The notes under the pieces: model-generated
Told to the model about the DNA's origin: nothing
Database searches by the model: none
The model's input: the letters and a program-made list of their open reading frames with translations, nothing else
Assembly (NCBI RefSeq): GCF_000316605.1
Contig: NC_019683.1
Coordinates: forward strand, 1,286,036 to 1,350,035
Direction of reading: 5' to 3'
Source of the DNA: [Leptolyngbya] sp. PCC 7376
Lineage (GTDB): Bacteria; Cyanobacteriota; Cyanobacteriia; Cyanobacteriales; MRBY01
Length of the DNA: 64,000 bases
Part shown: piece by piece, positions 1 to 64,000 of the stretch
Layout: every line of letters begins with the position of its first letter
How positions within the stretch are numbered: the stretch's first letter is position 1
Position numbers and translations under genes: made by a program

Positions 1-486
1 GGATGGTTTAAGGATTTTGATTTGCCAGAAAATCAATTTGGAAGTTCAGAAATTATAATTAAAGACAAATATATTAAAGATGTAAATTTCAAATTATATA
101 ATCATAAAAATACAAATGAGGGTTTTCTTTTTCTCCTCTTTTATTTACTGTTGTTTGTGAGTGATAAAACACCGAAATTCTTCGCGATTGATAATATTGA
201 CGCATCTCTGAACCCCAAGCTATGTACTAAGCTCACTGAGTCAATAGTTGAGCTAGCAAAAAAATATGACAAGCAAGTAATTTTAACAACCCATAATCCC
301 GCTATCTTAGATGGCTTGAATTTATACGATGATGAACAAAAAATATTGGTCGTATCACGTAAAACTTCTGGTCATACAAAAGTTAAGAAGTTAAAGCCAC
401 CGAGAGTTGAAGAAGGAGAAATTCCAATCAAACTATCTGAAGCATTTTTGAACGGAATGATTGGTGGCTTGCCCAAGACATTCTAG
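1..486 (+). CDS. AAA/ABC-type ATPase, C-terminal part (gene enters from left edge)
   Basis: The frame is open from base 1, so only the last ~161 codons are in the window and the N-terminal Walker A is outside. Visible are a Walker B-like strand with the D-loop region (FFAIDNIDASLNP; the usual DEP is DNI) and the switch histidine in TTHNPAILDG. This is the C-terminal half of an ABC-type AAA15/AAA21/OLD-like ATPase. Such ATPases act as cytoplasmic sensors in phage defence. The stop is 27 bp before a TOPRIM-like gene on the same strand, so the two probably form one operon. The glutamate normally following the Walker B aspartate appears replaced by Asn, which could lower ATP turnover. Family is well supported; the exact system is inference. 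Confidence 0.75.
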   Translation, partial: GWFKDFDLPENQFGSSEIIIKDKYIKDVNFKLYNHKNTNEGFLFLLFYLLLFVSDKTPKFFAIDNIDASLNPKLCTKLTESIVELAKKYDKQVILTTHNPAILDGLNLYDDEQKILVVSRKTSGHTKVKKLKPPRVEEGEIPIKLSEAFLNGMIGGLPKTF

Positions 487-513
487 TCAAGGTTTGAGGG
501 TCGGGAAGGTTAA

Positions 514-1233
514 ATGGTTGATTTTGCATTAATTACAGAAGGACAGACTGATCAAGCTGTTTTAGAAAATATACTGTATGGTTATTTTGGAGAAGATGAT
601 ATAGATGTTAATCCCCTTCAGCCTAGAACAGACAAGACAGGTAGCTTTTATTTAGAAAATCAAAGTGATCAAGACGCAAAACGTAATGAGTATGGAACTT
701 GGGGAAATGTTTTCTGGTACTGTCGCTCAGAATTATTTAGAAGCATATTTCAAAATAACGACTTCGTGATCATTCAACTTGATACAGATGTTTCTGAACA
801 AGATGGATTTAAGGTGATGCAAACGTTTATAAACTCAGATGGTGAGCGTGAAAATCTTACAGTGGAAGAACTGATTCAGAAAGTTCAAGAAAGAATTATT
901 TATGAAATTGACAAGACTGTCCATGAAAGGTTTAAAGACAGAATCTTCTTTGCTATCTGTGTAGATTCAATCGAGTGTTGGCTCTTACCGATATTTTGCT
1001 CTGATGGTGACAAAAAAGCGACAAAAACTCAAGGTTGTTTTAAAGCTCTGAATCGTCAATTAGAAAAGACAAATAATAAAAGAATTCCGATATCTAAGCC
1101 TGTGCGTAGATATGCTGACATATCACAGCCTTATTCCAAGAAGAAAGTACTTTTGCAAAAAGGTGTTAAAAATCGAAGCTTAAAGATTTTTCTAGATTCG
1201 CTAGCTAAGCTTGATATTGAAGATATGGAATAG
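514..1233 (+). CDS. TOPRIM-like protein, partner of upstream ATPase (candidate defence effector)
   Basis: 239 aa. The N-terminus reads ITEGQTD, with Glu9 at the end of a beta strand, and a later strand reads FVIIQLDTDV with Asp90 and Asp92. The EG..D plus DxD pattern is the metal-binding signature of TOPRIM folds found in OLD-family nucleases, DUF4435/AriB and RloB-like proteins. The C-terminal half is Lys-rich. Start ATG lies 27 bp after the ATPase stop. An ATPase followed by a separate TOPRIM protein resembles PARIS (AriA-AriB) and other split OLD systems; nuclease activity is inferred. The gene is AT-rich and lacks HIP1 sites, fitting an acquired cassette. It could also be a non-defence TOPRIM protein. 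Confidence 0.6.
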   Translation: MVDFALITEGQTDQAVLENILYGYFGEDDIDVNPLQPRTDKTGSFYLENQSDQDAKRNEYGTWGNVFWYCRSELFRSIFQNNDFVIIQLDTDVSEQDGFKVMQTFINSDGERENLTVEELIQKVQERIIYEIDKTVHERFKDRIFFAICVDSIECWLLPIFCSDGDKKATKTQGCFKALNRQLEKTNNKRIPISKPVRRYADISQPYSKKKVLLQKGVKNRSLKIFLDSLAKLDIEDME

Positions 1234-1311
1234 ACCCAAATAATTTCATATTACGGTCGTCATATCTTGTTTTTTAGATTTTATGTTTAGAGTAGTGAGC
1301 CTGTATTTACC

Positions 1312-1425
1312 ATGTCCTAACCTTTTGATTTGATTCTTGTCGGCGCTACTGGATTTATGGGGTAAATTGGTTGTCGCTATTTGGTCACTCACAGCAAAAT
1401 AGAAGAGTTTAGATGGGCGATCGCC
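1312..1425 (+). pseudogene. Remnant of saccharopine dehydrogenase-like protein, N-terminus
   Basis: From ATG 1312 the frame reads MS*PFDLILVGATGFMG, then a second stop, then IGCRYLVTHSKIEEF and RWAIA. The dinucleotide-binding start FDLILVGATGFxGQ is typical of saccharopine dehydrogenase / trans-acting enoyl reductase family proteins (~400 aa). Both stops are TAA where CAA (Gln) is expected, so two C-to-T changes explain them. Homology ends at the HIP1 octamer at about 1417-1425, where a different remnant begins in another frame. Non-functional. Confidence 0.6.
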
Positions 1426-1607
1426 ACCGCACGATTTATGGCATTTTGACGGATGGCAACCTATGGCAATTCGGGAAACTCTATGATGATGTTTTTACTC
1501 AGCATCCTGAAAACTTTACGATAGACCGGATTGAGCGAGTTTATGGGGCACTAGAAGGTATTATGCAATTGGTAGAATGGGAAGACCAAGAAAGAATGCA
1601 ACCATAG
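1413..1607 (+). pseudogene. C-terminal remnant of a cyanobacterial hypothetical protein
   Basis: 64 codons. The stretch TIYGILTDGNLWQFGKL resembles the C-terminal part of longer (~200 aa) cyanobacterial proteins of unknown function, sometimes annotated as restriction-endonuclease-like. An in-frame stop sits directly before the ATG and there is no ribosome-binding site. It overlaps the end of the preceding remnant, with the join at GGCGATCGCC. Best read as the tail of a broken gene fused to foreign sequence. Family assignment is from memory and weak. Confidence 0.4.
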
Positions 1608-1989
1608 AGGCGATCTCGCAAATCGATGAAAATTACGCTAACCTGATCACGGTAGCGGCTAACTTGACTGTAAAAGATTACCATCTAGTCAATATTTTCA
1701 AAATACAGTTTCCGATGATTATGTATAAAATTCAATAGATATGTTATTTGCGTAGAATGTGAAAGCGACTCCAAGTCTACCCAAGGCTAAAATGATTGCA
1801 CATAACTCCAGCTGTTCCCAGACAGATCATTTAAATGTATTTTTTTATCAAGGATTTGGGAGATTAAGTGTTTGGTTATACTATGTGGTTTTGCTGTGAA
1901 AATCATTTTTTTCTATAGACTGTTAGCGAGATAATATTGTTATTGAATAGTCTCATTAAGATAATGTTTCAGATAAACGAGGTATGCCA
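1608..1989. other. Intergenic, AT-rich, no gene seen
   Basis: About 380 bp with stops in all frames. I see no structured RNA or repeat. The last part presumably carries the promoter of the sulfotransferase gene; a CGAGG motif at 1978-1982 is its likely ribosome-binding site. Confidence 0.5.
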
Positions 1990-2892
1990 ATGAGTATCGT
2001 CTGGCTAAGTTCTTATCCAAAATCAGGCAATACGTATCTGAGATTTTTACTATTTTCATATATATATGGCTCGTTTAAAACAAGTAGTGATGTCGAAGAA
2101 AAAGTGAAAGATTTACACTTTTTCATGAGTACTCAGGTCGAACCTAAGCTCCTCGAAAAAGAGTTCAGCAATAGAGCTATAACAACTCGGATATATCGCC
2201 GCTTTTTCGAGTCAGAAACAATAAAGAATAAAAGATTGCAGAGGAATCGCGAAATTATCATGCAGGAGCTTTTGCAAAAAGCCTATGCTCCTGATGAATT
2301 GATGTTTATGAAAACTCACTTAGCCTTTTCGGAAAATCACCCTTTGTCAAATAAATCCTCCAAATTTATTTGCATTATTCGTAATCCTCGTGATGTTCTC
2401 AAAAGTGGATTGAGATATCTTCTCCAAGATAATGCGAGTGATGAACAAAAGCAGAAGCTTGTGGAAGAATTTATTTTTGATTATGGTTTTTCTGTATTCA
2501 AGAAAGGTGGTTTTGGAACTTGGATTGAGCACATTTCGAGTTGGCTAAATGCGTCAGCACACATGCCAGGAATTTTTGTGAAATATGAATCTTTAAAGCA
2601 CGATACACAACAGGAAATGGAACGAATTCTGAATTTTTTGGACATCGAAATTGATGCAGAAAAACTAGAATATGCAATTCAACAGAGTTCTTTGGATTCA
2701 ATGCGAAAAATCGAGAAGAAAGAGAAAGAAATTGGGTCTAAAGAACAAGGCATTTTTCGAACTTATTCTAATTCCAAACCTTTTGTTGGTTCGGGAAAAA
2801 GCAATCAATCACTAGAAGAATTTGGGGAGAATTTTGAAAATATATTTTCTCGGAATTTTGCATCTTTGATTGAATTATTTGGCTATTCATAG
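1990..2892 (+). CDS. Sulfotransferase domain protein
   Basis: About 300 aa. It transfers a sulfuryl group from PAPS to an unknown acceptor. The 5'-phosphosulfate loop is SSYPKSGNTYLRFLL near the N-terminus, and the 3'-phosphate site is CIIRNPRDVLKSGLRYLL near residue 135. Both are hallmarks of the Sulfotransfer_1 fold, and the length is normal. I chose ATG 1990 over ATG 1984 because CGAGG at 1978-1982 gives 7-nt spacing to the former and only 1 nt to the latter. The gene is AT-rich, has no HIP1 site and sits between gene remnants, so lateral transfer is likely. Bacterial homologues often modify glycans or lipids. No neighbour reveals the substrate. Confidence 0.85.
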   Translation: MSIVWLSSYPKSGNTYLRFLLFSYIYGSFKTSSDVEEKVKDLHFFMSTQVEPKLLEKEFSNRAITTRIYRRFFESETIKNKRLQRNREIIMQELLQKAYAPDELMFMKTHLAFSENHPLSNKSSKFICIIRNPRDVLKSGLRYLLQDNASDEQKQKLVEEFIFDYGFSVFKKGGFGTWIEHISSWLNASAHMPGIFVKYESLKHDTQQEMERILNFLDIEIDAEKLEYAIQQSSLDSMRKIEKKEKEIGSKEQGIFRTYSNSKPFVGSGKSNQSLEEFGENFENIFSRNFASLIELFGYS

Positions 2893-2932
2893 TCGATAGT
2901 ATTTTATGCAGAAGCAAATCTAGAAGTACGAA

Positions 2933-3064
2933 GGGGATGTCTAAAAAAGGTCTATTCGTAACTTTTGTTGAGATGAGCTGAACGAAAGAATAAACCTTTC
3001 TGGCAATTACCCTGGTGAAAATCACACAGTATTTGGTGTATATAAAAACTTTTCAGATAACCTC
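2933..3064 (+). mobile_element. 132-bp MITE, copy A
   Basis: Terminal inverted repeats are GGGGATGTCTAAAAAAG (2933-2949) and the complement of CTTTTCAGATAACCTC (3049-3064). It is exactly 132 bp, as is copy B, and aligns with the reverse complement of B over its whole length, sharing for example CGTAACTTTTGT near the left end. It has no coding capacity. The right flank is TTA; the left flank is GAA, so its target duplication is degenerate or absent. Confidence 0.7.
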
Positions 3065-3233
3065 TTAGTTCGTATACTTGATGAAGCCCAAGTTTCAATT
3101 GTTGAAAAAGTTAATTTAAAGCAATTAGTCGCCAAGATGCATGACATTGGCAATATTAAAATTGCAGATCATCGTCATAAGCTAAAGGTTTATCCACGCT
3201 GTTTTATTGGCTAGGAAGCTATGGGTTGGCTTA

Positions 3234-3365
3234 GAGGATGTCTGAAAAGTCTTTATGTTCGATAAATGCTGCGTAAATTCCGCCAGGTTGATCGCCTGAA
3301 GTGCTTATTTTTACGTGCAACTCATTTCGACAAAAGTTACGGTCATTCTCTTTTCAGACATCCTC
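3234..3365 (-). mobile_element. 132-bp MITE, copy B, inserted in DEP pseudogene
   Basis: Perfect 16-bp terminal inverted repeats GAGGATGTCTGAAAAG (3234-3249) and CTTTTCAGACATCCTC (3350-3365), flanked by direct repeats TTA (3231-3233 and 3366-3368). Removing the element and one TTA joins GWL to IENLDLG in frame, which directly supports insertion with a 3-bp duplication. TNA duplications and ends starting GAG are typical of some IS5-family transposases, so such an enzyme probably moved it (inference). Confidence 0.85.
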
Positions 3366-3497
3366 TTATTGAAAATCTGGATTTAGGACATGCAGATACT
3401 ATTGATTGAGGTCAACGTTTGGTCGAAGAAAATCTTATTATCGCGTGGCAGATGAATATTTATTTGAAGATGATTATTTGTTCTATCGTTTTTATTG

Positions 3498-3541
3498 GGA
3501 TGAGCAAAAATAGTGCAATGGATGAGCAAAAATAGTGCAAT
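3498..3541 (+). repeat. 22-bp perfect tandem duplication
   Basis: The 22-bp unit starting GGATGAGCAAAAATAG at 3498-3519 is repeated at 3520-3541. The first copy contains the final codons and stop of the DEP pseudogene. The duplication lies at the border with the IS5-type fragment, so it may mark that insertion event. Confidence 0.85.
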
Positions 3542-3646
3542 TTTTCTAGTTTTTAGATAGAGGATATGGTAGTCCTAAAGGTGTAAGAGAAGTTAAAAAG
3601 AAGAAAGTAGACAAACAAGCATGACAAATGCCAAGTTTATGAACAA

Positions 3647-3944
3647 TTGCAAGACCTTACACCAGAGCATTTTAGATGGGCTTGTGGAGTAAAACACAAA
3701 ACATTCCGTCTCATGGTAGACATACTGGCAAAAGCCAAAGCAAAACAAAAGCCCGGTCGTCCGAGGCAGCTATCCTTTGAAAATCAGTTACTGCTGACAC
3801 TGGAATATTTACGAGAGTATCGCACATACTTTTACATCGCTCAGTCTTGGGGACTCCATGAATCAACAGTGTGTCGCACAGTACAGAAGACAGAGAAGAT
3901 TCTGAGCCAAAGGGAAGAATTTCATCTACCCGGAATGAAAAAAT
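3647..3944 (+). pseudogene. IS5-family transposase, N-terminal fragment
   Basis: About 99 codons. The helix-turn-helix segment LTLEYLREYRTYFYIAQSWG followed by ESTVCRTVQKTE is the N-terminal DNA-binding part of cyanobacterial IS5-family transposases (HTH_Tnp_4 type). The DDE catalytic domain is missing. The frame runs into the left end of an IS1-like element at 3945, which truncates it. The remaining part is not found elsewhere in the window. The initiation codon is unclear; the frame is open from the stop near 3610. Confidence 0.7.
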
Positions 3945-4698
3945 GGCATTGCAGAATAGAGGTATGAATGGATGATGCTGACCCAATGCAATGTCCGGAA
4001 TGTCAATCTACTCATATCCGTAAGAACGAAAAAAAGAGGCAAACACAATCACATCTGTGTAGATTGTGGCCGTCAGTTTATCGACCACTACAGTAAGCTC
4101 GGCTACTCCAATGCCTTCAAACGTGAATGCCTCAATGTATATCAATAGCATGGGCTTTCGGGCCATTGAACGGGTGAAAGGAGTACATCACACTCGTCAT
4201 CACTTGGGTCAAACAAGTCAGTGAGTTACTATCGGATGCTTATGAACCTGAGCAAGTTTCTCAGGTTGGTGAACTCGATGAACTTCAAACCTTTGTCGGT
4301 GCAAAAAAACAAGGTCTGGCTCTGGACAGCAGTAGAGCATTTTCAACCGGGTATTCTCGCCTGGACTGTTGGTGATAGATGTGCAGAGGCATTCCAGCTA
4401 CTATGGGGCATCGTTAGTCTCTGGAAATGTTTCTTCTACATCACAGATGGCTGGAAAGTGTATCCCATGTTTATACCGGATAGTGACTAGGTTGTCAGTA
4501 AGACCTACATGACTCATGTTGAAGGGGAGAATATTCGATTGCGGTACTATCTCGCTCGACTTTATCGAAAGACTTGATGTTATTCAAAGTCTCTGGAAAT
4601 GTTAGAGCATTCGATTTGATTGCTGATTCATGACCTCAAATTCGAGGATGTTCCTGTCTCCCAATGCTCATAGATTCATTCCTCTATTCTGCAATGCC
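3945..4698 (+). mobile_element. IS1-family element, copy 1, decayed
   Basis: 754 bp, bounded by inverted repeats GGCATTGCAGAATAGAGG (3945) and the complement ending at 4698. It holds an InsA-like zinc-ribbon start (DPMQCPECQSTHIRKN from about 3968) and an InsB-like part (WTAVEHFQPGILAWTVGDR near 4320-4375, then CFFYITDGW). Several frameshifts and stops break both, so no active transposase is expected. It truncates the IS5-type gene. An 8-bp spacer AAGACTAT separates it from copy 2. Confidence 0.8.
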
Positions 4699-5109
4699 AA
4701 GACTATGGCGTTGCAGAATAGGAGTATGAATTTGAGGATGCAGACCCAATGGAATGTCCAGAATGCCAATCTGCTCATATCCGTAAGAACGGAAAGAAAA
4801 AAGGCAAACAGAATCACATCTGTGTAGATTGCGGTCGTCAGTTTATCGACCACTATAGTCGGCTCGGCTACTCAAATGCCTTCAAACGTGAATGCCTCAA
4901 AATGTATGTCAACGGCATGGGCTTTCGAGCAATTGAACGGGTGAAAGGAGTGCACCACACTACCGTAATCACTTGGGTCAAAGAAGTCGGTGCATTGCTG
5001 CCTAATGCTTATGAAGGGAGTGTCAAGAATTTTGTGTAAGCAAAGAAAATTAGTGAAGAAAATACTCTGGATTATCAATGGCAAAATAGCTTAAGCCCCT
5101 TTTCCAATG

Positions 5110-6292
5110 CAGGGTTGTTTCATTCTTAGAAAAAATAGAGAGAATAAGAGGAGATAGGCGTTCAACGATGAAAAATGAGCGAAAGCTTACTCGATACACT
5201 GAGTCGTATTGAAGACCCGAGACAGGCTTCCGGACGAAGACACTCATTATCTTTGATATTACTGATAATCATCATGGCAGGTATGAGTGGTGAATGGGGA
5301 TATCGAGGTATTGGGCGATTTATTGAGCGACATCGCCGGGAGCTGATTAGCACCTTACAGATTCCTGAAGCTCGTGTCCCCTCCTACTCAACGGTACGGC
5401 GAGTGATGATGGAATTAGATTTCCAGCAAGTGACACAAGTCTTTAACCAATGGGCAAGACAATATGTGAGAAAGGGAGACATTGTGGCTGGGGACGGTAA
5501 ATCCCTCAAAAACACCGTGCAAAACTATGACAACAAGAGTCAAGATTTTGTCACAGCAGTGTCTTTATTCTGTCAGCAGCGACAAGTTGTTTTGGGCATG
5601 AAAATGAGTCGGAATAAGAAAGAGAGTGAAATCTCAGTAATCCGGCAATTACTGACAGAGTTAGATTTACCATCAGTCACTGTGACTTTAGATGCCTTAC
5701 ACACTCAAAAAAACAATCCAGTTACTCAGACAACGCGGACATGACTACCTAGTGACAGTCAAAGGCAACCAGAAAAAGCTGTATCAAGCTTTAACAAACT
5801 ACTGTCAGGAACAAAAGCCAATCGCTCAACATGAATCCCAAAATGTTGGTCATGGTCGTTCTGAAAAAAGACGAGTAGAAGTCTGGTCTGTGCCGACTTC
5901 ACTAACGCCAGAATGGAAAGATATACAATCCGTTGTCCGCATGACTCGGTGGGGACAGAGGCAGAGCCAAGACTATGAAAATCAGATGTTCTACATCACT
6001 TCATTACCACCACAAGGACTAAAGCTGAGTCGAGTAATTCGACAGCATTGGCAAATCGAGAACAACCTACATTGGGTAAAGGATGCACTTCTTGGGGAAG
6101 ACAAAGCACAACAAAAAGATGGCCATGCTCCAGAGAACTTTGCCATCTTCCGTAGTTGGGTAATCTCGCTATTGAGATTGAACGGCTATTCATCCATAAC
6201 GGAAGCCATAGCTCTGATTTCTCACCGATTACCGTTTTTTACTATCGTTGTGTACTGCTTAGCTTCTTTCTCTCAAGAATGAAACAGCCCTG
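5110..6292 (+). mobile_element. ISAs1-family element inserted in the IS256 element
   Basis: 1183 bp with inverted ends CAGGGTTGTTTCATTCTT (5110) and the complement of AAGAATGAAACAGCCCTG (ending 6292). Flanking perfect direct repeats CCTTTTCCAATG occupy 5098-5109 and 6293-6304. Twelve bases is slightly longer than the usual 8-10 bp duplication, so one or two may match by chance. Sequence on both sides is IS256 transposase 3' end, which proves the nesting. Confidence 0.9.
5175..6282 (+). pseudogene. ISAs1-family transposase with one frameshift
   Basis: Two overlapping frames make one ~369-residue DDE transposase. The first (5175-5744) has SRIEDPRQASGRRHSL and IVAGDGKSLKNT. The second (to 6282) continues QLLRQRGHDYLVTVKGNQ and ENNLHWVKDALLGED, the DDE_Tnp_ISAs1 hallmarks. 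The join lies in a run of seven A at 5706-5712 (CAAAAAAAC): removing one A gives LHTQKTIQLLRQ. This is probably a recent 1-bp insertion; slippage on the A-run could still yield some full protein. Confidence 0.85.
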
Positions 6293-7980
6293 CCTTTTCC
6301 AATGGGGTATTGTATTGGTATCGTCCATCTCTTCATCAAATGCTTCAGGGCTAAATACAGCAATTTCAGGGCAGCATCTGCATGGGGGAACATGCCCTTG
6401 GTTTTTCACACCTTGCCCAAAGAGCGATTGACCGCCTCAATGGCATTGGTGGTGTAAATGATGCGGCGGATGGGAGCTGGATAATCAAATAATGGAATGA
6501 TGTTTTCCCAATGATTCAGCCATATTTGGGAAATAGTGGGGTAGATACCGTCCCAACGCTCCGCAAAAGCAGTTAAGGCGGATTCTGCCTCGGAAACTGT
6601 GGCGGCCTGGTAAATAGGCTTGAGGTCTGACACCACGGACTTACGGTCTTTCCAAGAAACGAATTTCAGGCTATTTCGTATCAGATGAACGATACATAAT
6701 TGCACTCTCGTTTTTGGGAACACCGCTTCAATGGCAGCGGGAAATCCCTTCAACCCATCCACACAAGCTATGCAGATATGTTCGACTCCCCGATGGTGGA
6801 TTTCATTCAGCACTGACAACCAAAATTTTGCCCCCTCTCCTCCCGAGGATAGCCACATTCCTAAGACCTCCTTGTGACCGGACTGCTTCACTCCCAGTGC
6901 TAGATAGAGAGTCTGATTCGTATCCCGTCCTTCCTCTCTGATTTTTATTCTCATGCCATCCAGCCACAGGATTGGATATATCTCCTCCAGAGGGCGATGC
7001 TGCCATGCTTTGATTTCCTCCATCACTGCCGAGGTCACTTCACTCACTAGCCCAGCTGAAATCTCCACCCCATACAGTTCTTGCATTTGTGCCTGAATAT
7101 CTCTGGTACTCATACCTCGACTGTACAAAGCCAGTATCTTCTCTTCTAGCCCTTGAATACGCCTTTGACCTTTGGGTACTAACAGCGGCTCAAATTCACT
7201 TTTCCTATCCCTTGGGATGCTGATATCCATTTCCCCTTGGGTTGATTTGATTGTTTTCTTGGAATAGCCGTTTCGACTATTCTGCTTACCTGCTTCTTTG
7301 GCTTGATTCAGATGATGACTCAATTCCCCTTGCAAGGCTCTTTCAATTAATCTCTTACTCAACTGCTGTAGCAAGCCTGATTCTCCCAGAATTGATTCCG
7401 AGTCTGGACAATCTTGCAGTAATTCATCAATCAGTTCATCGGCTCTACTGGTTTGATTCTGTTTTTTCATGGGTCATGGTCTCCTTGCTTTTTTCTGGAT
7501 TTTGACCGCTTACACAAATTAATTTACATACCCTTTATGAACCGGAAGAGATGCCTCAGGTCGGGGAATTCGATGAACTTCAAACATTCGTCGGTGCTAA
7601 AAAAACAAGGTCTGGCTCTGGACAGCAGTAGACCACTTTCAACGAGGTATTCTCGCTTGGACTGTTGGTGACAGAAGTGCAGAGACATTCAAACCATTAT
7701 GGGCAATCGTTAGTCTCTGGAGATGCTTCTTCTACATCACAGATGGCTGGCATGTTTATCCCATGTTTGTACCCGATGGTGACCAGATTATCAGTAAGAC
7801 CTACATGACTCGTATCGAAGGCGAGAACACTCGATTGCGGCATTATCTCGCTCGACTCCATCGAAAGACCTTGTGTTATTCAAAGTCTGTGGAAATGTTA
7901 GAGCATTCGATTCGATTGCTGATTCACTATCTCAAGTTCTGGGATGTTCCTATCCCTCGACCCTCATAGATTCATACCTC

Positions 7981-8648
7981 AATTCACCAACGCCTCTTTT
8001 TGTAAATACTGTGCCAGAGGTTGAGAGACGTAACCTTTATCAGCAAAGACTTTTCCCGATAACTCTTTCAAAAGCTCCACAGCCGGTTTTTTGTCATCAA
8101 TGTTGCCAGGGGTGATTTTTACATTGAGTAATTCGCCATGGTCATTGATAACCAGATGTAGTTTGAAACCAAAGAACCAACCCACAGATGTTTTTCCTCG
8201 AGCAGCATGGCCATCAAAAACGTGATGTTGAGAGATACGGCGATTGTGACAAACCTTGATACTAGTGGCATCAATAAAGCTGATTCCTGTGCATTGACCA
8301 TAACAGTGCTGTAGGTAGACACATAGAGGTACTAACGTCGAAGGCATCCACTCCACAAAACGTTGGTCACTCACTGCTCGTGGAAAAGCTCCTCGCCAAT
8401 AGATGACGCACATTGATGAGGTAGAAATATTTGAAATTACGATAATGAGATTGATCAAAAGCAATCAGTATCGTCATTATCTCGCTTAAACTCAAGCTTC
8501 TTGAGCGACGTCGCCGCCGTTGTTTCGAGGCCAGCAGCTGTTGTTGCCATTGAGGTTCGAAGACTTGGCAAACATCATCAACAGCACAAAACAAAGGCTC
8601 TAGACTGGTCATGGGAGAAAGTGGTGGATTGCTTATCAACTCCCACAA
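7981..8648 (-). pseudogene. IS982-family transposase, frameshifted and truncated
   Basis: The N-terminal part from ATG 8648 reads LSLSEIMTILIAFDQSHYRN then FKYFYLINVR. A frameshift near 8400 leads to WRGAFPRAVSDQRFVEWMP, then FIDATSIKVCHNRR, KLHLVINDHGELLNVKITPG and GKVFADKGYVSQPLAQYLQ. These are the DDE_Tnp_IS982 motifs. The last ~60 residues, including the final catalytic region, are missing. Not functional. Confidence 0.85.
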
Positions 8649-8712
8649 TATGCACTTTCTCCTTTTCTTCTCTTATCCCGAACTCACGTTATTTTAACCT
8701 TCAACTACGGGT
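7981..8712 (-). mobile_element. IS982-family element, 3' end deleted
   Basis: The 5' end is the complement of ACGGGT at 8707-8712 (element start ACCCGTAGTTGAAGG). The transposase runs leftwards until 7981, where sequence switches abruptly to the truncated right end of IS1 copy 2. Both elements have lost bases at the join, so a deletion rather than a clean insertion made this junction. About 730 of the usual ~1000 bp remain. Confidence 0.7.
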
Positions 8713-8753
8713 CTCTCTGTAAATAAACATCAGGGGTATCCATCAATAAACTA

Positions 8754-8769
8754 AAGGGCGATCGCCCTT
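8754..8769 (-). terminator. HIP1-centred hairpin downstream of cbiT
   Basis: Perfect 16-bp palindrome AAGGGCGATCGCCCTT, 17 nt after the cbiT stop. It can fold as a 6-bp stem with a GATC loop, followed on the minus strand by TAGTTTATTG. A weak intrinsic terminator is plausible; the core is also a HIP1 octamer. Confidence 0.4.
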
Positions 8770-8785
8770 CTCTTCCCCTTCCAAA

Positions 8786-9376
8786 TCAATCAATCTTTTC
8801 GCCACTGAGAATAAACATCGGATCCACTGCTGCGAATACCTGCCGCATCCCCTGAGTTTCTAAACGATTAATAGCAGCCTGAACGACTTCTACATTCCGC
8901 GCCTGCAACTCCGCGAATCCTTCCGATAACTGATAAAGCTGCTCCAGATTTGTTGCCATAGCCACTGCGCGACCACCCGCTGGCAAAAATGACCAAGCCT
9001 TATGCAACAGATCTTTAATTGGATTGCCACCTCCCAAACAAATGCGATCTGGTTTAGCTGAAATATCCGCAAAACATTCCGGTGCATTCCCCTCAAAAAC
9101 AGAAATATTTTTTCGCTTGAACCGCTTACTATTCGCACGCACCAGCTCTGCCACATCCTCGTCCCGCTCAACGGCGATCACCTTTGCCCCAGGACAAAGC
9201 AGCGCAATCTCAATCGAAATCGTCCCTGTCCCTGCCCCAATATCCCAGAGCACAGATTTCGGTTCCATGCGGAGCGCAGAGATAATCAGCAGTCGAGCTT
9301 CACGCTTGGTCATGGGAATGCCCGGTAAACGCTCAAATAACTGATCCGGAATGCCCGGTGTTTGGTAATGCCACAT
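8786..9376 (-). CDS. cbiT: Precorrin-6Y/cobalt-precorrin C15-methyltransferase (decarboxylating)
   Basis: 196 aa, the CbiT subunit (C-terminal half of CobL). It methylates C15 and decarboxylates the C12 acetate in cobalamin synthesis using SAM. The SAM-binding motif I is LWDIGAGTGTISIEIALLCP, with an acidic residue after the next strand (AVERDED) and a later ICLGGGNP. The preceding PGIPMTKREARLLIISALRM is characteristic of CbiT. The CbiE half is not adjacent, so the two activities are on separate genes here. ATG 9376 has no strong ribosome-binding site. No other cobalamin gene is in the window. Confidence 0.88.
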   Translation of the reverse strand: MWHYQTPGIPDQLFERLPGIPMTKREARLLIISALRMEPKSVLWDIGAGTGTISIEIALLCPGAKVIAVERDEDVAELVRANSKRFKRKNISVFEGNAPECFADISAKPDRICLGGGNPIKDLLHKAWSFLPAGGRAVAMATNLEQLYQLSEGFAELQARNVEVVQAAINRLETQGMRQVFAAVDPMFILSGEKID

Positions 9377-9443
9377 AGATTCGGTCGATACGGTGCTTGT
9401 TTTACCCTGTTGTCATTATGCTGCGAGAACGATTTTTGGGCAC

Positions 9444-10397
9444 TTATTTCCCTAATTTGGCAAAGCGATCCGTTGCATTAAGGAGTTCCGTGCGGATACC
9501 GTCTTCAAAAGCAGAATGTCCGGCAGTCGGCAGCACAATAAATTCGGCTTCTGGCCAAGCTTTATGGAGATCCCATGCAGTGGTTATCGGACACACCACA
9601 TCGTAGCGTCCCTGCACAATGACCCCCGGTAAATGACGAATGCGATCAATATTTCGGAGCAGTTGATCTTCGTGATCAAAGAATCCTTTATTCACAAAAT
9701 AATGGCACTCGATCCGCGCAAAAGCTTCTGCAAAACTAGGCCGTGCAAAATTAGTTTTACTGCTGGGAGATGGAACAAGTTTACTGGTGCTGCCTTCCCA
9801 TATAGACCAAGCTTTTGCTGCTTCTAAACGAATTCGGCGATCGCCACTAGTGAGACGTTTATGGTAGGCCGAGACGAGATCATGACGTTCTTCTGGCGGA
9901 ATAGGTTTTAGAAAATCCGCCCACGCCTCTGGAAAAATTTCGCTGGCTCCATATTGATAAAACCATTGAATTTCTTTCTGACGGAGCATGAAAATCCCCC
10001 GCAAAATCAAGCCTAAACACCGCTCTGGATGGGTTTCACTGTAGGCGAGAGATAAAGTACTACCCCAGCTTCCCCCAAAGACAACCCATTTTTCGATACC
10101 CAGATGTTCACGAATTCTCTCAATGTCTGCAACCAGATCCCAAGTAGTATTTTCCCGTAACTCTGCTTTCGGAATACTTTTGCCAGCACCCCGCTGATCA
10201 AATAACACAATGCGCCACAGAGCTGGATGAAACAGTTGGCGATAAATGGGAGGACAGCCGCCACCAGGGCCACCATGAATGAAAATAACAGGCTGTCCAT
10301 TAGGGTTACCGGACTCTTCGTAATAGAGTGCATGAATGTCTGAAACGCTTAACATCCCAGTGTTGTAGGGCTGGATCGGGGGATATAAGTCGCGCAT
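9444..10397 (-). CDS. pip: Proline iminopeptidase
   Basis: 317 aa alpha/beta hydrolase that releases N-terminal proline from peptides in the cytoplasm. HGGPGGGCPP forms the oxyanion region, the nucleophile serine is in VVFGGSWGSTLSLAYS, the aspartate in VQGRYDVVCP and the histidine in GHSAFEDG. The N-terminal MRDLYPPIQPYNTGML start is typical of bacterial Pip, so the full length is present. It lies 67 bp upstream of cbiT on the same strand; co-transcription is possible but the functions are unrelated. Confidence 0.92.
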   Translation of the reverse strand: MRDLYPPIQPYNTGMLSVSDIHALYYEESGNPNGQPVIFIHGGPGGGCPPIYRQLFHPALWRIVLFDQRGAGKSIPKAELRENTTWDLVADIERIREHLGIEKWVVFGGSWGSTLSLAYSETHPERCLGLILRGIFMLRQKEIQWFYQYGASEIFPEAWADFLKPIPPEERHDLVSAYHKRLTSGDRRIRLEAAKAWSIWEGSTSKLVPSPSSKTNFARPSFAEAFARIECHYFVNKGFFDHEDQLLRNIDRIRHLPGVIVQGRYDVVCPITTAWDLHKAWPEAEFIVLPTAGHSAFEDGIRTELLNATDRFAKLGK

Positions 10398-10794
10398 AAA
10401 GTTTTGGGGATTGCTCCCACAATGTTTGTTACGCTTATCCTGCCTGAAAAAATTTGTGATCGCAACGATAAATCACGAGTGGAACATATTGCCACAAAAA
10501 AACTCCCCAATCAGAGGAGTTCAAATCAAACTATTGCCTTGTCTCTTTGACCAAAAATGCATAGATAAAACATTTGGCCTACATTTCAACAATCTGAACC
10601 ACGGCAAACTCAACGGTGATTTAGACTACGAATGGAGAAAGTTCATCGCTGTATTCAGCATACGAAAAACCATGTCGGTGACACTGTGACACGAAGCTGG
10701 TGCTATTGTGCGTTAGATCCAGGAAAAGTGTGATCTCTCCCAATTGAGAACAATGGCGATCGCCTCCAATCGTTTTTTTTGTAGATGAGAAATC
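10398..10794. other. Intergenic region with a minus-strand terminator
   Basis: About 400 bp between two minus-strand genes. Apart from the hairpin at 10496-10521 I see no motif. A 92-codon plus-strand frame (10411-10689) has no recognisable domain or ribosome-binding site, so I do not call it. A HIP1 site lies at about 10755. Confidence 0.5.
10496..10521 (-). terminator. Rho-independent-like terminator
   Basis: On the minus strand AACTCC, an 8-9 nt loop and GGAGTT are followed by TTTTTTG. It would stop transcripts leaving the histidine kinase gene that ends at 10795, although it is about 275 nt away. Confidence 0.5.
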
Positions 10795-13122
10795 CTAAGT
10801 TTGAGGCACTTCTGGCGGCGAAGTAGAGAATTTTACCGAATGATTTTCGATGTGATAGTTGATGATATGAATTAGCGATTCGCTGTCGATGGGCTTTTCA
10901 ATATGGTCACGGAAACCGCGTTTTTGAAGCTGTCGCCACTGTGGTTTTGTCAAAGAATCATCTACTAGCAGCACCGGAATTTGTTGCGTTTGGGGAGAAT
11001 TTTGGAGCTTCTCGATAATTCTTTCCACAGGTTCATCAGCTTGCTGTGTATCCAGTAAGACTAAGCTTGGTTGCAAGATTGTGATCTGTCCGAGGGCGAT
11101 CGCACTATCGATGAGCCAAATCACTTGATAATCGGTTGCCGTGAGGACGTCGCAAATTAAGGTCGCAGCTTCTTCATCTTGGGAGACCAACACAATTGCA
11201 CCACCGAGATTGCTGCTGAGCTTCTTTTCTTCAGATTGATTCGCACGCCGATTTTGATAAGGGATGCGCACCGTAAATGTTGAGCCTTGGTGCGGTGTTG
11301 AGGTGACGTGAATTTGGCCCTGATGAATTTCTACGAGCTGTTTCACTAGAGCTAACCCGAAACCAGCACCATCATGGCTGCGACTAATGGACGGTTCTAA
11401 CTGCTGGAATTTTTCAAACAAGAGAGGCATCTGTTGAGGGGTAATGCCGATGCCTGTATCTTTCACTTGGAATAGTACATCTCCCTGACCTTCCCGCCAG
11501 ATGGTTAACGTTACTTCGCCACCGTTGGACGTAAATTTGATGGCATTAGCCAGTAAATGGGTCAGGATTTTTTCAACGCGCTGGAGATCCGCACAAAATA
11601 TATCTTGCTCAGGTTCAATGCGATTCATGAAGTTCAGAGTCAATCCCTGGCGATCACTCATTTCCTGAAAGGCATTCATCAGGGTGTAGCAAAGTTGTCT
11701 CAAGGAAAATTGCTGTAGATCTAAGACCGAACGGGCTGCCTCCGTTTGGGAAAAGTCCAAAATATCTTGCAAAAGATTGCGCAATTTTACGCCACTGGTG
11801 TGGATACTCTGGAGATAACTTTGCTGTTTTTCAATGGAGAACTTTTTCGCATTTTCGGGGGCAGACCAATACCGCAACGTATTCGATAAACCGATAATTG
11901 ACGTGAGTGGCGTTAGTAGTTCATGGCTAACGATATGGATGAATTCCCGCTTCGACTGGCTCGCAACCTGGGCGGAAAGTAGGGCATCTTCGAGTTCTTT
12001 TGCTCGTTGTTGGGCGAGAGTTTCTAGGTTGATTTTTTGCTCTTGAAGCTGTTGATAGGAACGGGCTTGCAAGACGGCGATCGCCAAATAATCAGCCACG
12101 TGGTAGAGAAAAGAAATTTCGTTTTTACGCCAACGTCTTTGGGTTGTGCATTGGTGGGCGATCAATAAGCCCCAGAGCTGATTGTCTACAGTGAGGGGTA
12201 ATGCCAACACAGATTGGGGAGCGTCAATATCGTCAATGCTTTCAAATTGAGGAGGGCAAAGCTCGAAACGCGGATTATTGCTTGTTTCGCTAACGGCAAG
12301 GTGTAATCCCTCTTGATAATAATCAAACAATTGTGAGCGTAGCTCCGGTGGCAACGATTCTTCGTGCTGACTGAGCGAAGGAATTTTGCTATCATCCAAC
12401 ACTTCAAATGTCACTCGATTCAAAGAATTTTGATCCGCTACTGTATTGACTGAACCTTCTGTGCTTACATCAAATTGATAGACCAATAACCGATCAACCC
12501 GCAATAATTTCTGCACCTGCTCAAGGGCAAGACGCACCGTTACCATCAAGTCCTTATTTTGATAAATGCGGTGGGTGACATTATTTAAAATACGTTCTTG
12601 TTCAAGGCGGTGGTTGAGGAGAAGATCTAAGGGACGGTTGGGAATGGCTGCTGGATTAATGTCTTCTTGTTCTCCATCGAGCTGGTGAGGCGATCGCCCA
12701 ATACCCAGAAGCGCTAAAGTCAATTCACTGGGTAGCTGAGAAACCTTAGGCAAGGCAAAAGTCTTTAACTGTTTCAGTTGCGAGAGCTTACATTTTTGCT
12801 TAACTAAGCTTTTAATAATGTCTGAAATTAGCTGTGGCTCAAAAGAAACGCTCAGTTCGTAGCTGTCGGAAAGCTCTTGCTCATCAGGAGTGTCCTGCAA
12901 ATTGTCTTGGGCATTACCCCAGAGTACTGCTGTGAAACTTGTGTCCACAACGAGCTGAAAAATATCATATTGCAACGTCATTCCGGCTGCTGCAAAGTGA
13001 TCGCTGTTAAGATAAATGCGATTTTCTGCCATCCCGAACTCTTGCCAGAGCTGGCAAAATGATTGCATCTCAGATTGGGGAACAATCCAAGATATATCAG
13101 GAGTCAAAACAATCAGGTTCAT
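10795..13122 (-). CDS. GAF-domain hybrid histidine kinase with C-terminal receiver
   Basis: 775 aa, soluble, no membrane segment. Residues 1-145 form an unassigned sensory region common in cyanobacterial kinases. A GAF domain spans about 175-350 (MVTVRLALEQVQKLLRVDR ... WGLLIAHQCTTQRRWRKNE) and lacks an obvious bilin-binding Cys at the usual site. A coiled coil (350-390) leads to HisKA with phospho-acceptor His400 in VSHELLTPLTS. The ATPase domain has HLLANAIKFTSNGG, VKDTGIGITPQQ and GAGFGLALVKQLVE. The receiver (about 640-765) has LVLLDTQQ as acceptor Asp and ends with IEKPID. The ligand and partner regulator are unknown. No neighbour on this strand is clearly co-transcribed. Confidence 0.88.
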   Translation of the reverse strand: MNLIVLTPDISWIVPQSEMQSFCQLWQEFGMAENRIYLNSDHFAAAGMTLQYDIFQLVVDTSFTAVLWGNAQDNLQDTPDEQELSDSYELSVSFEPQLISDIIKSLVKQKCKLSQLKQLKTFALPKVSQLPSELTLALLGIGRSPHQLDGEQEDINPAAIPNRPLDLLLNHRLEQERILNNVTHRIYQNKDLMVTVRLALEQVQKLLRVDRLLVYQFDVSTEGSVNTVADQNSLNRVTFEVLDDSKIPSLSQHEESLPPELRSQLFDYYQEGLHLAVSETSNNPRFELCPPQFESIDDIDAPQSVLALPLTVDNQLWGLLIAHQCTTQRRWRKNEISFLYHVADYLAIAVLQARSYQQLQEQKINLETLAQQRAKELEDALLSAQVASQSKREFIHIVSHELLTPLTSIIGLSNTLRYWSAPENAKKFSIEKQQSYLQSIHTSGVKLRNLLQDILDFSQTEAARSVLDLQQFSLRQLCYTLMNAFQEMSDRQGLTLNFMNRIEPEQDIFCADLQRVEKILTHLLANAIKFTSNGGEVTLTIWREGQGDVLFQVKDTGIGITPQQMPLLFEKFQQLEPSISRSHDGAGFGLALVKQLVEIHQGQIHVTSTPHQGSTFTVRIPYQNRRANQSEEKKLSSNLGGAIVLVSQDEEAATLICDVLTATDYQVIWLIDSAIALGQITILQPSLVLLDTQQADEPVERIIEKLQNSPQTQQIPVLLVDDSLTKPQWRQLQKRGFRDHIEKPIDSESLIHIINYHIENHSVKFSTSPPEVPQT

Positions 13123-13360
13123 GAAGAGGTTGCGTAAATATTATTTCAGCAGCGATATCTTCTAGGATGGCTGCATTTCCCGCGATTCGATTTAGACTAT
13201 AAGCTTTTCTTAAAAAGAAGGGGTTACTAAACCGTTCTAACGGGGTCATTCATAATCTTGATGATACGGATAGCAAGATATCACATAACTTTTCGTAATG
13301 TCGCTAATCTTTCCTTGCCTCTACCATTTTTAAATCGTTGTCTATTGTCGGATTTGAATC

Positions 13361-14062
13361 ATGCTTGTCAAATTAACTGATCGTGTTTCTTCCTTTTTCC
13401 CACTTTTACTGGCGGCAACGGCAGTGTCGTGGACAGGCTTAATGGTGGTAGAACCCCAGCCGGCGATCGCCCAGACGACGGTTAACTCAGAAATCTTACT
13501 CGAAGCCTCCGAAGAAGAATCCTACAAAGTATTTATCGCTCGGGCAGAAGCCAATGCGGCTGTTAAAGTCCAGTCTCTCTTTGACCAAGACCTACTCCGC
13601 ACAGAAGTCCGCATGACGGTATTAGGACAACGTAGCGCCGTGATCACCCCAGTTTTAAAACTGCGCGTCTCCCGCCAAGAATGGACTGCTTATCCTGATC
13701 CAGAAATTTGGAGCATTTACTATCCTGAAGGCAAAGCTTTTCTGTTTATGGAGCCTGCAACCCCAGATGAGCCACCAGCAGATGTCGATGTAGAACCTCC
13801 AACCATAGACCCCATAGAGCCAAGCGCATTCGAGGATCCACCACTGGACTTCCCTGATGCAGACATACCTGCTGAAGCAACCGAAGAAATCCCTGAGGAC
13901 ACTGAGGCATCTGATGTTGATACCACAGAAGATGTCACCGAAGAGACTGAAGAGACTGCCACGGAAGAAGCTGCTAGTGAAGAAACAACAGAGACAGAAA
14001 CCGAAAGCTCATCTCGTGAAAGTAATTTGCCGTCGAGGACTATTCCAACTCTGGTACGGTAG
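13361..14062 (+). CDS. Secreted acidic cyanobacterial protein of unknown function
   Basis: 233 aa. A signal peptide (hydrophobic FFPLLLAATAVSWTGLMVV, cleavage after PAIA) suggests export. The mature part has a conserved ~70-residue module: TEVRMTVLGQRSAVITPVLK then VSRQEWTAYPDPEIWSIYY. A long low-complexity tail of Glu/Thr/Ala/Pro follows. The module matches the protein at 50014-50553 (VLGxxxxxxxP, R..W...P...W..Y), so the two are paralogues. The tail suggests an extended, highly negatively charged linker. Function unknown. Confidence 0.7.
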   Translation: MLVKLTDRVSSFFPLLLAATAVSWTGLMVVEPQPAIAQTTVNSEILLEASEEESYKVFIARAEANAAVKVQSLFDQDLLRTEVRMTVLGQRSAVITPVLKLRVSRQEWTAYPDPEIWSIYYPEGKAFLFMEPATPDEPPADVDVEPPTIDPIEPSAFEDPPLDFPDADIPAEATEEIPEDTEASDVDTTEDVTEETEETATEEAASEETTETETESSSRESNLPSRTIPTLVR

Positions 14063-14140
14063 CCCGACAGAAATCGCAGTAAAATCTAGACTAATTAACT
14101 TTATTGAAGTTGGCGACTTTCGCCCTCTACTGAATCTCCA

Positions 14141-14425
14141 ATGGCAAAAGCAATCTGGAACGGCACTGTAATCGCTGAAAGTGACAACTGCGAAATCGTT
14201 GAAGGAAATTATTATTTTCCGCCAGAGACTATTAAGTCCGAATATTTCAAAACGAGCGATACCCATACAAGTTGTTTTTGGAAAGGTCAGGCTAGTTACT
14301 ACACCGTTGATGTGGATGGCCAGCAGAATAAAGATGCAGCTTGGTATTATCCCGAGCCTAAAGAGAAAGCTCAAAATATTAAGGGTTATGTTGCTTTTTG
14401 GCGGGGCGTTAAAGTCGAATCCTAA
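14141..14425 (+). CDS. DUF427 domain protein
   Basis: 94 aa, entirely a DUF427 domain: MAKAIWNGTVIAESDNCEIV, then GNYYFPPETIKSEYF, TSCFWKGQASYYTV and DAAWYYPEPKEKAQNIKGYV. These small beta-rich proteins are widespread and of unknown function. Length is typical, so it is complete. It lies 78 bp after the acidic secreted protein and is followed by a large inverted repeat. The ATG lacks a strong ribosome-binding site. Confidence 0.9.
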   Translation: MAKAIWNGTVIAESDNCEIVEGNYYFPPETIKSEYFKTSDTHTSCFWKGQASYYTVDVDGQQNKDAAWYYPEPKEKAQNIKGYVAFWRGVKVES

Positions 14426-14488
14426 AAGAGTTGTCGTGTAGAGCGTTGATATTGCCCGAACTCTATTGATTGAGTGGATAAATCTGCT

Positions 14489-14541
14489 AAATGCGGTGGT
14501 GTTGCTAATTCGGGTAAATCGAATGGTTAACCACCGCATTT
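14489..14541 (+). terminator. 12-bp perfect inverted repeat, probable terminator
   Basis: AAATGCGGTGGT (14489-14500) and ACCACCGCATTT (14530-14541) enclose 29 nt and are followed by TGTTTATCTTT. It is 64 nt after the DUF427 stop. The loop is long for an intrinsic terminator, so another role, such as mRNA end stabilisation, is possible. Confidence 0.5.
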
Positions 14542-14684
14542 GTTTATCTTTAGATATTTTCCTTTGGTGATTTTGTTGGGAGCCTGAGGATAATTGCTTA
14601 GATCATGAAGTTTTTTGGTGGCAGTTCGAGGTCTGAGATGAATTCCTTAGAATAGAGGGAAACGCTAGATTCGGTTTTGACACA

Positions 14685-15365
14685 ATGGCTGATATTCCTG
14701 CAGTTTCTTCAACAATTTCTTATAGTGATGGCCAAATTACGGCTTGGTTACGAGGTCTCTTAACCATTGCCTGGGCCGATGGTGATTTTGATCCCGAGGA
14801 GCAGCAGCTCATCACGAGATTGACTAAGGATGAATTGGTTCCTCATGAAGAATTGGGTGAGCTAACGGTGATTAGCGCCGAAGAACTAAAGGCTGCATTG
14901 GGTGAAGATGAAGTTACTCGCGAAAATTTTCTGCGTACGGCTGTAATGATGGCGATCGCCGATGGTGTGTATTCGGTGGTGGAAGCCGACAAAATCAAAG
15001 AATTTGGGAAAGTGCTGGGCGTCAATATGAGTGCACTCCACAGTTTGGAGGCGACTCTTTATGACCCTGCAACCTGCACAAAAGAGCAGCCTCAAGAAGA
15101 TGTGCATATTGATGCCCTCAGGCCCATGCGGCATTGGCTCGATGATATGGATGTTGATGATCCTCGCGTGGCTCGCTTTTTATGCAAAATGATTCCACCT
15201 CAATGCCCTTTTGAGCGGGATATCAAGCTTTTCGGTAAAAAAGTTGTCCACATTCCACCGATGTGCAAGCTGAACCCGTTATATGACCAATTGGTTGGAT
15301 TGCGGTTTAGATCGTTATCCTATCTCGCTGATGATTGTGGTGAGGATATTTCAGAGTTTATTTAA
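14685..15365 (+). CDS. TerB-like plus Mo-dependent nitrogenase C-terminal domain protein
   Basis: 226 aa, two domains. The N-terminal ~130 residues are TerB-like helical (ITAWLRGLLTIAWADGDFDP, then MMAIADGVYSVVEADKIKEF, both with the acidic DG motif). The C-terminal ~80 residues match the domain named Mo-dependent nitrogenase C-terminal: MRHWLDDMDVDDPRVARFLC, IPPQCPFERDI, IPPMCKLNPLYDQL. Despite the name the family occurs in non-diazotrophs, and three cysteines here could bind metal. It precedes the MOSC gene by 21 bp, so an operon is likely, perhaps hinting at molybdenum-related redox chemistry (inference). Confidence 0.8.
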   Translation: MADIPAVSSTISYSDGQITAWLRGLLTIAWADGDFDPEEQQLITRLTKDELVPHEELGELTVISAEELKAALGEDEVTRENFLRTAVMMAIADGVYSVVEADKIKEFGKVLGVNMSALHSLEATLYDPATCTKEQPQEDVHIDALRPMRHWLDDMDVDDPRVARFLCKMIPPQCPFERDIKLFGKKVVHIPPMCKLNPLYDQLVGLRFRSLSYLADDCGEDISEFI

Positions 15366-15386
15366 TGTCATTGTGGGAAGTGTCAT

Positions 15387-16190
15387 ATGGTTACAGTTGC
15401 GGAATTGTGGATTTATCCGGTGAAATCCTGTCGAGGAATTACGCTCAACGAAGCCCAGGTCACTCACAAAGGTTTTGCGGGTGATCGCCAATGGATGATT
15501 GTCGATGCGGCAGGGAAATTTATCACCCAACGCAGCCATCCCCAACTCGCAAAGGTGCGGATCCAATTAGACGATGATGATTTAACCCTTGATTTTGAAC
15601 GGCAGCCCACCCTGAAAATCCCAGTCCAACAAACGGGAGATTTATTGCCCGTAACTGTGTGGCGCAATCAAACTGAAGCGACAGATCAAGGTGAGCATGC
15701 GGCCGAGTGGTTCAGTCGAATTCTTCAGATACCCTGTCGACTCGTGCGCCAATCTCCTGAACATATCCGTCCTATTAATCCCAAGTATGCACTCTGGGAA
15801 AATCAGCCAGTGAGTTTTGCTGATGGTTACCCAATCCTGTTGACAAATACTGCTTCTTTACAGCAATTGTCTGGCAAAGTAGGTGAACTCATTCCAATGA
15901 ATCGTTTTCGCCCTAATCTTGTTGTCGCAGGCGATCGCCCCTTTGCAGAAGACAATTGGCAAAATTTCAAGATCAACGAATTAGAATTTGTCGTCGCTAA
16001 GCCTTGCGAGCGTTGTGTTGTGACGACCACTGACCAGAATACAGGCGATCGCCACCCTTCCCAAGAACCATTACGAACTCTCCGCAAATTTCGCTATCAA
16101 CCCAAAAAAGGAATACTATTTGGTATTAATCTAATGCCAAAAAATGAAGGTTTTATCAAGGTGGGACAAGCTCTTAACGATGAGACTTAA
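15387..16190 (+). CDS. MOSC domain protein (YcbX/mARC-like)
   Basis: 267 aa. N-terminal MOSC beta-barrel (TVAELWIYPVKSCRGITLNE, then GFAGDRQWMIVD) and C-terminal MOSC domain (NRFRPNLVV, AKPCERCVVTTTDQNTG). The cysteine of PCERC is the usual molybdenum-cofactor ligand. Relatives reduce N-hydroxylated compounds with electrons from a flavin/FeS partner. Here there is no C-terminal 2Fe-2S domain, so a separate electron donor is needed. GGGAAG lies about 7 nt before ATG 15387, a good ribosome-binding site. Confidence 0.9.
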   Translation: MVTVAELWIYPVKSCRGITLNEAQVTHKGFAGDRQWMIVDAAGKFITQRSHPQLAKVRIQLDDDDLTLDFERQPTLKIPVQQTGDLLPVTVWRNQTEATDQGEHAAEWFSRILQIPCRLVRQSPEHIRPINPKYALWENQPVSFADGYPILLTNTASLQQLSGKVGELIPMNRFRPNLVVAGDRPFAEDNWQNFKINELEFVVAKPCERCVVTTTDQNTGDRHPSQEPLRTLRKFRYQPKKGILFGINLMPKNEGFIKVGQALNDET

Positions 16191-16603
16191 ACCGGAGACA
16201 TCACCGTGTCCGATGATGTCTTAGAAAAAATAAACTAAGACATTTTGCCGAGACTGTATCAAATCACAGACAACCTTCGCAAAACAATATTTAAATAAGT
16301 TGCGATGTTTCACGGATCTCGAATTCCAAATGAAAAAGTTAATATGATTTAGCATAAAAAAGAAAATGTCTATCCTTTAAGGATGCGCAAAAACTTCCTG
16401 AAAGTTCAGGTTGTTTGAAAATAATTTAGTTTTTAATTTCTATGTTGATATGCTATTTTTCAACCGATGAAATAGTCATCACTTGAATAATTGAGTGCGA
16501 AAAACATTAATATGAGTTTTACTCATTTAAAAAAACTAAAATCTGATATCTATTTCCGAATCTTCTGAATCTTTGTCGAAGGAAGTTTCGACTTCTTCTG
16601 AGT
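16191..16603. other. Intergenic, AT-rich, upstream of signalling operon
   Basis: 413 bp. AGACATCA (16196-16203) and TGATGTCT (16214-16221) form a hairpin just after the MOSC stop but lack a T-run. The rest is AT-rich and probably holds the promoter of the kinase operon. No gene seen. Confidence 0.5.
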
Positions 16604-18250
16604 ATGTCTGTCTCCAAAAATAAATCACCAACCAATTCACTATCTCCTTCATTTAGTGAGCCGCAACAACAAAAAGTTAACATTGTCGTTGTTGATGATG
16701 AAAGAACGAATCTAAAAGCTCTTGAACTTATTCTCAGTACTCTGAACCATAATATTATTAGCTTGACATCAGGACAGGATGCACTTGAATTTATCAAGCA
16801 AAAATCAGCTGACATCGCTCTGATTATCTTAGATATTCATATGCCAATTATGGATGGCTTTGAAGTGGTCAAGAAAATCCAAGACTTACAGATAGCAGAT
16901 TATATTCCCATCATCTTTCTCACAAGCTCTGCTACAGAAAGTGACTTTGTTTTCCAAGGCTATGAAAATGGGGCAATTGACTATTTAGATCGAAATATTC
17001 ATCCTCAAGTTTTACGCTCTAAAGTCAGTGCTTTTGTTGAACTACATCAGCAATCAAAGAAAATCAGAGAACAGACAAATAAATTGCGAGAGAGTAATTT
17101 AGCTCTTTCAAAAAAAATTGAAGAGCATCAAATGACATTAGCTGTCGTTGAAGAAAAAGAAAAAGAACTCCGTAACTTTTTTGATCATGCTAATGATCTT
17201 ATTCATAGTGTGGATCGAGAAGGAAAGTTTATTTATGTCAATCAATGTTGGCTGGAGACTTTAGGTTATAACCATCAAGATTTAGATAAACTACATTTTT
17301 TAGATATTATTCATCCGTCTTATCATCAATCTTCTGAGGAGATTTCCTCTACTTTAAGACGAGGTCTTTCTCTGGAACAAATTGAACTTTTATTTATTGG
17401 TAAATATGGAAATAAAATTTATGTAGAAGGGAATATCAATGGAAATTTTGATGGTGAAAAATATCTCTCAATGATTGGCATTTTTCGAGATATTACGAAG
17501 CGGAAAGAAGCAGAAGATCGTATGCGTGTTGCCTTGGATAAAGAGCGACAAGTTGCCGAGTTACAATCACGTTTTGTCGCAACTGCATCCCATGAGTTTC
17601 GTACACCTTTAACTGGGATTTTAAGTTCGACTGAACTACTCCAAACTTATTGGGATAAGCTGTCGCATGAAGAACATCAAGAATATTTAGCCCAAATCTA
17701 TGATTCTGTGATGCTCATGCGTAATCTGATGAATGATGTTTTACTTGTCAGTAAGGCTGAAGCTGGTCGCATGGAATGTAATCCGCAAATGCTGAACGTT
17801 GTGAAAACAACACAAAAAATAGCTGAGCAAATTAATCAACGCATTAACAAAAATCATCAAATTAGTTTTGTTGCGGACAATATTGATCCAGAAGCAGAAT
17901 ATTGTTTGGATAGTAAATTGTTACAGCTCGTTTTCACAAATATTGTGACCAATGCAATGAAGTATTCCTCGGAAAATTCTTCAATCGCAATCAAAGTTTG
18001 GGAAGAAGGTCATAATATTCATTTTGAAATTAAAGATCAAGGTGAAGGTATTCCTCTAGAAGATCAACCTCATGTGTTTGATTTTTTTCGTAGAGGGAAA
18101 AACACCCACGATATTCCAGGAACTGGTTTAGGACTCAATATTGTAAAACATTGTGTTGATTTACATCATGGTGAAATTAGTTTTGTGAGTGAATTACACG
18201 TTGGCACTTGTTTTTATTTTTCTCTGCCGACAAATATCAATGCTGATTAG
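16604..18250 (+). CDS. Receiver-PAS-histidine kinase
   Basis: 548 aa, cytoplasmic. An N-terminal receiver (residues 26-145) has acceptor Asp77 in LIILDIHMPIMDGFE. The conserved Lys of the usual YLTKP is Arg130 here (AIDYLDRN), which may change activation. A coiled coil (150-190) precedes a PAS domain (195-300: FFDHANDLIHSVDREGKFIY, ending FRDITKRKEAE). HisKA has His330 in ATASHEFRTPLTGIL. The ATPase domain has VTNAMKYSSE, IKDQGEGIPLEDQ and GTGLGLNIVKHCVDLHHG. It is the first of four same-strand genes (next one 58 bp away) and likely passes phosphate to the REC-EAL protein (inference). Confidence 0.9.
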   Translation: MSVSKNKSPTNSLSPSFSEPQQQKVNIVVVDDERTNLKALELILSTLNHNIISLTSGQDALEFIKQKSADIALIILDIHMPIMDGFEVVKKIQDLQIADYIPIIFLTSSATESDFVFQGYENGAIDYLDRNIHPQVLRSKVSAFVELHQQSKKIREQTNKLRESNLALSKKIEEHQMTLAVVEEKEKELRNFFDHANDLIHSVDREGKFIYVNQCWLETLGYNHQDLDKLHFLDIIHPSYHQSSEEISSTLRRGLSLEQIELLFIGKYGNKIYVEGNINGNFDGEKYLSMIGIFRDITKRKEAEDRMRVALDKERQVAELQSRFVATASHEFRTPLTGILSSTELLQTYWDKLSHEEHQEYLAQIYDSVMLMRNLMNDVLLVSKAEAGRMECNPQMLNVVKTTQKIAEQINQRINKNHQISFVADNIDPEAEYCLDSKLLQLVFTNIVTNAMKYSSENSSIAIKVWEEGHNIHFEIKDQGEGIPLEDQPHVFDFFRRGKNTHDIPGTGLGLNIVKHCVDLHHGEISFVSELHVGTCFYFSLPTNINAD

Positions 18251-18308
18251 TTAAAATACTCATATTGGGTAGTTAATTTTAGTTGTTCATCTCCCATAAG
18301 GAATCGTT

Positions 18309-20054
18309 ATGGTGAAAATTTTAGTCGTTGAAGATGATGCCAAAATCCGCAAAAATATGGCGCGTCTCCTAAAACTTGAGGACCATGACGTTTTAGTTGC
18401 TGAAAATGGTTTAGAAGGATTAGATAAGGCACTATCTGAAAGACCAGATTTGATTCTTTGTGATATTCTAATGCCTGAATTAGATGGTCACGAAATGTTG
18501 CAGCGGCTTAAGGAAAAAGCACCTAATTATTTCGCACCTTTTATTTTTGTGACAGCGAAAGGAAGTAAAGAAGATATTCGCCAAGGGATGACATTAGGAG
18601 CTGATGATTATTTAACTAAGCCCTTTACCCGTATAGAACTTTTAGATGCAGTCAGTAGCCGCTTAGAAAAACAAAATGCTTTCCAGAAGCATTATCAAGA
18701 ACAACTAGAAAAAATAGAAGTTGAACATCTTGATAAAAAGAAATTTGATCCTGTAACGGGCTTGCCGAATATTTTGTATTTACAAGAGAATTTCAAGCTC
18801 TTAATTTGTGAGTATGAAAGTCTACGTTTTGGGCATAGTACAAATACTGTTTTGTTACCATTTTTTGTGCTTAGAGTAGAGCGAACAGAAATTATCAAGC
18901 AAAATGTAACGTTAGTGGCTTATCAGCAGCTACTTAAGACGATCGCCCAGCGAATTAGTGATTTTTTGCAAGATGAAAATAGTTTGATTATGCTCAATGA
19001 TATTGAGTTTGTGATCTTATCTCCTCCTCAGGAAAAGCGTGCTGCAATTATTGCGATCGCCGATTCGATTATCCAGCTCTTTGAACGCTCATTTACCGTT
19101 GATAATCAAGAGTATTTTTTACAGCCGAAGCTTGGTGTCAGTCTCTATTGTAGAGATGCTTATAGTATCAATGATTTGATTCAGAAAAGTTTGAATGCAG
19201 TGGATGCGATTGATGATATTTCTGATATAAAATATCATTTTTATTCCCTTGAGTTTAGTCTTAGTGCCCAAAAAAAAGCGTTTATAGAAAGTGAATTACA
19301 TTATGCTGTCGAGCGAAACCAAATAAAAGTTCATTACCAACCTAGTATCCGTTTAAGAACAGGTCAAATTGTTGGGGTTGAGGCATTGGCTCGATGGCAT
19401 CATCCTGAACTAGGTATGATCTCTCCATTTGACTTCATCCCTCTCACTGAACAGATTGGTTTAATTAATGAGATTGGTCTACGAGTACTCGAAATAGCAG
19501 CGAAAGATGTGCGTCAATGGCAACAAAATTATCAACCAGAATTACGATTGGCAGTCAATTTTTCTGGCAATCAACTGCATAGTGCAAATATTTGTCATGA
19601 TGTGATGAAAATATTAATGCAAAATGATTTTTCGCCATCATATCTCGATATTGAAATTACAGAATCAGTTTTGATTCAAGACTTTAAGCAGGCGATCGCC
19701 AAACTGAATTCATTACAAAGACTAGGTTGCCGAATTGCGATGGATGATTTTGGTACTGGCTATTCTTCCCTAAATTATGCTCGTATGATTCCTTGGGATA
19801 TTCTTAAGATTGATCGATCTTTTATTAGTGACATTCATCTTAATCAAATTAATAGCACGATTGTCAAGAATGTTATTTCTGCGGCTAATGATCTAGGGTT
19901 TGAAATTATTGCAGAAGGGGTTGAAATTGAAGCTGAACTTGCTATCTTGAAAGAATATCATTGTGATCAAGCTCAAGGTTATTTGTTCTCAAAGCCAATA
20001 TCTTTTAAGGCATTTACAGATCAATTCTTTAGATCCAATTTTATTATTTCTTGA
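18309..20054 (+). CDS. Response regulator with degenerate GGDEF and EAL domain
   Basis: 581 aa. The receiver (1-120) has Asp52 in LILCDILMPELDGHE and the Lys in ADDYLTKPF. A GGDEF-like domain (145-305) starts FDPVTGLPN but carries LNDIEF at 229-234 instead of GGDEF, so it cannot make cyclic-di-GMP. The EAL domain (320-575) has EALARWHHP (358), the glutamates in DIEITES, MDDFGTGYSSLNYARMIPW, ILKIDRSFI and EGVEIEAELAI, so it should hydrolyse cyclic-di-GMP. AAGGA sits about 8 nt before ATG 18309. Probably the output of the upstream kinase, linking the operon to a sessile/motile or photobehaviour switch. Confidence 0.92.
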   Translation: MVKILVVEDDAKIRKNMARLLKLEDHDVLVAENGLEGLDKALSERPDLILCDILMPELDGHEMLQRLKEKAPNYFAPFIFVTAKGSKEDIRQGMTLGADDYLTKPFTRIELLDAVSSRLEKQNAFQKHYQEQLEKIEVEHLDKKKFDPVTGLPNILYLQENFKLLICEYESLRFGHSTNTVLLPFFVLRVERTEIIKQNVTLVAYQQLLKTIAQRISDFLQDENSLIMLNDIEFVILSPPQEKRAAIIAIADSIIQLFERSFTVDNQEYFLQPKLGVSLYCRDAYSINDLIQKSLNAVDAIDDISDIKYHFYSLEFSLSAQKKAFIESELHYAVERNQIKVHYQPSIRLRTGQIVGVEALARWHHPELGMISPFDFIPLTEQIGLINEIGLRVLEIAAKDVRQWQQNYQPELRLAVNFSGNQLHSANICHDVMKILMQNDFSPSYLDIEITESVLIQDFKQAIAKLNSLQRLGCRIAMDDFGTGYSSLNYARMIPWDILKIDRSFISDIHLNQINSTIVKNVISAANDLGFEIIAEGVEIEAELAILKEYHCDQAQGYLFSKPISFKAFTDQFFRSNFIIS

Positions 20055-20085
20055 TTGTTAATTAAATATTTTGAGGTGTTTTGGT

Positions 20086-21078
20086 GTGGTTCTTCGTGGT
20101 TGTCAGATTTTTATTTCTTCTCTTATGGCGATCGCCCTTCCAGTTTTAGCGTCTTGCCAACCACAACAAAACATCGATACTGAGATTCCAACTTCATCAT
20201 CTGTCTCTGAAAATCCATCAGAAACACCATCACCAACAGAATCCGTCGCCATCAAATTTGGTGTTTTGTCTATCGATAGTGCAGTTTCAGTAAATGAACG
20301 CTATGCGCCTCTGATGCAATATCTAGAAGAAACACTAGAACAGGATTTTGAATTGGTATCTCTCACTCAAGCGACACAATTTACAAAAGTTGCTGAAAAA
20401 GAACTGGATTTCACCACCACGAATCCTCTGTCTGCGGTACAAGTGCGACGCCTCTACGACACTGAATTTCTGGTGACCCATTCCCGTCCAGCCACCGGAA
20501 CGCAATTTAGTGGGTTGATTATCACAGGGGCAGATAGTGACATTGAAACTCTCGAAGATTTACGCGATAAAAAAGGCGCTTGTGTCAACTTCCAAACAGC
20601 GGCAGCGGGCTGTGCATTTCAGGTGTTTCATTTGATAGAGCGAGGCATTGATCCCTATAAAGATTTTGCTTCATTTATCGAAAACCCATCCCAAGACAAT
20701 ATTGTGCTTGGTGTGCTGAATGGCAGCCTTGATTTTGGTTTTATTCGGACAGGGCAGCTCGAAAAAATGGTGCGGAAGGAATTAATTACCAGCAAGGATG
20801 AGGTGAAGATTTTAGAGCCAATGGCTGATGATTTTTTCTACGAGCATACGACAGCTCTCTATCCAGAATGGCCGATTGCTGCGCTATCCCATGTTGATCC
20901 TGAGCTAAAGAATTCGGTGCAACAGGCCTTACTCGCAGTACCATCAGATCATCCTGCCTTGAGTGCAATTGGCCTGACTGCTTTTGTCCCAGAAGTAGAT
21001 TATTCGGCTTTAGATCGACTGATTGAAACGTTACAGCTCAAAACGTGGGATGCATCGCTAAATCCAGAAGAATCTTAG
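20086..21078 (+). CDS. PhnD-like substrate-binding lipoprotein
   Basis: 330 aa. The N-terminus VLRGCQIFISSLMAIALPVLASC has a lipobox (LASC), so it is an exported lipoprotein. The mature domain is the phosphate/phosphonate-binding type: KFGVLSIDSAVSVNERYAPL, then LDFTTTNPLSAVQV and LEDLRDKKGACVNF. GTG 20086 is chosen because GAGG lies 9 nt upstream and it gives a normal signal peptide; a TTG at 20071 is the alternative. It ends exactly where the hybrid kinase begins (TAGATG), so the two are translationally coupled. No permease is nearby. It most likely presents a ligand to the kinase rather than importing it. Confidence 0.85.
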   Translation: MVLRGCQIFISSLMAIALPVLASCQPQQNIDTEIPTSSSVSENPSETPSPTESVAIKFGVLSIDSAVSVNERYAPLMQYLEETLEQDFELVSLTQATQFTKVAEKELDFTTTNPLSAVQVRRLYDTEFLVTHSRPATGTQFSGLIITGADSDIETLEDLRDKKGACVNFQTAAAGCAFQVFHLIERGIDPYKDFASFIENPSQDNIVLGVLNGSLDFGFIRTGQLEKMVRKELITSKDEVKILEPMADDFFYEHTTALYPEWPIAALSHVDPELKNSVQQALLAVPSDHPALSAIGLTAFVPEVDYSALDRLIETLQLKTWDASLNPEES

Positions 21079-23499
21079 ATGTTTACTAAATTTCGTGAAA
21101 ATTTAACGCTTAAATATCTTGCCTTAACGAGTGGCTTTGTACTTGTTGTACAGCTCCTCTTTGGGTTGGGAGCTCTCTACTTATCCGGGCGATCGCAATA
21201 TAAATCCCTTGAGCAAAAAATTTCAGATGAAGCCGCATTTATTGCTGGAGTTAGTTCTGAGGCGATTTTCGGGTCAGATTTTTTAACCCTTGAGCGGCTA
21301 ATGCGGCAAGCAAGTGTGGATGAAGAAATTGTATATAGCATCATTCTTAATCCGGATGAAAAACCCTTAACTCGTTACCTGAATCAAGAAGAACCCATCA
21401 TTGCGCAGCTTACTGAAGGTGAAACGATTAATCATCAAAATGTTTTGTCGTGGGTGGAGCGTTTAGAGACGCAACCAAAGATCAAGGAAATTGCTCAGCC
21501 TATTGTCTATGCAGATCAAACTTTAGGGACGATACATATTGGCTATAGCACAGCAGTGATTGATGCAGAAATCCGACAAGCATTGATTGCGACGATCTTA
21601 ATCTCTGTCAGTGTTAGTGCTCTGTTGGCATTTTTGACTTATCTTCTGTTTAGTCGTTTCGTGCGATCGCCAATTAAATCCCTCAATCGATTTGCCGTTG
21701 AGCTGAGTGAAGGCAACCTTGACCAGAGAATTCCAGAATTACATGTCGATGAATTTGGAAAAATGGTTAATGCTTTTAACCGAATGGCGGATCAGCTCCA
21801 AGAAACGTTGGCTGGTTTAACCGATGCTCGAGACGAAGCTGTCGCCGGAACAAGGGCAAAAAGTGAATTTCTCGCTGCGATGAGCCATGAGATCCGGACA
21901 CCGATGAATGCGATCATCGGTATGAGCAGTTTGCTGATGGATACCAAGCTGACCGAAGACCAATATCAATTTGCAGATACTATCCGCCATAGCGGTGAAA
22001 ATCTCCTCACCATCATTAACGAGATTCTCGACTTCTCTAAAATCGAAGCCAATCGCTTGGAGCTTGAGATTCAAACTTTCGATTTGCGCCGTTGTATCCA
22101 TGAAACCATGAGTATTGTGGGAGTACAGGCCAGTCGGAAACATTTGCAGCTCGATTACTCTATCGACCAAAGCTTGCCGAAATATATCAAAGGCGATATC
22201 ACCAGAATTCGGCAAATCCTACTGAATCTTCTCAGTAATGCGATTAAATTTACCAACCTGGGTAGTGTCACCCTCAAATGTGACTTTATCGAGGTTGAAG
22301 ACGAACCATTCTTCCAAATTTCCGTAAAAGATACAGGTATCGGTATTCCCCACGACAAACAAGATCAAATTTTTGAGGCATTTACCCAAGCCGATAATTC
22401 TGTGACTCGTCGGTATGGGGGCACAGGCCTCGGCTTAGTGATCTGTAAGCGTATCTGCGAAATTATGGGAGGTGAAATTTCCCTTGTCAGTGAGGAAAGT
22501 CTGGGCAGTAAGTTTACGGTGCTGTTGCCTCTCCTAGAACCCACTCCTGAGGAAGTCCCTACAGCAGAAGCAGAAGCGACTTCCTCAACGAGCTTGCGAG
22601 ATGCAGAGGAAGTGATCAAAGAACTCGAAGTACCACTAAAGATTCTGTTAGCCGAAGATATTCAGGTGAATTGCCAGGTTGCAGCTTTGATGTTGGCGCG
22701 TTTGGGTTACCGCATTGATACGGTGGGTAATGGTCAGGAAGCGCTCGATGCTCTAGAAAGACAGAGCTACGATGTGGTTTTTATGGATTGGCATATGCCT
22801 GAGATGGATGGCATCACTGCGACAAAACTGATCCGCGAACGGTGGCAGACGCCGAAGAAACCTTGGATTATTGCCATGACGGCTAATGCGATGCCAGAAC
22901 AGCGTAAAACTTGTCTGATGGCTGGGATGAATAGCTTTATTGCTAAGCCTGTACAGAGTGCTGATCTTGCTAAGGTTCTACTTGAATGTCCTTTGGTTTC
23001 TAAGATGGCGATCGCCGCAAATCCAGACCTTACAGCAGAATATCTGCAAGATCCTCAATCTGCTTCCACAGACTCAACACAAGAGTTTCATCAAGGAGAG
23101 CCAGAAGTCGCAACTCCCACAAGTGCATCTGATAAAGGTGTATTAGACGAACAAGTCTGGCAAAATTTATTGGAGATGGCTGGCATCGAAAAATACAGCC
23201 TTATCGATGATATGGTTGCGACCTATCTTGAAGATAGCCAGCAAAATATTCAGAAGATTAGCGAGACAATTGCATCTAAGTCTGCAGAAGGATTATATTT
23301 CGCTGCCCATGCCCTCAAAGGATCTAGTCGGTATCTTGGAGCCCAAGCGCTGAGTGATCAATGCTTTACTTTAGAAAAATGTGCCAAGGCAGAGGATTTT
23401 GCGCAAGCGGAAATATTAGGGCCGAATATCCTGAAAGAATACGAAACCGTCATTGCAGAACTCAAGCAGAGACGCGAAAATCTCGTGCCAAAATCATAA
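21079..23499 (+). CDS. Transmembrane hybrid histidine kinase with receiver and HPt
   Basis: 806 aa. Two membrane segments (about 13-36 and 168-191) bracket a ~130-residue periplasmic sensor. HAMP covers 192-245. HisKA has His270 in AAMSHEIRTPMNAIIGMS. The ATPase domain has NLLSNAIKFTNLG, VKDTGIGIPHDKQ and YGGTGLGLVICK. A receiver has Asp570 in VVFMDWHMPEMDG and the IAKPVQ lysine. A C-terminal HPt has His744 in FAAHALKGSSRYLG. It thus holds a complete four-step phosphorelay. The preceding lipoprotein is the likely ligand presenter, as in TorT-TorS type pairs. Last gene of the operon; the target regulator may be the REC-EAL protein upstream. Confidence 0.93.
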   Translation: MFTKFRENLTLKYLALTSGFVLVVQLLFGLGALYLSGRSQYKSLEQKISDEAAFIAGVSSEAIFGSDFLTLERLMRQASVDEEIVYSIILNPDEKPLTRYLNQEEPIIAQLTEGETINHQNVLSWVERLETQPKIKEIAQPIVYADQTLGTIHIGYSTAVIDAEIRQALIATILISVSVSALLAFLTYLLFSRFVRSPIKSLNRFAVELSEGNLDQRIPELHVDEFGKMVNAFNRMADQLQETLAGLTDARDEAVAGTRAKSEFLAAMSHEIRTPMNAIIGMSSLLMDTKLTEDQYQFADTIRHSGENLLTIINEILDFSKIEANRLELEIQTFDLRRCIHETMSIVGVQASRKHLQLDYSIDQSLPKYIKGDITRIRQILLNLLSNAIKFTNLGSVTLKCDFIEVEDEPFFQISVKDTGIGIPHDKQDQIFEAFTQADNSVTRRYGGTGLGLVICKRICEIMGGEISLVSEESLGSKFTVLLPLLEPTPEEVPTAEAEATSSTSLRDAEEVIKELEVPLKILLAEDIQVNCQVAALMLARLGYRIDTVGNGQEALDALERQSYDVVFMDWHMPEMDGITATKLIRERWQTPKKPWIIAMTANAMPEQRKTCLMAGMNSFIAKPVQSADLAKVLLECPLVSKMAIAANPDLTAEYLQDPQSASTDSTQEFHQGEPEVATPTSASDKGVLDEQVWQNLLEMAGIEKYSLIDDMVATYLEDSQQNIQKISETIASKSAEGLYFAAHALKGSSRYLGAQALSDQCFTLEKCAKAEDFAQAEILGPNILKEYETVIAELKQRRENLVPKS

Positions 23500-23579
23500 G
23501 TCTATAGGTGGTTTAACCTAGCCGATAAAGATTTAGATGGTAATGAAGTTGGGAGCGGCGCAGATTGGTTGCTTACAGA

Positions 23580-23975
23580 TTAGTTGACGAGGGTATCCTT
23601 TGACCGAGCGTTAGGGTTCATCGTAGAAGAGCGCTTCGATTTTGAGCTTTTTGCGCTATCGTCGACGCTAGTATTGCTTTTGAGACGAATTTGAATCTTT
23701 GGGCCAGAGCTCGCTAAACGAATCACTAAACCGTCTTGGGCTTCGCACTCATCGACGCGTTTACCATCGATATATGTGCCATTTGTACCTAGATTGACGA
23801 CTTTCCACTGCTGACCATCTTGTCTCAGTTCTACGTGGTGACGAGAGACTACAGCACTATACAAAACCACATCATTATCTGTAGAGCGACCCACCCGTAC
23901 GACAGACTCGGTTCCAAATGTCCAATTTTGTACAGGCACGGATTGTAGGGGATGTAATAATGTCAGGGTAATCAC
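23580..23975 (-). CDS. FHA domain protein
   Basis: 131 aa. A phosphothreonine-binding FHA domain spans about residues 25-90: VRVGRSTDNDVVL, VVSRHHVELRQ and LGTNGTYIDGKRV carry the conserved Gly-Arg, Ser-Arg-His and Asn-Gly. The C-terminal 35 residues are Ser/Lys-rich, possibly phosphorylated themselves. The start is GTG 23975 with AAGG about 6 nt upstream. It lies 187 bp downstream of the CHAT-protein gene on the same strand and converges with the kinase operon. Probably an adaptor for a Ser/Thr kinase not in this window. Confidence 0.88.
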   Translation of the reverse strand: MITLTLLHPLQSVPVQNWTFGTESVVRVGRSTDNDVVLYSAVVSRHHVELRQDGQQWKVVNLGTNGTYIDGKRVDECEAQDGLVIRLASSGPKIQIRLKSNTSVDDSAKSSKSKRSSTMNPNARSKDTLVN

Positions 23976-24162
23976 AAATGACCTTGGCTCTACATACTTG
24001 GCTTTTTAAGTACTAATCAGATTTTACTGATGATCGCGAAAATTACTCTTCATAATCAAGCTGATTTTAACATTTAACAATCTATTAAACTTTTTGCTTG
24101 CCATAAAAATGCGATTTTTGGCTGAAAACTAAAATTGTCTTTTTAGGGAATATTCGAGGGGA

Positions 24163-27100
24163 TTACCAAGGGTTGCCGACGATGGTGAAGCCACTCCAGA
24201 AATAGGGGTGGGACAGGTTTAAGTCTTGGCTCTGTTGGAGTTCTGGCGGTAGGGTGATCTCTCCGTCTGGTGTAATTAAAGTGTTATTTTCGGTACGTAC
24301 TTCCTGTCTGAGTAAGGATAATTGAGCTTGGCGAAGGGCTTCGGCTTTGATGGAGGATTTTTGTAATTCTTCGTATAAACGGGCCATAAGGGCAAGGGTT
24401 CCTTCATCGCTGACATACCAAATGCTACCGATAGCGGATTTTGCACCGGAAGTGAGGGCGAGTCCTGCAAAGCCTAATTCTGCTTGGCGATCGCCGAGGG
24501 CTGTGCGGCAGGCAGATAAGACTAATAATTCGATGGGGGGTTCATTGAGTCTAAGGCTAGACAGCCTGTCAATTGTGACCCGTTGGTCTTTGAATTGAAT
24601 AAACGAATTGTTATTGTCCCCTGCACGAAATTCGCCGTGAGTAGCTAAATGTACGATGCCATAGGGATTTTGTTCGCGGGCACTGAGTAAATTCTCAACT
24701 GTAAATTGTTGATCGACGAAGACATCTCCTTGCCAAATCTGGTCTGCAATAATTTGAGCTTCAACAGGAGCGGCGGGTAGATCATCGAGACCATCACCAA
24801 ACTCAGCTGCACCCATAGCTAAAAGCTGATTTTGGCGAGGTGGAATGTAGCCTGAAGTGTTCGTCAGGGAAAAGCTTGGCATCAGGCCGATGCTGTATTT
24901 CTCGATCAAGAATTTATCGCCGTCATGGAGTGCTGCTACGGGAAGTGCTCGAAAGCCTTCGTCCATGATGAAGGTCAGGTTATTAATCTGTTCTTTGGCA
25001 ATGTCTGCTTCCAATGGATCGAGAAAAATACTATGCAAGTATTGGGCAGGCTTTAGGTAGCGATTACCAAATCGAGGATTTGTGACCCCACGGATAAAAT
25101 CTCTCACCTCAGGCATGACATTCCTGCGAGTGACACCAGGAACTTTTTTACGAATGATTTTGCCAGAATAGGTCACCATCACCAATTCCAACTCTTCATC
25201 GTTATCTAGTTTTTCGGGAGGATTGAGGAATTTTTCCTCCGCATTTAGAAAATCACTCAGGCGATCGCCCCGATACGACCATTGCGTCAAATCTTTTTCT
25301 GAGCCATCCTTCGAGTCTTCAACCTTTGTTGCGACTCGATTATCCTTGGTTGCAACTAGATCATCCTGCTCTGGCGGTGAAAAGAATGCGTAGATTAGCG
25401 CTGGATTAACCCCTGTTTGTTCTTGTACCTTTTCAAGCTTGCTCGTAATCTGAGCAATATTACTGCCACGTTCATCTGCTAATCCATCTTCTGGCTCTGG
25501 ATCAGAGACCGGATCCTCACAGTTTGTGACCCCTGTACAACTATCATCAAAATCGCCGTCATCGGGGTCATCCGGATCGTCTGGGTCATCTGGATCTGTA
25601 TTTTCTAAATCTGCTAAAACCGTATTACTAACAGAAAATGTTGGAGTTGTTGCCTGAATTTCAAAAGAACCAACCGTATCATTTGCGGTTGGCGTGACAC
25701 TCACTACACCAGAAGCATTGGTTGTGCCAGAGAGATTTGTTGGATCGCTACTCGCACCACTACCAGGAGCATCAAACTCTACCTCTAAATTTTCTAGGAT
25801 GTTACCGAATGTCACCTCTGTTGCGGACACTGTTACAGGATCAAAATCAGTATTGATATCTGTACTCTGGCCATCACCACTAACAAGAGCTAAACTAACC
25901 CCCTGGAACTCAACTGCCCCTAGATCAACTGCCGTATCAATAATGCGCGTTCCACCCCTTTGGTCTGTGGTGCTGCTGACAAAACTATCGTCACCTCTAT
26001 TAAGCGCAGGACTATCAAAAAAGAAAAAGTGTGTTTCGAGATTACTTGTGCCTGTATTTGGATCTCCGACATCGATACCACCATAATCTCCTAAAGGTGT
26101 TAAAGACGGATCTAGGGTAATGATGCTAGCACCTGTAATACTGCCATCTTCAACTAAGTTGACGCCCGATGTGCTGATCGTACTATTTGCGCCTTCTCGG
26201 ATATCGCCGCTGGTGCTGTTCGCAATAATGCTATTGGTTAAAGCTAAATCGTAGTCGTTGTAGATACCGCCACCAAGGGTAGCAGTATTGCCAGAAACAG
26301 TGGTATTGATTAAGGCTAAGTCACCACCCAGATCTTCATTATATAATCCTCCTCCTCGGCCACCAGTGGAGGTATTATCTGCGACAGTGCTATCAGTCAA
26401 GGTCAAGGTGGTGCTATTAAAAATACCACCACCATCATCTACAGCAGTATTTCCAGAAATAGTTGTTCTTGTTAAGTCTGCTGTTGCACTAAAGTTGGCA
26501 ATGCCACCACCATAACCCGCATTGGTATTACTAGTAATGAGGCTATCTGTGATAGTTGCAGTGCCACCAAGACTAAGCTTTAAGCCACCACCATAACCTG
26601 TGATATCAGTAACTGTATTGCCTGTGATTACGCTATTGGCAAGAATGAAAGTGCCCAAATTATCGATGCCACCACCACCGTAAGTGGCCGTATTGCTGGA
26701 CAGAGTACTGTTTCGAATTTCTAGGGTGTCACCATCGTTAAGTATGCCTCCTCCGACGCCACCAAGTATACCCGTGCTTGTGGCTGAGTTGCCTGTAATG
26801 GTACTGCGCAGGATGGTGACATTACCCGTGCCATCATTGGCGATCGCCCCGCCCCCGTCTCCAGCGAATATGCCAGTGGCACTATTCCCAGAAAATAGGC
26901 TATCGGTAATAGTGACGTCACCATCGTCATTGTAGATCCCTCCCCCAGCGCCAGGGGAGAAGTTATCCGAAATGGTAACGTTGTTGAGATTTAGGGTGTC
27001 AGCGGTATTGTAAATACCACCACCATTGGCTGTTGCAAAGGTGCCACCATATCGAATAGTGAGATTTTGAATGGTGATATCGCCAGTACCACCGCTTACG

Positions 27101-28857
27101 ATGATGTGATTGGAACCAGTTGCAAGAGTTGGATCACCATCATCAAGGAAGGTAAAACTTTCGCCTGCACCATTAATCGTTACTTCCCGATTTATTCCAA
27201 ATCCAGCAGCAGTGGTAAATGTTCCAGCGGCAAGATTAATGGTGCGAGTACCGGTGACTGCACCAATAGAATCATGGGCATCTTGGAGGGCAGTACCAAG
27301 CTCTGTTGCCGTTGCGGTGCCTGAGCCGATGCTGTTGATATTGAAGGTTAGCCCGCCAGAGCTGTTCATATCGATAATGGCAGCACCTGGAAGAATAAAT
27401 CGACGACCAATAAAGGTTAGTGATGCTGTTCCACCACCACCCTGAATGATTGATTCTGAGAGAGTAATGTCACCACTGCCGCCAGTACCTGCACTTGTTG
27501 TAATGATGACGTCTGTACCACCATCAAGTGCAGTTACGATTGTCGCTGGATCAATATCTGATGCTGGAGGTGCTGTGGTGGGTGGGTTGAAAACGCCACC
27601 TGACAGTACTCCGGTACCAGTGCTCACGATATTGATATCAGTGGGGTCAAGAAGCCATTGTCCGGCTAAACCATTTATGGCACTAGCGTCAACACTTGAG
27701 CCAAAAACATCAAGATAGTTTTTACCAGAAGTTTCAATTAATCCGCCATCGCCGCTTAATAGACCACCCGTGGCGATCGCCTCTCCATAAAATCCTGTGG
27801 CATTATCCGCCCAGACAATAATTTGACCAGCATCTCCTGCGGTGATCGCCCTGGAATCTAAAGTAGAGTTGGCATCGACAAAAGTATTGAGAGCTGTTGG
27901 TAGTGTGCCTAAACCTTGGTAATCACCACCCACAAACATCTCACCACCGCCATTGGTGCCAGAGGTGTTGAGATTGGCTGATTCAAGGAAAATATTTTCA
28001 CCGAAGACACCGATATTGCCGCCCACTGCGCCAGAGGTATCCAGATTCCCCGTTATGAATGTGCGACCAGATTCGGCAGAAATATTCACTGAAGTGACAC
28101 TACTATCTAAGCCGCTACCTGTGAGAAGTTCCGGTAAATTGGTGGTCGTGAGATTGCCGGAGGTTGGGATGATTTCGAGGTTGAGAATTTGACCAGCTTG
28201 GCTCAGGCGTAAAGTGTTGCTCCCTGGTACGGCGATCGCCTGAATTGTGCCTTCCTCAGCAGTGAGATTTCCGGTATTAACGACATTAGAGGCAAAGAGA
28301 TTGATCGCTTGACCTGGTACGACATTCAGATCACCAGCATTGATAATCGCGCCAGTACCATCAAAGAAAAATTGTGTGGGTGCACCCGTGAGTTGAGCAT
28401 AATCCGCGCCATCAACCCAAATTTCATCATCGAAACCCAGACCCCACGCTGTACTTGCTGTAAAATCTCCTGCCACATTGAGTTGTGCATTACTGCCAAA
28501 CACCAAACCCGAAGGATTTAGCAAAAATAAATTGGCATTACTATTTGTGACTGAGATGAGACCATCAATAAACGAGGGATTGCCACCACTCACACGGGAC
28601 AAAATATTTTGAATGTCAGGGTTCGCGAAAAAGTTGGCGCTTTGGCCTGTTGCAAGATTGAAGTCGCTAAAGTTGTGAAATAAATTGCTGTTATTGCCCG
28701 CAGTGCTACCTCCAGTAATTGCAAAGGCATCACCTGTCTGATCAATGAGGGTGCCTGTACCATCCCCTGCTGGTGTGATCTGGGCGATCGCTGGCAGAGT
28801 ATGCAGGGTAGCAACGGGAAATAAAACTAAAAGAGCCGACAGACGCAGACGAAACAC
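24163..28857 (-). CDS. Secreted TPS / beta-helix protein with C-terminal CHAT protease domain
   Basis: 1564 aa. A signal peptide (LSALLVLFPVATLHTL, cleavage after PAIA) is followed by a two-partner-secretion haemagglutinin domain (about 25-140: SNLFHNFSDFNLATGQSANF, NLFLLNPSGLVFG). A long parallel beta-helix has many repeats of GGGIYN / TISGNTA type, then a linker with a DPDD run. The CHAT peptidase at the end has His1407 in IVHLATHGEF and Cys1450 in LLVLSACRTALGD, both catalytic positions intact. GTG 28857 is chosen over the upstream ATG because GAGAGG lies 7 nt before it and it begins the signal peptide cleanly. No TpsB transporter is adjacent. Export with surface exposure is inferred; the protease target is unknown. 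Confidence 0.9.
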   Translation of the reverse strand: MFRLRLSALLVLFPVATLHTLPAIAQITPAGDGTGTLIDQTGDAFAITGGSTAGNNSNLFHNFSDFNLATGQSANFFANPDIQNILSRVSGGNPSFIDGLISVTNSNANLFLLNPSGLVFGSNAQLNVAGDFTASTAWGLGFDDEIWVDGADYAQLTGAPTQFFFDGTGAIINAGDLNVVPGQAINLFASNVVNTGNLTAEEGTIQAIAVPGSNTLRLSQAGQILNLEIIPTSGNLTTTNLPELLTGSGLDSSVTSVNISAESGRTFITGNLDTSGAVGGNIGVFGENIFLESANLNTSGTNGGGEMFVGGDYQGLGTLPTALNTFVDANSTLDSRAITAGDAGQIIVWADNATGFYGEAIATGGLLSGDGGLIETSGKNYLDVFGSSVDASAINGLAGQWLLDPTDINIVSTGTGVLSGGVFNPPTTAPPASDIDPATIVTALDGGTDVIITTSAGTGGSGDITLSESIIQGGGGTASLTFIGRRFILPGAAIIDMNSSGGLTFNINSIGSGTATATELGTALQDAHDSIGAVTGTRTINLAAGTFTTAAGFGINREVTINGAGESFTFLDDGDPTLATGSNHIIVSGGTGDITIQNLTIRYGGTFATANGGGIYNTADTLNLNNVTISDNFSPGAGGGIYNDDGDVTITDSLFSGNSATGIFAGDGGGAIANDGTGNVTILRSTITGNSATSTGILGGVGGGILNDGDTLEIRNSTLSSNTATYGGGGIDNLGTFILANSVITGNTVTDITGYGGGLKLSLGGTATITDSLITSNTNAGYGGGIANFSATADLTRTTISGNTAVDDGGGIFNSTTLTLTDSTVADNTSTGGRGGGLYNEDLGGDLALINTTVSGNTATLGGGIYNDYDLALTNSIIANSTSGDIREGANSTISTSGVNLVEDGSITGASIITLDPSLTPLGDYGGIDVGDPNTGTSNLETHFFFFDSPALNRGDDSFVSSTTDQRGGTRIIDTAVDLGAVEFQGVSLALVSGDGQSTDINTDFDPVTVSATEVTFGNILENLEVEFDAPGSGASSDPTNLSGTTNASGVVSVTPTANDTVGSFEIQATTPTFSVSNTVLADLENTDPDDPDDPDDPDDGDFDDSCTGVTNCEDPVSDPEPEDGLADERGSNIAQITSKLEKVQEQTGVNPALIYAFFSPPEQDDLVATKDNRVATKVEDSKDGSEKDLTQWSYRGDRLSDFLNAEEKFLNPPEKLDNDEELELVMVTYSGKIIRKKVPGVTRRNVMPEVRDFIRGVTNPRFGNRYLKPAQYLHSIFLDPLEADIAKEQINNLTFIMDEGFRALPVAALHDGDKFLIEKYSIGLMPSFSLTNTSGYIPPRQNQLLAMGAAEFGDGLDDLPAAPVEAQIIADQIWQGDVFVDQQFTVENLLSAREQNPYGIVHLATHGEFRAGDNNNSFIQFKDQRVTIDRLSSLRLNEPPIELLVLSACRTALGDRQAELGFAGLALTSGAKSAIGSIWYVSDEGTLALMARLYEELQKSSIKAEALRQAQLSLLRQEVRTENNTLITPDGEITLPPELQQSQDLNLSHPYFWSGFTIVGNPW

Positions 28858-29254
28858 GGAAATACCTCTCGTCACAAAACCTAGAAAAGAAGAATCGAAT
28901 GGCAGGCATTCTCGCATTCTTCTACACCAGCAAAATTACCGAATCCGCACTTTCTGTAAAGTTTATTACGGTAGGTATTTTAGCGATACCCTTGCTCGTT
29001 AAACCTTGAAATGCGGTTAACAACTCTATTTTTAAAGTAACTGACTCCAATTATCTCAAGGTTTAGCGTTACAAAAATCATTACGATAAAAACATATTTT
29101 CAGCTGTTTTTAATCCGGTTGTGATGGGCTGTTGATGAAAATGACCTGAATAAGCACCTAATGTGTGAACTTGGCTGAAAAATTCATCTGTTTGGGTTGT
29201 ATGCCTTTCGGTAGAATTAAGTGCACCCCTTTGATGTGATGGAGTAGATGGCGA
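28858..29254. other. Divergent intergenic region
   Basis: About 400 bp between the divergent CHAT gene and the HTH-ParA operon. Promoters for both must lie here. I see no clear operator, hairpin or gene. Confidence 0.5.
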
Positions 29255-29773
29255 ATGTCTCTGCGCGATAAGCCTCTAGACTGGCAAATTAATGTCCATG
29301 ATTTCTATGTGCCTTTGATTTATAAAGGTAAAAATGTCGGTCTGATCGATCCCCAATACGCGAAGGGCATTACCAATATCCTGAATGGCGAAGAGAGTAT
29401 CAAAAAAGCGTTAAGACTCGCCTGTGAAGACCTATTGACAGAATATGAGGGTGATCCAAAGGATATAAATCAGCTCAAATCTTTGATGCGAGAGTATATT
29501 ACCCGCACTCGTAAGCCTAAAGCTGGAACCCCGGCGATCGCCGCATTACTGAAAGAAAGACAAAAAGAACTTGATATTTCCCAGCTAGAATTTGTGCGGT
29601 TTTGCGACTCCTATAAACTTTCCCCAGACGATCTCAAAAGTATTTATAACGGAGAGAACATCGAAAGCAGACTGTTTCCACCCCTATGCCGTATCCTCGG
29701 AAAAGAAACAGAGGATCTGATCGCAATTATTGAAGGTCAGGAACTCGACGATGATGATAACGACTTGCTATAG
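29255..29773 (+). CDS. Cyanobacterial protein with XRE-like HTH, upstream of ParA
   Basis: 172 aa. The N-terminal 90 residues are unassigned (PLDWQINVHDFYVPLIYKGK). The C-terminal part AALLKERQKELDISQLEFVR, then LSPDDLKSIYNGE and LCRILGKETEDLI, fits the pattern of an XRE/Cro-type helix-turn-helix, and the end is strongly acidic (DDDDND). It lies 8 bp before a ParA ATPase, so they are co-transcribed. By analogy with ParA partner proteins it may bind DNA or a cargo and stimulate the ATPase; that is inference. Confidence 0.6.
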   Translation: MSLRDKPLDWQINVHDFYVPLIYKGKNVGLIDPQYAKGITNILNGEESIKKALRLACEDLLTEYEGDPKDINQLKSLMREYITRTRKPKAGTPAIAALLKERQKELDISQLEFVRFCDSYKLSPDDLKSIYNGENIESRLFPPLCRILGKETEDLIAIIEGQELDDDDNDLL

Positions 29774-29781
29774 CAGTTTGT

Positions 29782-30690
29782 ATGGGTTCTATTGTTGCAT
29801 TCGTAAATATGAAAGGGGGGGTTGGTAAAACCACCACCACCATTAATTTGGCGGCTTGTTTGGCGAAAGATTACAACAAACGAGTGCTAATCGTCGATCT
29901 TGATAGTCAGATTAATGCGACCTTGAGTCTGATGTCACCAGTACAGTTCGCGAAGCTGAAAAAAGATCACAAAACCCTCCGTAACCTTGTTAAACAATCC
30001 GTCTCTAAACAGACAAAACCCCGTTGGGCTCCCACTGAAATTATCCAAACCAATCTCTGTGGCATTAATGGCCTCGATATTTTGCCAGGGGATATCGAGC
30101 TATACGAAGACTTTGTTTTAGCGGATATTATCTACGAGCGATCGCAGGGAAAACGCGATAACTTTTTAGAGTGCTGGCAAGAGATGGAGGACAATCTCCT
30201 CAAACAAATCCTCCGTCCCCTCGCGCCAATGTATGATTTTGTACTGCTGGATTTTTCGCCGGGCGACCATCTTATGACCCGCAGCGGCATTTTGGCTAGT
30301 GATTATTATGTGATTCCCGCAAAGCCTGAACCGCTTTCTGTGGTGGGCATTGGCATTCTTCAAGGACGCATTAAACAATTTAAAGACAATCAACGCAGCA
30401 CAATTGAATTGTTGGGCATTACCTTTACTTCCCTCGGTCGCACCACAAAAATGGCAGGGCAAGTGCAAGAGCGTCTCGAACGAGATTTTGGCAAAACATC
30501 TCTGTTTAGAACAGCAATTCCGATTAATGTGGCGATCGCCCGCGCTGTGGATTTTTATAAGCCTGTGGTGCTGACAGAGCCGAAATCGACAGGAGCAAAA
30601 GCCTATAAACGCCTTGCCAATGAATTCTTATATCGCTGGCAACAACACATAAAAGTTCCTGATTCTCCTAAGCCCGAAGCGGAAAGTTAG
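29782..30690 (+). CDS. ParA/Soj-family ATPase
   Basis: 302 aa. Deviant Walker A VNMKGGVGKTTTTINLAA, switch I-like IVDLDSQINATLSL, and Walker B FVLLDFSPG. The C-terminal VAIARAVDFYKPVV is typical of plasmid/chromosome ParA proteins. Such ATPases position DNA or protein cargo using dynamic binding to the nucleoid. No ParB gene follows; the preceding HTH protein may take that role. The gene sits in a chromosomal context rich in HIP1 sites, so this is not evidently a plasmid locus. Cargo unknown. Confidence 0.92.
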   Translation: MGSIVAFVNMKGGVGKTTTTINLAACLAKDYNKRVLIVDLDSQINATLSLMSPVQFAKLKKDHKTLRNLVKQSVSKQTKPRWAPTEIIQTNLCGINGLDILPGDIELYEDFVLADIIYERSQGKRDNFLECWQEMEDNLLKQILRPLAPMYDFVLLDFSPGDHLMTRSGILASDYYVIPAKPEPLSVVGIGILQGRIKQFKDNQRSTIELLGITFTSLGRTTKMAGQVQERLERDFGKTSLFRTAIPINVAIARAVDFYKPVVLTEPKSTGAKAYKRLANEFLYRWQQHIKVPDSPKPEAES

Positions 30691-30714
30691 ATATCGACAT
30701 TCTCGCCATCTACT

Positions 30715-31260
30715 ATGCGTTCTCCGTTCTTAACTCTATTGTTGTGTGCCACGGCTCTCGCCTCTTCCGGTTGTGGACTGCTCATTGCTGAAACCTCAAC
30801 TCAAGTAGTGGCTCGTATCGATGAAGCGACTGCGAGTCAACCCATTGAACCGCAAGTAACACCTGAGCCTCAGGCGATCGCCCCTGTGGAGAGTGAGCCA
30901 GATGTTCCCACTGTGACTGTCACCCGCTACAAAATTGATAGTCAGTGTAATGCTCTCGTCCCCGAGGATGTAGATGTGCCAGCCGTCGCTCCCCTCGACG
31001 AAACGATTAGTAAAATTGTGGGTGATCGCAGTAATGGCGACTTCCGTATTGCGGGCTATCGGATCAATATTGAAGAATCTACTAAAGCTGCAACCTTGGA
31101 TTTCCGGCTACCTGTGGATACTGCCCGCTCAATTTATTCTTTATCTAATTGCGAACAATTTGCCCTACTCGGTGAACTCCGCGAAACCCTCATCGCCAAT
31201 GCTGAATGGGATATTGATAGCGTAAATTTCCAAGTACAAGGACAAGATTTACAGTATTGA
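30715..31260 (+). CDS. Lipoprotein, GerMN-like
   Basis: 181 aa. The N-terminus FLTLLLCATALASSGCGLL has a lipobox Cys. A Pro/Glu-rich linker is followed by a ~110-residue domain (TVTRYKIDSQCNALVPED, ISKIVGD, AATLDFRLPVDTARSIYSLS). Its shape resembles GerMN (spore germination) domains found in many cyanobacterial envelope proteins. It is 24 bp after the ParA gene and likely in the same operon. The domain call is from pattern only. Confidence 0.6.
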   Translation: MRSPFLTLLLCATALASSGCGLLIAETSTQVVARIDEATASQPIEPQVTPEPQAIAPVESEPDVPTVTVTRYKIDSQCNALVPEDVDVPAVAPLDETISKIVGDRSNGDFRIAGYRINIEESTKAATLDFRLPVDTARSIYSLSNCEQFALLGELRETLIANAEWDIDSVNFQVQGQDLQY

Positions 31261-31273
31261 TATTAAGAGTAAT

Positions 31274-31290
31274 AGGGAGGAGATCTCCCT
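31274..31290. terminator. Hairpin between convergent genes
   Basis: AGGGAG-GAGAT-CTCCCT forms a 6-bp stem with a 5-nt loop, 14 nt after the lipoprotein stop. There is no T-run, so termination is only plausible. Confidence 0.35.
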
Positions 31291-31372
31291 TCGACTTAAA
31301 ATAAAACCAAGCCTTAACGAACTTCTTATTTATTCTGCATGCAAGCTACTTCTATGCTGTGCTAATGCAACA

Positions 31373-32215
31373 TTACAAAAGATCCTCAAAACCTGGAAAG
31401 AAAGGTTTTTGTTTTAGATCCAGCTCATCATTCGTATAAGATGCTTGTTCGAGAATTTTTTGACCTTCTCTACTCTGAATATCACGAAACCCTAGCTTTC
31501 TGATTTCTGGATAGCCCATTTTTCCTGACTTATTACTCCAGTTGGTACCAAATAAAAAACACCATTGATGTCGGTCTTCCAATTGCCTTACCTGCCAATG
31601 TGTTTTTGGCAAGTCACAAATATATTCAGCTAAACGCTTACAATTTTCTTGTTCTGCTGATTTTAAGACCCGCTTTATATTGGTAGCGGAAAAATAAATG
31701 AGAACATCGATTTTGGATAAGTGCTGTTGACTAAAGAATTTACTTAATTCTTCAAAAGGTGGTATGTTTCCATTTTCATCCGAATACACTAAACCGTATA
31801 CAGCCTTGTTCGATGTATTAGATTGAATTATTGAAGATATTTGTTCTAGAGCTTTTTTATTACCTATTGAGAAATATGAATGAGATGTTTTTGCAGATAT
31901 CTTCGCAACATTATCTTTAAGCTCATCAATAATATTTTGTTCTATATCGACAAAGAAGCAGCTTGTATCGACATTAAGCTCCTGTGATTTTTCAAGAAAA
32001 ATTATTGGACTTCCCTTCCCATATTCTTCATTGATTCCCGTCCCCGCATTCAAATCTATGAAGTGATATTTTGCCGATAACCAGCTTTTTCCTTGATGTC
32101 TCTTAAATATTCCATTTTGACAAATATTCAAATGAACTGTCGCGAAGTACTTAAATTGTTCTTGTTTGGTGGCTGTATTGTCGCTGAATCCTTGACCTGA
32201 AGAAGAAATAGGCAT
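31373..32215 (-). CDS. tcmP: Three-Cys-motif partner protein TcmP
   Basis: 280 aa. FIDLNAGTG then GSPIIFLEKS is the methyltransferase-like Rossmann start seen in TcmP proteins. VLIYFSATNIKRVLK and the C-terminal KMGYPEIRKLGFRDIQS and LKQKPFFPGFEDLL fit the family. TcmP is named for its frequent pairing with a radical-SAM-like protein bearing three cysteines, and exactly such a gene is divergent at 32329. Biochemical role unknown; these pairs recur in mobile and defence-rich regions. The gene is AT-rich and without HIP1. Confidence 0.75.
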   Translation of the reverse strand: MPISSSGQGFSDNTATKQEQFKYFATVHLNICQNGIFKRHQGKSWLSAKYHFIDLNAGTGINEEYGKGSPIIFLEKSQELNVDTSCFFVDIEQNIIDELKDNVAKISAKTSHSYFSIGNKKALEQISSIIQSNTSNKAVYGLVYSDENGNIPPFEELSKFFSQQHLSKIDVLIYFSATNIKRVLKSAEQENCKRLAEYICDLPKTHWQVRQLEDRHQWCFLFGTNWSNKSGKMGYPEIRKLGFRDIQSREGQKILEQASYTNDELDLKQKPFFPGFEDLL

Positions 32216-32267
32216 GCTTTATGGGCAACTTGTAAATTACATATTCCCTAGTATAATTAGAACATAC

Positions 32268-32296
32268 ATATTAATCTAAATAGATATTAATCTAAA
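32268..32296. promoter_or_regulatory. 13-bp direct repeat in divergent promoter, candidate operator
   Basis: ATATTAATCTAAA occurs at 32268-32280 and again at 32284-32296, a 16-bp period. It lies in the 113-bp gap between tcmP and the radical-SAM-like gene. A tandem operator for a shared regulator is possible. TTCAGGGAG just before ATG 32329 is the ribosome-binding site of the rightward gene. Confidence 0.45.
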
Positions 32297-32328
32297 ATAA
32301 ATAACTTAAATTTCAGGGAGTTCAAACC

Positions 32329-33372
32329 ATGCCCACTGTGAGAGGTACTGAGAGTGTAGTGAGTCCTCTACAGAAGAGTGGCTTGAATAAGAAAGGATTG
32401 TGTGACTATGTAATAAATGTCGCTTCTGGTTGTTTACATGGTTGTACTTTTTGCTACGTACCATCGACTCCCGTAATTCGTACACGACAAAAGTATTTTG
32501 AAACCCGGGGTGTAGCTAATCCTCAGATGGACTGGGGAAAATATCTATTTGTTCGAGAAAATATTGCAGAGCAACTAAATCTCACCTTAAGTCGTAAAAA
32601 AACATGGAGCATGACTGAATCAGGACAAGGAGTTGTAATGCTTTGTTCTGGTACTGATCCTTACCAAAACCAACAAACGGCAAAAGTCACAAGAGAAGTG
32701 GTGAAAGTTTTAGTCAAATATCAAAGGAATGTTCGTATTTTGACTCGAAGTCCTTTGTGGCTACAGGATCTCGATATTCTTGATTCTCCGTATGTGACTG
32801 TTGGCATGAGTCTGCCGATGCTTGATGATGAATTGAGTAGAAAAATCGAGCCATTCGCACCACCTCCATCTGAACGTTACAAGGCAATGCTTAAAGGTTA
32901 CGAAAAAGGAATCAGGCAATATGTGGCGATCGCTCCAACACCTCCGCAGACACAACTTACTAATTTTCAAGATCTGTTATCCAAATTACTAGTGGTCAAC
33001 CCAGAAGTTATTTTTTGGGAACCAATTAATGCTCGCGGAACTAATGGTAAGCGAATGCTCGCAGCAGGTCTAGATTTTGTGAGTTCAGTCATGCACCGAG
33101 ACTCTTGGGCAAGCAACTTCATTCGTCAGTGGAGAGATATTGAGCAAGCGGCAGATTCATTGGACTGCAAACAGCTTTTACACATATGGGCGGATCCCGA
33201 TTTGAGAGGCTTTATTTCAGACCAAACCTTGGACTATTGGCTTTTCAGAAGAACTGTGGAGAAGTGGCGACAAAATTCTATTTTTTCGACTAAGAAGGGT
33301 AAGCAACAGACAAAAAACAAGCTCAACGATAAAAATAACAGGCAAAAACCTTCCACAGCTTTAAGTCGCTAG
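32329..33372 (+). CDS. Radical-SAM-like three-Cys protein (SPL-like), TcmP partner
   Basis: 347 aa. The cluster motif is CLHGCTFCYVP near residue 35 (CxxxCxxC), binding a 4Fe-4S cluster with SAM. Later strands read VMLCSGTDPYQNQQ, VRILTRSP, VTVGMSLP and IRQYVAIAPTPP, the barrel pattern shared with spore-photoproduct-lyase-like proteins. The C-terminus is Lys-rich. Divergent from tcmP. A nucleic-acid-modifying or repair function is a reasonable guess from the SPL resemblance, but the substrate is unknown. Confidence 0.8.
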   Translation: MPTVRGTESVVSPLQKSGLNKKGLCDYVINVASGCLHGCTFCYVPSTPVIRTRQKYFETRGVANPQMDWGKYLFVRENIAEQLNLTLSRKKTWSMTESGQGVVMLCSGTDPYQNQQTAKVTREVVKVLVKYQRNVRILTRSPLWLQDLDILDSPYVTVGMSLPMLDDELSRKIEPFAPPPSERYKAMLKGYEKGIRQYVAIAPTPPQTQLTNFQDLLSKLLVVNPEVIFWEPINARGTNGKRMLAAGLDFVSSVMHRDSWASNFIRQWRDIEQAADSLDCKQLLHIWADPDLRGFISDQTLDYWLFRRTVEKWRQNSIFSTKKGKQQTKNKLNDKNNRQKPSTALSR

Positions 33373-33411
33373 AGCGCTGATTTTTTAACTTATGGTGAAT
33401 GCCAAAATTAT

Positions 33412-33427
33412 GGAGGCGATCGCCTCC
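33412..33427 (+). terminator. HIP1-centred palindrome after radical-SAM gene
   Basis: GGAGGCGATCGCCTCC is a perfect 16-bp palindrome, 39 nt after the stop. It folds as a 6-bp stem with GATC loop. No T-run follows. It is similar in design to 8754-8769. Confidence 0.35.
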
Positions 33428-33631
33428 CGATCATACGTTAAACACTAAGATTCCAAAGCCCCGACTTCTCTATAGCTTGTAATGAGGTATGGCGATCACA
33501 TCCATGCAGACTGATTAATTAGTAAATCAATCGTTTATCCATAGACCCTATAAATGTTCGAAAAACTACCGAATCACACAACTTGATATTATAAAGGTAG
33601 CAATATGAATAAATATTACGGATAAGCCTTA

Positions 33632-34618
33632 ATGTTCTGGATTTACGCCATTGGATTTCTCGTTCTGCTACTCGTTGTCGGGATAGTCCTTTATCTATTG
33701 ACCCCCCGTAGCTACGACTCCTCTAATACCGTCGCCACTTCCTATGATGAGTGGACAGAAGACGGCATCCTCGAATTTTACTGGGGTGAGCACATTCACC
33801 TCGGTCACTACGGCTCTCCCCCACGCCGCAAAGATTTCTTAAAAGCAAAAGCAGACTTTGTTCATGAGATGGTTCGTTGGGGTGGTCTTGATCAGCTTCC
33901 CGCTGGCACGACTGTCCTTGATGTTGGTTGTGGTTTTGGTGGCAGTAGTCGCATCCTTGCACAAAATTATGGCTTCGATGCAACAGGCATTACCCTCAGT
34001 CCCAAGCAAGCCCAACGTGCAAATGACCTCACTCCCGAAGGCGTTAGTGCAAAGTTCATGGTGAATGATGCCCTTGATATGTCCTTCCCTGACAATAGCT
34101 TTGATGTTGTCTGGTCAATTGAGGCAGGGCCCCACATGCCCGACAAAATGAAGTATGCAGAAGAAATGATGCGTGTACTCAAGCCCGGTGGCATCCTTGT
34201 GGTGGCTGACTGGAACCAACGCGATGATCGCCAAATTCCTCTCAATTGGTGGGAAAAGCCCGTTATGCGTCAACTCCTTGACCAATGGTCTCACCCTTCT
34301 TTCTCCAGTATCGAGCGTTTCTCTGAGCAGATTGCTGAAACTGGTTTAGTTGATGGTGAAGTAACAACTGCTGACTGGACGAAGGAAACATTACCTTCTT
34401 GGTTAGAATCTATCTGGCAAGGTATTGTCCGTCCTAAAGGTCTTATCAAATTTGGTGTTTCTGGCTTCTTTAAGTCTCTCCGTGAAGTGCCTACAATGCT
34501 CCTAATGCGTGTAGCTTTCGGTGCAGGTCTCTGCCGTTTTGGCATGTTCCAAGCTGTTAAGACAAATAATCTTAATTCCGTTGGCTCTGCCCAAACTGGT
34601 GAAGCGATTAACGCTTAA
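33632..34618 (+). CDS. MPBQ/MSBQ methyltransferase (plastoquinone/tocopherol synthesis)
   Basis: 328 aa. An N-terminal membrane anchor (FWIYAIGFLVLLLVVGIVL) is followed by a SAM methyltransferase domain: TVLDVGCGFGGSSRILAQNY, FPDNSFDVVWSIEAGPHMP and LKPGGILVVADWNQRDDR. The overall match to Synechocystis Sll0418 is very close as I remember it, including GEHIHLGHYG and the WSHPSFSSIERF region. That enzyme methylates the ring of plastoquinone and tocopherol precursors at the membrane. Monocistronic, with a strong terminator after it. The related gamma-tocopherol methyltransferase is less likely because of the N-terminal anchor and sequence. Confidence 0.88.
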   Translation: MFWIYAIGFLVLLLVVGIVLYLLTPRSYDSSNTVATSYDEWTEDGILEFYWGEHIHLGHYGSPPRRKDFLKAKADFVHEMVRWGGLDQLPAGTTVLDVGCGFGGSSRILAQNYGFDATGITLSPKQAQRANDLTPEGVSAKFMVNDALDMSFPDNSFDVVWSIEAGPHMPDKMKYAEEMMRVLKPGGILVVADWNQRDDRQIPLNWWEKPVMRQLLDQWSHPSFSSIERFSEQIAETGLVDGEVTTADWTKETLPSWLESIWQGIVRPKGLIKFGVSGFFKSLREVPTMLLMRVAFGAGLCRFGMFQAVKTNNLNSVGSAQTGEAINA

Positions 34619-34663
34619 GCTCTTCGGATTTAGTTTTTATATTTATCTGAACAATCTAATTTG

Positions 34664-34708
34664 AAACTACAGTTTCTTGAGCAATCATTAATCTGTAGTT
34701 TTTTTTGT
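34664..34708 (+). terminator. Rho-independent terminator
   Basis: AAACTACAG (34664-34672), 20-nt loop, CTGTAGTTT (34693-34701), then a run of T. It closes the quinone methyltransferase gene. Confidence 0.75.
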
Positions 34709-34751
34709 TATCCCCGTATTCTTATTACTGATTTTTTGATTCAGAACATTT

Positions 34752-35951
34752 ATGGCTTCTCCCATTGGTATTGTCGGTGCAGGTATTGGCGGTTTAACTT
34801 TGGCCTGTACCCTTGAGCAAAGCAATATTCCATTTCAGCTTTATGAACAGTCAGAAAGCTTTGAAGCGTTGGGTTATGGCATTCAAGTCAGTCCGAATGT
34901 GGTGCGGATTTTGTCAGCTTTGGGATTGGCAGAAGAGCTAGAAAAAATGGCTCACCGTTGTCATGGTTTTGAGTTGCGATCTTTTTATTCGGATCAAACT
35001 TTAATTCAATGGCAGCTACCAAAAAATCAGCTTTATTATCAATGTCGTCGAGCAGATTTACACCAGCTTTTATTTGATGGTTTGCAGGATAAAAGTAAAC
35101 TCAATTTCTCAACACACTTGTCTAGCTATGCGCGTGCCTCTGATTCAATTTCTTTGCAGTTTGATTGTGCAACTGATGCAAATGTCTCGGCTTTGGTTGG
35201 GGCTGATGGTGTTGGTTCCCAAACTCGTAAGCAGTTAATGCTGGATAGTCAAAATACGAAACCAAGCTACGCGGGCTATGCAGCATTTCGGGCCATCTTA
35301 CCTTGGCGATCGCCCTACGCAGAGTTAGCGGGTAAAGCAACGGTGTGGCTTGGCAAAAATCATCATGTGGTTGCCTATCCCAACGGCAATCTTACAAGTG
35401 AACATGGACAACAATGGCTCAATTTGGTTTTGGTGGTGAAAGAAAAGCAATGGCAAGAAGAAGGCTGGGCGATCGCCGCGAATAAACAAGAGGTTGCCGC
35501 TGAATTTAGTAACCAATCCAAACTACTTAATCAAATTTTGGTGGATATGATCGATAGCCCAGAACCCTGTTACAAGTGGGGCTTATTTGAGCGATCGCCG
35601 CTTCCTTTTTGGTCGCAAGGTCGAGTGACATTATTGGGAGATGCGGCTCATCCGATGTTGCCATTTCAGGCTCAAGGTGCAGCGATGTCCATTGAAGATG
35701 CTTATATTTTGGCACAATGTTTACAGCGTCATAGCGAGATCGAGACAGCGTTTAGACAATACGAAAAAATGCGTTATCACCGGGCAACCCAAATGCAAAA
35801 AACATCTCGCAAAAATGCCGATATTTTCCATGCATCCGGTTTGAAGGCGATCGCCCGTGATTTTGTTTTTCGAGTGGCTGATTTAGTTGCCCCGGATTTA
35901 ATGAATCTCAAATCTGCTTGGATTTATGATTACGACGCGACAAGGCTATGA
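34752..35951 (+). CDS. FAD-dependent monooxygenase (UbiH/salicylate hydroxylase-like)
   Basis: 399 aa. N-terminal dinucleotide fold [18 protein letters not shown], the [13 protein letters not shown] motif, and the second FAD motif [20 protein letters not shown]. These define group A flavin monooxygenases hydroxylating aromatic or isoprenoid substrates with NAD(P)H and O2. Length is typical. The stop overlaps the prfB stop by 6 bp tail to tail (35946-35951), leaving no room for a separate terminator. Substrate unknown; the neighbouring quinone methyltransferase is suggestive only. Confidence 0.88.
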
Positions 35952-37068
35952 TGCTTCACCCACATGCGTTTCTTGTCGGAGATAAGCCTCAATAAAACTA
36001 TCTAAATCACCATCCATCACACCACTGACATCGGTGGTTTCTTTGTTTGTTCGTAAATCTTTCACCATTTGATAGGGATGAAAAACATAATTGCGGATTT
36101 GATTGCCCCACGCCGCCTCGACCATATCACCACGAATTTCAGCAATTTCTTGAGTCCGTTGCTCCTGCGCAATCACCAGTAATTTTGCTTTTAAGAGTGC
36201 CATCGCTTTTTCTTTATTCTGCAACTGCGATCGCTCCTGGGTACAGCGCACAGCTATGCCCGTTGGAAGATGAACAATCCGTACTGCTGTTTCCACTTTG
36301 TTGACGTTTTGCCCACCCTTACCGCCAGCTCGCGATGTTGTAATTTCTAAATCCTTATCGGGAATCTCAACTTTGACAGCATCATCCCCAAGCACAGGCA
36401 TGATCTCAATCCCGGCAAAACTGGTTTGACGTTTACCGTTGGCATTAAAAGGCGAGATTCTCACTAAACGGTGAGTACCTTTTTCACTTTTTAGATAACC
36501 AAAAGCGTATCGTCCCTCAATTTCGAGAGTTGCTGATTTTAAACCAGCCTCATCCCCCTCAGAAATTTCCGCCAATTTAACCTTGTATCCTTGCTTCTCG
36601 CTCCAACGGGTATACATCCGCAGTAACATTTCTGCCCAATCTTGAGCATCGGTGCCACCAGCGCCTGCATTGATTGTGAGCACTGCACCGTTATTGTCGT
36701 ACTCACCGGAAAGCATCTGTTGCAATTCCCAGCGATCTAATTCTTTTTGGAGCGTCTCTAAATTCTGGATCGCTTCGTCGAGTAATGCGGGATCGTCCTC
36801 TAGTTCTAAAAGTTCGGCGATCGCCTCAGCATCTTCAAACTGAGAATGCCACTGTTCATATTGGTCGAGATTAGCCTTGAGATCATTCAGCTCCTGCATC
36901 GTTGTTTGGGCTGTATCTTGATTCTCCCAAAATTCTGGTTGGGCGGCTACTTGCTCTAGATCGAAAATTTTGGCATTTAAAGTCTTCGGGTCAAAGATAT
37001 TCCTGAGTTTTACCCAGGCGCTCACTGACCATGACAAGCGATCGCTTTAAATCCGCTAACTCAATCAT
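35946..37068 (-). CDS. prfB: Peptide chain release factor 2, with programmed +1 frameshift
   Basis: RF2 recognises UGA and UAA and triggers peptide release. The peptidyl-tRNA hydrolysis motif GGQ is in [16 protein letters not shown], and the stop-recognition tripeptide is SPF in [12 protein letters not shown]. The gene starts at ATG 37068 (GAGGA about 7 nt upstream), not at the internal start in the long frame. The first 25 codons read [20 protein letters not shown] then TQEYL and a TGA at 36991-36993. A +1 shift at CTT TGA C continues [10 protein letters not shown], giving ~373 aa. This is the classic RF2 autoregulation: low RF2 makes ribosomes pause at UGA and shift. Confidence 0.95.
36990..37007 (-). 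promoter_or_regulatory. prfB recoding site
   Basis: On the minus strand CAGGAA TAT CTT TGA C: an internal Shine-Dalgarno-like AGGA three nt before CTT, and the in-frame UGA followed by C. It matches the E. coli site except for the purine run (AGGGGG there). Confidence 0.93.
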
Positions 37069-37428
37069 CAAAATTCCTCATCAAAACCGGAAAAATCATT
37101 CACCCAAATGATTATAGTAGAAAGCTTCAATTCCTCCACTGATAGGCATTTGCGATGATTGCAGAAGAACCCAAAATCGATCCGTTAGAATAGGGACATT
37201 CATGCAAATGAAAAGTTGTCAAGGCGACCCTGAAATGATAGAGTCTGCTGGATAACTGCTCTTATCGCTGTCTGATAAAAAAGTAGGTCAATGGCTTTCT
37301 AATTTAAATTCTGTTTTTCACAGACATTTTTTGCGTCGTTTTTCCTCATAAATAAACGTGAGGCGATCGCCAAAAAATTTTTACCTATCCATTAACCCAC
37401 TCGCGCATCGACAAAACACTAAAACAAT
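37069..37428. other. Divergent intergenic region with short remnant frame
   Basis: 360 bp between prfB and the PRC-barrel gene. At 37154 a 12-codon frame MIAEEPKIDPLE* begins with a cyanobacterial-looking start but ends at once; it may be a broken small gene. A HIP1 site at about 37363 precedes the PRC-barrel gene. Confidence 0.4.
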
Positions 37429-38385
37429 ATGACCATTGATTCCATCCGTTTACGTAACGAATTCATCAACACCCAAGTCATTACCCGTAACAACGGCACA
37501 CGCTTAGGGGTCGTTAAAGATGTATTAGTGGACATTGACCGTCGCGAAGTTGTAGCTCTCGGACTGCGGGATAGCATGTTTTCCGTATCAGGTATGCCGA
37601 AGTATATGTACCTCGATACGATCATCCGTACAGGTGATGTGGTCTTAGTCGAAGATGAAGACGTTTTGGCCGATGTAGATGTCGAAGCCTACAGCCCTCT
37701 CATTAACAGTGAAGTGATTACTGAGGCTGGTGAACCCCTTGGAAGAGTTAGAGATTTTCAGTTTGACCTTGAGAGTGGCACCGTTTCTTCCCTGATTATT
37801 GCGTCTCTTGGTTTGCCACAGATTCCCGAGCAAGTAATTAGTACCTATGAGCTTCCGATTGAGGAAGTCATTAGTAGTGGCCCTAATCGTTTAATTGTCT
37901 TTGAAGGTGCAGAAGAACGTCTCAGTCAGATTACCGTTGGTTTCCTCGAAAGATTAGGTGTTGGTCGTCCTCCTTGGGAACGGGAAGAAGAGGACATGTA
38001 TTATGCACCGACTGCTCGCCCTGAAAATCAGTTAGGCACAGGCGTTCCTCTCCAGCAACCTGTTGCACGCCCTCCTGTTCAAGCGCGTCAGCCTATTAAC
38101 AATTGGGATGAAGACGAATGGCAAGAAGAAGCTATTGCTCCTCCCCCACCACGTCGCCAGAAGGCTCAAGCTATGAGCTATGACGATGATTATGAGGGGG
38201 ATAACTGGGGTGGCGATAACGATAGTTATGATGACTATGAGCAGCCCGCTAATAATTACAACGATCAAGATGTCGATAGTGACGTCTGGGATGATGATGT
38301 CAAAGAAGAGCCTTATTCTCCTCCCGTCGTAAATATTCCTGAGCAAACTAAGGAATATGAATATGAAGAAGAAACAAATTACTAA
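37429..38385 (+). CDS. PRC-barrel domain protein
   Basis: 318 aa. Two PRC-barrel domains: residues ~9-85 (NTQVITRNNGTRLGVVKDVL, DRREVVALGL) and ~90-170 (NSEVITEAGEPLGRVRDFQF, SGTVSSLIIASLGLP). The C-terminal half is low-complexity, rich in Asp, Tyr, Asn and Gln, ending EYEYEEETNY. Cyanobacterial homologues of this layout occur widely. PRC barrels bind partners in the photosynthetic reaction centre and in RNA processing, so a thylakoid or ribosome-linked role is possible but not shown. Followed by a good terminator. Confidence 0.88.
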   Translation: MTIDSIRLRNEFINTQVITRNNGTRLGVVKDVLVDIDRREVVALGLRDSMFSVSGMPKYMYLDTIIRTGDVVLVEDEDVLADVDVEAYSPLINSEVITEAGEPLGRVRDFQFDLESGTVSSLIIASLGLPQIPEQVISTYELPIEEVISSGPNRLIVFEGAEERLSQITVGFLERLGVGRPPWEREEEDMYYAPTARPENQLGTGVPLQQPVARPPVQARQPINNWDEDEWQEEAIAPPPPRRQKAQAMSYDDDYEGDNWGGDNDSYDDYEQPANNYNDQDVDSDVWDDDVKEEPYSPPVVNIPEQTKEYEYEEETNY

Positions 38386-38426
38386 AGCTTCTTTTTCACG
38401 GGCGATCACCCCCACATAAATTCAAG

Positions 38427-38468
38427 AAACTGTCTGCGAGGTCAAACCTTTCCGGCAGTTTTTATTTT
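38427..38468 (+). terminator. Rho-independent terminator after PRC-barrel gene
   Basis: AAACTG (38427) and CAGTTT (38456-38461) with inner AGGT/ACCT pairing, followed by TTATTTTT. Confidence 0.7.
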
Positions 38469-38478
38469 TAATGTATGT

Positions 38479-38514
38479 AAAAAAAATTCCCCAAGGAATC
38501 AATCAAAGGGAATT
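38479..38514 (-). terminator. Rho-independent terminator of hli
   Basis: On the minus strand AATTCCC, a ~15-nt loop and GGGAATT run into TTTTTTTT. It lies 54 nt past the hli stop. Confidence 0.75.
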
Positions 38515-38567
38515 CAACATATATCTGTAATTTTTATCTGAATAAATTTTTTGTTCGGGTGAGTTGA

Positions 38568-38738
38568 TTAAATTAAACCAAGCCAACTAACAACGCCTTG
38601 GTGAGTGATCAATTCAATAATGATCGCCAAAATAATGCCGATCATTGCGGCACGACCGTTGAGCTTCTCGGAATAGAAGTTAAAACCAAACTTAGGATCT
38701 TGAATGTTTGGTTTTACGGTGGGTTCGGGGGCTGCCAT
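38568..38738 (-). CDS. hli: High-light-inducible protein (one-helix Hlip)
   Basis: 56 aa. The frame reads MAAPEPTVKPNIQDPKFGFN, then FYSEKLNGRAAMIGIILAI, and ends VVSWLGLI. EKLNGRAAMIGI is the chlorophyll-binding motif (ExxNGRxAMxG) of LHC-like proteins, on the single membrane helix. Hlips bind chlorophyll and carotenoid, protect photosystem II assembly and dissipate energy in the thylakoid. AGGAG lies 6-7 nt before ATG 38738. The strong terminator after it and its own promoter region suggest a monocistronic, stress-induced gene. Confidence 0.93.
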   Translation of the reverse strand: MAAPEPTVKPNIQDPKFGFNFYSEKLNGRAAMIGIILAIIIELITHQGVVSWLGLI

Positions 38739-38801
38739 GACAAACTCCTGTTCTATATATGGGTCTTTGAAAACAAACTTGTAATAAATCTTAATTTCAG
38801 T

Positions 38802-39704
38802 TTAGCGTACTGCGACAGGAGTCGTGCTGAATGCCAGAATTTTTTCAAGGACAAGGTCAGTTTGCTCAACGTGAGGTAAATGTCCAGCATCGGGAATCCA
38901 TTCTAAGATGCTATTAGCAATGCCCTGTTTGAATTTGAGGGGATCTTTCGTACCGAGAATGGCATCTTGTTTGCCCCAGAGAATCAATGTTGGTTGAGTA
39001 ATACCTTGCAGTCTCGGATAAAACGAACCATAACCACCGCCTTTCGTAAATGCGATTAACGTCTCTTGCCAGCGATCGCACCCCAAATGCATGGCACCAC
39101 AGAGAACAGCATCCTCATTGACACGAGACTTGTCGTAATAGGCACTTAGGCAGATTTTGCGACGGACATTCATGCTGCCGAGAAATTGGGTTGCCCAGCG
39201 ATCAATCGGCGGCACCATCAGAAAGCGACTAAATGGCTTTGGCGCTAGACCCGCACTATCCAGTAAGGCAATTTGAGCAACCGCATCAGGATATTCGAGA
39301 GCAAAATCAAGAGCGACAGCTCCTCCCATCGATGCACCAATAATCAACACTGGGCGATTAATTTTTTGCTGCCAAAAACTGTAGAGATGGGTACGAATAG
39401 TTTCAGGGTTAAAGGCGAGTTCCGCGGGACGCTCTGTAAACCCAAAGCTCAAAAGATCTACTGCCCAAACTTCGTGGTGTTCAGCCAACTTCGGCATCAG
39501 GTAACGGTATTCTAGTACCGAGCTATCAAAGCCATGAACCAACAAGATTGGGAGAGCACCTGAGCCAGCCTGAGTGAAACTAGTCAAAATCGGTTCCGAG
39601 CGTAATGGGGTGGCGATCGCCTCTTGCTGAAGACTTTTCGCGAAATCAATGGCAGCGTGTTCAGTTAATTGATTAACAAGGGGCGGCAAAAAACTCGGAT
39701 ACAT
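38802..39704 (-). CDS. Alpha/beta hydrolase
   Basis: 300 aa. HGFDSSVLEYRYLMP contains the oxyanion histidine-glycine, the nucleophile is Ser in IIGASMGGAVALDFAL, the acid is in LWGKQDAILG, and the base in DAGHLPHVEQ. The fold is that of cyanobacterial proteins annotated as haloalkane dehalogenase- or esterase-like. AAGG lies about 5 nt before ATG 39704. It ends 64 bp upstream of hli on the same strand, so limited read-through is possible. Substrate unknown. Confidence 0.88.
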   Translation of the reverse strand: MYPSFLPPLVNQLTEHAAIDFAKSLQQEAIATPLRSEPILTSFTQAGSGALPILLVHGFDSSVLEYRYLMPKLAEHHEVWAVDLLSFGFTERPAELAFNPETIRTHLYSFWQQKINRPVLIIGASMGGAVALDFALEYPDAVAQIALLDSAGLAPKPFSRFLMVPPIDRWATQFLGSMNVRRKICLSAYYDKSRVNEDAVLCGAMHLGCDRWQETLIAFTKGGGYGSFYPRLQGITQPTLILWGKQDAILGTKDPLKFKQGIANSILEWIPDAGHLPHVEQTDLVLEKILAFSTTPVAVR

Positions 39705-40063
39705 AGAACCTTGGGAAAATGCAGGATGACAATGGTTTCTATTGTCTCTGGTTTGTGAGGAGACAACAACGTTAAAGGCAAAAAAAGGTTGCTAGAAAAG
39801 GCTTAAAAAAGAGGCTACAAACGCCAATCTTCATCAGAACAATATTTTGTTGCGTCGAGCACATAGAGTATATTCGATCTTAACTCTTTCTAAGTCTTTT
39901 GTTCTATCGCACTTTACAGCGCAGTGTTGTCATTGCCTTGGGGAATATCCTCATGGTGTTGTCGAATCTCGATATTGAAATAGTGAGTTGCTTACCGATG
40001 GTGAGCTATCAAAACGAAAATTCGCTGCTCGTAGGGTGCCTTCTTCAATATGCCTAGTAAAAA
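39705..40063. other. Intergenic, no gene seen
   Basis: 359 bp between the divergent hydrolase and desaturase genes. It holds their promoters presumably. Short frames lack any domain or ribosome-binding site. No hairpin or repeat was noted. Confidence 0.5.
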
Positions 40064-41062
40064 ATGAAAACAACTGTTCGTCAGCCCTATACAGAATTGC
40101 AAAGCCTCCTGCGGAAAGGTGGCTATTTTGAATCTCGAAATAGTTTTTATGTGGCACGATTTTTATTTCTGATTACATTACTCGTTGCACATATTGCTTG
40201 TTTGGTTTTTGTTGATAACTTCCCCCTACAAATCTGTAATGCGATCGCCCTAGCATTTACCTCGACGCAAGTAGGATTATTTGCCCATGACATTGTGCAT
40301 CGTCAGGCTTGGAGAAATGAAATTTTTGACGTAATTGTTGGAGATTTGTTAGTCGGAATTAGCTGTAGCTGGTGGCATAACAAACATAATCAAAAACACC
40401 ATGCTCACACTAATCGCTTGGGCTTAGATACAGATATTGAAGCGCCATTTCTTGCCCTCGCTGCTGAGCAATTAGAAGACAAGAAAGGCTTTGAAAAATT
40501 CTTGATTCGCTTCCAAGCCTATTATTTCTTGGTAGTGCTGTTCTTTATTCCAGTGGCAATGCACATCGAAAGCGCTTTGTTTCTACTGAAGAACAAAGTG
40601 AAAAATCGTGGTTTAGAGGCGATCGCCTTTAGCTTGCATTTTGGGATTTACTTAACCTGTCTAGTCTTGTCACCTTTGAATCTTTGGCAAGCTGTTATCT
40701 TTACGCTGATCTTTAAGAGCTTATTTGGAGTGTATTTGGGTCTGATTTTTATTGTTAATCATGCTGGGATGCCAATCTTTAGTGCTGATGAAAAAATTGA
40801 TCCATTTTCTTTGCAAGTGCTGACTTCTCGTAATATTTCTGCACATCCTATTACAGACTTTCTGATGGGTGGTTTAAATGCTCAAATCGAACATCACCTC
40901 TTTCCTCAGATGTGTCGCATTAAACTCAATGCATCTCGTAGATTAGTTCGTAAATTTTGTCTAGAAAAAAATATTCCCTATCATGAAACAGGGTTTATTC
41001 GGGCTTGTGTTGAAACTTTCTCCAGCCTCAATAATATCGGGAAATTATCTGCTTCTCAATAG
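40064..41062 (+). CDS. Membrane fatty acid desaturase
   Basis: 332 aa. Three histidine boxes: HDIVH, HNKHNQKHH and QIEHH. The Gln in the third box is typical of front-end (delta-6-like) acyl-lipid desaturases. At least four membrane segments (for example FLFLITLLVAHIACLVFV, YYFLVVLFFIPVAMHI, LIFKSLFGVYLGLIFIV) place it in the membrane. No cytochrome b5 domain, as usual in cyanobacteria where ferredoxin donates electrons. Regiospecificity cannot be read from sequence. Followed by a strong terminator. Confidence 0.88.
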   Translation: MKTTVRQPYTELQSLLRKGGYFESRNSFYVARFLFLITLLVAHIACLVFVDNFPLQICNAIALAFTSTQVGLFAHDIVHRQAWRNEIFDVIVGDLLVGISCSWWHNKHNQKHHAHTNRLGLDTDIEAPFLALAAEQLEDKKGFEKFLIRFQAYYFLVVLFFIPVAMHIESALFLLKNKVKNRGLEAIAFSLHFGIYLTCLVLSPLNLWQAVIFTLIFKSLFGVYLGLIFIVNHAGMPIFSADEKIDPFSLQVLTSRNISAHPITDFLMGGLNAQIEHHLFPQMCRIKLNASRRLVRKFCLEKNIPYHETGFIRACVETFSSLNNIGKLSASQ

Positions 41063-41080
41063 ATGATTTTTCGAAAAAGT

Positions 41081-41118
41081 AAGTAGGGTGGGGAACTTTA
41101 TTCTCATCCTACTTTTTT
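41081..41118 (+). terminator. Rho-independent terminator after desaturase
   Basis: AAGTAGGGTG (41081-41090) pairs with CATCCTACTT (41105-41114, one G-T pair), then TTTT. Confidence 0.75.
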
Positions 41119-41235
41119 AATGGCTATTTTTGAATAAGGTTCAATATTTAACGGCAGAGAACCGCATGATAATGAATATCTCCCGCCTTTAGTTTGGCGA
41201 TCGCCCAGCCATTACTCACATCATTTTTTATTGAG

Positions 41236-41736
41236 ATGAGCCGACCAACACTGTTTATTTTTTCGGGATTACCTGCGACAGGTAAAACAACTCTCTCCAG
41301 AGCATTAGCAAAATATCTTGGGGCAACTCATTTACGGATTGATACCATCGAACAAGCTTTGCGGGATCTCTGTCAGATTCAGGTTGAGGGCGAAGGCTAT
41401 CGTTTGGCTTATCGTGTTGCGGCAGATAATTTACAACTTGGGCTTTCTGTTGTCTCTGATTCCTGCAATCCGATCGAACTCACTCGGCGAGAATGGGAAC
41501 AGGTTGCCATTGACAATGACGCAGATGTTCTCAATATTGAAGTGATTTGCTCTGACAAAGCCGAACATCGTCGTCGGATTGAAACGCGCCAAACGGATAT
41601 TCAAACGCTTAAACTTCCCACTTGGCAGGATGTTCTTGCACGAGAATATGATCTTTGGTCTGGCGATCGCCTTGTCATTGATACTGCTGGACAAACGATT
41701 ACAGAATCAATTGCAACCTTAGTGCGGCAGTTATAA
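41236..41736 (+). CDS. P-loop kinase-like AAA protein
   Basis: 166 aa. Walker A FSGLPATGKTTLSRALA begins soon after the start; HLRIDTIEQALRD and a C-terminal SGDRLVIDTAG follow. It belongs to the small zeta-toxin/gluconate-kinase-like group that phosphorylates small molecules. ATG 41236 is chosen because residues upstream from the alternative TTG at 41194 are not conserved-looking and cover a HIP1 site. Substrate unknown. Confidence 0.8.
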   Translation: MSRPTLFIFSGLPATGKTTLSRALAKYLGATHLRIDTIEQALRDLCQIQVEGEGYRLAYRVAADNLQLGLSVVSDSCNPIELTRREWEQVAIDNDADVLNIEVICSDKAEHRRRIETRQTDIQTLKLPTWQDVLAREYDLWSGDRLVIDTAGQTITESIATLVRQL

Positions 41737-41875
41737 ATCGAAAAGATTGCGATTTACCACAACCCATCGACGCTAGACTCGACATTCCTCTAAACTAGCC
41801 AATGGATTGGCAATAGGCATATCTGCTTGTTTTGTCGGTCTCTTTTAAAACTTTTTTTATAACGAATCTCTAACC

Positions 41876-42484
41876 ATGTCACAGGACACTCTATTTGAGC
41901 AGCTAAAAAACCCGAATCCCCATTTACGCGATCGCGCAATGTGGGAAATTGTGGAATCTAAGGATGACAATACGATTCCTCGTTTGATGTCTGTCCTCGA
42001 CGAAACGGATACAACTTATCGTCGTGCTGCGGTGAAAACCATTGGTGCAGTGGGCGTTGAGACCGTTCCATTTCTTGTTGAAACGTTGAGAAAAAGTGAC
42101 AATGGAACAGTCCGCAGTAGTTGCGCAAAAGCCCTTGCTCAAGTTGCTCTAAACTACCCCGAAGAGACATTCCCCGAAATTGGAATTGAAGGGTTAAAGG
42201 AATCTCTCCAAGATGAAAATCCTGTGGTGAATATCGCGTCAGCAATGGCAATGGGTGTGGTTGGCGTACCTGCTCTAGATAGTTTATTGGATGTGCTCAA
42301 CTCTACTGATAATGTCGCTCTCGGCGTAGCCATTATTAATGCCCTGAGTGCGATTAAAGATGATCGAGCAATAGAAACGCTCAAACGAATCGCCGAAGAT
42401 GAGAATTCTGATATGTATATGAAGCAAATGGCGGAGAGTGCTTTCTCTCGGATGGATATGCTCAAAGGGATGGAGCCTAAGTAA
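41876..42484 (+). CDS. HEAT-repeat protein of bilin-lyase/IaiH class
   Basis: 202 aa, made of about five HEAT/PBS-lyase repeats (for example YRRAAVKTIGAVGVETVPFL and ENPVVNIASAMAMGVVG). Cyanobacterial relatives include CpcE/CpcF-type phycobilin lyases, NblB and IaiH. The start LKNPNPHLRDRAMWEI and EIGIEGLKESLQDENPVV remind me of IaiH (slr1098), which binds the IscA iron-sulfur scaffold; this is from memory. CpcE-type lyases are usually longer (~270 aa). No phycobilisome gene is adjacent. Confidence 0.8.
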   Translation: MSQDTLFEQLKNPNPHLRDRAMWEIVESKDDNTIPRLMSVLDETDTTYRRAAVKTIGAVGVETVPFLVETLRKSDNGTVRSSCAKALAQVALNYPEETFPEIGIEGLKESLQDENPVVNIASAMAMGVVGVPALDSLLDVLNSTDNVALGVAIINALSAIKDDRAIETLKRIAEDENSDMYMKQMAESAFSRMDMLKGMEPK

Positions 42485-42807
42485 ATCTCTTTGATGAATT
42501 GAATAGCTTGTGGGCGATCGCCATATTCTCTAGTTCTCTAATTCTGGGGTGGCGATCGTCGCTTTTTTGCTTTCATTTTCAAGAGGGTTAAGAGAAATAG
42601 TGTTTAGATGTCGTTTATGAAAAACTTAGAAAGCCTGTTTTTTACAGTGCTCGATACTAATTAATCTTCGGTTCTTAACAAAATGCGATGAAATTTGATG
42701 CCAATAAAGTGGATCTACTACGTATGACTATAAAAAATGAGTTTCAAAGCGAGTATATTGTCTTTTATTAGCTTGACTCTTCTTCGGTCACTACCCAGAT
42801 TCCTACC
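42485..42807. other. Intergenic, AT-rich
   Basis: 323 bp with one HIP1 site near 42513. It presumably includes the promoter of the channel-fusion gene. No hairpin terminator or gene recognised. Confidence 0.5.
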
Positions 42808-45168
42808 ATGCGTTCACGTCTTTCCTCAGACTCGGTAAGAGTAATACGACAAAAAATTTGGCACCTGAAAAAATGGATTTTATTGGGTTTATTTTTGATT
42901 TCTATGCTGGGTGCTGTTGGTCTACAGCAGTGGTATTTTAATGAGGAAGGGATTGAAATTGCGATTAATTTACCCGTAAATCCGAATGGGAGATCTGATA
43001 TTGCGGCGAACGCACGGGAAATGTGGCGTGGCTCCCAGATTTATATTAACGAAGTGAATCGTCAAGGTGGCGTTAATGGTCATCGTCTTAAGCTGACAAA
43101 GGTGGTGATGCAAGGAGCAGACCACGAAAAATACGCGGTAGAGCAAGCGAAAAAAACAGCAAATAGTGAGGCGATCGCCATGATTGGGGGATATTACAGT
43201 TCTCTAATGATTGCGGCGGGCAAAGTGTATGAAGATGCTGAAATGCCTGCAATTACAGGTATTGCCCTCGCCGATGAAGTGACAAAAGATAATAATTATT
43301 TCTTTCGAGTCGTGCCGAACCGCAGTTGGCGGAGCTCCTTTATCGCGAGCTATATTTACCAAGTTTTAGGCCATCGAAATGTGGGTATTGTTTTAGATCC
43401 TGAAGATATAGAATTCGGTCTAGGTTCCGCCCAGGATTTTAAAGCATCTTTTCAAGAGCAAGGAGGAACTGTCACAAATGAGTGGCTCATTAATGAACAG
43501 TCTCCAGAGGCGATCGCCACAGAATTAGTCGCGTTAAATCCAGACATTGCTTTTCTGGCCCTTCAGTCTGATCAAATTACCTCTGTGGTGAAAGCGGCAC
43601 GACGCGAAGGGTTTGAGAATCCGATGTTTGTTGCTGTGTCTTCTTGGAGTGCCCAAAGCTTGGCCAACGAACTCGAAGAAAGAGAGAATCCCGGCGCACT
43701 CAGTCATGACGTCTACATGACGGCAGACCTCATCTATGATGTTGCCAGCAAAGTTGCTCTGGATTTCCGTCGCCAATATGCCACCCAATATGACAACGAA
43801 GAATTTCGTCCCGTCACTGCAATTTCCTATGACGTGACCAAGGCGATGGTTGCAGCCATTGAGAAAAGCAATGTTACTGGCCATGCCAATGCCATAAAAG
43901 AAGAACGTCAAAAAGTGCAGCAGGCGATCGCCAAATTAAATCGCCCAAGAAATGCTATTGACGGTTTGTCTGGTCAGATTTATTTCAACAATGATGGCGA
44001 TGCCGAAAAACCACCTGCTGTGGGTATCTTCCAAAAACGACGTTTGATTTCTGCCTATGAGCAATTAAAAATCAACCCTGCATTTATCCCTTCCGTAAAA
44101 GAAGCGATTAAAGAAAAGGAAGAGGGCAAAAATATTACCCAGTTGGCTAAGATTCTGAATAAAGAGAAACTGCTTCTCGTAAATAATTTACCGATGAAAG
44201 TAGCTAATGTTATTTATACAGGAATTGATATCAATAAAGTCCTAGAAATTGATCAAAAAGAATCAAAATATAAGATCGATTTTTTCATTTGGTTTAAATA
44301 TCATAAACGCGAGAATCTAGAGCCAAGATTAGTTGAATTTATTAATTCCTCTGAAAGTAGTCTAGCTATCGAAAATCCTGTTCAAGTAACAGTGAATGGC
44401 GAGATCATGACAGAAGACTATGAGGCTGAAGAAGGCGATTTGATCACTGAAGCTTACCGTGTCAAAGAAATATTTCAAGAGCCTTTCGAATTTTATGATT
44501 ATCCTTTTGACACCCAAAATCTAGCGATTCGCCTCAGACACCAATCTCTCGATCGGAGTGAGATTTTATATGTGGTTGATTTGTTGGGGATGAGGGATAC
44601 AGATTTGAGTCAAACTATAAAAAATTGGGAAACCCATAACGTATTTGACACGATTACAGACTGGCAACTAAAAAAGGTCTCTTTTTATCCCGACGTTCTG
44701 AGTAATTTATCTACTCTTGGATTTTCTGATGAAAATCGTAGTGGCGATCGCCTAGAATATTCCCGCTTTAACGCTGTGATCGAAGTAGAGCGAAATCGCA
44801 AAGCCTTTCTATTGAAAAATCTATTGCCGTTGATTTTTTTCTTGTTTGTTGGCTATATCAACTTTTTTATTCCCCTATCCCAAACGAAATTTGCAGCAGT
44901 CACAAGTCTATTGATGGCAGTGGTTTTCTTCCATCTAAACTTACTCAATAAATTACCAGAAAGAGTGGGCTATATCGTTGCTTTGGACTACGCTTTTTAT
45001 TCGATCTATGCAATGTTAGGGTTTCAGATTTTGCTATTTGTAATTGGCTATTACAAGCCGATACGTGCTAATCCTCAATATTTGCAACGGTTAACTATGG
45101 CTGGGCAAATTGGTTATCCTGTGACGCTTGTGATTGCATTTGTGACATTCTTGATTATTTATGTCTAA
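42808..45168 (+). CDS. Periplasmic binding protein fused to pentameric ligand-gated ion channel
   Basis: 786 aa. A signal anchor at about 23-41 is followed by a type I periplasmic-binding (Leu/Ile/Val-like) domain at 48-420: IAINLPVNPNGRSDIAANAR, NEVNRQGGVNGHRLKL, IAMIGGYYSSLMIAAGKVYE. Residues 455-660 look like the beta-sandwich of Cys-loop-type receptors: YTGIDINKVLEID, FFIWFKYHKRENLEP, and FYDYPFDTQNLAIRLRHQS with the (F/Y)PFD motif. Four membrane helices follow at about 668-690, 695-713, 722-748 and 764-786, the pLGIC count, with LLMAVVFFHLNLLNKLPERV as the pore helix region. There is no disulfide Cys-loop, as usual in prokaryotic members. The inferred role is an amino-acid- or metabolite-gated inner-membrane channel. 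Monocistronic; no transporter partners nearby. Confidence 0.85.
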   Translation: MRSRLSSDSVRVIRQKIWHLKKWILLGLFLISMLGAVGLQQWYFNEEGIEIAINLPVNPNGRSDIAANAREMWRGSQIYINEVNRQGGVNGHRLKLTKVVMQGADHEKYAVEQAKKTANSEAIAMIGGYYSSLMIAAGKVYEDAEMPAITGIALADEVTKDNNYFFRVVPNRSWRSSFIASYIYQVLGHRNVGIVLDPEDIEFGLGSAQDFKASFQEQGGTVTNEWLINEQSPEAIATELVALNPDIAFLALQSDQITSVVKAARREGFENPMFVAVSSWSAQSLANELEERENPGALSHDVYMTADLIYDVASKVALDFRRQYATQYDNEEFRPVTAISYDVTKAMVAAIEKSNVTGHANAIKEERQKVQQAIAKLNRPRNAIDGLSGQIYFNNDGDAEKPPAVGIFQKRRLISAYEQLKINPAFIPSVKEAIKEKEEGKNITQLAKILNKEKLLLVNNLPMKVANVIYTGIDINKVLEIDQKESKYKIDFFIWFKYHKRENLEPRLVEFINSSESSLAIENPVQVTVNGEIMTEDYEAEEGDLITEAYRVKEIFQEPFEFYDYPFDTQNLAIRLRHQSLDRSEILYVVDLLGMRDTDLSQTIKNWETHNVFDTITDWQLKKVSFYPDVLSNLSTLGFSDENRSGDRLEYSRFNAVIEVERNRKAFLLKNLLPLIFFLFVGYINFFIPLSQTKFAAVTSLLMAVVFFHLNLLNKLPERVGYIVALDYAFYSIYAMLGFQILLFVIGYYKPIRANPQYLQRLTMAGQIGYPVTLVIAFVTFLIIYV

Positions 45169-45491
45169 GAAGGTGTCTGAAAAAAACATTATAAAAATCA
45201 CATCAACCGACAAAATAATTGATTTTGATTCATCTTGTGAGAAATATCTAATGACGACAACTGATTAATGACTGAAATTCAAAAACTCAACTGTTAGAAC
45301 TCTAATAATAAAAAATAGGTAGATGTCTTCACTATATTTGAAGTGATAAAAAATCAAATTCAAATATAAAGCATGAATATTAATTATTGATCTGACAGAT
45401 ATTTGTCATTGGTTTACCTATTTCTATTACTATATTTGACCTAACCAGGAAACGCCATATTGGAATTTAGACAATTTAATCTGCCTGAAGT
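45169..45491. other. Intergenic between convergent fusion genes
   Basis: 323 bp, very AT-rich. AAGGTGTCTGAAAAAAA just after the channel stop resembles one MITE end, but no matching second end was found. No gene seen. Confidence 0.45.
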
Positions 45492-47573
45492 TCAATCATG
45501 AAATGAAACACTGTCAAAAAGTTGACTTACATTGGTTGAACTCATCGGCCGACCAAGATAATAGCCTTGAATAATATCCGCACCACAGCGCTGAACCAAA
45601 TTCATTTGTCTAACGGTTTCTACACCCTCTGCCACCACTGAAAACCCCAAATCATGACAAAGTTGTATGCTCGAAGAAAGTAGTATTTGCCCTCGTTGAG
45701 CTTCCTTTGTCGGGGCGAAAATCAGTTTTCTATCTAATTTGATTTCGTCTGCCTTTAAGGCTAATAAAGTAGTTAAAGAAGAATAACCTGCGCCGAAATC
45801 ATCAATTGAAATACGATGACCTGCTGTTCGTAGTTGTTGAACAACTGACGCTAATGCTGATATTTCTACAGTATAAGTATGCTCAGTGATCTCTATATAA
45901 AAGCAAATATTGTGGTATTTTGCTCTGTCAATAAACTCTTTGACAGCCAATTGGTCTAATAAAAATTCTTTATCAAAATTAAGCGCAATAGGTGGCACCA
46001 ACAATCCTTCTGACTGCCATCGTAGTATCTGCAAAAAGGCGAGATCTACAACCTTCTTGTCTATGATTTTCGAAAGTCCTTGTTGATAAAGTACTGGAAG
46101 AAAGGTGGGCGGCAGAATTTCTCCCTTATAATTTTGAAATCGGAGTAGAGCCTCTAATCCTACAAGCTCAAGAGATTGGGCATTAAATTTAGGTTGAAAA
46201 TAAAGTAAAAATTGTCCACCTCTTAACTTTTTCAATACTTGTTGAGCCGAAGTCATGTTTTTCATCTTGGCTCGCTGTTTTGCTATAAATATTCGCTCTT
46301 GTTGGTGATTGACTTCTCCTTGAATGAAGTCATGAGCATCTTCACCAAAAAGATTTAATAGATAACTTGGAGCTTGATACTGACGACTAGAAAGTAACAA
46401 AAAAGGAAAATAAATACAGCTATCTACTACCAAACATAGAAACTGAGTCAAAACAGACAAACCAGATCCATCAGTTGCAGCATATGCGCTATAAAGCGGT
46501 GGTGACATCCAGTGAACAGGTGTGAGAGATAGGTGAAACAAGCCAAAGTGAACAGCAGAAAGGGCGATCGCCATATTGACAAATGGCACGACTACAAACG
46601 GAATCAAAAAAATAGGGTTTAAAAGGATTGGCAGCCCAAATAGCAGAATTTCATTAACATTAAAAAATGAAAAAGGGAGGCTTAACCGAGCAATAGATTT
46701 GAATTGTTTAATCCTCTTAGAGAAAAGAATCAAAAATGGGATGACAAAAGTTGATCCAGATCCTCCAATATTCATAAAAACATCATGAAAGGTTTTGAGT
46801 CTAATACTATAATTTTCACCATTTGGTATATCATTAATCAGCCGAAATAGACCATCAGCACTATGCTCTCCATGTAAACCAATAAACCAGGTGAAAAGTG
46901 AAATAGTTTTGTATAAAATCAGCTCTAAAATTTCAGATAATTGATAAAATCGTGGGTCAATGTATGCTACTACCCCAGAGAAGTCTATACAAAGAAAAAT
47001 ATTGATTATCTGACCAATAAACTCAAAATAGGCAACAGTTAATAGACCAGGAATAATTAAATTCAGTGTTTGTTTTAGACGGGGATTAATATCATTTTGA
47101 TAAACAGTCAGTGGAATCTTTGAAAATTTCAAGAAGTAATGTAATAACCTAACTGCAATCCAAGTGCTAGGGATACTTGTAAGAATTGAACCATGGTAAG
47201 AAATGAGCTGAGCTGAGTCATTAACGATCAGAAATCCAGATACTCGAAAAAAACAAACCATCGCAATCAGAATTGTACCGATTTGATCGAGACCTTTTTC
47301 TTTGGCTAGAAGTGAGCTAAGCGATAAATTAACAAATAAAGGAATTAAAAAAAAATATAGTCGACTAATGTCATCTCCATTAATTGCTGATGCATCGGTC
47401 ACCCCCCAAAACTCCAATAAGCTCGTCAAGCCAGAGAAGAGGACCAATATATTCATGACTAAAACAATTGGTAACAAGGAGAGAAAGGCTTCTCGAAGTA
47501 ATAAGAAAGGTTTTATCTCAAATGATTCTTTAAGTAGTGATAGAGGATTTAATCGAACGAAGTAATTTCGCAT
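45492..47573 (-). CDS. PTS EIIC-like membrane domain fused to EAL phosphodiesterase
   Basis: 693 aa. Residues 1-400 are a multi-spanning membrane domain with signatures of the lactose/cellobiose PTS EIIC family: FIGLHGEHSADGLF (230), FMNIGGSGSTFVIPF (266) and FFNVNEILLFGLPILLNP (303). Residues 445-690 are an EAL domain: GLEALLRFQ (EAL at 474), FYIEITEHTY, ISIDDFGAGYSSLTTLLALK, VVAEGVETVRQ and IIQGYYLGRP, so the catalytic set appears complete. No EIIA, EIIB, HPr or EI gene is nearby. Likely a membrane sensor of a sugar that adjusts cyclic-di-GMP breakdown (inference). Confidence 0.88.
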   Translation of the reverse strand: MRNYFVRLNPLSLLKESFEIKPFLLLREAFLSLLPIVLVMNILVLFSGLTSLLEFWGVTDASAINGDDISRLYFFLIPLFVNLSLSSLLAKEKGLDQIGTILIAMVCFFRVSGFLIVNDSAQLISYHGSILTSIPSTWIAVRLLHYFLKFSKIPLTVYQNDINPRLKQTLNLIIPGLLTVAYFEFIGQIINIFLCIDFSGVVAYIDPRFYQLSEILELILYKTISLFTWFIGLHGEHSADGLFRLINDIPNGENYSIRLKTFHDVFMNIGGSGSTFVIPFLILFSKRIKQFKSIARLSLPFSFFNVNEILLFGLPILLNPIFLIPFVVVPFVNMAIALSAVHFGLFHLSLTPVHWMSPPLYSAYAATDGSGLSVLTQFLCLVVDSCIYFPFLLLSSRQYQAPSYLLNLFGEDAHDFIQGEVNHQQERIFIAKQRAKMKNMTSAQQVLKKLRGGQFLLYFQPKFNAQSLELVGLEALLRFQNYKGEILPPTFLPVLYQQGLSKIIDKKVVDLAFLQILRWQSEGLLVPPIALNFDKEFLLDQLAVKEFIDRAKYHNICFYIEITEHTYTVEISALASVVQQLRTAGHRISIDDFGAGYSSLTTLLALKADEIKLDRKLIFAPTKEAQRGQILLSSSIQLCHDLGFSVVAEGVETVRQMNLVQRCGADIIQGYYLGRPMSSTNVSQLFDSVSFHD

Positions 47574-48146
47574 GGAGATGAATCAGAAGATCAAGAGAGT
47601 ACTATTGTTTAGGATAATTGTTCCTTGTTAAGCTGTAGAGGATATCTGAAAAGTATAGGCCGTTAGATGAAAAGGTGAATTCCTTAAATATTCACCTTAA
47701 AATCTCGCATTTTTGAGGTGATAGTATAATGAAAAATCCTGCCATAGTATAATTTTTGAAAAATAGACATATGAAAGAAAAATGCTTGTTTGACCAACTT
47801 TGGATTGTACTTCTACGAGGCTGTTTGAAAAGGCTCTAAGCGTAATATTTATTCTATTGGATAGAACGAAAAAGAGAGATTTTAGACTTTTTTGACAGTG
47901 AAATTACTGAGATCTCGATATCCAAAGTGAACTTTCCAAACACCCTCTAAAGAGAAATGAGAGGATTTAGAGATTGGATGTCTCTCGTAAGTCGTTAAGA
48001 GGCATCACTCAATCGAATTTTTCTTTGACTCTTACTCAATTCTTGAAAAGAAGAAAGCATTTATTCTGTCATATCGATAATGAAACTGAGATAAAATCTT
48101 ACTAAAGGCGTTAAAGACAAGTATTACGTTGGAAATGGTGTGATTA
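47574..48146. other. Intergenic, repeat-rich
   Basis: 573 bp between divergent genes. It contains a lone MITE-like end GAGGATATCTGAAAAG (47638-47653), a hairpin AAGGTGAAT (47672-47680)/ATTCACCTT (47690-47698), a 10-bp direct repeat ATAGTATAAT (about 47721 and 47745), and complete MITE copy C. No gene seen. Confidence 0.55.
47817..47947 (+). mobile_element. 131-bp MITE, copy C
   Basis: Ends GAGGCTGTTTGAAAAG (47817) and, read inwards from 47947, GAGGGTGTTTGGAAAG. Size and internal motif (CGTAATATTTATT..., then AGAACGAAA) align with copies A and B. No coding capacity. Flanks TAC and TAA share only TA. Confidence 0.65.
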
Positions 48147-49634
48147 GTGGCAAAGTCAGATAAACCATTGAGTCAAAAAGATAAGGCGATCGCCGATTTA
48201 GAAGAAGAACTGAATCAGGCTCGATTAGAGATAAAGGCGCTCCAGCAGTCCCATGACGAGGAACTCAGCCAAGCTCGATCAGAAATAAAAACACTTCGGC
48301 AAGCGCGCCAACAAGAAAGTCATCATAGAGAACAAATCGACAGTGAACTCAAAGCATCGCAGCAACTCCTACAGTTAGTGATGGATACGCTGCCTGAGGC
48401 GATTTTTTGGAAAGATCGGCATTCTGTTTACTTGGGCTGCAATCAAAATTTCGCGGAAGATGCAGGAGTTGGTTCTCCTCCAAATATTGTGGGGAAAACA
48501 GATTATGATTTGGCCTGGAAAACTGAAGAAGCCGACTTTTTTCGAGAATGCGATCAGCGTGTCATGTCATCAAATTGTGCAGAACTGGGCATTATTGAAC
48601 CTCAGCTCCAGGGTGATGGTAAGCAGGCTTGGTTAGAAACAAATAAGGCACCTCTCCATAACAGTTGTGGTGAAGTCATCGGGATTCTCGGAACCTATCA
48701 AGATATTACCGAGCGTAAGCAAGCAGATATTGCTCTACAAAACCTAAACAAAAAACTTGAGCGACAAACTAATCGTTTGAAATTAGCGTTGGAGCTTGTG
48801 CAAAGTGAAAAAATGTCAGCACTAGGAAAAATGGTGGCTGGCATAGCCCATGAAATTAACAATCCAATGAATTTTATTCATGGCAATGTAACCCATCTTG
48901 AAGAATATACTAAGGAGCTACTGCAACTACTGGATTCATATCAGCAACAATACCCTGTACCACCTCAATCACTACAAGCAGAGTTGGAGGATGCCAATCT
49001 AAGCTTTCTGACACAGGATTTGACGAAAATTTTCCAGTCGATGAAAACAGGCTCTACTCGCATTCGAAATATTGTGCTGTCATTGCGTAATTTTTCTCGT
49101 CTTGGCGAGTCAGGATACAAATGGGTCGATCTTCATGAAGGCATCGACAGCACATTACTCTTTTTGCAGCATCGTCTGAAAACTCCAACAAAGTTTACGG
49201 GTATTCAGGTGATTAAAGAGTATGGCAATTTGCCTTTAGTCGAATGTTGTCCGAGGGAACTGAACCAAGTGTTCCTAAATTTGTTGACGAATTCAATCGA
49301 TGCATTAGAGACGACAGCTCATAAATCCACACCAGAACAACAAGTGACACAGCCGACTATTCGGATTTCGACTCATCTCACGGCGGAAGAGCGGGTCAAA
49401 ATTACGATCTCAGATAATGGTTTAGGTATACCGAAAATGATCGAATCTAGAATCTTTGATCCTTTTTTCTCGACTAAATCGATTGGTAAAGGGACTGGCT
49501 TAGGTTTATCGATTAGTTATCAGATTGTCACAGAGAAGCACAATGGTGCAATTTGGTTTGATTCGACGGAAGGATCAGGCTGTGAGTTTGTGATTGAAAT
49601 TCCCCTCTGTCACTCTGAGGCAGTGTCAACTTAA
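48147..49634 (+). CDS. Coiled-coil PAS histidine kinase
   Basis: 495 aa, soluble. Residues 8-75 form a coiled coil with two similar heptad segments (ELNQARLEIKALQQSHDEEL and ELSQARSEIKTLRQA). A PAS domain (75-195: MDTLPEAIFWKDRHSVYLGC, ending TYQDITERKQAD) follows, then a second coil. The acceptor His is in MVAGIAHEINNPMNFIHGNV, the ATPase in VFLNLLTNSIDALE, ISDNGLGIPKMI and GKGTGLGLSISYQIV. This HEINNP subclass is common in cyanobacteria. The start codon is GTG 48147. No regulator is adjacent, so it is an orphan kinase. Confidence 0.9.
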   Translation: MAKSDKPLSQKDKAIADLEEELNQARLEIKALQQSHDEELSQARSEIKTLRQARQQESHHREQIDSELKASQQLLQLVMDTLPEAIFWKDRHSVYLGCNQNFAEDAGVGSPPNIVGKTDYDLAWKTEEADFFRECDQRVMSSNCAELGIIEPQLQGDGKQAWLETNKAPLHNSCGEVIGILGTYQDITERKQADIALQNLNKKLERQTNRLKLALELVQSEKMSALGKMVAGIAHEINNPMNFIHGNVTHLEEYTKELLQLLDSYQQQYPVPPQSLQAELEDANLSFLTQDLTKIFQSMKTGSTRIRNIVLSLRNFSRLGESGYKWVDLHEGIDSTLLFLQHRLKTPTKFTGIQVIKEYGNLPLVECCPRELNQVFLNLLTNSIDALETTAHKSTPEQQVTQPTIRISTHLTAEERVKITISDNGLGIPKMIESRIFDPFFSTKSIGKGTGLGLSISYQIVTEKHNGAIWFDSTEGSGCEFVIEIPLCHSEAVST

Positions 49635-50013
49635 GATATTCAATCGGCTAGTTTAACTGGTGATTATCATCGGCGATCGCCCGATCTGATTTCTCGGTGC
49701 TATCCCTTGATTATAAAGTCGCGCAATGGAACAGAGGTTGGCGATCGCCTCTATGTCATTTTTGATGTATTACAAAATTAATATATCTCTTCGTATTGAA
49801 ATTAACCTGATTTTTGATTTGAAACGATAAACTTATCTTCACCACATTTAACTCAAGCTTAAATTGTCGTGTGTTCCACAATACACACAACCATAACTTA
49901 AATCATAAAACTCGTTTCTTTAGTCTTCTCTTAATATCAATGATCATAATCTTATTTGTATGTACTTAAGTATCTTCTTGAGTGCACTATGAATCAGATT
50001 TTGGTGGATTTAA
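49635..50013. other. Intergenic with HIP1 hairpins
   Basis: 379 bp. ATCGG-CGATCGC-CCGAT (49669-49685) lies 34 nt after the kinase stop and could terminate. A second HIP1 site near 49740 is flanked by AGAGG/CCTCT. The rest is AT-rich promoter-like sequence; no gene. Confidence 0.5.
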
Positions 50014-50553
50014 ATGAGAGCTAGTAATGTATTTTTGTCAGCATTTTATACTTTTGTAAGTCTCCTATTTCTCATTAATCCAGTTGATGCAAAAGCTACA
50101 CAGAAAAGTACTTTTACAGTACCAATACACCGCTCGATGGACTATCAAGATATTAGGCACCAAGCAGAGCAACTGACGAATGCCTATATATCCTTAGCAT
50201 TTACACAGAATCTTGATATAGAAGCATTACAGCTCGATGTGCTTGGAGAGAAAGCTGTAGAGATTGTCCCTCTATTTTCGATTTTTATTACACGCACTCA
50301 ATGGCGAGAATCGCCCCATATTAGCGATTGGGTGTCTTATAACCAAGCTTCCTTCTCACTCCTTCAAAGTGATCAACCATTGATTGCTAGTGCAGAAGAA
50401 AATGATGTGGTTTCTAGCTCTTCTAGGACTACCTCCATAAACCTGGTTAATTTTCCTGCTATCGATGAATCTTTTGTCATTGATGAAGTGGATATTGACC
50501 AACTAATCAACGATGGTTTTAATCCTCAAGTGATCATTGATGACTTGGATTGA
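50014..50553 (+). CDS. Secreted protein, paralogue of the 13.4-kb protein
   Basis: 179 aa. Signal peptide VFLSAFYTFVSLLFLINPV, cleavage likely after VDA. The core LDIEALQLDVLGEKAVEIVP, then ITRTQWRESPHISDWVSYNQ, aligns with the module of the protein at 13361-14062. The C-terminus is acidic (DEVDIDQLINDGFNPQ) but lacks the long Glu/Thr tail. Function unknown. It lies 120 bp before phoX; whether they share a transcript is unclear. Confidence 0.65.
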   Translation: MRASNVFLSAFYTFVSLLFLINPVDAKATQKSTFTVPIHRSMDYQDIRHQAEQLTNAYISLAFTQNLDIEALQLDVLGEKAVEIVPLFSIFITRTQWRESPHISDWVSYNQASFSLLQSDQPLIASAEENDVVSSSSRTTSINLVNFPAIDESFVIDEVDIDQLINDGFNPQVIIDDLD

Positions 50554-50673
50554 AAACCGATATTTGATTTGGCGAAAGTATCTCGATGTTAGATCTAGAT
50601 TTCCCAAGCCAATGTACTTATTTCATCTATCAATATCTGATCTCAAAATAATTTCAACCAAGGGAAATCTTTC

Positions 50674-52599
50674 ATGCCACACGACAATAAGCCTAGTAAC
50701 TTTTCTGGCAATCGACCTTTTCATGATGTTCTGCAGAAGCGCATCTCCCGTCGCAATATGCTGAAAAAAAGCATGATTCTTTCTGCTGCAGGCTTTGTGG
50801 GGGCGATCGCCGGTGAAAATCTTCTCCGCCAAACCCCTGTTACTGCAAAAACATCCGCTGCTGCGAAAAAAGTTGCTAAAGGCAGTAGCCCCCTCATTGA
50901 GTTTGATGCAGTCCCCGTTGCCGCAGGGAATGGCTCTGTCCCAACTATTTCTGCCGATTATGAATATCAAGCTTTGATTCCTTGGGGGACTGCTTTAACA
51001 AACGAATATGACGATTGGGATGGGAACCCGGCAACCCGTCCCACCTCTGCTCAGCAGGCAAAAATGATTGGCATTGGTCACGACGGCATGACCTTTTTCC
51101 CTTTCAGAGGCCAAACTAACCATGGTCTGATTGCTGTCAATCATGAGTTTGGTCGTAACACCCATGTACTCGGCAAGAGTGCGCCAGAAACATTAGAGGA
51201 TGTGCTCCTCTCCCAACATGCCCATGGTGTATCCGTCGTGGAAGTGAAAGCAAACCCTCAAGGTGTCTGGGAAGTGGTGAAAAACAGTGCTTATAATCGC
51301 CGTGTTCATGTGAATACACCTGTCACATTTAGCGGCCCTGTGGCAGGAGACTCGCTACTCGACACCCCCCAAGGCAATAGCCCTAAGGGCACTGTAAATA
51401 ATTGCGCAAATGGCTTTACTCCCTGGAGGACATACCTGACTTGCGAAGAAAACTTTAATGGCTATTTCGGTGCCAATGGTAACTGGACACCCACAGCAGA
51501 ACAAACTCGTTACGGTTTTAGTTCCTCTGGATTTGGCTATGGCTGGCAAAACTTTGATGATCGTTTCGATCTTTCAAACAGTCGCTATCGGAACGAAGAT
51601 AATCGCTTTGGTTGGGTGGTTGAAATTGACCCGATGAGCCCTGATAAGCCTCCTGTGAAACGCACTGCCCTTGGTCGTTTTAAGCATGAAGGTGTTGGTG
51701 TGACTGTCGGTCGAGGTGGCCGAGTTGTTTGCTACATGGGCGATGACCAACGTTTTGACTATATTTATAAATTCGTGTCCGCTGCCAACTGGAAACGGAT
51801 GATCAAGCAGGGTAAAAGTCCTTTAGATGAAGGGACATTGTATGTGGCTAGATTCAATGATGATGGCACTGGTGATTGGTTGGAACTAACCATTAATGAT
51901 CCTAAATTAGCGGCGAAGTTTAGCAGTCAGGCTGAAGTGCTCACTTATGCACGCTTAGCAGCCGATGAGCTTGGTGCAACGCCGATGGATCGTCCTGAGT
52001 GGACAACGGTTGCTCCAGATGGAACAGTGTATTGTTCATTAACGAATAACAGCCGCCGCACCACTGATGACCCGACTGGTGCTAATCCGATTGAACTAGA
52101 CGAGTTTGGTAATCCCTTGCGTGATTCTGATGGAGATATCGTTGGTAATCCGGATGGCCACATTATGAGCTGGGTGGATTCCAACAGACATACTGGCATA
52201 ACTTTTGAGTGGGATATTTTTGTGCTTTCACGGGATACTCGCAATACAGAGTCCGTCTTTAGCGACCCTGATGGTTTGTGGGCTGATCCTGATGGTCGTT
52301 TGTTTATTCAAACGGATGGCGGTCAAAAGGATTCGCTCAATAATCAAATGTTGGTTGCTGATCCGAAAACCCATGAAATTCGCCGTCTATTTACTGGTGT
52401 GACTAGCGATGAAATTACTGGAATCGCTGTGACACCCGACCGCAAGACAATGTTTATTAACACTCAGCATCCAGGTAATGGTGATCCTTCACGGACTAAT
52501 TTTCCTGTGGAGAATAATCCTGCAAATCCCAATGGCCCGATTCCCCGCGATTCAACCATTGTGATTAAGCGCAAAGATGGGGGAATTGTTGGCTCCTAA
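50674..52599 (+). CDS. phoX: PhoX-family alkaline phosphatase, Tat-exported
   Basis: 641 aa. A twin-arginine signal (ISRRNMLKKSMILSAAGFVG) directs folded export, consistent with Ca/Fe cofactor loading in the cytoplasm. PhoX (DUF839) motifs follow: GLIAVNHEFGRNTHVL, TYLTCEENFNGYFGAN, GRFKHEGVGVTVG and VAPDGTVYCSLTNN. The enzyme releases phosphate from phosphomonoesters in the periplasm during phosphate starvation. AAGGGA lies about 8 nt before the ATG. I did not find a clear Pho box in the 120 bp upstream, so regulation is unconfirmed. Confidence 0.9.
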   Translation: MPHDNKPSNFSGNRPFHDVLQKRISRRNMLKKSMILSAAGFVGAIAGENLLRQTPVTAKTSAAAKKVAKGSSPLIEFDAVPVAAGNGSVPTISADYEYQALIPWGTALTNEYDDWDGNPATRPTSAQQAKMIGIGHDGMTFFPFRGQTNHGLIAVNHEFGRNTHVLGKSAPETLEDVLLSQHAHGVSVVEVKANPQGVWEVVKNSAYNRRVHVNTPVTFSGPVAGDSLLDTPQGNSPKGTVNNCANGFTPWRTYLTCEENFNGYFGANGNWTPTAEQTRYGFSSSGFGYGWQNFDDRFDLSNSRYRNEDNRFGWVVEIDPMSPDKPPVKRTALGRFKHEGVGVTVGRGGRVVCYMGDDQRFDYIYKFVSAANWKRMIKQGKSPLDEGTLYVARFNDDGTGDWLELTINDPKLAAKFSSQAEVLTYARLAADELGATPMDRPEWTTVAPDGTVYCSLTNNSRRTTDDPTGANPIELDEFGNPLRDSDGDIVGNPDGHIMSWVDSNRHTGITFEWDIFVLSRDTRNTESVFSDPDGLWADPDGRLFIQTDGGQKDSLNNQMLVADPKTHEIRRLFTGVTSDEITGIAVTPDRKTMFINTQHPGNGDPSRTNFPVENNPANPNGPIPRDSTIVIKRKDGGIVGS

Positions 52600-52776
52600 G
52601 TCGATTTGTTTGTGATTAGCGTTTGAGATAGCTCTGTCGGAGTGTTTTTCTGTTGGGGATGTAGAGATGTTTGTACCTGATGTGTTCCCGGTGCTTTGGC
52701 AGGGTTATCTTTTCTGCGCTCGATATTTTTAAGTTCTTTTTTATCTAATTTTTTGTGGGCGATCGCCTCTGTGTTG

Positions 52777-54045
52777 ATGGTAAATTTCCAAGCCAAGGAT
52801 CAGACTGGACAAATTAAACAAATTTTGCGCCATGCTCTCGATAACCGCGCGAGTGATATTCATCTAGAGCCGACGACTGATGGCTTAAAGATTCGCTATC
52901 GAGTCGATGGTATGTTGCGCCATATCCAGACGTTACCGCTGGAGATTAGTCGCAAATTAATCGTGGCGCTTAAGGTGATGTGCGATATGGATATTGCTGA
53001 AAGCCGTGTGCCGCAGGATGGACGAATTGGCGAAAAATACTTTGGTGGCGAACTCATCAAGGGTTTGGATTTGCGAGTTTCGACGTTGCCCTGTGTGAGC
53101 AATACCAAAGGGGATGTAGCGGAAAAAGCAGTGTTGCGGCTACTACGTCAGCAAAATTCGTTTAAAACAGTTGCCGATTTGGGGTTTTCGCGGCGATCGC
53201 GGTCGAAATTTGAAGGCTATCTCAATCAGCCCCAAGGCCTCGTGATTTTAACGGGGCCCACTGGATCCGGGAAAACCAGCACACTCTATACGAGTTTGGT
53301 TGGGGTGGCGACCGAGGAAGTCAATATCATTACGGTTGAAGATCCTGTGGAATACTTGTTGCCAAATATCACCCAAACCCAAGTGAATGAAGCCGCTGGG
53401 ATGACATTCGCGAAAAGTCTGAAGGCGATTTTGCGTCAGGATCCAGACATCATCATGCTCGGTGAAATTCGTGACGCTGAAACAGTTGAAACCTCTATTC
53501 GTGCTGCGCTGACAGGACACCTTGTTTTGACGACGCTCCACACAAATGATGCAATTGGTGCCATTCCTCGTCTTAAGGATCTCGGCCCAGACCCAGCATT
53601 AATTAGTGATGCTTTGCTAGGTGTTGTCGCCCAAAGATTGATTCGGGTGAATTGTCCCCATTGCAGCGAACCCTATCAACCCATAGCTGCGGATTGGCAT
53701 CAGCTGGATCTGACTCCCAAAGAATTTGCCTCAAAAAATTGGCGTAAGGGTCGTGGTTGTGAGCATTGTTTTGGGTCTGGCTATCTAGGGCGTGAAGCAA
53801 TTGTGGAATTACTACATGTCGATGATGCGGTGCGACAAATTATTTATGAAGGTTCAATTACCCAGCTTCGTCACTATCTCCAGCAAAGTGAGTTTGAGTC
53901 GTTCCGGCGCGCGGCGATCGCCAAAGTGATTAATGGAATTACGACCGTGGAAGAAATTTGTCGAGTTTTACCGCGCAGCGTTTTGCAAAATCCACAGCCC
54001 CTTCTGAAAAAAAGATCACCCACTACTTTAATTAATGCATCCTAA
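52777..54045 (+). CDS. GspE/PilB-family secretion ATPase, short form
   Basis: About 422 aa. Motifs: ASDIHLEPTTDGLKIRYRVD, Walker A LTGPTGSGKTSTLYTSLV, the Asp box VEDPVEYLLP, Walker B DPDIIMLGEIRDAETVE and the His box TLHTNDA. The zinc-binding pair CPHCSEP...CEHCFGSGY is present, as in PilB/GspE. The usual N-terminal MshEN domain is missing, so it is ~150-200 residues shorter than PilB. A TTG at 52696 would add 27 unlikely residues; ATG 52777 precedes the conserved region. No pilus genes are adjacent. Probably a paralogue of PilB with a special role. Confidence 0.88.
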   Translation: MVNFQAKDQTGQIKQILRHALDNRASDIHLEPTTDGLKIRYRVDGMLRHIQTLPLEISRKLIVALKVMCDMDIAESRVPQDGRIGEKYFGGELIKGLDLRVSTLPCVSNTKGDVAEKAVLRLLRQQNSFKTVADLGFSRRSRSKFEGYLNQPQGLVILTGPTGSGKTSTLYTSLVGVATEEVNIITVEDPVEYLLPNITQTQVNEAAGMTFAKSLKAILRQDPDIIMLGEIRDAETVETSIRAALTGHLVLTTLHTNDAIGAIPRLKDLGPDPALISDALLGVVAQRLIRVNCPHCSEPYQPIAADWHQLDLTPKEFASKNWRKGRGCEHCFGSGYLGREAIVELLHVDDAVRQIIYEGSITQLRHYLQQSEFESFRRAAIAKVINGITTVEEICRVLPRSVLQNPQPLLKKRSPTTLINAS

Positions 54046-54103
54046 AAACGTTTAGAAATTGTATGGATAAAAGCATATTTTTTATGGAAAAACAAAATAT
54101 AAA

Positions 54104-54138
54104 ATAGCTCTAACTATAATTTCTTAGAGCTATCTTTT
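54104..54138. terminator. Bidirectional hairpin terminator
   Basis: ATAGCTCTAA (54104-54113) and TTAGAGCTAT (54124-54133), a perfect 10-bp stem with 10-nt loop, then CTTTTC on the plus strand; AT-rich on both sides. It separates two convergent genes. Confidence 0.75.
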
Positions 54139-54173
54139 CGGCGATTCAAACTTCCCTCAAAAAACAAGAGGAT

Positions 54174-54818
54174 TTATTTGTTTTTCTTGCGGCGAGCTGC
54201 TGTAAATAAACCACTTAAAATAGGTAAGACAGCTGCAGGTGTTGGTACAGCATTAACACCAGTCAAAGAAATATTATAAGCACCAACTTCAAAAGGTTCA
54301 TCTTGCCACCCTGCTAAAGTTCCGACTGAATCAAACCCAAAAGGAGGATCAGTGGGGTCATTAATAACACTACCAAAAGCATCCTCTGGTAAATAGCCCG
54401 AACCAGTGATACCTAAATAATAAATACCAGCAGCTAAATTACCTGAGATTTCAGACTCGACGACAAAGTTGTCAAAGTCAATATCGTCATTGCTGAGGAC
54501 AACGTCACCAGTACTGTCAAATAGAAAAAGAGCTGTGTCAAAGTCAGTGCTTGTAGTCTCTGTAGTTGCAGAGAAGAAACTGCCATCAAGGGAGATTTTA
54601 AAAAGATCTGCAAAATCATTAGCGTCAAAATCAGTGTTGCCAGAGATCTCGGTAATGGCTCCGCTACCACCGATGACTTGTGCTGTTCCTAATAGTTCGC
54701 CAGCATCATCAACTTCTGTAAAACTTAAAGCTTGAGCAGAATGTGTGAAACCTAGACAGACACTCAGAGTTGAAAGAGCTGTCACACTAGCTGTTGTAAA
54801 AAGATTGGATTTAAACAT
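54174..54818 (-). CDS. PTPA-CTERM exported protein
   Basis: 214 aa. Signal peptide VTALSTLSVCLGFTHSAQA. The body is an Asp/Ser-rich beta domain of the pre-peptidase/DVUA0089 kind (FADLFKISLDGSFFSATTET, FDTALFLFDSTGDVVLSNDD, AGIYYLGITGSGY). The C-terminus is VPTPAAVLPILSGLFTAARR and lysines: the PTPA-CTERM sorting tail with Pro-Thr-Pro-Ala, hydrophobic helix and basic end, processed by an exosortase-like enzyme. It is likely surface-displayed or part of an extracellular matrix. ATG 54818 is preferred over GTG 54821. Confidence 0.88.
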   Translation of the reverse strand: MFKSNLFTTASVTALSTLSVCLGFTHSAQALSFTEVDDAGELLGTAQVIGGSGAITEISGNTDFDANDFADLFKISLDGSFFSATTETTSTDFDTALFLFDSTGDVVLSNDDIDFDNFVVESEISGNLAAGIYYLGITGSGYLPEDAFGSVINDPTDPPFGFDSVGTLAGWQDEPFEVGAYNISLTGVNAVPTPAAVLPILSGLFTAARRKKNK

Positions 54819-55232
54819 CACTTTAAATATTTTGTGACCACAATTTTTGTGGAAGATTACTGAGCTAAACTTACCTAATTAAACACAATATATAAGTAGT
54901 TGTCACTAGGCTTTTGTGATGTTTTTTAAATGGTTTAAAGCTTAACCAAATCTTAGACTAATGTTGTATTTTAATATGCAAAATATTAATCTTTTGATCA
55001 ACTATTTTTGTCCTTTTTGTATTAATGTTTTTGCGGATTTTATATGTGATTAGAATCTTGTTTAAGGCAGTTAAATTTTTGGATTATTGATTTTTTACTT
55101 AATAAATACTTGGATTGAATAAACAAATAGCCATCCCTATTGGAAAAATCTGGTGTCTGAGATAGGCGATCGCCACCATGGTCTGACGCAAGGAAACTAT
55201 TTTGGAGCCTCTTGATTGGTTAGACTGGTTGG
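54819..55232. other. Divergent intergenic, AT-rich
   Basis: About 410 bp between the CTERM gene and mutL. A HIP1 site near 55167 precedes mutL. No gene, hairpin or repeat recognised. Confidence 0.5.
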
Positions 55233-56945
55233 ATGGTAAAGATTAAACCGCTACCAAACGATGTTGTGCAACTTATTGCCGCAGGGGAAGTGATTGATTC
55301 TCTGGGGGCAGTGGTGCGGGAGTTGGCGGAAAATGCGATTGATGCAGGCGCGACGAGAATTGGTATCGAAATTAATCCTAATCTTTGGAAAATTCGGGTG
55401 ATTGATAACGGCTGCGGCATGGATCTCGATGATCTCGAACTTTGTGCGACGCCCCATAGCACCAGCAAGATTGGCGATCGCCATGACTTGGCTCACATTG
55501 CGAGTTTGGGGTTTCGAGGGGAGGCGCTGTATAGCATTGCGCAAGTGGCAAATCTCAATATTGCGAGTTGTACGGCGGGTGATACAGGTTATTTGCTCAA
55601 GGCTTATCAAGAGGACATTTCGACGGCGAGTTTACACCCGATGTCGGTGGGCAGCATCGTTACTGTAGATCGTCTGTTTGAGAATTTTCCGGTACGTCGC
55701 AATGCCCTGCCATCTCTGTCACAACAATTGAAAACGATTCAGCAAATTATTCATCATCTGGCGCTGTGCTATCCGCATATCACGTGGCAAGTGGGCAAAA
55801 ACAATCAGCCATGGTTTCAGGTGTCTGCCGGAGAAACGGCCCTCGATATTCTGCCGCAACTCCTCAAGGCGATCGCCCCTAATGATTTGATTTATCGGCG
55901 GTTCACCTCTGCGGAACTAGAGCTTTTGGCACCAGATTGCGCGATTGAATTGGTATTGGGATTGCCAGATCGCTGCCATCGTCATCAACCAGATTGGCTT
56001 AAGTTGGCAGTGAATGGTCGCATCGTGAAATTCCCTGTCCTCGAAAACACCATTATCAAAGCGTTTTACCGGACGTTACCGCGCGATCGCCACCCGGTTT
56101 GTTTTGCCCATTTGCATCTGCCACCTCACCAAATCGATTGGAATCGTCACCCTGCCAAAAGTGAAATCTATCTGCAACATCAAGATCGTTGGCAGGAGAC
56201 CATCAAAGAGGCGATCGCCAAGGCATTGCGATTAAGTGAGGCGAGTTTGCCGAAGCTAGAAAATCAGCGGGTTTTGAATCTGATGGTTGCAGCCGAACCT
56301 AGAGCTGAATATTCCGTCGCCACAAAGCCAAAAACTGCCGTCGAGACAGAGCCTGAAACGAAGCAATCGACTACTATAAATATCGATTTGAAAGTTATTG
56401 GGCAGTCCCGAAATACTTATATTTTGGTGGAGCATGAGGCTGGGATATGGCTCGTCGAACAGCATATTGCCCATGAGCGCGCCCTTTTCGAGCAATTGCA
56501 GGAACAGTGGCAAATTATCCCGAATCCTACGCCTATTATTCTCGGGAATCTTACTGCGAAACAACTTGAACAGCTCACCGAAAATCTTGGTCTTAGTCTC
56601 GAATCCTTCGGCGAAAATCTCTGGAAAGTGAACACTATTCCAGCAGCCCTGCAAACCTATCCCGACCTCGAAGCGGCTCTCCTTGAATTGGCAGATGGGG
56701 GAAATATCGACACAGCGCAAGCGGCGATCGCCTGTCGCACTGCGGTCAAAAATGGCACACCTCTAACCCAAGAAAAAATGCGAGACATTATTCAACAGTG
56801 GCAGCAGACAAAAAATCCCCACACTTGCCCCCACGGTCGCCCGATTTATTTATCCCTTGAAGAAACCTCTTTGTATCGTTTCTTTCGTCGTCATTGGGTA
56901 TTAGGAAAAAGTCACGGCATCACTGAAAGTAAGCCTCCAAAATAA
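55233..56945 (+). CDS. mutL: DNA mismatch repair protein MutL
   Basis: 570 aa. GHKL ATPase N-terminus: LIAAGEVIDSLGAVVRELAE with ENAIDAGA, VIDNGCGMDLDDLELCATPH, HSTSKI and SLGFRGEALYSIA. The transducer region and a C-terminal dimerisation domain follow. The C-terminal metal motif reads EQHIAHERALFE, with Glu in place of the Asp of DQHAxxE, and ACRTAVKNGTPL and CPHGRP are present, so an endonuclease-type site may exist in modified form. MutL couples MutS mismatch recognition to strand removal. The nnr gene follows 18 bp later and may be co-transcribed. Confidence 0.95.
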   Translation: MVKIKPLPNDVVQLIAAGEVIDSLGAVVRELAENAIDAGATRIGIEINPNLWKIRVIDNGCGMDLDDLELCATPHSTSKIGDRHDLAHIASLGFRGEALYSIAQVANLNIASCTAGDTGYLLKAYQEDISTASLHPMSVGSIVTVDRLFENFPVRRNALPSLSQQLKTIQQIIHHLALCYPHITWQVGKNNQPWFQVSAGETALDILPQLLKAIAPNDLIYRRFTSAELELLAPDCAIELVLGLPDRCHRHQPDWLKLAVNGRIVKFPVLENTIIKAFYRTLPRDRHPVCFAHLHLPPHQIDWNRHPAKSEIYLQHQDRWQETIKEAIAKALRLSEASLPKLENQRVLNLMVAAEPRAEYSVATKPKTAVETEPETKQSTTINIDLKVIGQSRNTYILVEHEAGIWLVEQHIAHERALFEQLQEQWQIIPNPTPIILGNLTAKQLEQLTENLGLSLESFGENLWKVNTIPAALQTYPDLEAALLELADGGNIDTAQAAIACRTAVKNGTPLTQEKMRDIIQQWQQTKNPHTCPHGRPIYLSLEETSLYRFFRRHWVLGKSHGITESKPPK

Positions 56946-56963
56946 TGTTCAATTATTCAATCT

Positions 56964-58487
56964 ATGTCTACCATTAATCCTGAAAATATTGTTGTTTTTG
57001 CTGAGGAGATGCGGCAAATTGAAACTGAGATTTTCGCTCAGGAAATGCCAGTACCAGCTTTAATGGAAAAGGCTGCTCTCTCAATTTTTCAGCATATTCA
57101 AATCCATTATCCACAGTCAGAATATCTGTCAGTCAGCGTTTTGGTGGGTTCTGGTCATAATGGGGGCGATGCTTTAGTTGTGGCGCGAGAATTGCATCTG
57201 GCTGGCTATCAAGTTTTACTCTATTGTCCACTGCCAAAATTTAAATCGTTAACCCAAAAACATTTTGACTATGCTCAATTTCTTGGGATTGATTGCGCAG
57301 AAAATATTGATAATTTCTTGGATTGTAAATTAATTATCGATGGTTTATTTGGGTTTGGATTAGAGCGAGAAGTAACTGGTCATTTAGCTATTTTAATTGA
57401 ACGAATTAATCAGAGAAATAAAACTGTTGTGAGTATCGATTTGCCGTCTGGTTTGCATACCGATACAGGTGAAGCGCTAGGCATTGCGATTGAGGCGACA
57501 GAGAGTTTATGTCTGGGTTTGTGGAAGCGGCTATATGTGCAAGACCAAGCCATCCCATACCTCGGTAAACCCACTCGCTTAGATTTTGGGATCCCAACCC
57601 AGCTCCTCGAACCTCACACAAAAATTCAACGCATCGATGTAACCATCGCGAAACGATTTTTACCATTGCGGCGATCGCCTCTAACCCATAAATACAAACA
57701 GGGAAATTTATTGTTGATTGGCGGGTCTGACCAATATGCAGGCAGCATTATCTTGGCGGGTTTGGGAGCGCGGGCAACGGGTGTCGGAATGCTAACAATC
57801 GCTGTCCCAAAATCTCTCAAGCCTTTGGTGGTGGCGCGACTCCCCGAAGCACTGGTGATTGGCTGTCCTGAAACAGAAGACGGTGCGATCGCCGAATTAC
57901 CTGATTTAGACTTTGTGAAGTATGGGGCGATCGCCTGTGGTTGTGGCTTAACGCTGCAAGGAGCGACCAACATCATGCCGAAGTTAGTGAAGCAGGAAGT
58001 GCCATTAATTCTCGATGCCGATGCTCTGAACTGGTTAGCCCAAAATAATCTCAGCCAAATTCAAAATCGCCAAGCTCCAACGGTTTTAACGCCACACCTC
58101 GGAGAATTTAGACGAATTTTTCCGATGATTGAAGAGACGGGCGATCGCCTCACCATGACTCAACAAGCCGCCCAACTCAGTAACACCATCACCTTACTCA
58201 AAGGCGCAAAAACCATCGTTGCCAATCCCAACGGACAAATCTATTGCAGTACCGCAAGTACTCCAGCTCTTGCTCGTGGTGGTAGTGGCGATGTGTTGTT
58301 GGGAATTGCCGGAGGTCTCTTATCTCAAAATCCAACCAAGCCTCTGGAAGTAACTGCAACAGCCGCATGGTGGCATGCCCAAGCCGGGATTCTTGCCGCG
58401 AAAGAACAAACCCTTGCCGGAGTAGATGGCGTGACCCTCGCTACTTATCTCACCAAATTTCTGACAACTATGGATACTTGCATGTAG
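56964..58487 (+). CDS. nnr: Bifunctional NAD(P)HX epimerase/dehydratase
   Basis: 507 aa. The N-terminal YjeF epimerase domain (1-215) has VLVGSGHNGGDALVVARELH and VSIDLPSGLHTDTGE. The C-terminal ribokinase-like ADP-dependent dehydratase (225-500) has GNLLLIGGSDQYAGSIILAG, VLTPHLGEFRRIFP and ALARGGSGDVLLGIAGGLLS. Together they repair hydrated NADH and NADPH in the cytoplasm. Length is normal for the fused bacterial form. Starts 18 bp after mutL. Confidence 0.95.
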   Translation: MSTINPENIVVFAEEMRQIETEIFAQEMPVPALMEKAALSIFQHIQIHYPQSEYLSVSVLVGSGHNGGDALVVARELHLAGYQVLLYCPLPKFKSLTQKHFDYAQFLGIDCAENIDNFLDCKLIIDGLFGFGLEREVTGHLAILIERINQRNKTVVSIDLPSGLHTDTGEALGIAIEATESLCLGLWKRLYVQDQAIPYLGKPTRLDFGIPTQLLEPHTKIQRIDVTIAKRFLPLRRSPLTHKYKQGNLLLIGGSDQYAGSIILAGLGARATGVGMLTIAVPKSLKPLVVARLPEALVIGCPETEDGAIAELPDLDFVKYGAIACGCGLTLQGATNIMPKLVKQEVPLILDADALNWLAQNNLSQIQNRQAPTVLTPHLGEFRRIFPMIEETGDRLTMTQQAAQLSNTITLLKGAKTIVANPNGQIYCSTASTPALARGGSGDVLLGIAGGLLSQNPTKPLEVTATAAWWHAQAGILAAKEQTLAGVDGVTLATYLTKFLTTMDTCM

Positions 58488-58517
58488 GGGCGTTTCGGGA
58501 AATGTCCTCATGATCGC

Positions 58518-58898
58518 CTAACCAAACTTAAACACTTGCCCCAAAACTTTTAGTGGCGCATCATTCCAATAGTCGATGTGGGAAATAATTAAATCCTGTT
58601 CGTTCACTTCCAGTAGGCTATAGCCGGAAATACTTAAACGCGGCTGCCAAGGGAGAGGACAGGTCATATTGAGTGTCCAGTCGGTACAAATCGTTGCATT
58701 ATCACGCTGAATCTCGTGCAACTCAAGCTGAATATTCTGAAACCAGCGACCGAGAAAACCAATCATTTTCTTATACTTTGTCACCCCTCGAAATTCATTG
58801 AGTGGATCTTTAAAAAAGACATCATCTGCATAAATCTCAAAGGTCTGCTCCTTTGGAAATTGCTGATAATCTCGCTGCAAAATTTCGATGATATCCAT
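58518..58898 (-). CDS. DUF2358 (SnoaL-like) protein
   Basis: 126 aa. FEIYADDVFFKDPLNEFRG, then YKKMIGFLGRWF and WTLNMTCPLPWQPRLSISGY, match the DUF2358 family, NTF2/SnoaL-like small proteins common in cyanobacteria and plants. Complete length. It converges with nnr, 30 bp between stops. Function unknown. Confidence 0.85.
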   Translation of the reverse strand: MDIIEILQRDYQQFPKEQTFEIYADDVFFKDPLNEFRGVTKYKKMIGFLGRWFQNIQLELHEIQRDNATICTDWTLNMTCPLPWQPRLSISGYSLLEVNEQDLIISHIDYWNDAPLKVLGQVFKFG

Positions 58899-58934
58899 GG
58901 GGTAAAACCAATTAATTTCAAGAGAGTATCCCCA

Positions 58935-58973
58935 TCCTTCCTTGGGGAAGGTCCCCGAAGGGGGGAAGGGGTT
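58935..58973 (+). repeat. Hairpin repeat R1 (DUF559-flanking)
   Basis: CCTTCCTTGGGGAAGGT followed by CCCGAAGGGGGGAAGGGG. The first half is itself a hairpin (CTTCC...GGAAG). It lies 9 bp past the 3' end of the DUF559 gene. Copies R2 and R3 are nearly identical. Confidence 0.8.
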
Positions 58974-58982
58974 CCCATATGT

Positions 58983-59360
58983 TTATTCAAAAGGAGAATT
59001 TTGAGTAATCCAATGGGTGATCGCCGCAACAACATCCTCTGAATGATTACAAACATCACCTTCAGAAAACCTTAAAAACTTCACGCCGAATGATTCTATT
59101 GTCCGTTGTCGAATTTCATCTTTGAGTTGAGCATTTTCATCATTGTGACTTGCGCCATCAACCTCGATTGCAAGCATCAGATCTTTGCAATAGAAATCAA
59201 CGATAAAGTCATCAATGGGTCGTTGGCGATCAAAGTTATACCCCAGCAACTTTTTTCCTTTGAGATACTGCCAGAGAGTTGCTTCTCCTCGCGTCATATT
59301 CTTGCGGAGTTCACGAGCTAACGCCTTGAGATGCGGCCTGTAGGGAATGATCTTTGGCAT
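58983..59360 (-). CDS. DUF559 endonuclease-like protein
   Basis: 125 aa. ALARELRKNMTRGEATLWQY, LGYNFDRQRPIDDFIVDFYC and LMLAIEVDGASHNDENAQLK are DUF559 (very-short-patch-repair-like nuclease fold), with the D...ExD catalytic-type residues present. Such genes are abundant in cyanobacteria and often sit among repeats; here R1 and R2 bracket it closely. Activity has not been shown for the family to my knowledge. Could be a selfish or repeat-spreading gene (inference). Confidence 0.88.
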   Translation of the reverse strand: MPKIIPYRPHLKALARELRKNMTRGEATLWQYLKGKKLLGYNFDRQRPIDDFIVDFYCKDLMLAIEVDGASHNDENAQLKDEIRQRTIESFGVKFLRFSEGDVCNHSEDVVAAITHWITQNSPFE

Positions 59361-59396
59361 CTGGTATTTTCAAAATAAGTCCTAAAAACAATTTAT

Positions 59397-59438
59397 GTCC
59401 TTCCTTGGGGAAGGTACCCGAAGGGGGGAAGGGGTTTC
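59397..59438 (+). repeat. Hairpin repeat R2
   Basis: GTCCTTCCTTGGGGAAGGT then ACCCGAAGGGGGGAAGGGG; same orientation as R1. It lies 36 bp upstream of the DUF559 start, so R1 and R2 flank the gene as direct repeats. Confidence 0.8.
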
Positions 59439-59574
59439 AGTAGTTTATGTCACCTACCAGAATTTCCTAACCTTTCCATCTGAAGAGAAAAACGTCAACC
59501 TGCATTTGCAAACTTTCTGACTTTAATCCATTGCACAATTCCTAAAGATTTGTCATGAGTTGCGACACTTATCG

Positions 59575-59616
59575 AAACCCCTTCCGGCCTATCGGCCACC
59601 TTCCCTAAGGAAGGAC
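59575..59616 (-). repeat. Hairpin repeat R3, inverted
   Basis: Reverse complement starts GTCCTTCCTTAGGGAAGGT then GGCCGATAGGCCGGAAGGGG. It ends 2 bp past the stop of the WD40 gene and may act as its terminator or 3' end hairpin. Confidence 0.7.
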
Positions 59617-59617
59617 G

Positions 59618-62600
59618 TTAGAGAAAATATTCTTGGCACATCTGACGGTATTCTTCTTTGTCCTCTGCATCACGGCTGTAGAGCAAATAATCCTGAAGGT
59701 AACGGCAACCCCGCGCAATCATCTCATCAAGGGTCTCCATCTTCCACAGGCGCACAGTATCGTCTCCAGAAGCAGAGGCAATTGTCTTTCCATCGGGGCT
59801 AAATCTTACGTCAAAAACTCTGTCAGTATGACCTTGGAATACAGCCAGCTCATCTCCTTGCAAGTTCCATAGTCTCACTGTTCCATCCTTAGAAGCAGAA
59901 GCAATCGTTTCTCCATCGGGACTAAATGCAATATTCCAAACTTCGTCAGTATGACCTTGGAATACAGCTAACTCTTCTCCTTTCAAGTTCCACAACCTCA
60001 CTGTTCTGTCTCTAGAAATAGAAGCGAGGATTTGACCATCGGGACTAAACCTTACCTTGATAACCTCATTGGTATGACCTTTAAGCACAGCAATGCTTTG
60101 TCCTTTTATGTTCCACAACCGCACTGTATTGTCATCAGAAGCAGAGGCAAGGATTTGACCATCAGGGCTAAATCGTATGTTCCCAATTCCGCTAGTATGA
60201 CCTTGAAATACAACCAACTCGTCTCCTTGCAAATTCCACAGTCGCACTGTGTTATCTCTGGAAGAAGAGGCAATGGTTTGACCATTAGGACTAAATCTCA
60301 CGTCAAAAACCACATTAGTATGGTTTTGAAGGATGGCTAACTCTTCTCCTTGTAAGTTCCATAATCGTATTGTGCTGTCATCAGAAGCCGAAGCGAGAGT
60401 TTGACCATCTGGACTAAATCTAATTTCAGAAACCCTATCAGTGTGGCCTTGTAAGATAGCGAACTCCTCTCTCTGTAAATTCCATAGTCGCACTGTGTTG
60501 TCAGCGGAAGCCGAAGCAAGGGTTCGACTATCTGGACTAAATCTTATATCCCAAACTAAGTCAGTGTGACCTTGAAGGGTAATAGATTGTTTTCTCTGAA
60601 AGTCCCATAGCTTTACCGCGTTGTCTAAAGAAGCCGAAGCGAGAGTTTGACCATCTGGGCTAAATCTTACACGTCCCGTATAACCTAGGAGAACAACAGA
60701 TGCTTCGCCTCCGAAACTCCATAGTCGTACGGTGTTATCCGGGGAGCCAGAAGCGAGGGTTTGACCGTCAGGACTAAATCTCACATCCCAAACTTCATCG
60801 GCGTGACCTTCAAGCACGGCTAACTCTTCCCCTTTCAAGTTCCATAGTCGAACTGTCTTATCTTCAGCTGCTGAAGCGAGGATTTGGCCATCTGGACTAA
60901 AGCTCACATCCCAAACTCGGGCGGTATGACCTTGAAGAACGGCTAACTCTTCCCCCTTCAAGTTCCATAGTCGTACCGTATTATCGAAAGAAGCCGAAGC
61001 GAGAGTTTGCCCATCTGGGCTGAATCTCACCTCCCAAACTTGATCGGTATGACCTTGAAGAACGACTAGCTCTTCCCCTTTCAAGTTCCATAGTCGTACC
61101 GTGTTATCGAAAGAAGCCGAAGCAAGAGTTTGACCATCTGGGCTGAATCTTACTCCGTAAACCTCAGAAATATGGCCTTGAAGTGTAACTAACTCTTCTC
61201 CTTGCAAGTTCCATAGTCGTATTGTGTTATCGACAGAAGCCGAAGCGAGAGTTTGACCATCAGGACTAAATCTAACCTCAATAACCTCATCAGTGTGACC
61301 TTGGAGAACGGCTAATTCTTCCCCTTCTAAGTTCCATAGTCTTACCATGTTGTCTGAAGAAACCGAAGCGAGAGTTTGACCATCTGGGCTAAATCTCACA
61401 TCCAAAACTACATCGGCATGACCTTCAAGCACAGCCAACTCTTCCCCCTTCAAGTTCCATAGTCGTAACGTGTTATCTGAAGACGCCGAAGCAAAAGTTT
61501 GACCATCTGGACTGAATCTCACCTCCCAAACTACATCGGTATGACCTTCAAGGACGGCTAATTCCTCACCCTGTAAGTTCCATAGTCGCACTGTTCCATC
61601 CGCAGAAGCCGAAGCGAGGGTTTGACCATCTGGACTGAACCTGATATCACTGACACTCTCGATATGTCCTTTGAGCAGATTTTTAGTACGAAGCTGATTT
61701 AAATTTTTTTGTAACGTTGAGATTGGACTATAGACCGAATATTGAATGTGCTCTTTTTCGTGCGCTTTTGAGACCAGTTCTTTGGCGAGAGCAATGGATT
61801 CTAGAGTTGTCTCGATACGTTGAAATGGTGAAACTTCAAATTTTTTCGACAACAAAATACCTTGTTGTTCACGCTGTTCCCATTCGGTTTCAGTCTTGGC
61901 GAGCTTTTGCTGATTTTGAGAAACTTTTGCGCTTACTCCAGCAATTCCTGCCACAATGATAGCGACTGCTGACAAAACACTCGTGACCTTTAAGTTTCGA
62001 ACACTACGACGATTTTCTTGTTCTAGATTCTGCTTTAGTTCTTTTGCTGTAGAGACTTCTAACTGAATATCAGCCAAGCTTTTCTCTGCTGCTTCTCGCT
62101 TAGCAACCTCCGCCTGAAACAAGACCTCAAAATCTTGCTCTTCGATCGCCCGCACATATTCCACTAGATAATCATGTACGAGCTGATATTTTGTCGTTTC
62201 ACCGTCGCGATCCTGCACCTCTGAAACCAGATCCGACAACACCAAAATCTGCAATATCATCTCGACATTCTCTGTTCCTTGCCCAAGTTGCTGTATCCCA
62301 GTTTCGAGTTCATCAAAACTTTTAATCGGTCGTCTACCCTGCTTATCCGTCAGCAGAAACATGAGTTGATATGCCAACTTCTGATTGTCTGTTGCGCCAC
62401 AATCCCTGACCACCGCATCCAGATAGCTCCGCACCAAAACCGCCTTCGGTGACTGTTTTTCCTTGACCCCTTTGATGGAAGCTTGCTGCTGATATTCTGC
62501 GAGAGTTGTGATGCCGCCTGCCGTTTCCTCTAGTTGTCGTCCGATAATCTGTAGCTCAATAGGTCTTACTCGTTCCGTCGTTGGATCAAGAAGGTCATCC

Positions 62601-64000
62601 ACCACCACTGCAATAAGACCTTGATCTGGCTGAAAACTTGTTCGTTCCGTTAGCCTTTGGAAAACTTGGATTGCCTCATCCCGCGAGAAATTTTTTAGTT
62701 CGTAGCCATTGTCTCGACTGAGTAGATCAATGATTTGATTACCTCGTTTCAGTTGGTCGCGCCCCAACAAGAAATGCATATAGTCCCGCCGCAGCGAAAA
62801 GACGAGATTCACATGGGTAGTTTCGTTGGTTAGACGTCCCAGTAGCTCAAAAAATTGTTGGCGTTCTGTTTCCTGCTCATAGGTAAAAAAGAACTCCTCA
62901 AACTGATCAAAAATCAGCACCACTAATTGAGACTTTTGGTCACAGCTTTTCAGCACCTCAAAAATTTGTTCTTCTATATTCTCCCCCCTTCCAAAGGAGG
63001 ACTGGGGGGGATCCTCATTAAGTCCCAAGCCTTGCCGATCCGTTTGTACCGAATTTTGTGGGTTAGATCCCCCTAAATCCCCCTTATCAAGGGGGACTTC
63101 TGTATTTGCTCCCTCCTTTAGTAAGGGGGGCTGGGGGGGATCCCTAAGAGGCTGTGCAGCACTCTGGACAATCCCTCCCTTTGACAGGGAGGCCTCTACC
63201 TTTTCCCCCCTTTCCAAAGCAGGGGGGCTGGGGGGATCTTCAGAAAGTCTAATATTCTCAGAGTTCGTTTGTTGCGACGACTGCGGATTGGATCCCCCTA
63301 AATCCCCCTTAGTCAAGGGGGGCTGGGGGGGATCCTCAATAGGTTGCGAAATATTAGATCCCCCTAAATCCCCCTTATCAAGGGGGACTTTGTTAAGTAA
63401 TTCCGACAGTAAATTGTCCTGCCAATCCCCATAACTCCGAAACGTTACCTGCACATATCCATTCGGCGCTGACCGCTGACTCTTCGCCAACTCAGGAATC
63501 AAACCCGCATTCACCAAAGAACTTTTCCCGACACCCGAGTAGCCATAAATCACCGTTACCGCATGTTCGATACCTGTAATCCAGCCCACCAACTTTTCGA
63601 CATCCTCACCCCGACCCGATGCCCGAATCGCCACCGACATGCCATCCTCATCCCGCCGCTGCTGAATCCGAGTTGCCCCGATAAACGATTTGAAACTGTA
63701 CTCGTATTCCGCTAACTGCTTCTGTTCTTTTGCTCTGTAAGCTTCGAGATAGCGACCCAGCTCAAACAATATTTGTCGCTTCAGTTCGAGTAGACGGACA
63801 TGGGCGCGGGACAAACTTTCACTATCGAGGCTTTCCTCTGCTTCCTCTAATAACGCTAAAGCACCCTCTAGTTTCTGCTCTTCGTAATAAATCTGAGCCA
63901 AACTCTGTCGCGCTAGGGCATAGGTGAAATTTTCATCCTCAAGCTCTCGGACAACAGGATCTAAATATTGCTTGGCTTGCTGATTTTTTCCTTGGAAGAG
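59618..64000 (-). CDS. TPR-nSTAND NTPase-WD40 repeat protein (5' end beyond right edge)
   Basis: At least 1460 codons; the frame is open to base 64000, so the true start is outside. The visible N-terminus is helical TPR-like (QSLAQIYYEEQKLEGALALL). The nSTAND NTPase has Walker A VIYGYSGVGKSSLVNAGLIP and Walker B LVVLIFDQFEEFFF. A Pro/Gly-rich insert of about 140 residues separates these two motifs. A membrane helix (VLSAVAIIVAGIAGVSA) is followed by 16 WD40 repeats of ~41 residues (consensus HTDxVWDVRFSPDGQTLASA / SxDNTVRLWNLxGEEL); repeat 9 is shortened. Likely a signal-sensing scaffold that assembles on ligand binding. No effector domain is visible here. Confidence 0.92.
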   Translation of the reverse strand, partial: LFQGKNQQAKQYLDPVVRELEDENFTYALARQSLAQIYYEEQKLEGALALLEEAEESLDSESLSRAHVRLLELKRQILFELGRYLEAYRAKEQKQLAEYEYSFKSFIGATRIQQRRDEDGMSVAIRASGRGEDVEKLVGWITGIEHAVTVIYGYSGVGKSSLVNAGLIPELAKSQRSAPNGYVQVTFRSYGDWQDNLLSELLNKVPLDKGDLGGSNISQPIEDPPQPPLTKGDLGGSNPQSSQQTNSENIRLSEDPPSPPALERGEKVEASLSKGGIVQSAAQPLRDPPQPPLLKEGANTEVPLDKGDLGGSNPQNSVQTDRQGLGLNEDPPQSSFGRGENIEEQIFEVLKSCDQKSQLVVLIFDQFEEFFFTYEQETERQQFFELLGRLTNETTHVNLVFSLRRDYMHFLLGRDQLKRGNQIIDLLSRDNGYELKNFSRDEAIQVFQRLTERTSFQPDQGLIAVVVDDLLDPTTERVRPIELQIIGRQLEETAGGITTLAEYQQQASIKGVKEKQSPKAVLVRSYLDAVVRDCGATDNQKLAYQLMFLLTDKQGRRPIKSFDELETGIQQLGQGTENVEMILQILVLSDLVSEVQDRDGETTKYQLVHDYLVEYVRAIEEQDFEVLFQAEVAKREAAEKSLADIQLEVSTAKELKQNLEQENRRSVRNLKVTSVLSAVAIIVAGIAGVSAKVSQNQQKLAKTETEWEQREQQGILLSKKFEVSPFQRIETTLESIALAKELVSKAHEKEHIQYSVYSPISTLQKNLNQLRTKNLLKGHIESVSDIRFSPDGQTLASASADGTVRLWNLQGEELAVLEGHTDVVWEVRFSPDGQTFASASSDNTLRLWNLKGEELAVLEGHADVVLDVRFSPDGQTLASVSSDNMVRLWNLEGEELAVLQGHTDEVIEVRFSPDGQTLASASVDNTIRLWNLQGEELVTLQGHISEVYGVRFSPDGQTLASASFDNTVRLWNLKGEELVVLQGHTDQVWEVRFSPDGQTLASASFDNTVRLWNLKGEELAVLQGHTARVWDVSFSPDGQILASAAEDKTVRLWNLKGEELAVLEGHADEVWDVRFSPDGQTLASGSPDNTVRLWSFGGEASVVLLGYTGRVRFSPDGQTLASASLDNAVKLWDFQRKQSITLQGHTDLVWDIRFSPDSRTLASASADNTVRLWNLQREEFAILQGHTDRVSEIRFSPDGQTLASASDDSTIRLWNLQGEELAILQNHTNVVFDVRFSPNGQTIASSSRDNTVRLWNLQGDELVVFQGHTSGIGNIRFSPDGQILASASDDNTVRLWNIKGQSIAVLKGHTNEVIKVRFSPDGQILASISRDRTVRLWNLKGEELAVFQGHTDEVWNIAFSPDGETIASASKDGTVRLWNLQGDELAVFQGHTDRVFDVRFSPDGKTIASASGDDTVRLWKMETLDEMIARGCRYLQDYLLYSRDAEDKEEYRQMCQEYFL
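59720..61680 (-). repeat. 16 tandem ~123-bp WD40-coding repeats
   Basis: Each unit encodes one ~41-residue WD40 blade, and adjacent units are very similar at DNA level, for example the units near 60970 and 61090. Such similarity favours gain or loss of blades by recombination and sequence-assembly collapse. Confidence 0.85.
62975..63395 (-). repeat. In-frame array of interspersed repeats inside the NTPase gene
   Basis: At least three copies of a palindromic unit (CCCCCTAAATCCCCCTT, 3-5 nt, AAGGGGG) at 63066-63099, 63291-63336 and 63356-63389, plus variants with GGGGCTGGGGGGA. In the protein they read DPPQPPLTKGDLGGSN and VPLDKGDLGGSNPQ. They lie between Walker A and Walker B, where relatives have a short loop, and do not break the frame. 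Confidence 0.85.

Follow-up and report, generated by a model that had tools for sequence, protein, structure and literature searches.

A type I periplasmic-binding domain fused to a pLGIC-type channel core in a cyanobacterium, with relatives that carry an MscS pore

RESULTS

The locus and the domain layout of its product

The window analyzed here is a 64,000-nucleotide stretch of the genome of [Leptolyngbya] sp. PCC 7376. At positions 42808 to 45168 of its forward strand lies a single, intact ORF with an ATG start codon, encoding a 786-residue fusion of a type I periplasmic-binding domain (PBP-I) to a pLGIC core (here called the window protein). Upstream on the same strand, a HEAT-repeat gene stops 323 bases short of the start codon, and a convergent downstream gene (45492 to 47573, minus strand), which is AT-rich (GC, 0.36), encodes a fusion of a PTS_EIIC membrane domain and an EAL domain. 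The window protein is encoded once in its own 5.13-Mb, single-contig genome, where two further matches were weak and were to the PBP part only.

Hydropathy marked an N-terminal hydrophobic segment (residues 20 to 42; positions 42865 to 42933) within a helix of the AlphaFold2 (AF2) model (residues 7 to 44); as a signal anchor or signal peptide, it could anchor or export the N terminus. The type I periplasmic-binding domain (residues 47 to 422; 42946 to 44073) is followed by a pLGIC extracellular beta-sandwich (residues 453 to 662; 44164 to 44793), located by a match to GLIC, the family profile, and the strands of the model. The sandwich contains the Pro loop YPFDTQ (residues 565 to 570; 44500 to 44517), in which P566, D568, and Q570 were checked and P566 is shared by all 50 rows of alignment A4, and it ends in the pre-M1 arginine, R662 (44791 to 44793). 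The model then places M1 (residues 664 to 687; 44797 to 44868), the presumed pore-lining M2 (residues 695 to 715; 44890 to 44952), M3 (residues 723 to 748; 44974 to 45051), and M4 (residues 756 to 785; 45073 to 45162), directly after which the chain ends. Histidine 709 (44932 to 44934), towards the outer end of M2, is found in 37 of 50 aligned family members, the window protein included. The residues before M2 are Q-T-K, which fit neither the cation nor the anion motif in the passages of Tasneem et al. (PMC549065) that deal with these motifs.

The N-terminal half matched Pfam Peripla_BP_6 at residues 65 to 400 (E, 1.4e-29) and ANF_receptor at residues 80 to 401 (E, 2.9e-26). Its closest solved structures by sequence were 4mlc, an extracellular ligand-binding receptor (8.9e-14), and 3td9, of the branched-chain type (2.6e-13). 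The model superposed on LivK 3td9 with a Z score of 39.8 (345 residues; rmsd, 3.0) and on GluK2 chain 9c60_B with a Z score of 33.6, and the best 50 matches listed in the structural comparison were PBP, mGlu, and GluK chains. Profile and fold agree that this half is a type I periplasmic-binding domain, as the original prediction had proposed. The likeness to animal glutamate receptors drawn there is fair for the layout of the PBP-I part; in ionotropic glutamate receptors the pore is inserted in a PBP-II domain, whereas the window protein had no PBP-II match and its channel half is pLGIC-like.

For residues 445 to 786, Pfam gave no Neur_chan_LBD or Neur_chan_memb match; among the relatives, one passed the Neur_chan_memb cut-off (L061; 34.1 bits versus 28.1). 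A phmmer search with the C-terminal 342 residues retrieved GLIC chains (E, 1.5e-10; residues 27 to 338 of 342), and GLIC was also found in a profile search with ten family members (E, 4.8e-18). A pLGIC relationship of the C-terminal half had been proposed from the sequence, and it was recovered through GLIC and not through the Pfam profiles. The homology to this characterized pLGIC spans the beta-sandwich and the membrane part, and two further marks of the class are present: a Pro loop with a proline and an acidic residue and a basic residue before M1. The AF2 monomer model (mean pLDDT, 86; pTM, 0.83), computed from an alignment of 50 sequences (the window protein and 49 related sequences), has strands between residues 455 and 662 and then four helices in the pLGIC order, in line with the sandwich containing YPFDTQ and the helix arrangement originally read; pLDDT blocks of the PBP domain were mostly above 90. 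The fold assigned to the channel half rests on sequence homology together with the secondary structure of the model. The label "Cys-loop" should not be taken literally, as the window protein has no cysteine and hence no disulfide-forming pair of the kind that defines the metazoan receptors in the narrow sense. The chain as a whole has PBP-I N terminal to a pLGIC core, which is the layout of a PBP-I-fused pLGIC.

Distribution, phylogeny, and genomic setting of the family

Prokaryotic channels with additional N-terminal domains were called rare in the original prediction; the surveys showed the fusion to be more widespread. A match was present in 15 of 100 genomes searched (the own genome included), and another ten full-length fusions were obtained from eight of the others. 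Among 388 genomes sampled from the class, 76 had a match at an E of 0.001, many of them weak, and 31, again including the own genome, had a match at an E of <1e-50; these 31 represent 11 genera, with 21 genomes in one genus. At 30 fetched loci, all 30 ORFs scoring above 100 bits combined PBP with a pLGIC membrane domain (28 with these parts and 2 with an additional solute-binding domain). A scan of contigs with the channel half of the window protein itself gave 30 pattern matches and no relative; with family alignment A2 as the query, relatives were recovered. A scan of bacteria and archaea with a single genome for each species gave 93 relatives, of which 80 were kept, from groups that include Cyanobacteriota, Chloroflexota, Thiotrichaceae, Thermodesulfobacteriota, Streptomyces, and Verrucomicrobiota. 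A search of a plasmid collection gave 116 matching records, and no record had a place that covered 80% of the query. Sorting of 91 ORFs with our own models, and with Pfam on part of them, yielded 60 with PBP-I and a pLGIC core (a few being fragments), 12 with a solute-binding domain after M4, and 19 with an MscS pore.

In a tree from which four short or PBP-less ORFs were dropped and to which L034 was added, the window protein sits at the end of a long branch (1.55, versus a median of 0.34) inside a cyanobacterial clade of 14 rows (SH-aLRT, 98). Separate PBP and channel trees (67 rows each, with MscS forms and incomplete rows left out) gave the same Pleurocapsa protein, L042, as the row closest by path, in keeping with joint inheritance of the two fused parts. 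In the PBP-only tree, the window row was in no well-supported group, and the closest PBP by identity (36%) was a protein other than L042, namely, L050. Judged by sequence, the window protein belongs, as a divergent member, to a cyanobacterial clade of PBP-I/pLGIC fusions. GC content steps from 0.456 in the PBP part to 0.36 in the extracellular and membrane parts; a recent fusion, as such a step might indicate, was not supported, since both halves share their nearest row by path; the downstream gene, too, is AT-rich.

None of five other genomes of the genus had a match to the channel half, and their best matches to the PTS_EIIC-EAL gene (31 to 35%) were to the EAL part. A genus mate (G005) has kept the HEAT gene at 86% identity, its best match to the PTS_EIIC-EAL gene was 33%, and DNA similarity to its contig stops at the end of the HEAT gene. 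The receptor thus lies at the edge of a variable stretch.

Other N-terminal regions were also seen. One cyanobacterial pLGIC (L037, 7433 to 9604) has an N-terminal dCache domain, and another (L036, 9152 to 11077) has an N-terminal region with no clear Pfam match. Long extensions precede the PBP in L082, L092, L094, L097, L098, and L107 (Streptomyces, Verrucomicrobiota, and Chloroflexota/Thermomicrobiota), with TPR-like stretches below the Pfam cut-off in L098 and L107; such extensions would mean an intracellular N-terminal domain and an uncleaved anchor.

Relatives with an MscS pore or with two flytraps

The 19 MscS-pore forms are L106 (4738 to 8184), L093, L100, L103 to L105, L108 to L110, and L112 to L121; L034 (660 to 3569) is a further chain with PBP-I, a pLGIC-type extracellular domain, and an MscS pore. 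A cNMP-binding domain is present in 14 of the 19, and Pfam MS_channel_2nd was found in all 11 forms tested (ten as C-terminal pieces and one whole). L106 lies on the finished chromosome of Desulfonema magnum. Another form (WP_012976639.1, annotated as an ABC transporter substrate-binding protein) is encoded on a finished plasmid, pAB510b of Azospirillum sp. B510; it matched Peripla_BP_6 (1.7e-38) and MS_channel_2nd (4.2e-18), and its extracellular part matched the family channel profile (5.2e-29). One cyanobacterial genome (G071) has an MscS-pore form alongside a pLGIC-pore form. On Azospirillum plasmids (L166, 1 to 7560; L167, 1 to 5862), the MscS-pore form adjoins an ABC-transporter gene; in B510 it also adjoins a VCBS-domain protein, and in A. 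brasilense a putative HlyD-like gene, read from its translation, is nearby.

In profile comparisons, the extracellular domain of the MscS forms matched that of the window family (1.4e-59) and a five-row cyanobacterial pLGIC set (9.1e-19) made up of four simple receptors and the channel part of one dCache form; a PDB search with the MscS-type extracellular domain profile alone gave nothing up to an E of 1. These profile matches support homology of the domain with its counterparts in the window family and in other cyanobacterial pLGICs. A model of the Desulfonema form (pLDDT, 78; pTM, 0.57, so that domain placement is uncertain) contains the flytrap, the sandwich strands, five long helices, and then the MscS beta domain, a helix count that would place the cyclic-nucleotide domain in the cytoplasm. 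A quick tree drew the MscS form with two origins, but these are not required: keeping the 19 rows together fit better by 24.7 log units (p-AU, 0.944).

The 12 forms with two flytraps (L056, with two ORFs at 1148 to 4699 and 4786 to 8349; L046, 7989 to 11600; and L051, L055, L057, L058, L061, L069, L084, L087, and L101) consist of PBP-I, the pLGIC core, and an SBP_bac_1-type domain after M4, that is, two different flytraps on one channel. Pfam SBP_bac_1 was detected in all three of the named forms tested and in three forms from other genomes, and L031 (5499 to 9134) is a further chain with PBP-I, pLGIC, and a C-terminal domain of the SBP_bac_1 type. Some double-flytrap loci adjoin another family member.

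Residues lost where the pLGIC pore is absent

Conservation was compared between the extracellular domains of 71 pLGIC-pore and 19 MscS-pore proteins (two PBP-less ORFs were dropped and L034 was left out) in an alignment that is least sure next to the membrane. Among the 71 pLGIC-pore rows, 23 positions reach a conservation of at least 85%. Eighteen of them retain the same majority residue in the 19 MscS-pore rows, 13 in every row, and five are lost: F562, Y565, P566, and D568, of the Pro loop, and the pre-M1 arginine, R662. P566 is proline in 71/71 pLGIC-pore rows versus 1/19 MscS-pore rows, D568 is aspartate in 64/71 versus 3/19, and R662 is arginine in 69/71 (lysine in the other 2) versus 0/19, with lysine in 8 of the 19. 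Inside the Pro loop, 13 of the 19 MscS forms retain F567.

The Pro loop and the pre-M1 arginine are parts known to contact the pLGIC pore. Loss of just these residues where there is no pLGIC pore would be expected if, in the window protein, they couple the sensor to the pore. The contrast may represent one event and not many, since the 19 MscS forms may be one clade. In the parts of Jaiteh et al. (PMC4795631) on conservation, the conserved residues of the superfamily are mapped to the ECD-TMD interface and assigned to the coupling pathway.

The flytrap contact residues

In LivJ-type proteins, four residues hold the amino acid: one serine, one threonine, one tyrosine, and one acidic residue. 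At the aligned columns, which we take to be the LivJ contact positions in the window protein and its relatives, the window protein keeps S131 and has L154, F203, and S278 in place of the others, the acidic column being placed differently by the 4mlc and 3td9 alignments. The full set (S, T/S, Y, and D/E) is present in 34 of 50 rows; T, Y, and D are present in all of the clade mates listed (at least 11 of 13), one of which has G at position 131. The ligands of the relatives are thus probably amino acids or similar compounds by these aligned residues. With three of the four contacts replaced, the window protein falls outside the amino-acid-binding subset, so that gating by amino acids, raised in the original prediction, is doubtful here; its ligand is probably something other than an amino acid. 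The three changed contacts and the long branch mean that its flytrap may even have lost binding.

DISCUSSION

The architecture of the window protein was already known, because PBP-I/pLGIC fusions (ART-LGICs) of two alphaproteobacteria, Magnetospirillum magnetotacticum and Bradyrhizobium japonicum, were described some two decades ago (2004/5) in the sections of Tasneem et al. (PMC549065) on these receptors; the binding-protein fusions mentioned in the original prediction are therefore on record. In the same sections, a role as chemotaxis receptors is suggested for the fusions and the cyanobacterial receptors known to the authors have a simple architecture. Set beside these ART-LGICs by description, the window protein shares the layout of PBP-I and pLGIC but is cyanobacterial, and its PBP has other residues at most of the aligned amino-acid contact positions.

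Its channel core resembles GLIC over about 310 residues (E, 1.5e-10), whereas GLIC chains in the PDB, of about 310 to 360 residues, have no PBP domain. DeCLIC likewise has a large N-terminal periplasmic extension on a pLGIC, but in the portions of PMC12664993 that describe it the extension consists of two calcium-binding lobes, likened to protease and collagenase regulatory domains, and no PBP. Ionotropic glutamate receptors share PBP-I at the outer end, as the GluK2 superposition illustrates, and differ in having their pore inserted in PBP-II, in place of a pore of the pLGIC type. LivJ/LivK-type proteins match the N-terminal half in fold and sequence; unlike them, the window protein has its PBP fused to a channel in place of working with an ABC transporter, and its contact residues are changed. 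The bCNG channels, MscS proteins with a cNMP domain, appear in the reference list of PMC4560390.

The analysis shows the PBP-I and pLGIC modules, their order, their homology, and the predicted monomer fold, together with the family-wide retention of the fusion, the Pro loop, and the arginine. We consider it moderately probable that the window protein is a flytrap-gated pentameric pLGIC in which ligand binding gates the pore. Each subunit would have a periplasmic type I PBP (Venus flytrap) stacked on the pLGIC beta-sandwich. A small periplasmic solute would bind and close the flytrap, flytrap closure would move the beta-sandwich, and this movement would reach M1 and M2 by way of the Pro loop and the pre-M1 arginine, so as to open or close a pentameric, M2-lined pore.

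That the fusion is an artefact of assembly or annotation has practically no probability: the genome is a single contig of 5.13 Mb, and assembly artefact or chance is ruled out by recurrence in independent assemblies, with ten full-length fusions from eight other genomes and instances in many more. The alternative that weighs most, although unlikely, is that the pLGIC half is gated directly by protons, calcium, or amines, as are GLIC, DeCLIC, and ELIC, beneath a PBP-I that has become a degenerate, non-binding cap with a modulatory or structural role. The S-L-F-S residues of the window PBP, set against the full S, T/S, Y, D/E set of 34/50 rows, and the long branch of the protein favor such a cap, as does DeCLIC, whose N-terminal domain, of another fold, appears in the described experiments to speed gating and not to trigger it (PMC12664993). 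A domain of about 375 residues that is no longer used should decay, however, and this one is intact, well modeled (pLDDT mostly >90), and recognized at an E of 1.4e-29.

It is quite improbable that the window protein is a non-conducting ligand sensor that signals by conformational change alone. The neighborhood, with a HEAT-repeat gene, a PTS_EIIC-EAL gene, and no evident partner gene, may be cited for it, but the four-helix core has been retained together with an M2 that aligns with that of GLIC without gaps. Moreover, relatives that have exchanged their pore have taken another channel domain, MscS, an exchange that speaks for a pore as the output. Gating of a pLGIC pore by the flytrap is the reading that we prefer.

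With moderate confidence, we regard the family as modular: one sensor, made of the flytrap and the pLGIC-type beta-sandwich, appears on two unrelated pores, and a third form has two flytraps. The window protein and most relatives use the four-helix pLGIC pore, and the others use an MscS pore, often with a cyclic-nucleotide domain. Among the matches listed in the literature searches, within a scope that mostly excluded subscription papers, titles and abstract starts contained no fusion of a pLGIC domain to MscS; those listed for a PBP-I/pLGIC/SBP chain likewise contained none. The window gene alone is of less interest than the MscS-pore and double-flytrap relatives.

According to the portion of Jaiteh et al. 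(PMC4795631) on function, no biological role was known in 2016 for any unicellular pLGIC. A channel topped by a flytrap offers a handle on natural ligands, because the soluble domain is open to binding screens. If the MscS forms are ligand gated too, the pLGIC extracellular domain would be a portable sensor, an MscS pore could be operated in the manner of a neurotransmitter receptor, and the selective loss of Pro loop and pre-M1 arginine would mark the coupling residues of the pLGIC superfamily in a natural experiment. Through the MscS-pore members, one sensor can be compared where it has to couple to a pLGIC pore and where it does not, a contrast that would be hard to design, and the five positions lost only in them provide a short list for the transmission of gating in nicotinic, glycine, and GABA receptors. 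A sensor shared by MscS and pLGIC pores makes it possible to investigate how sensors of this kind open channels.
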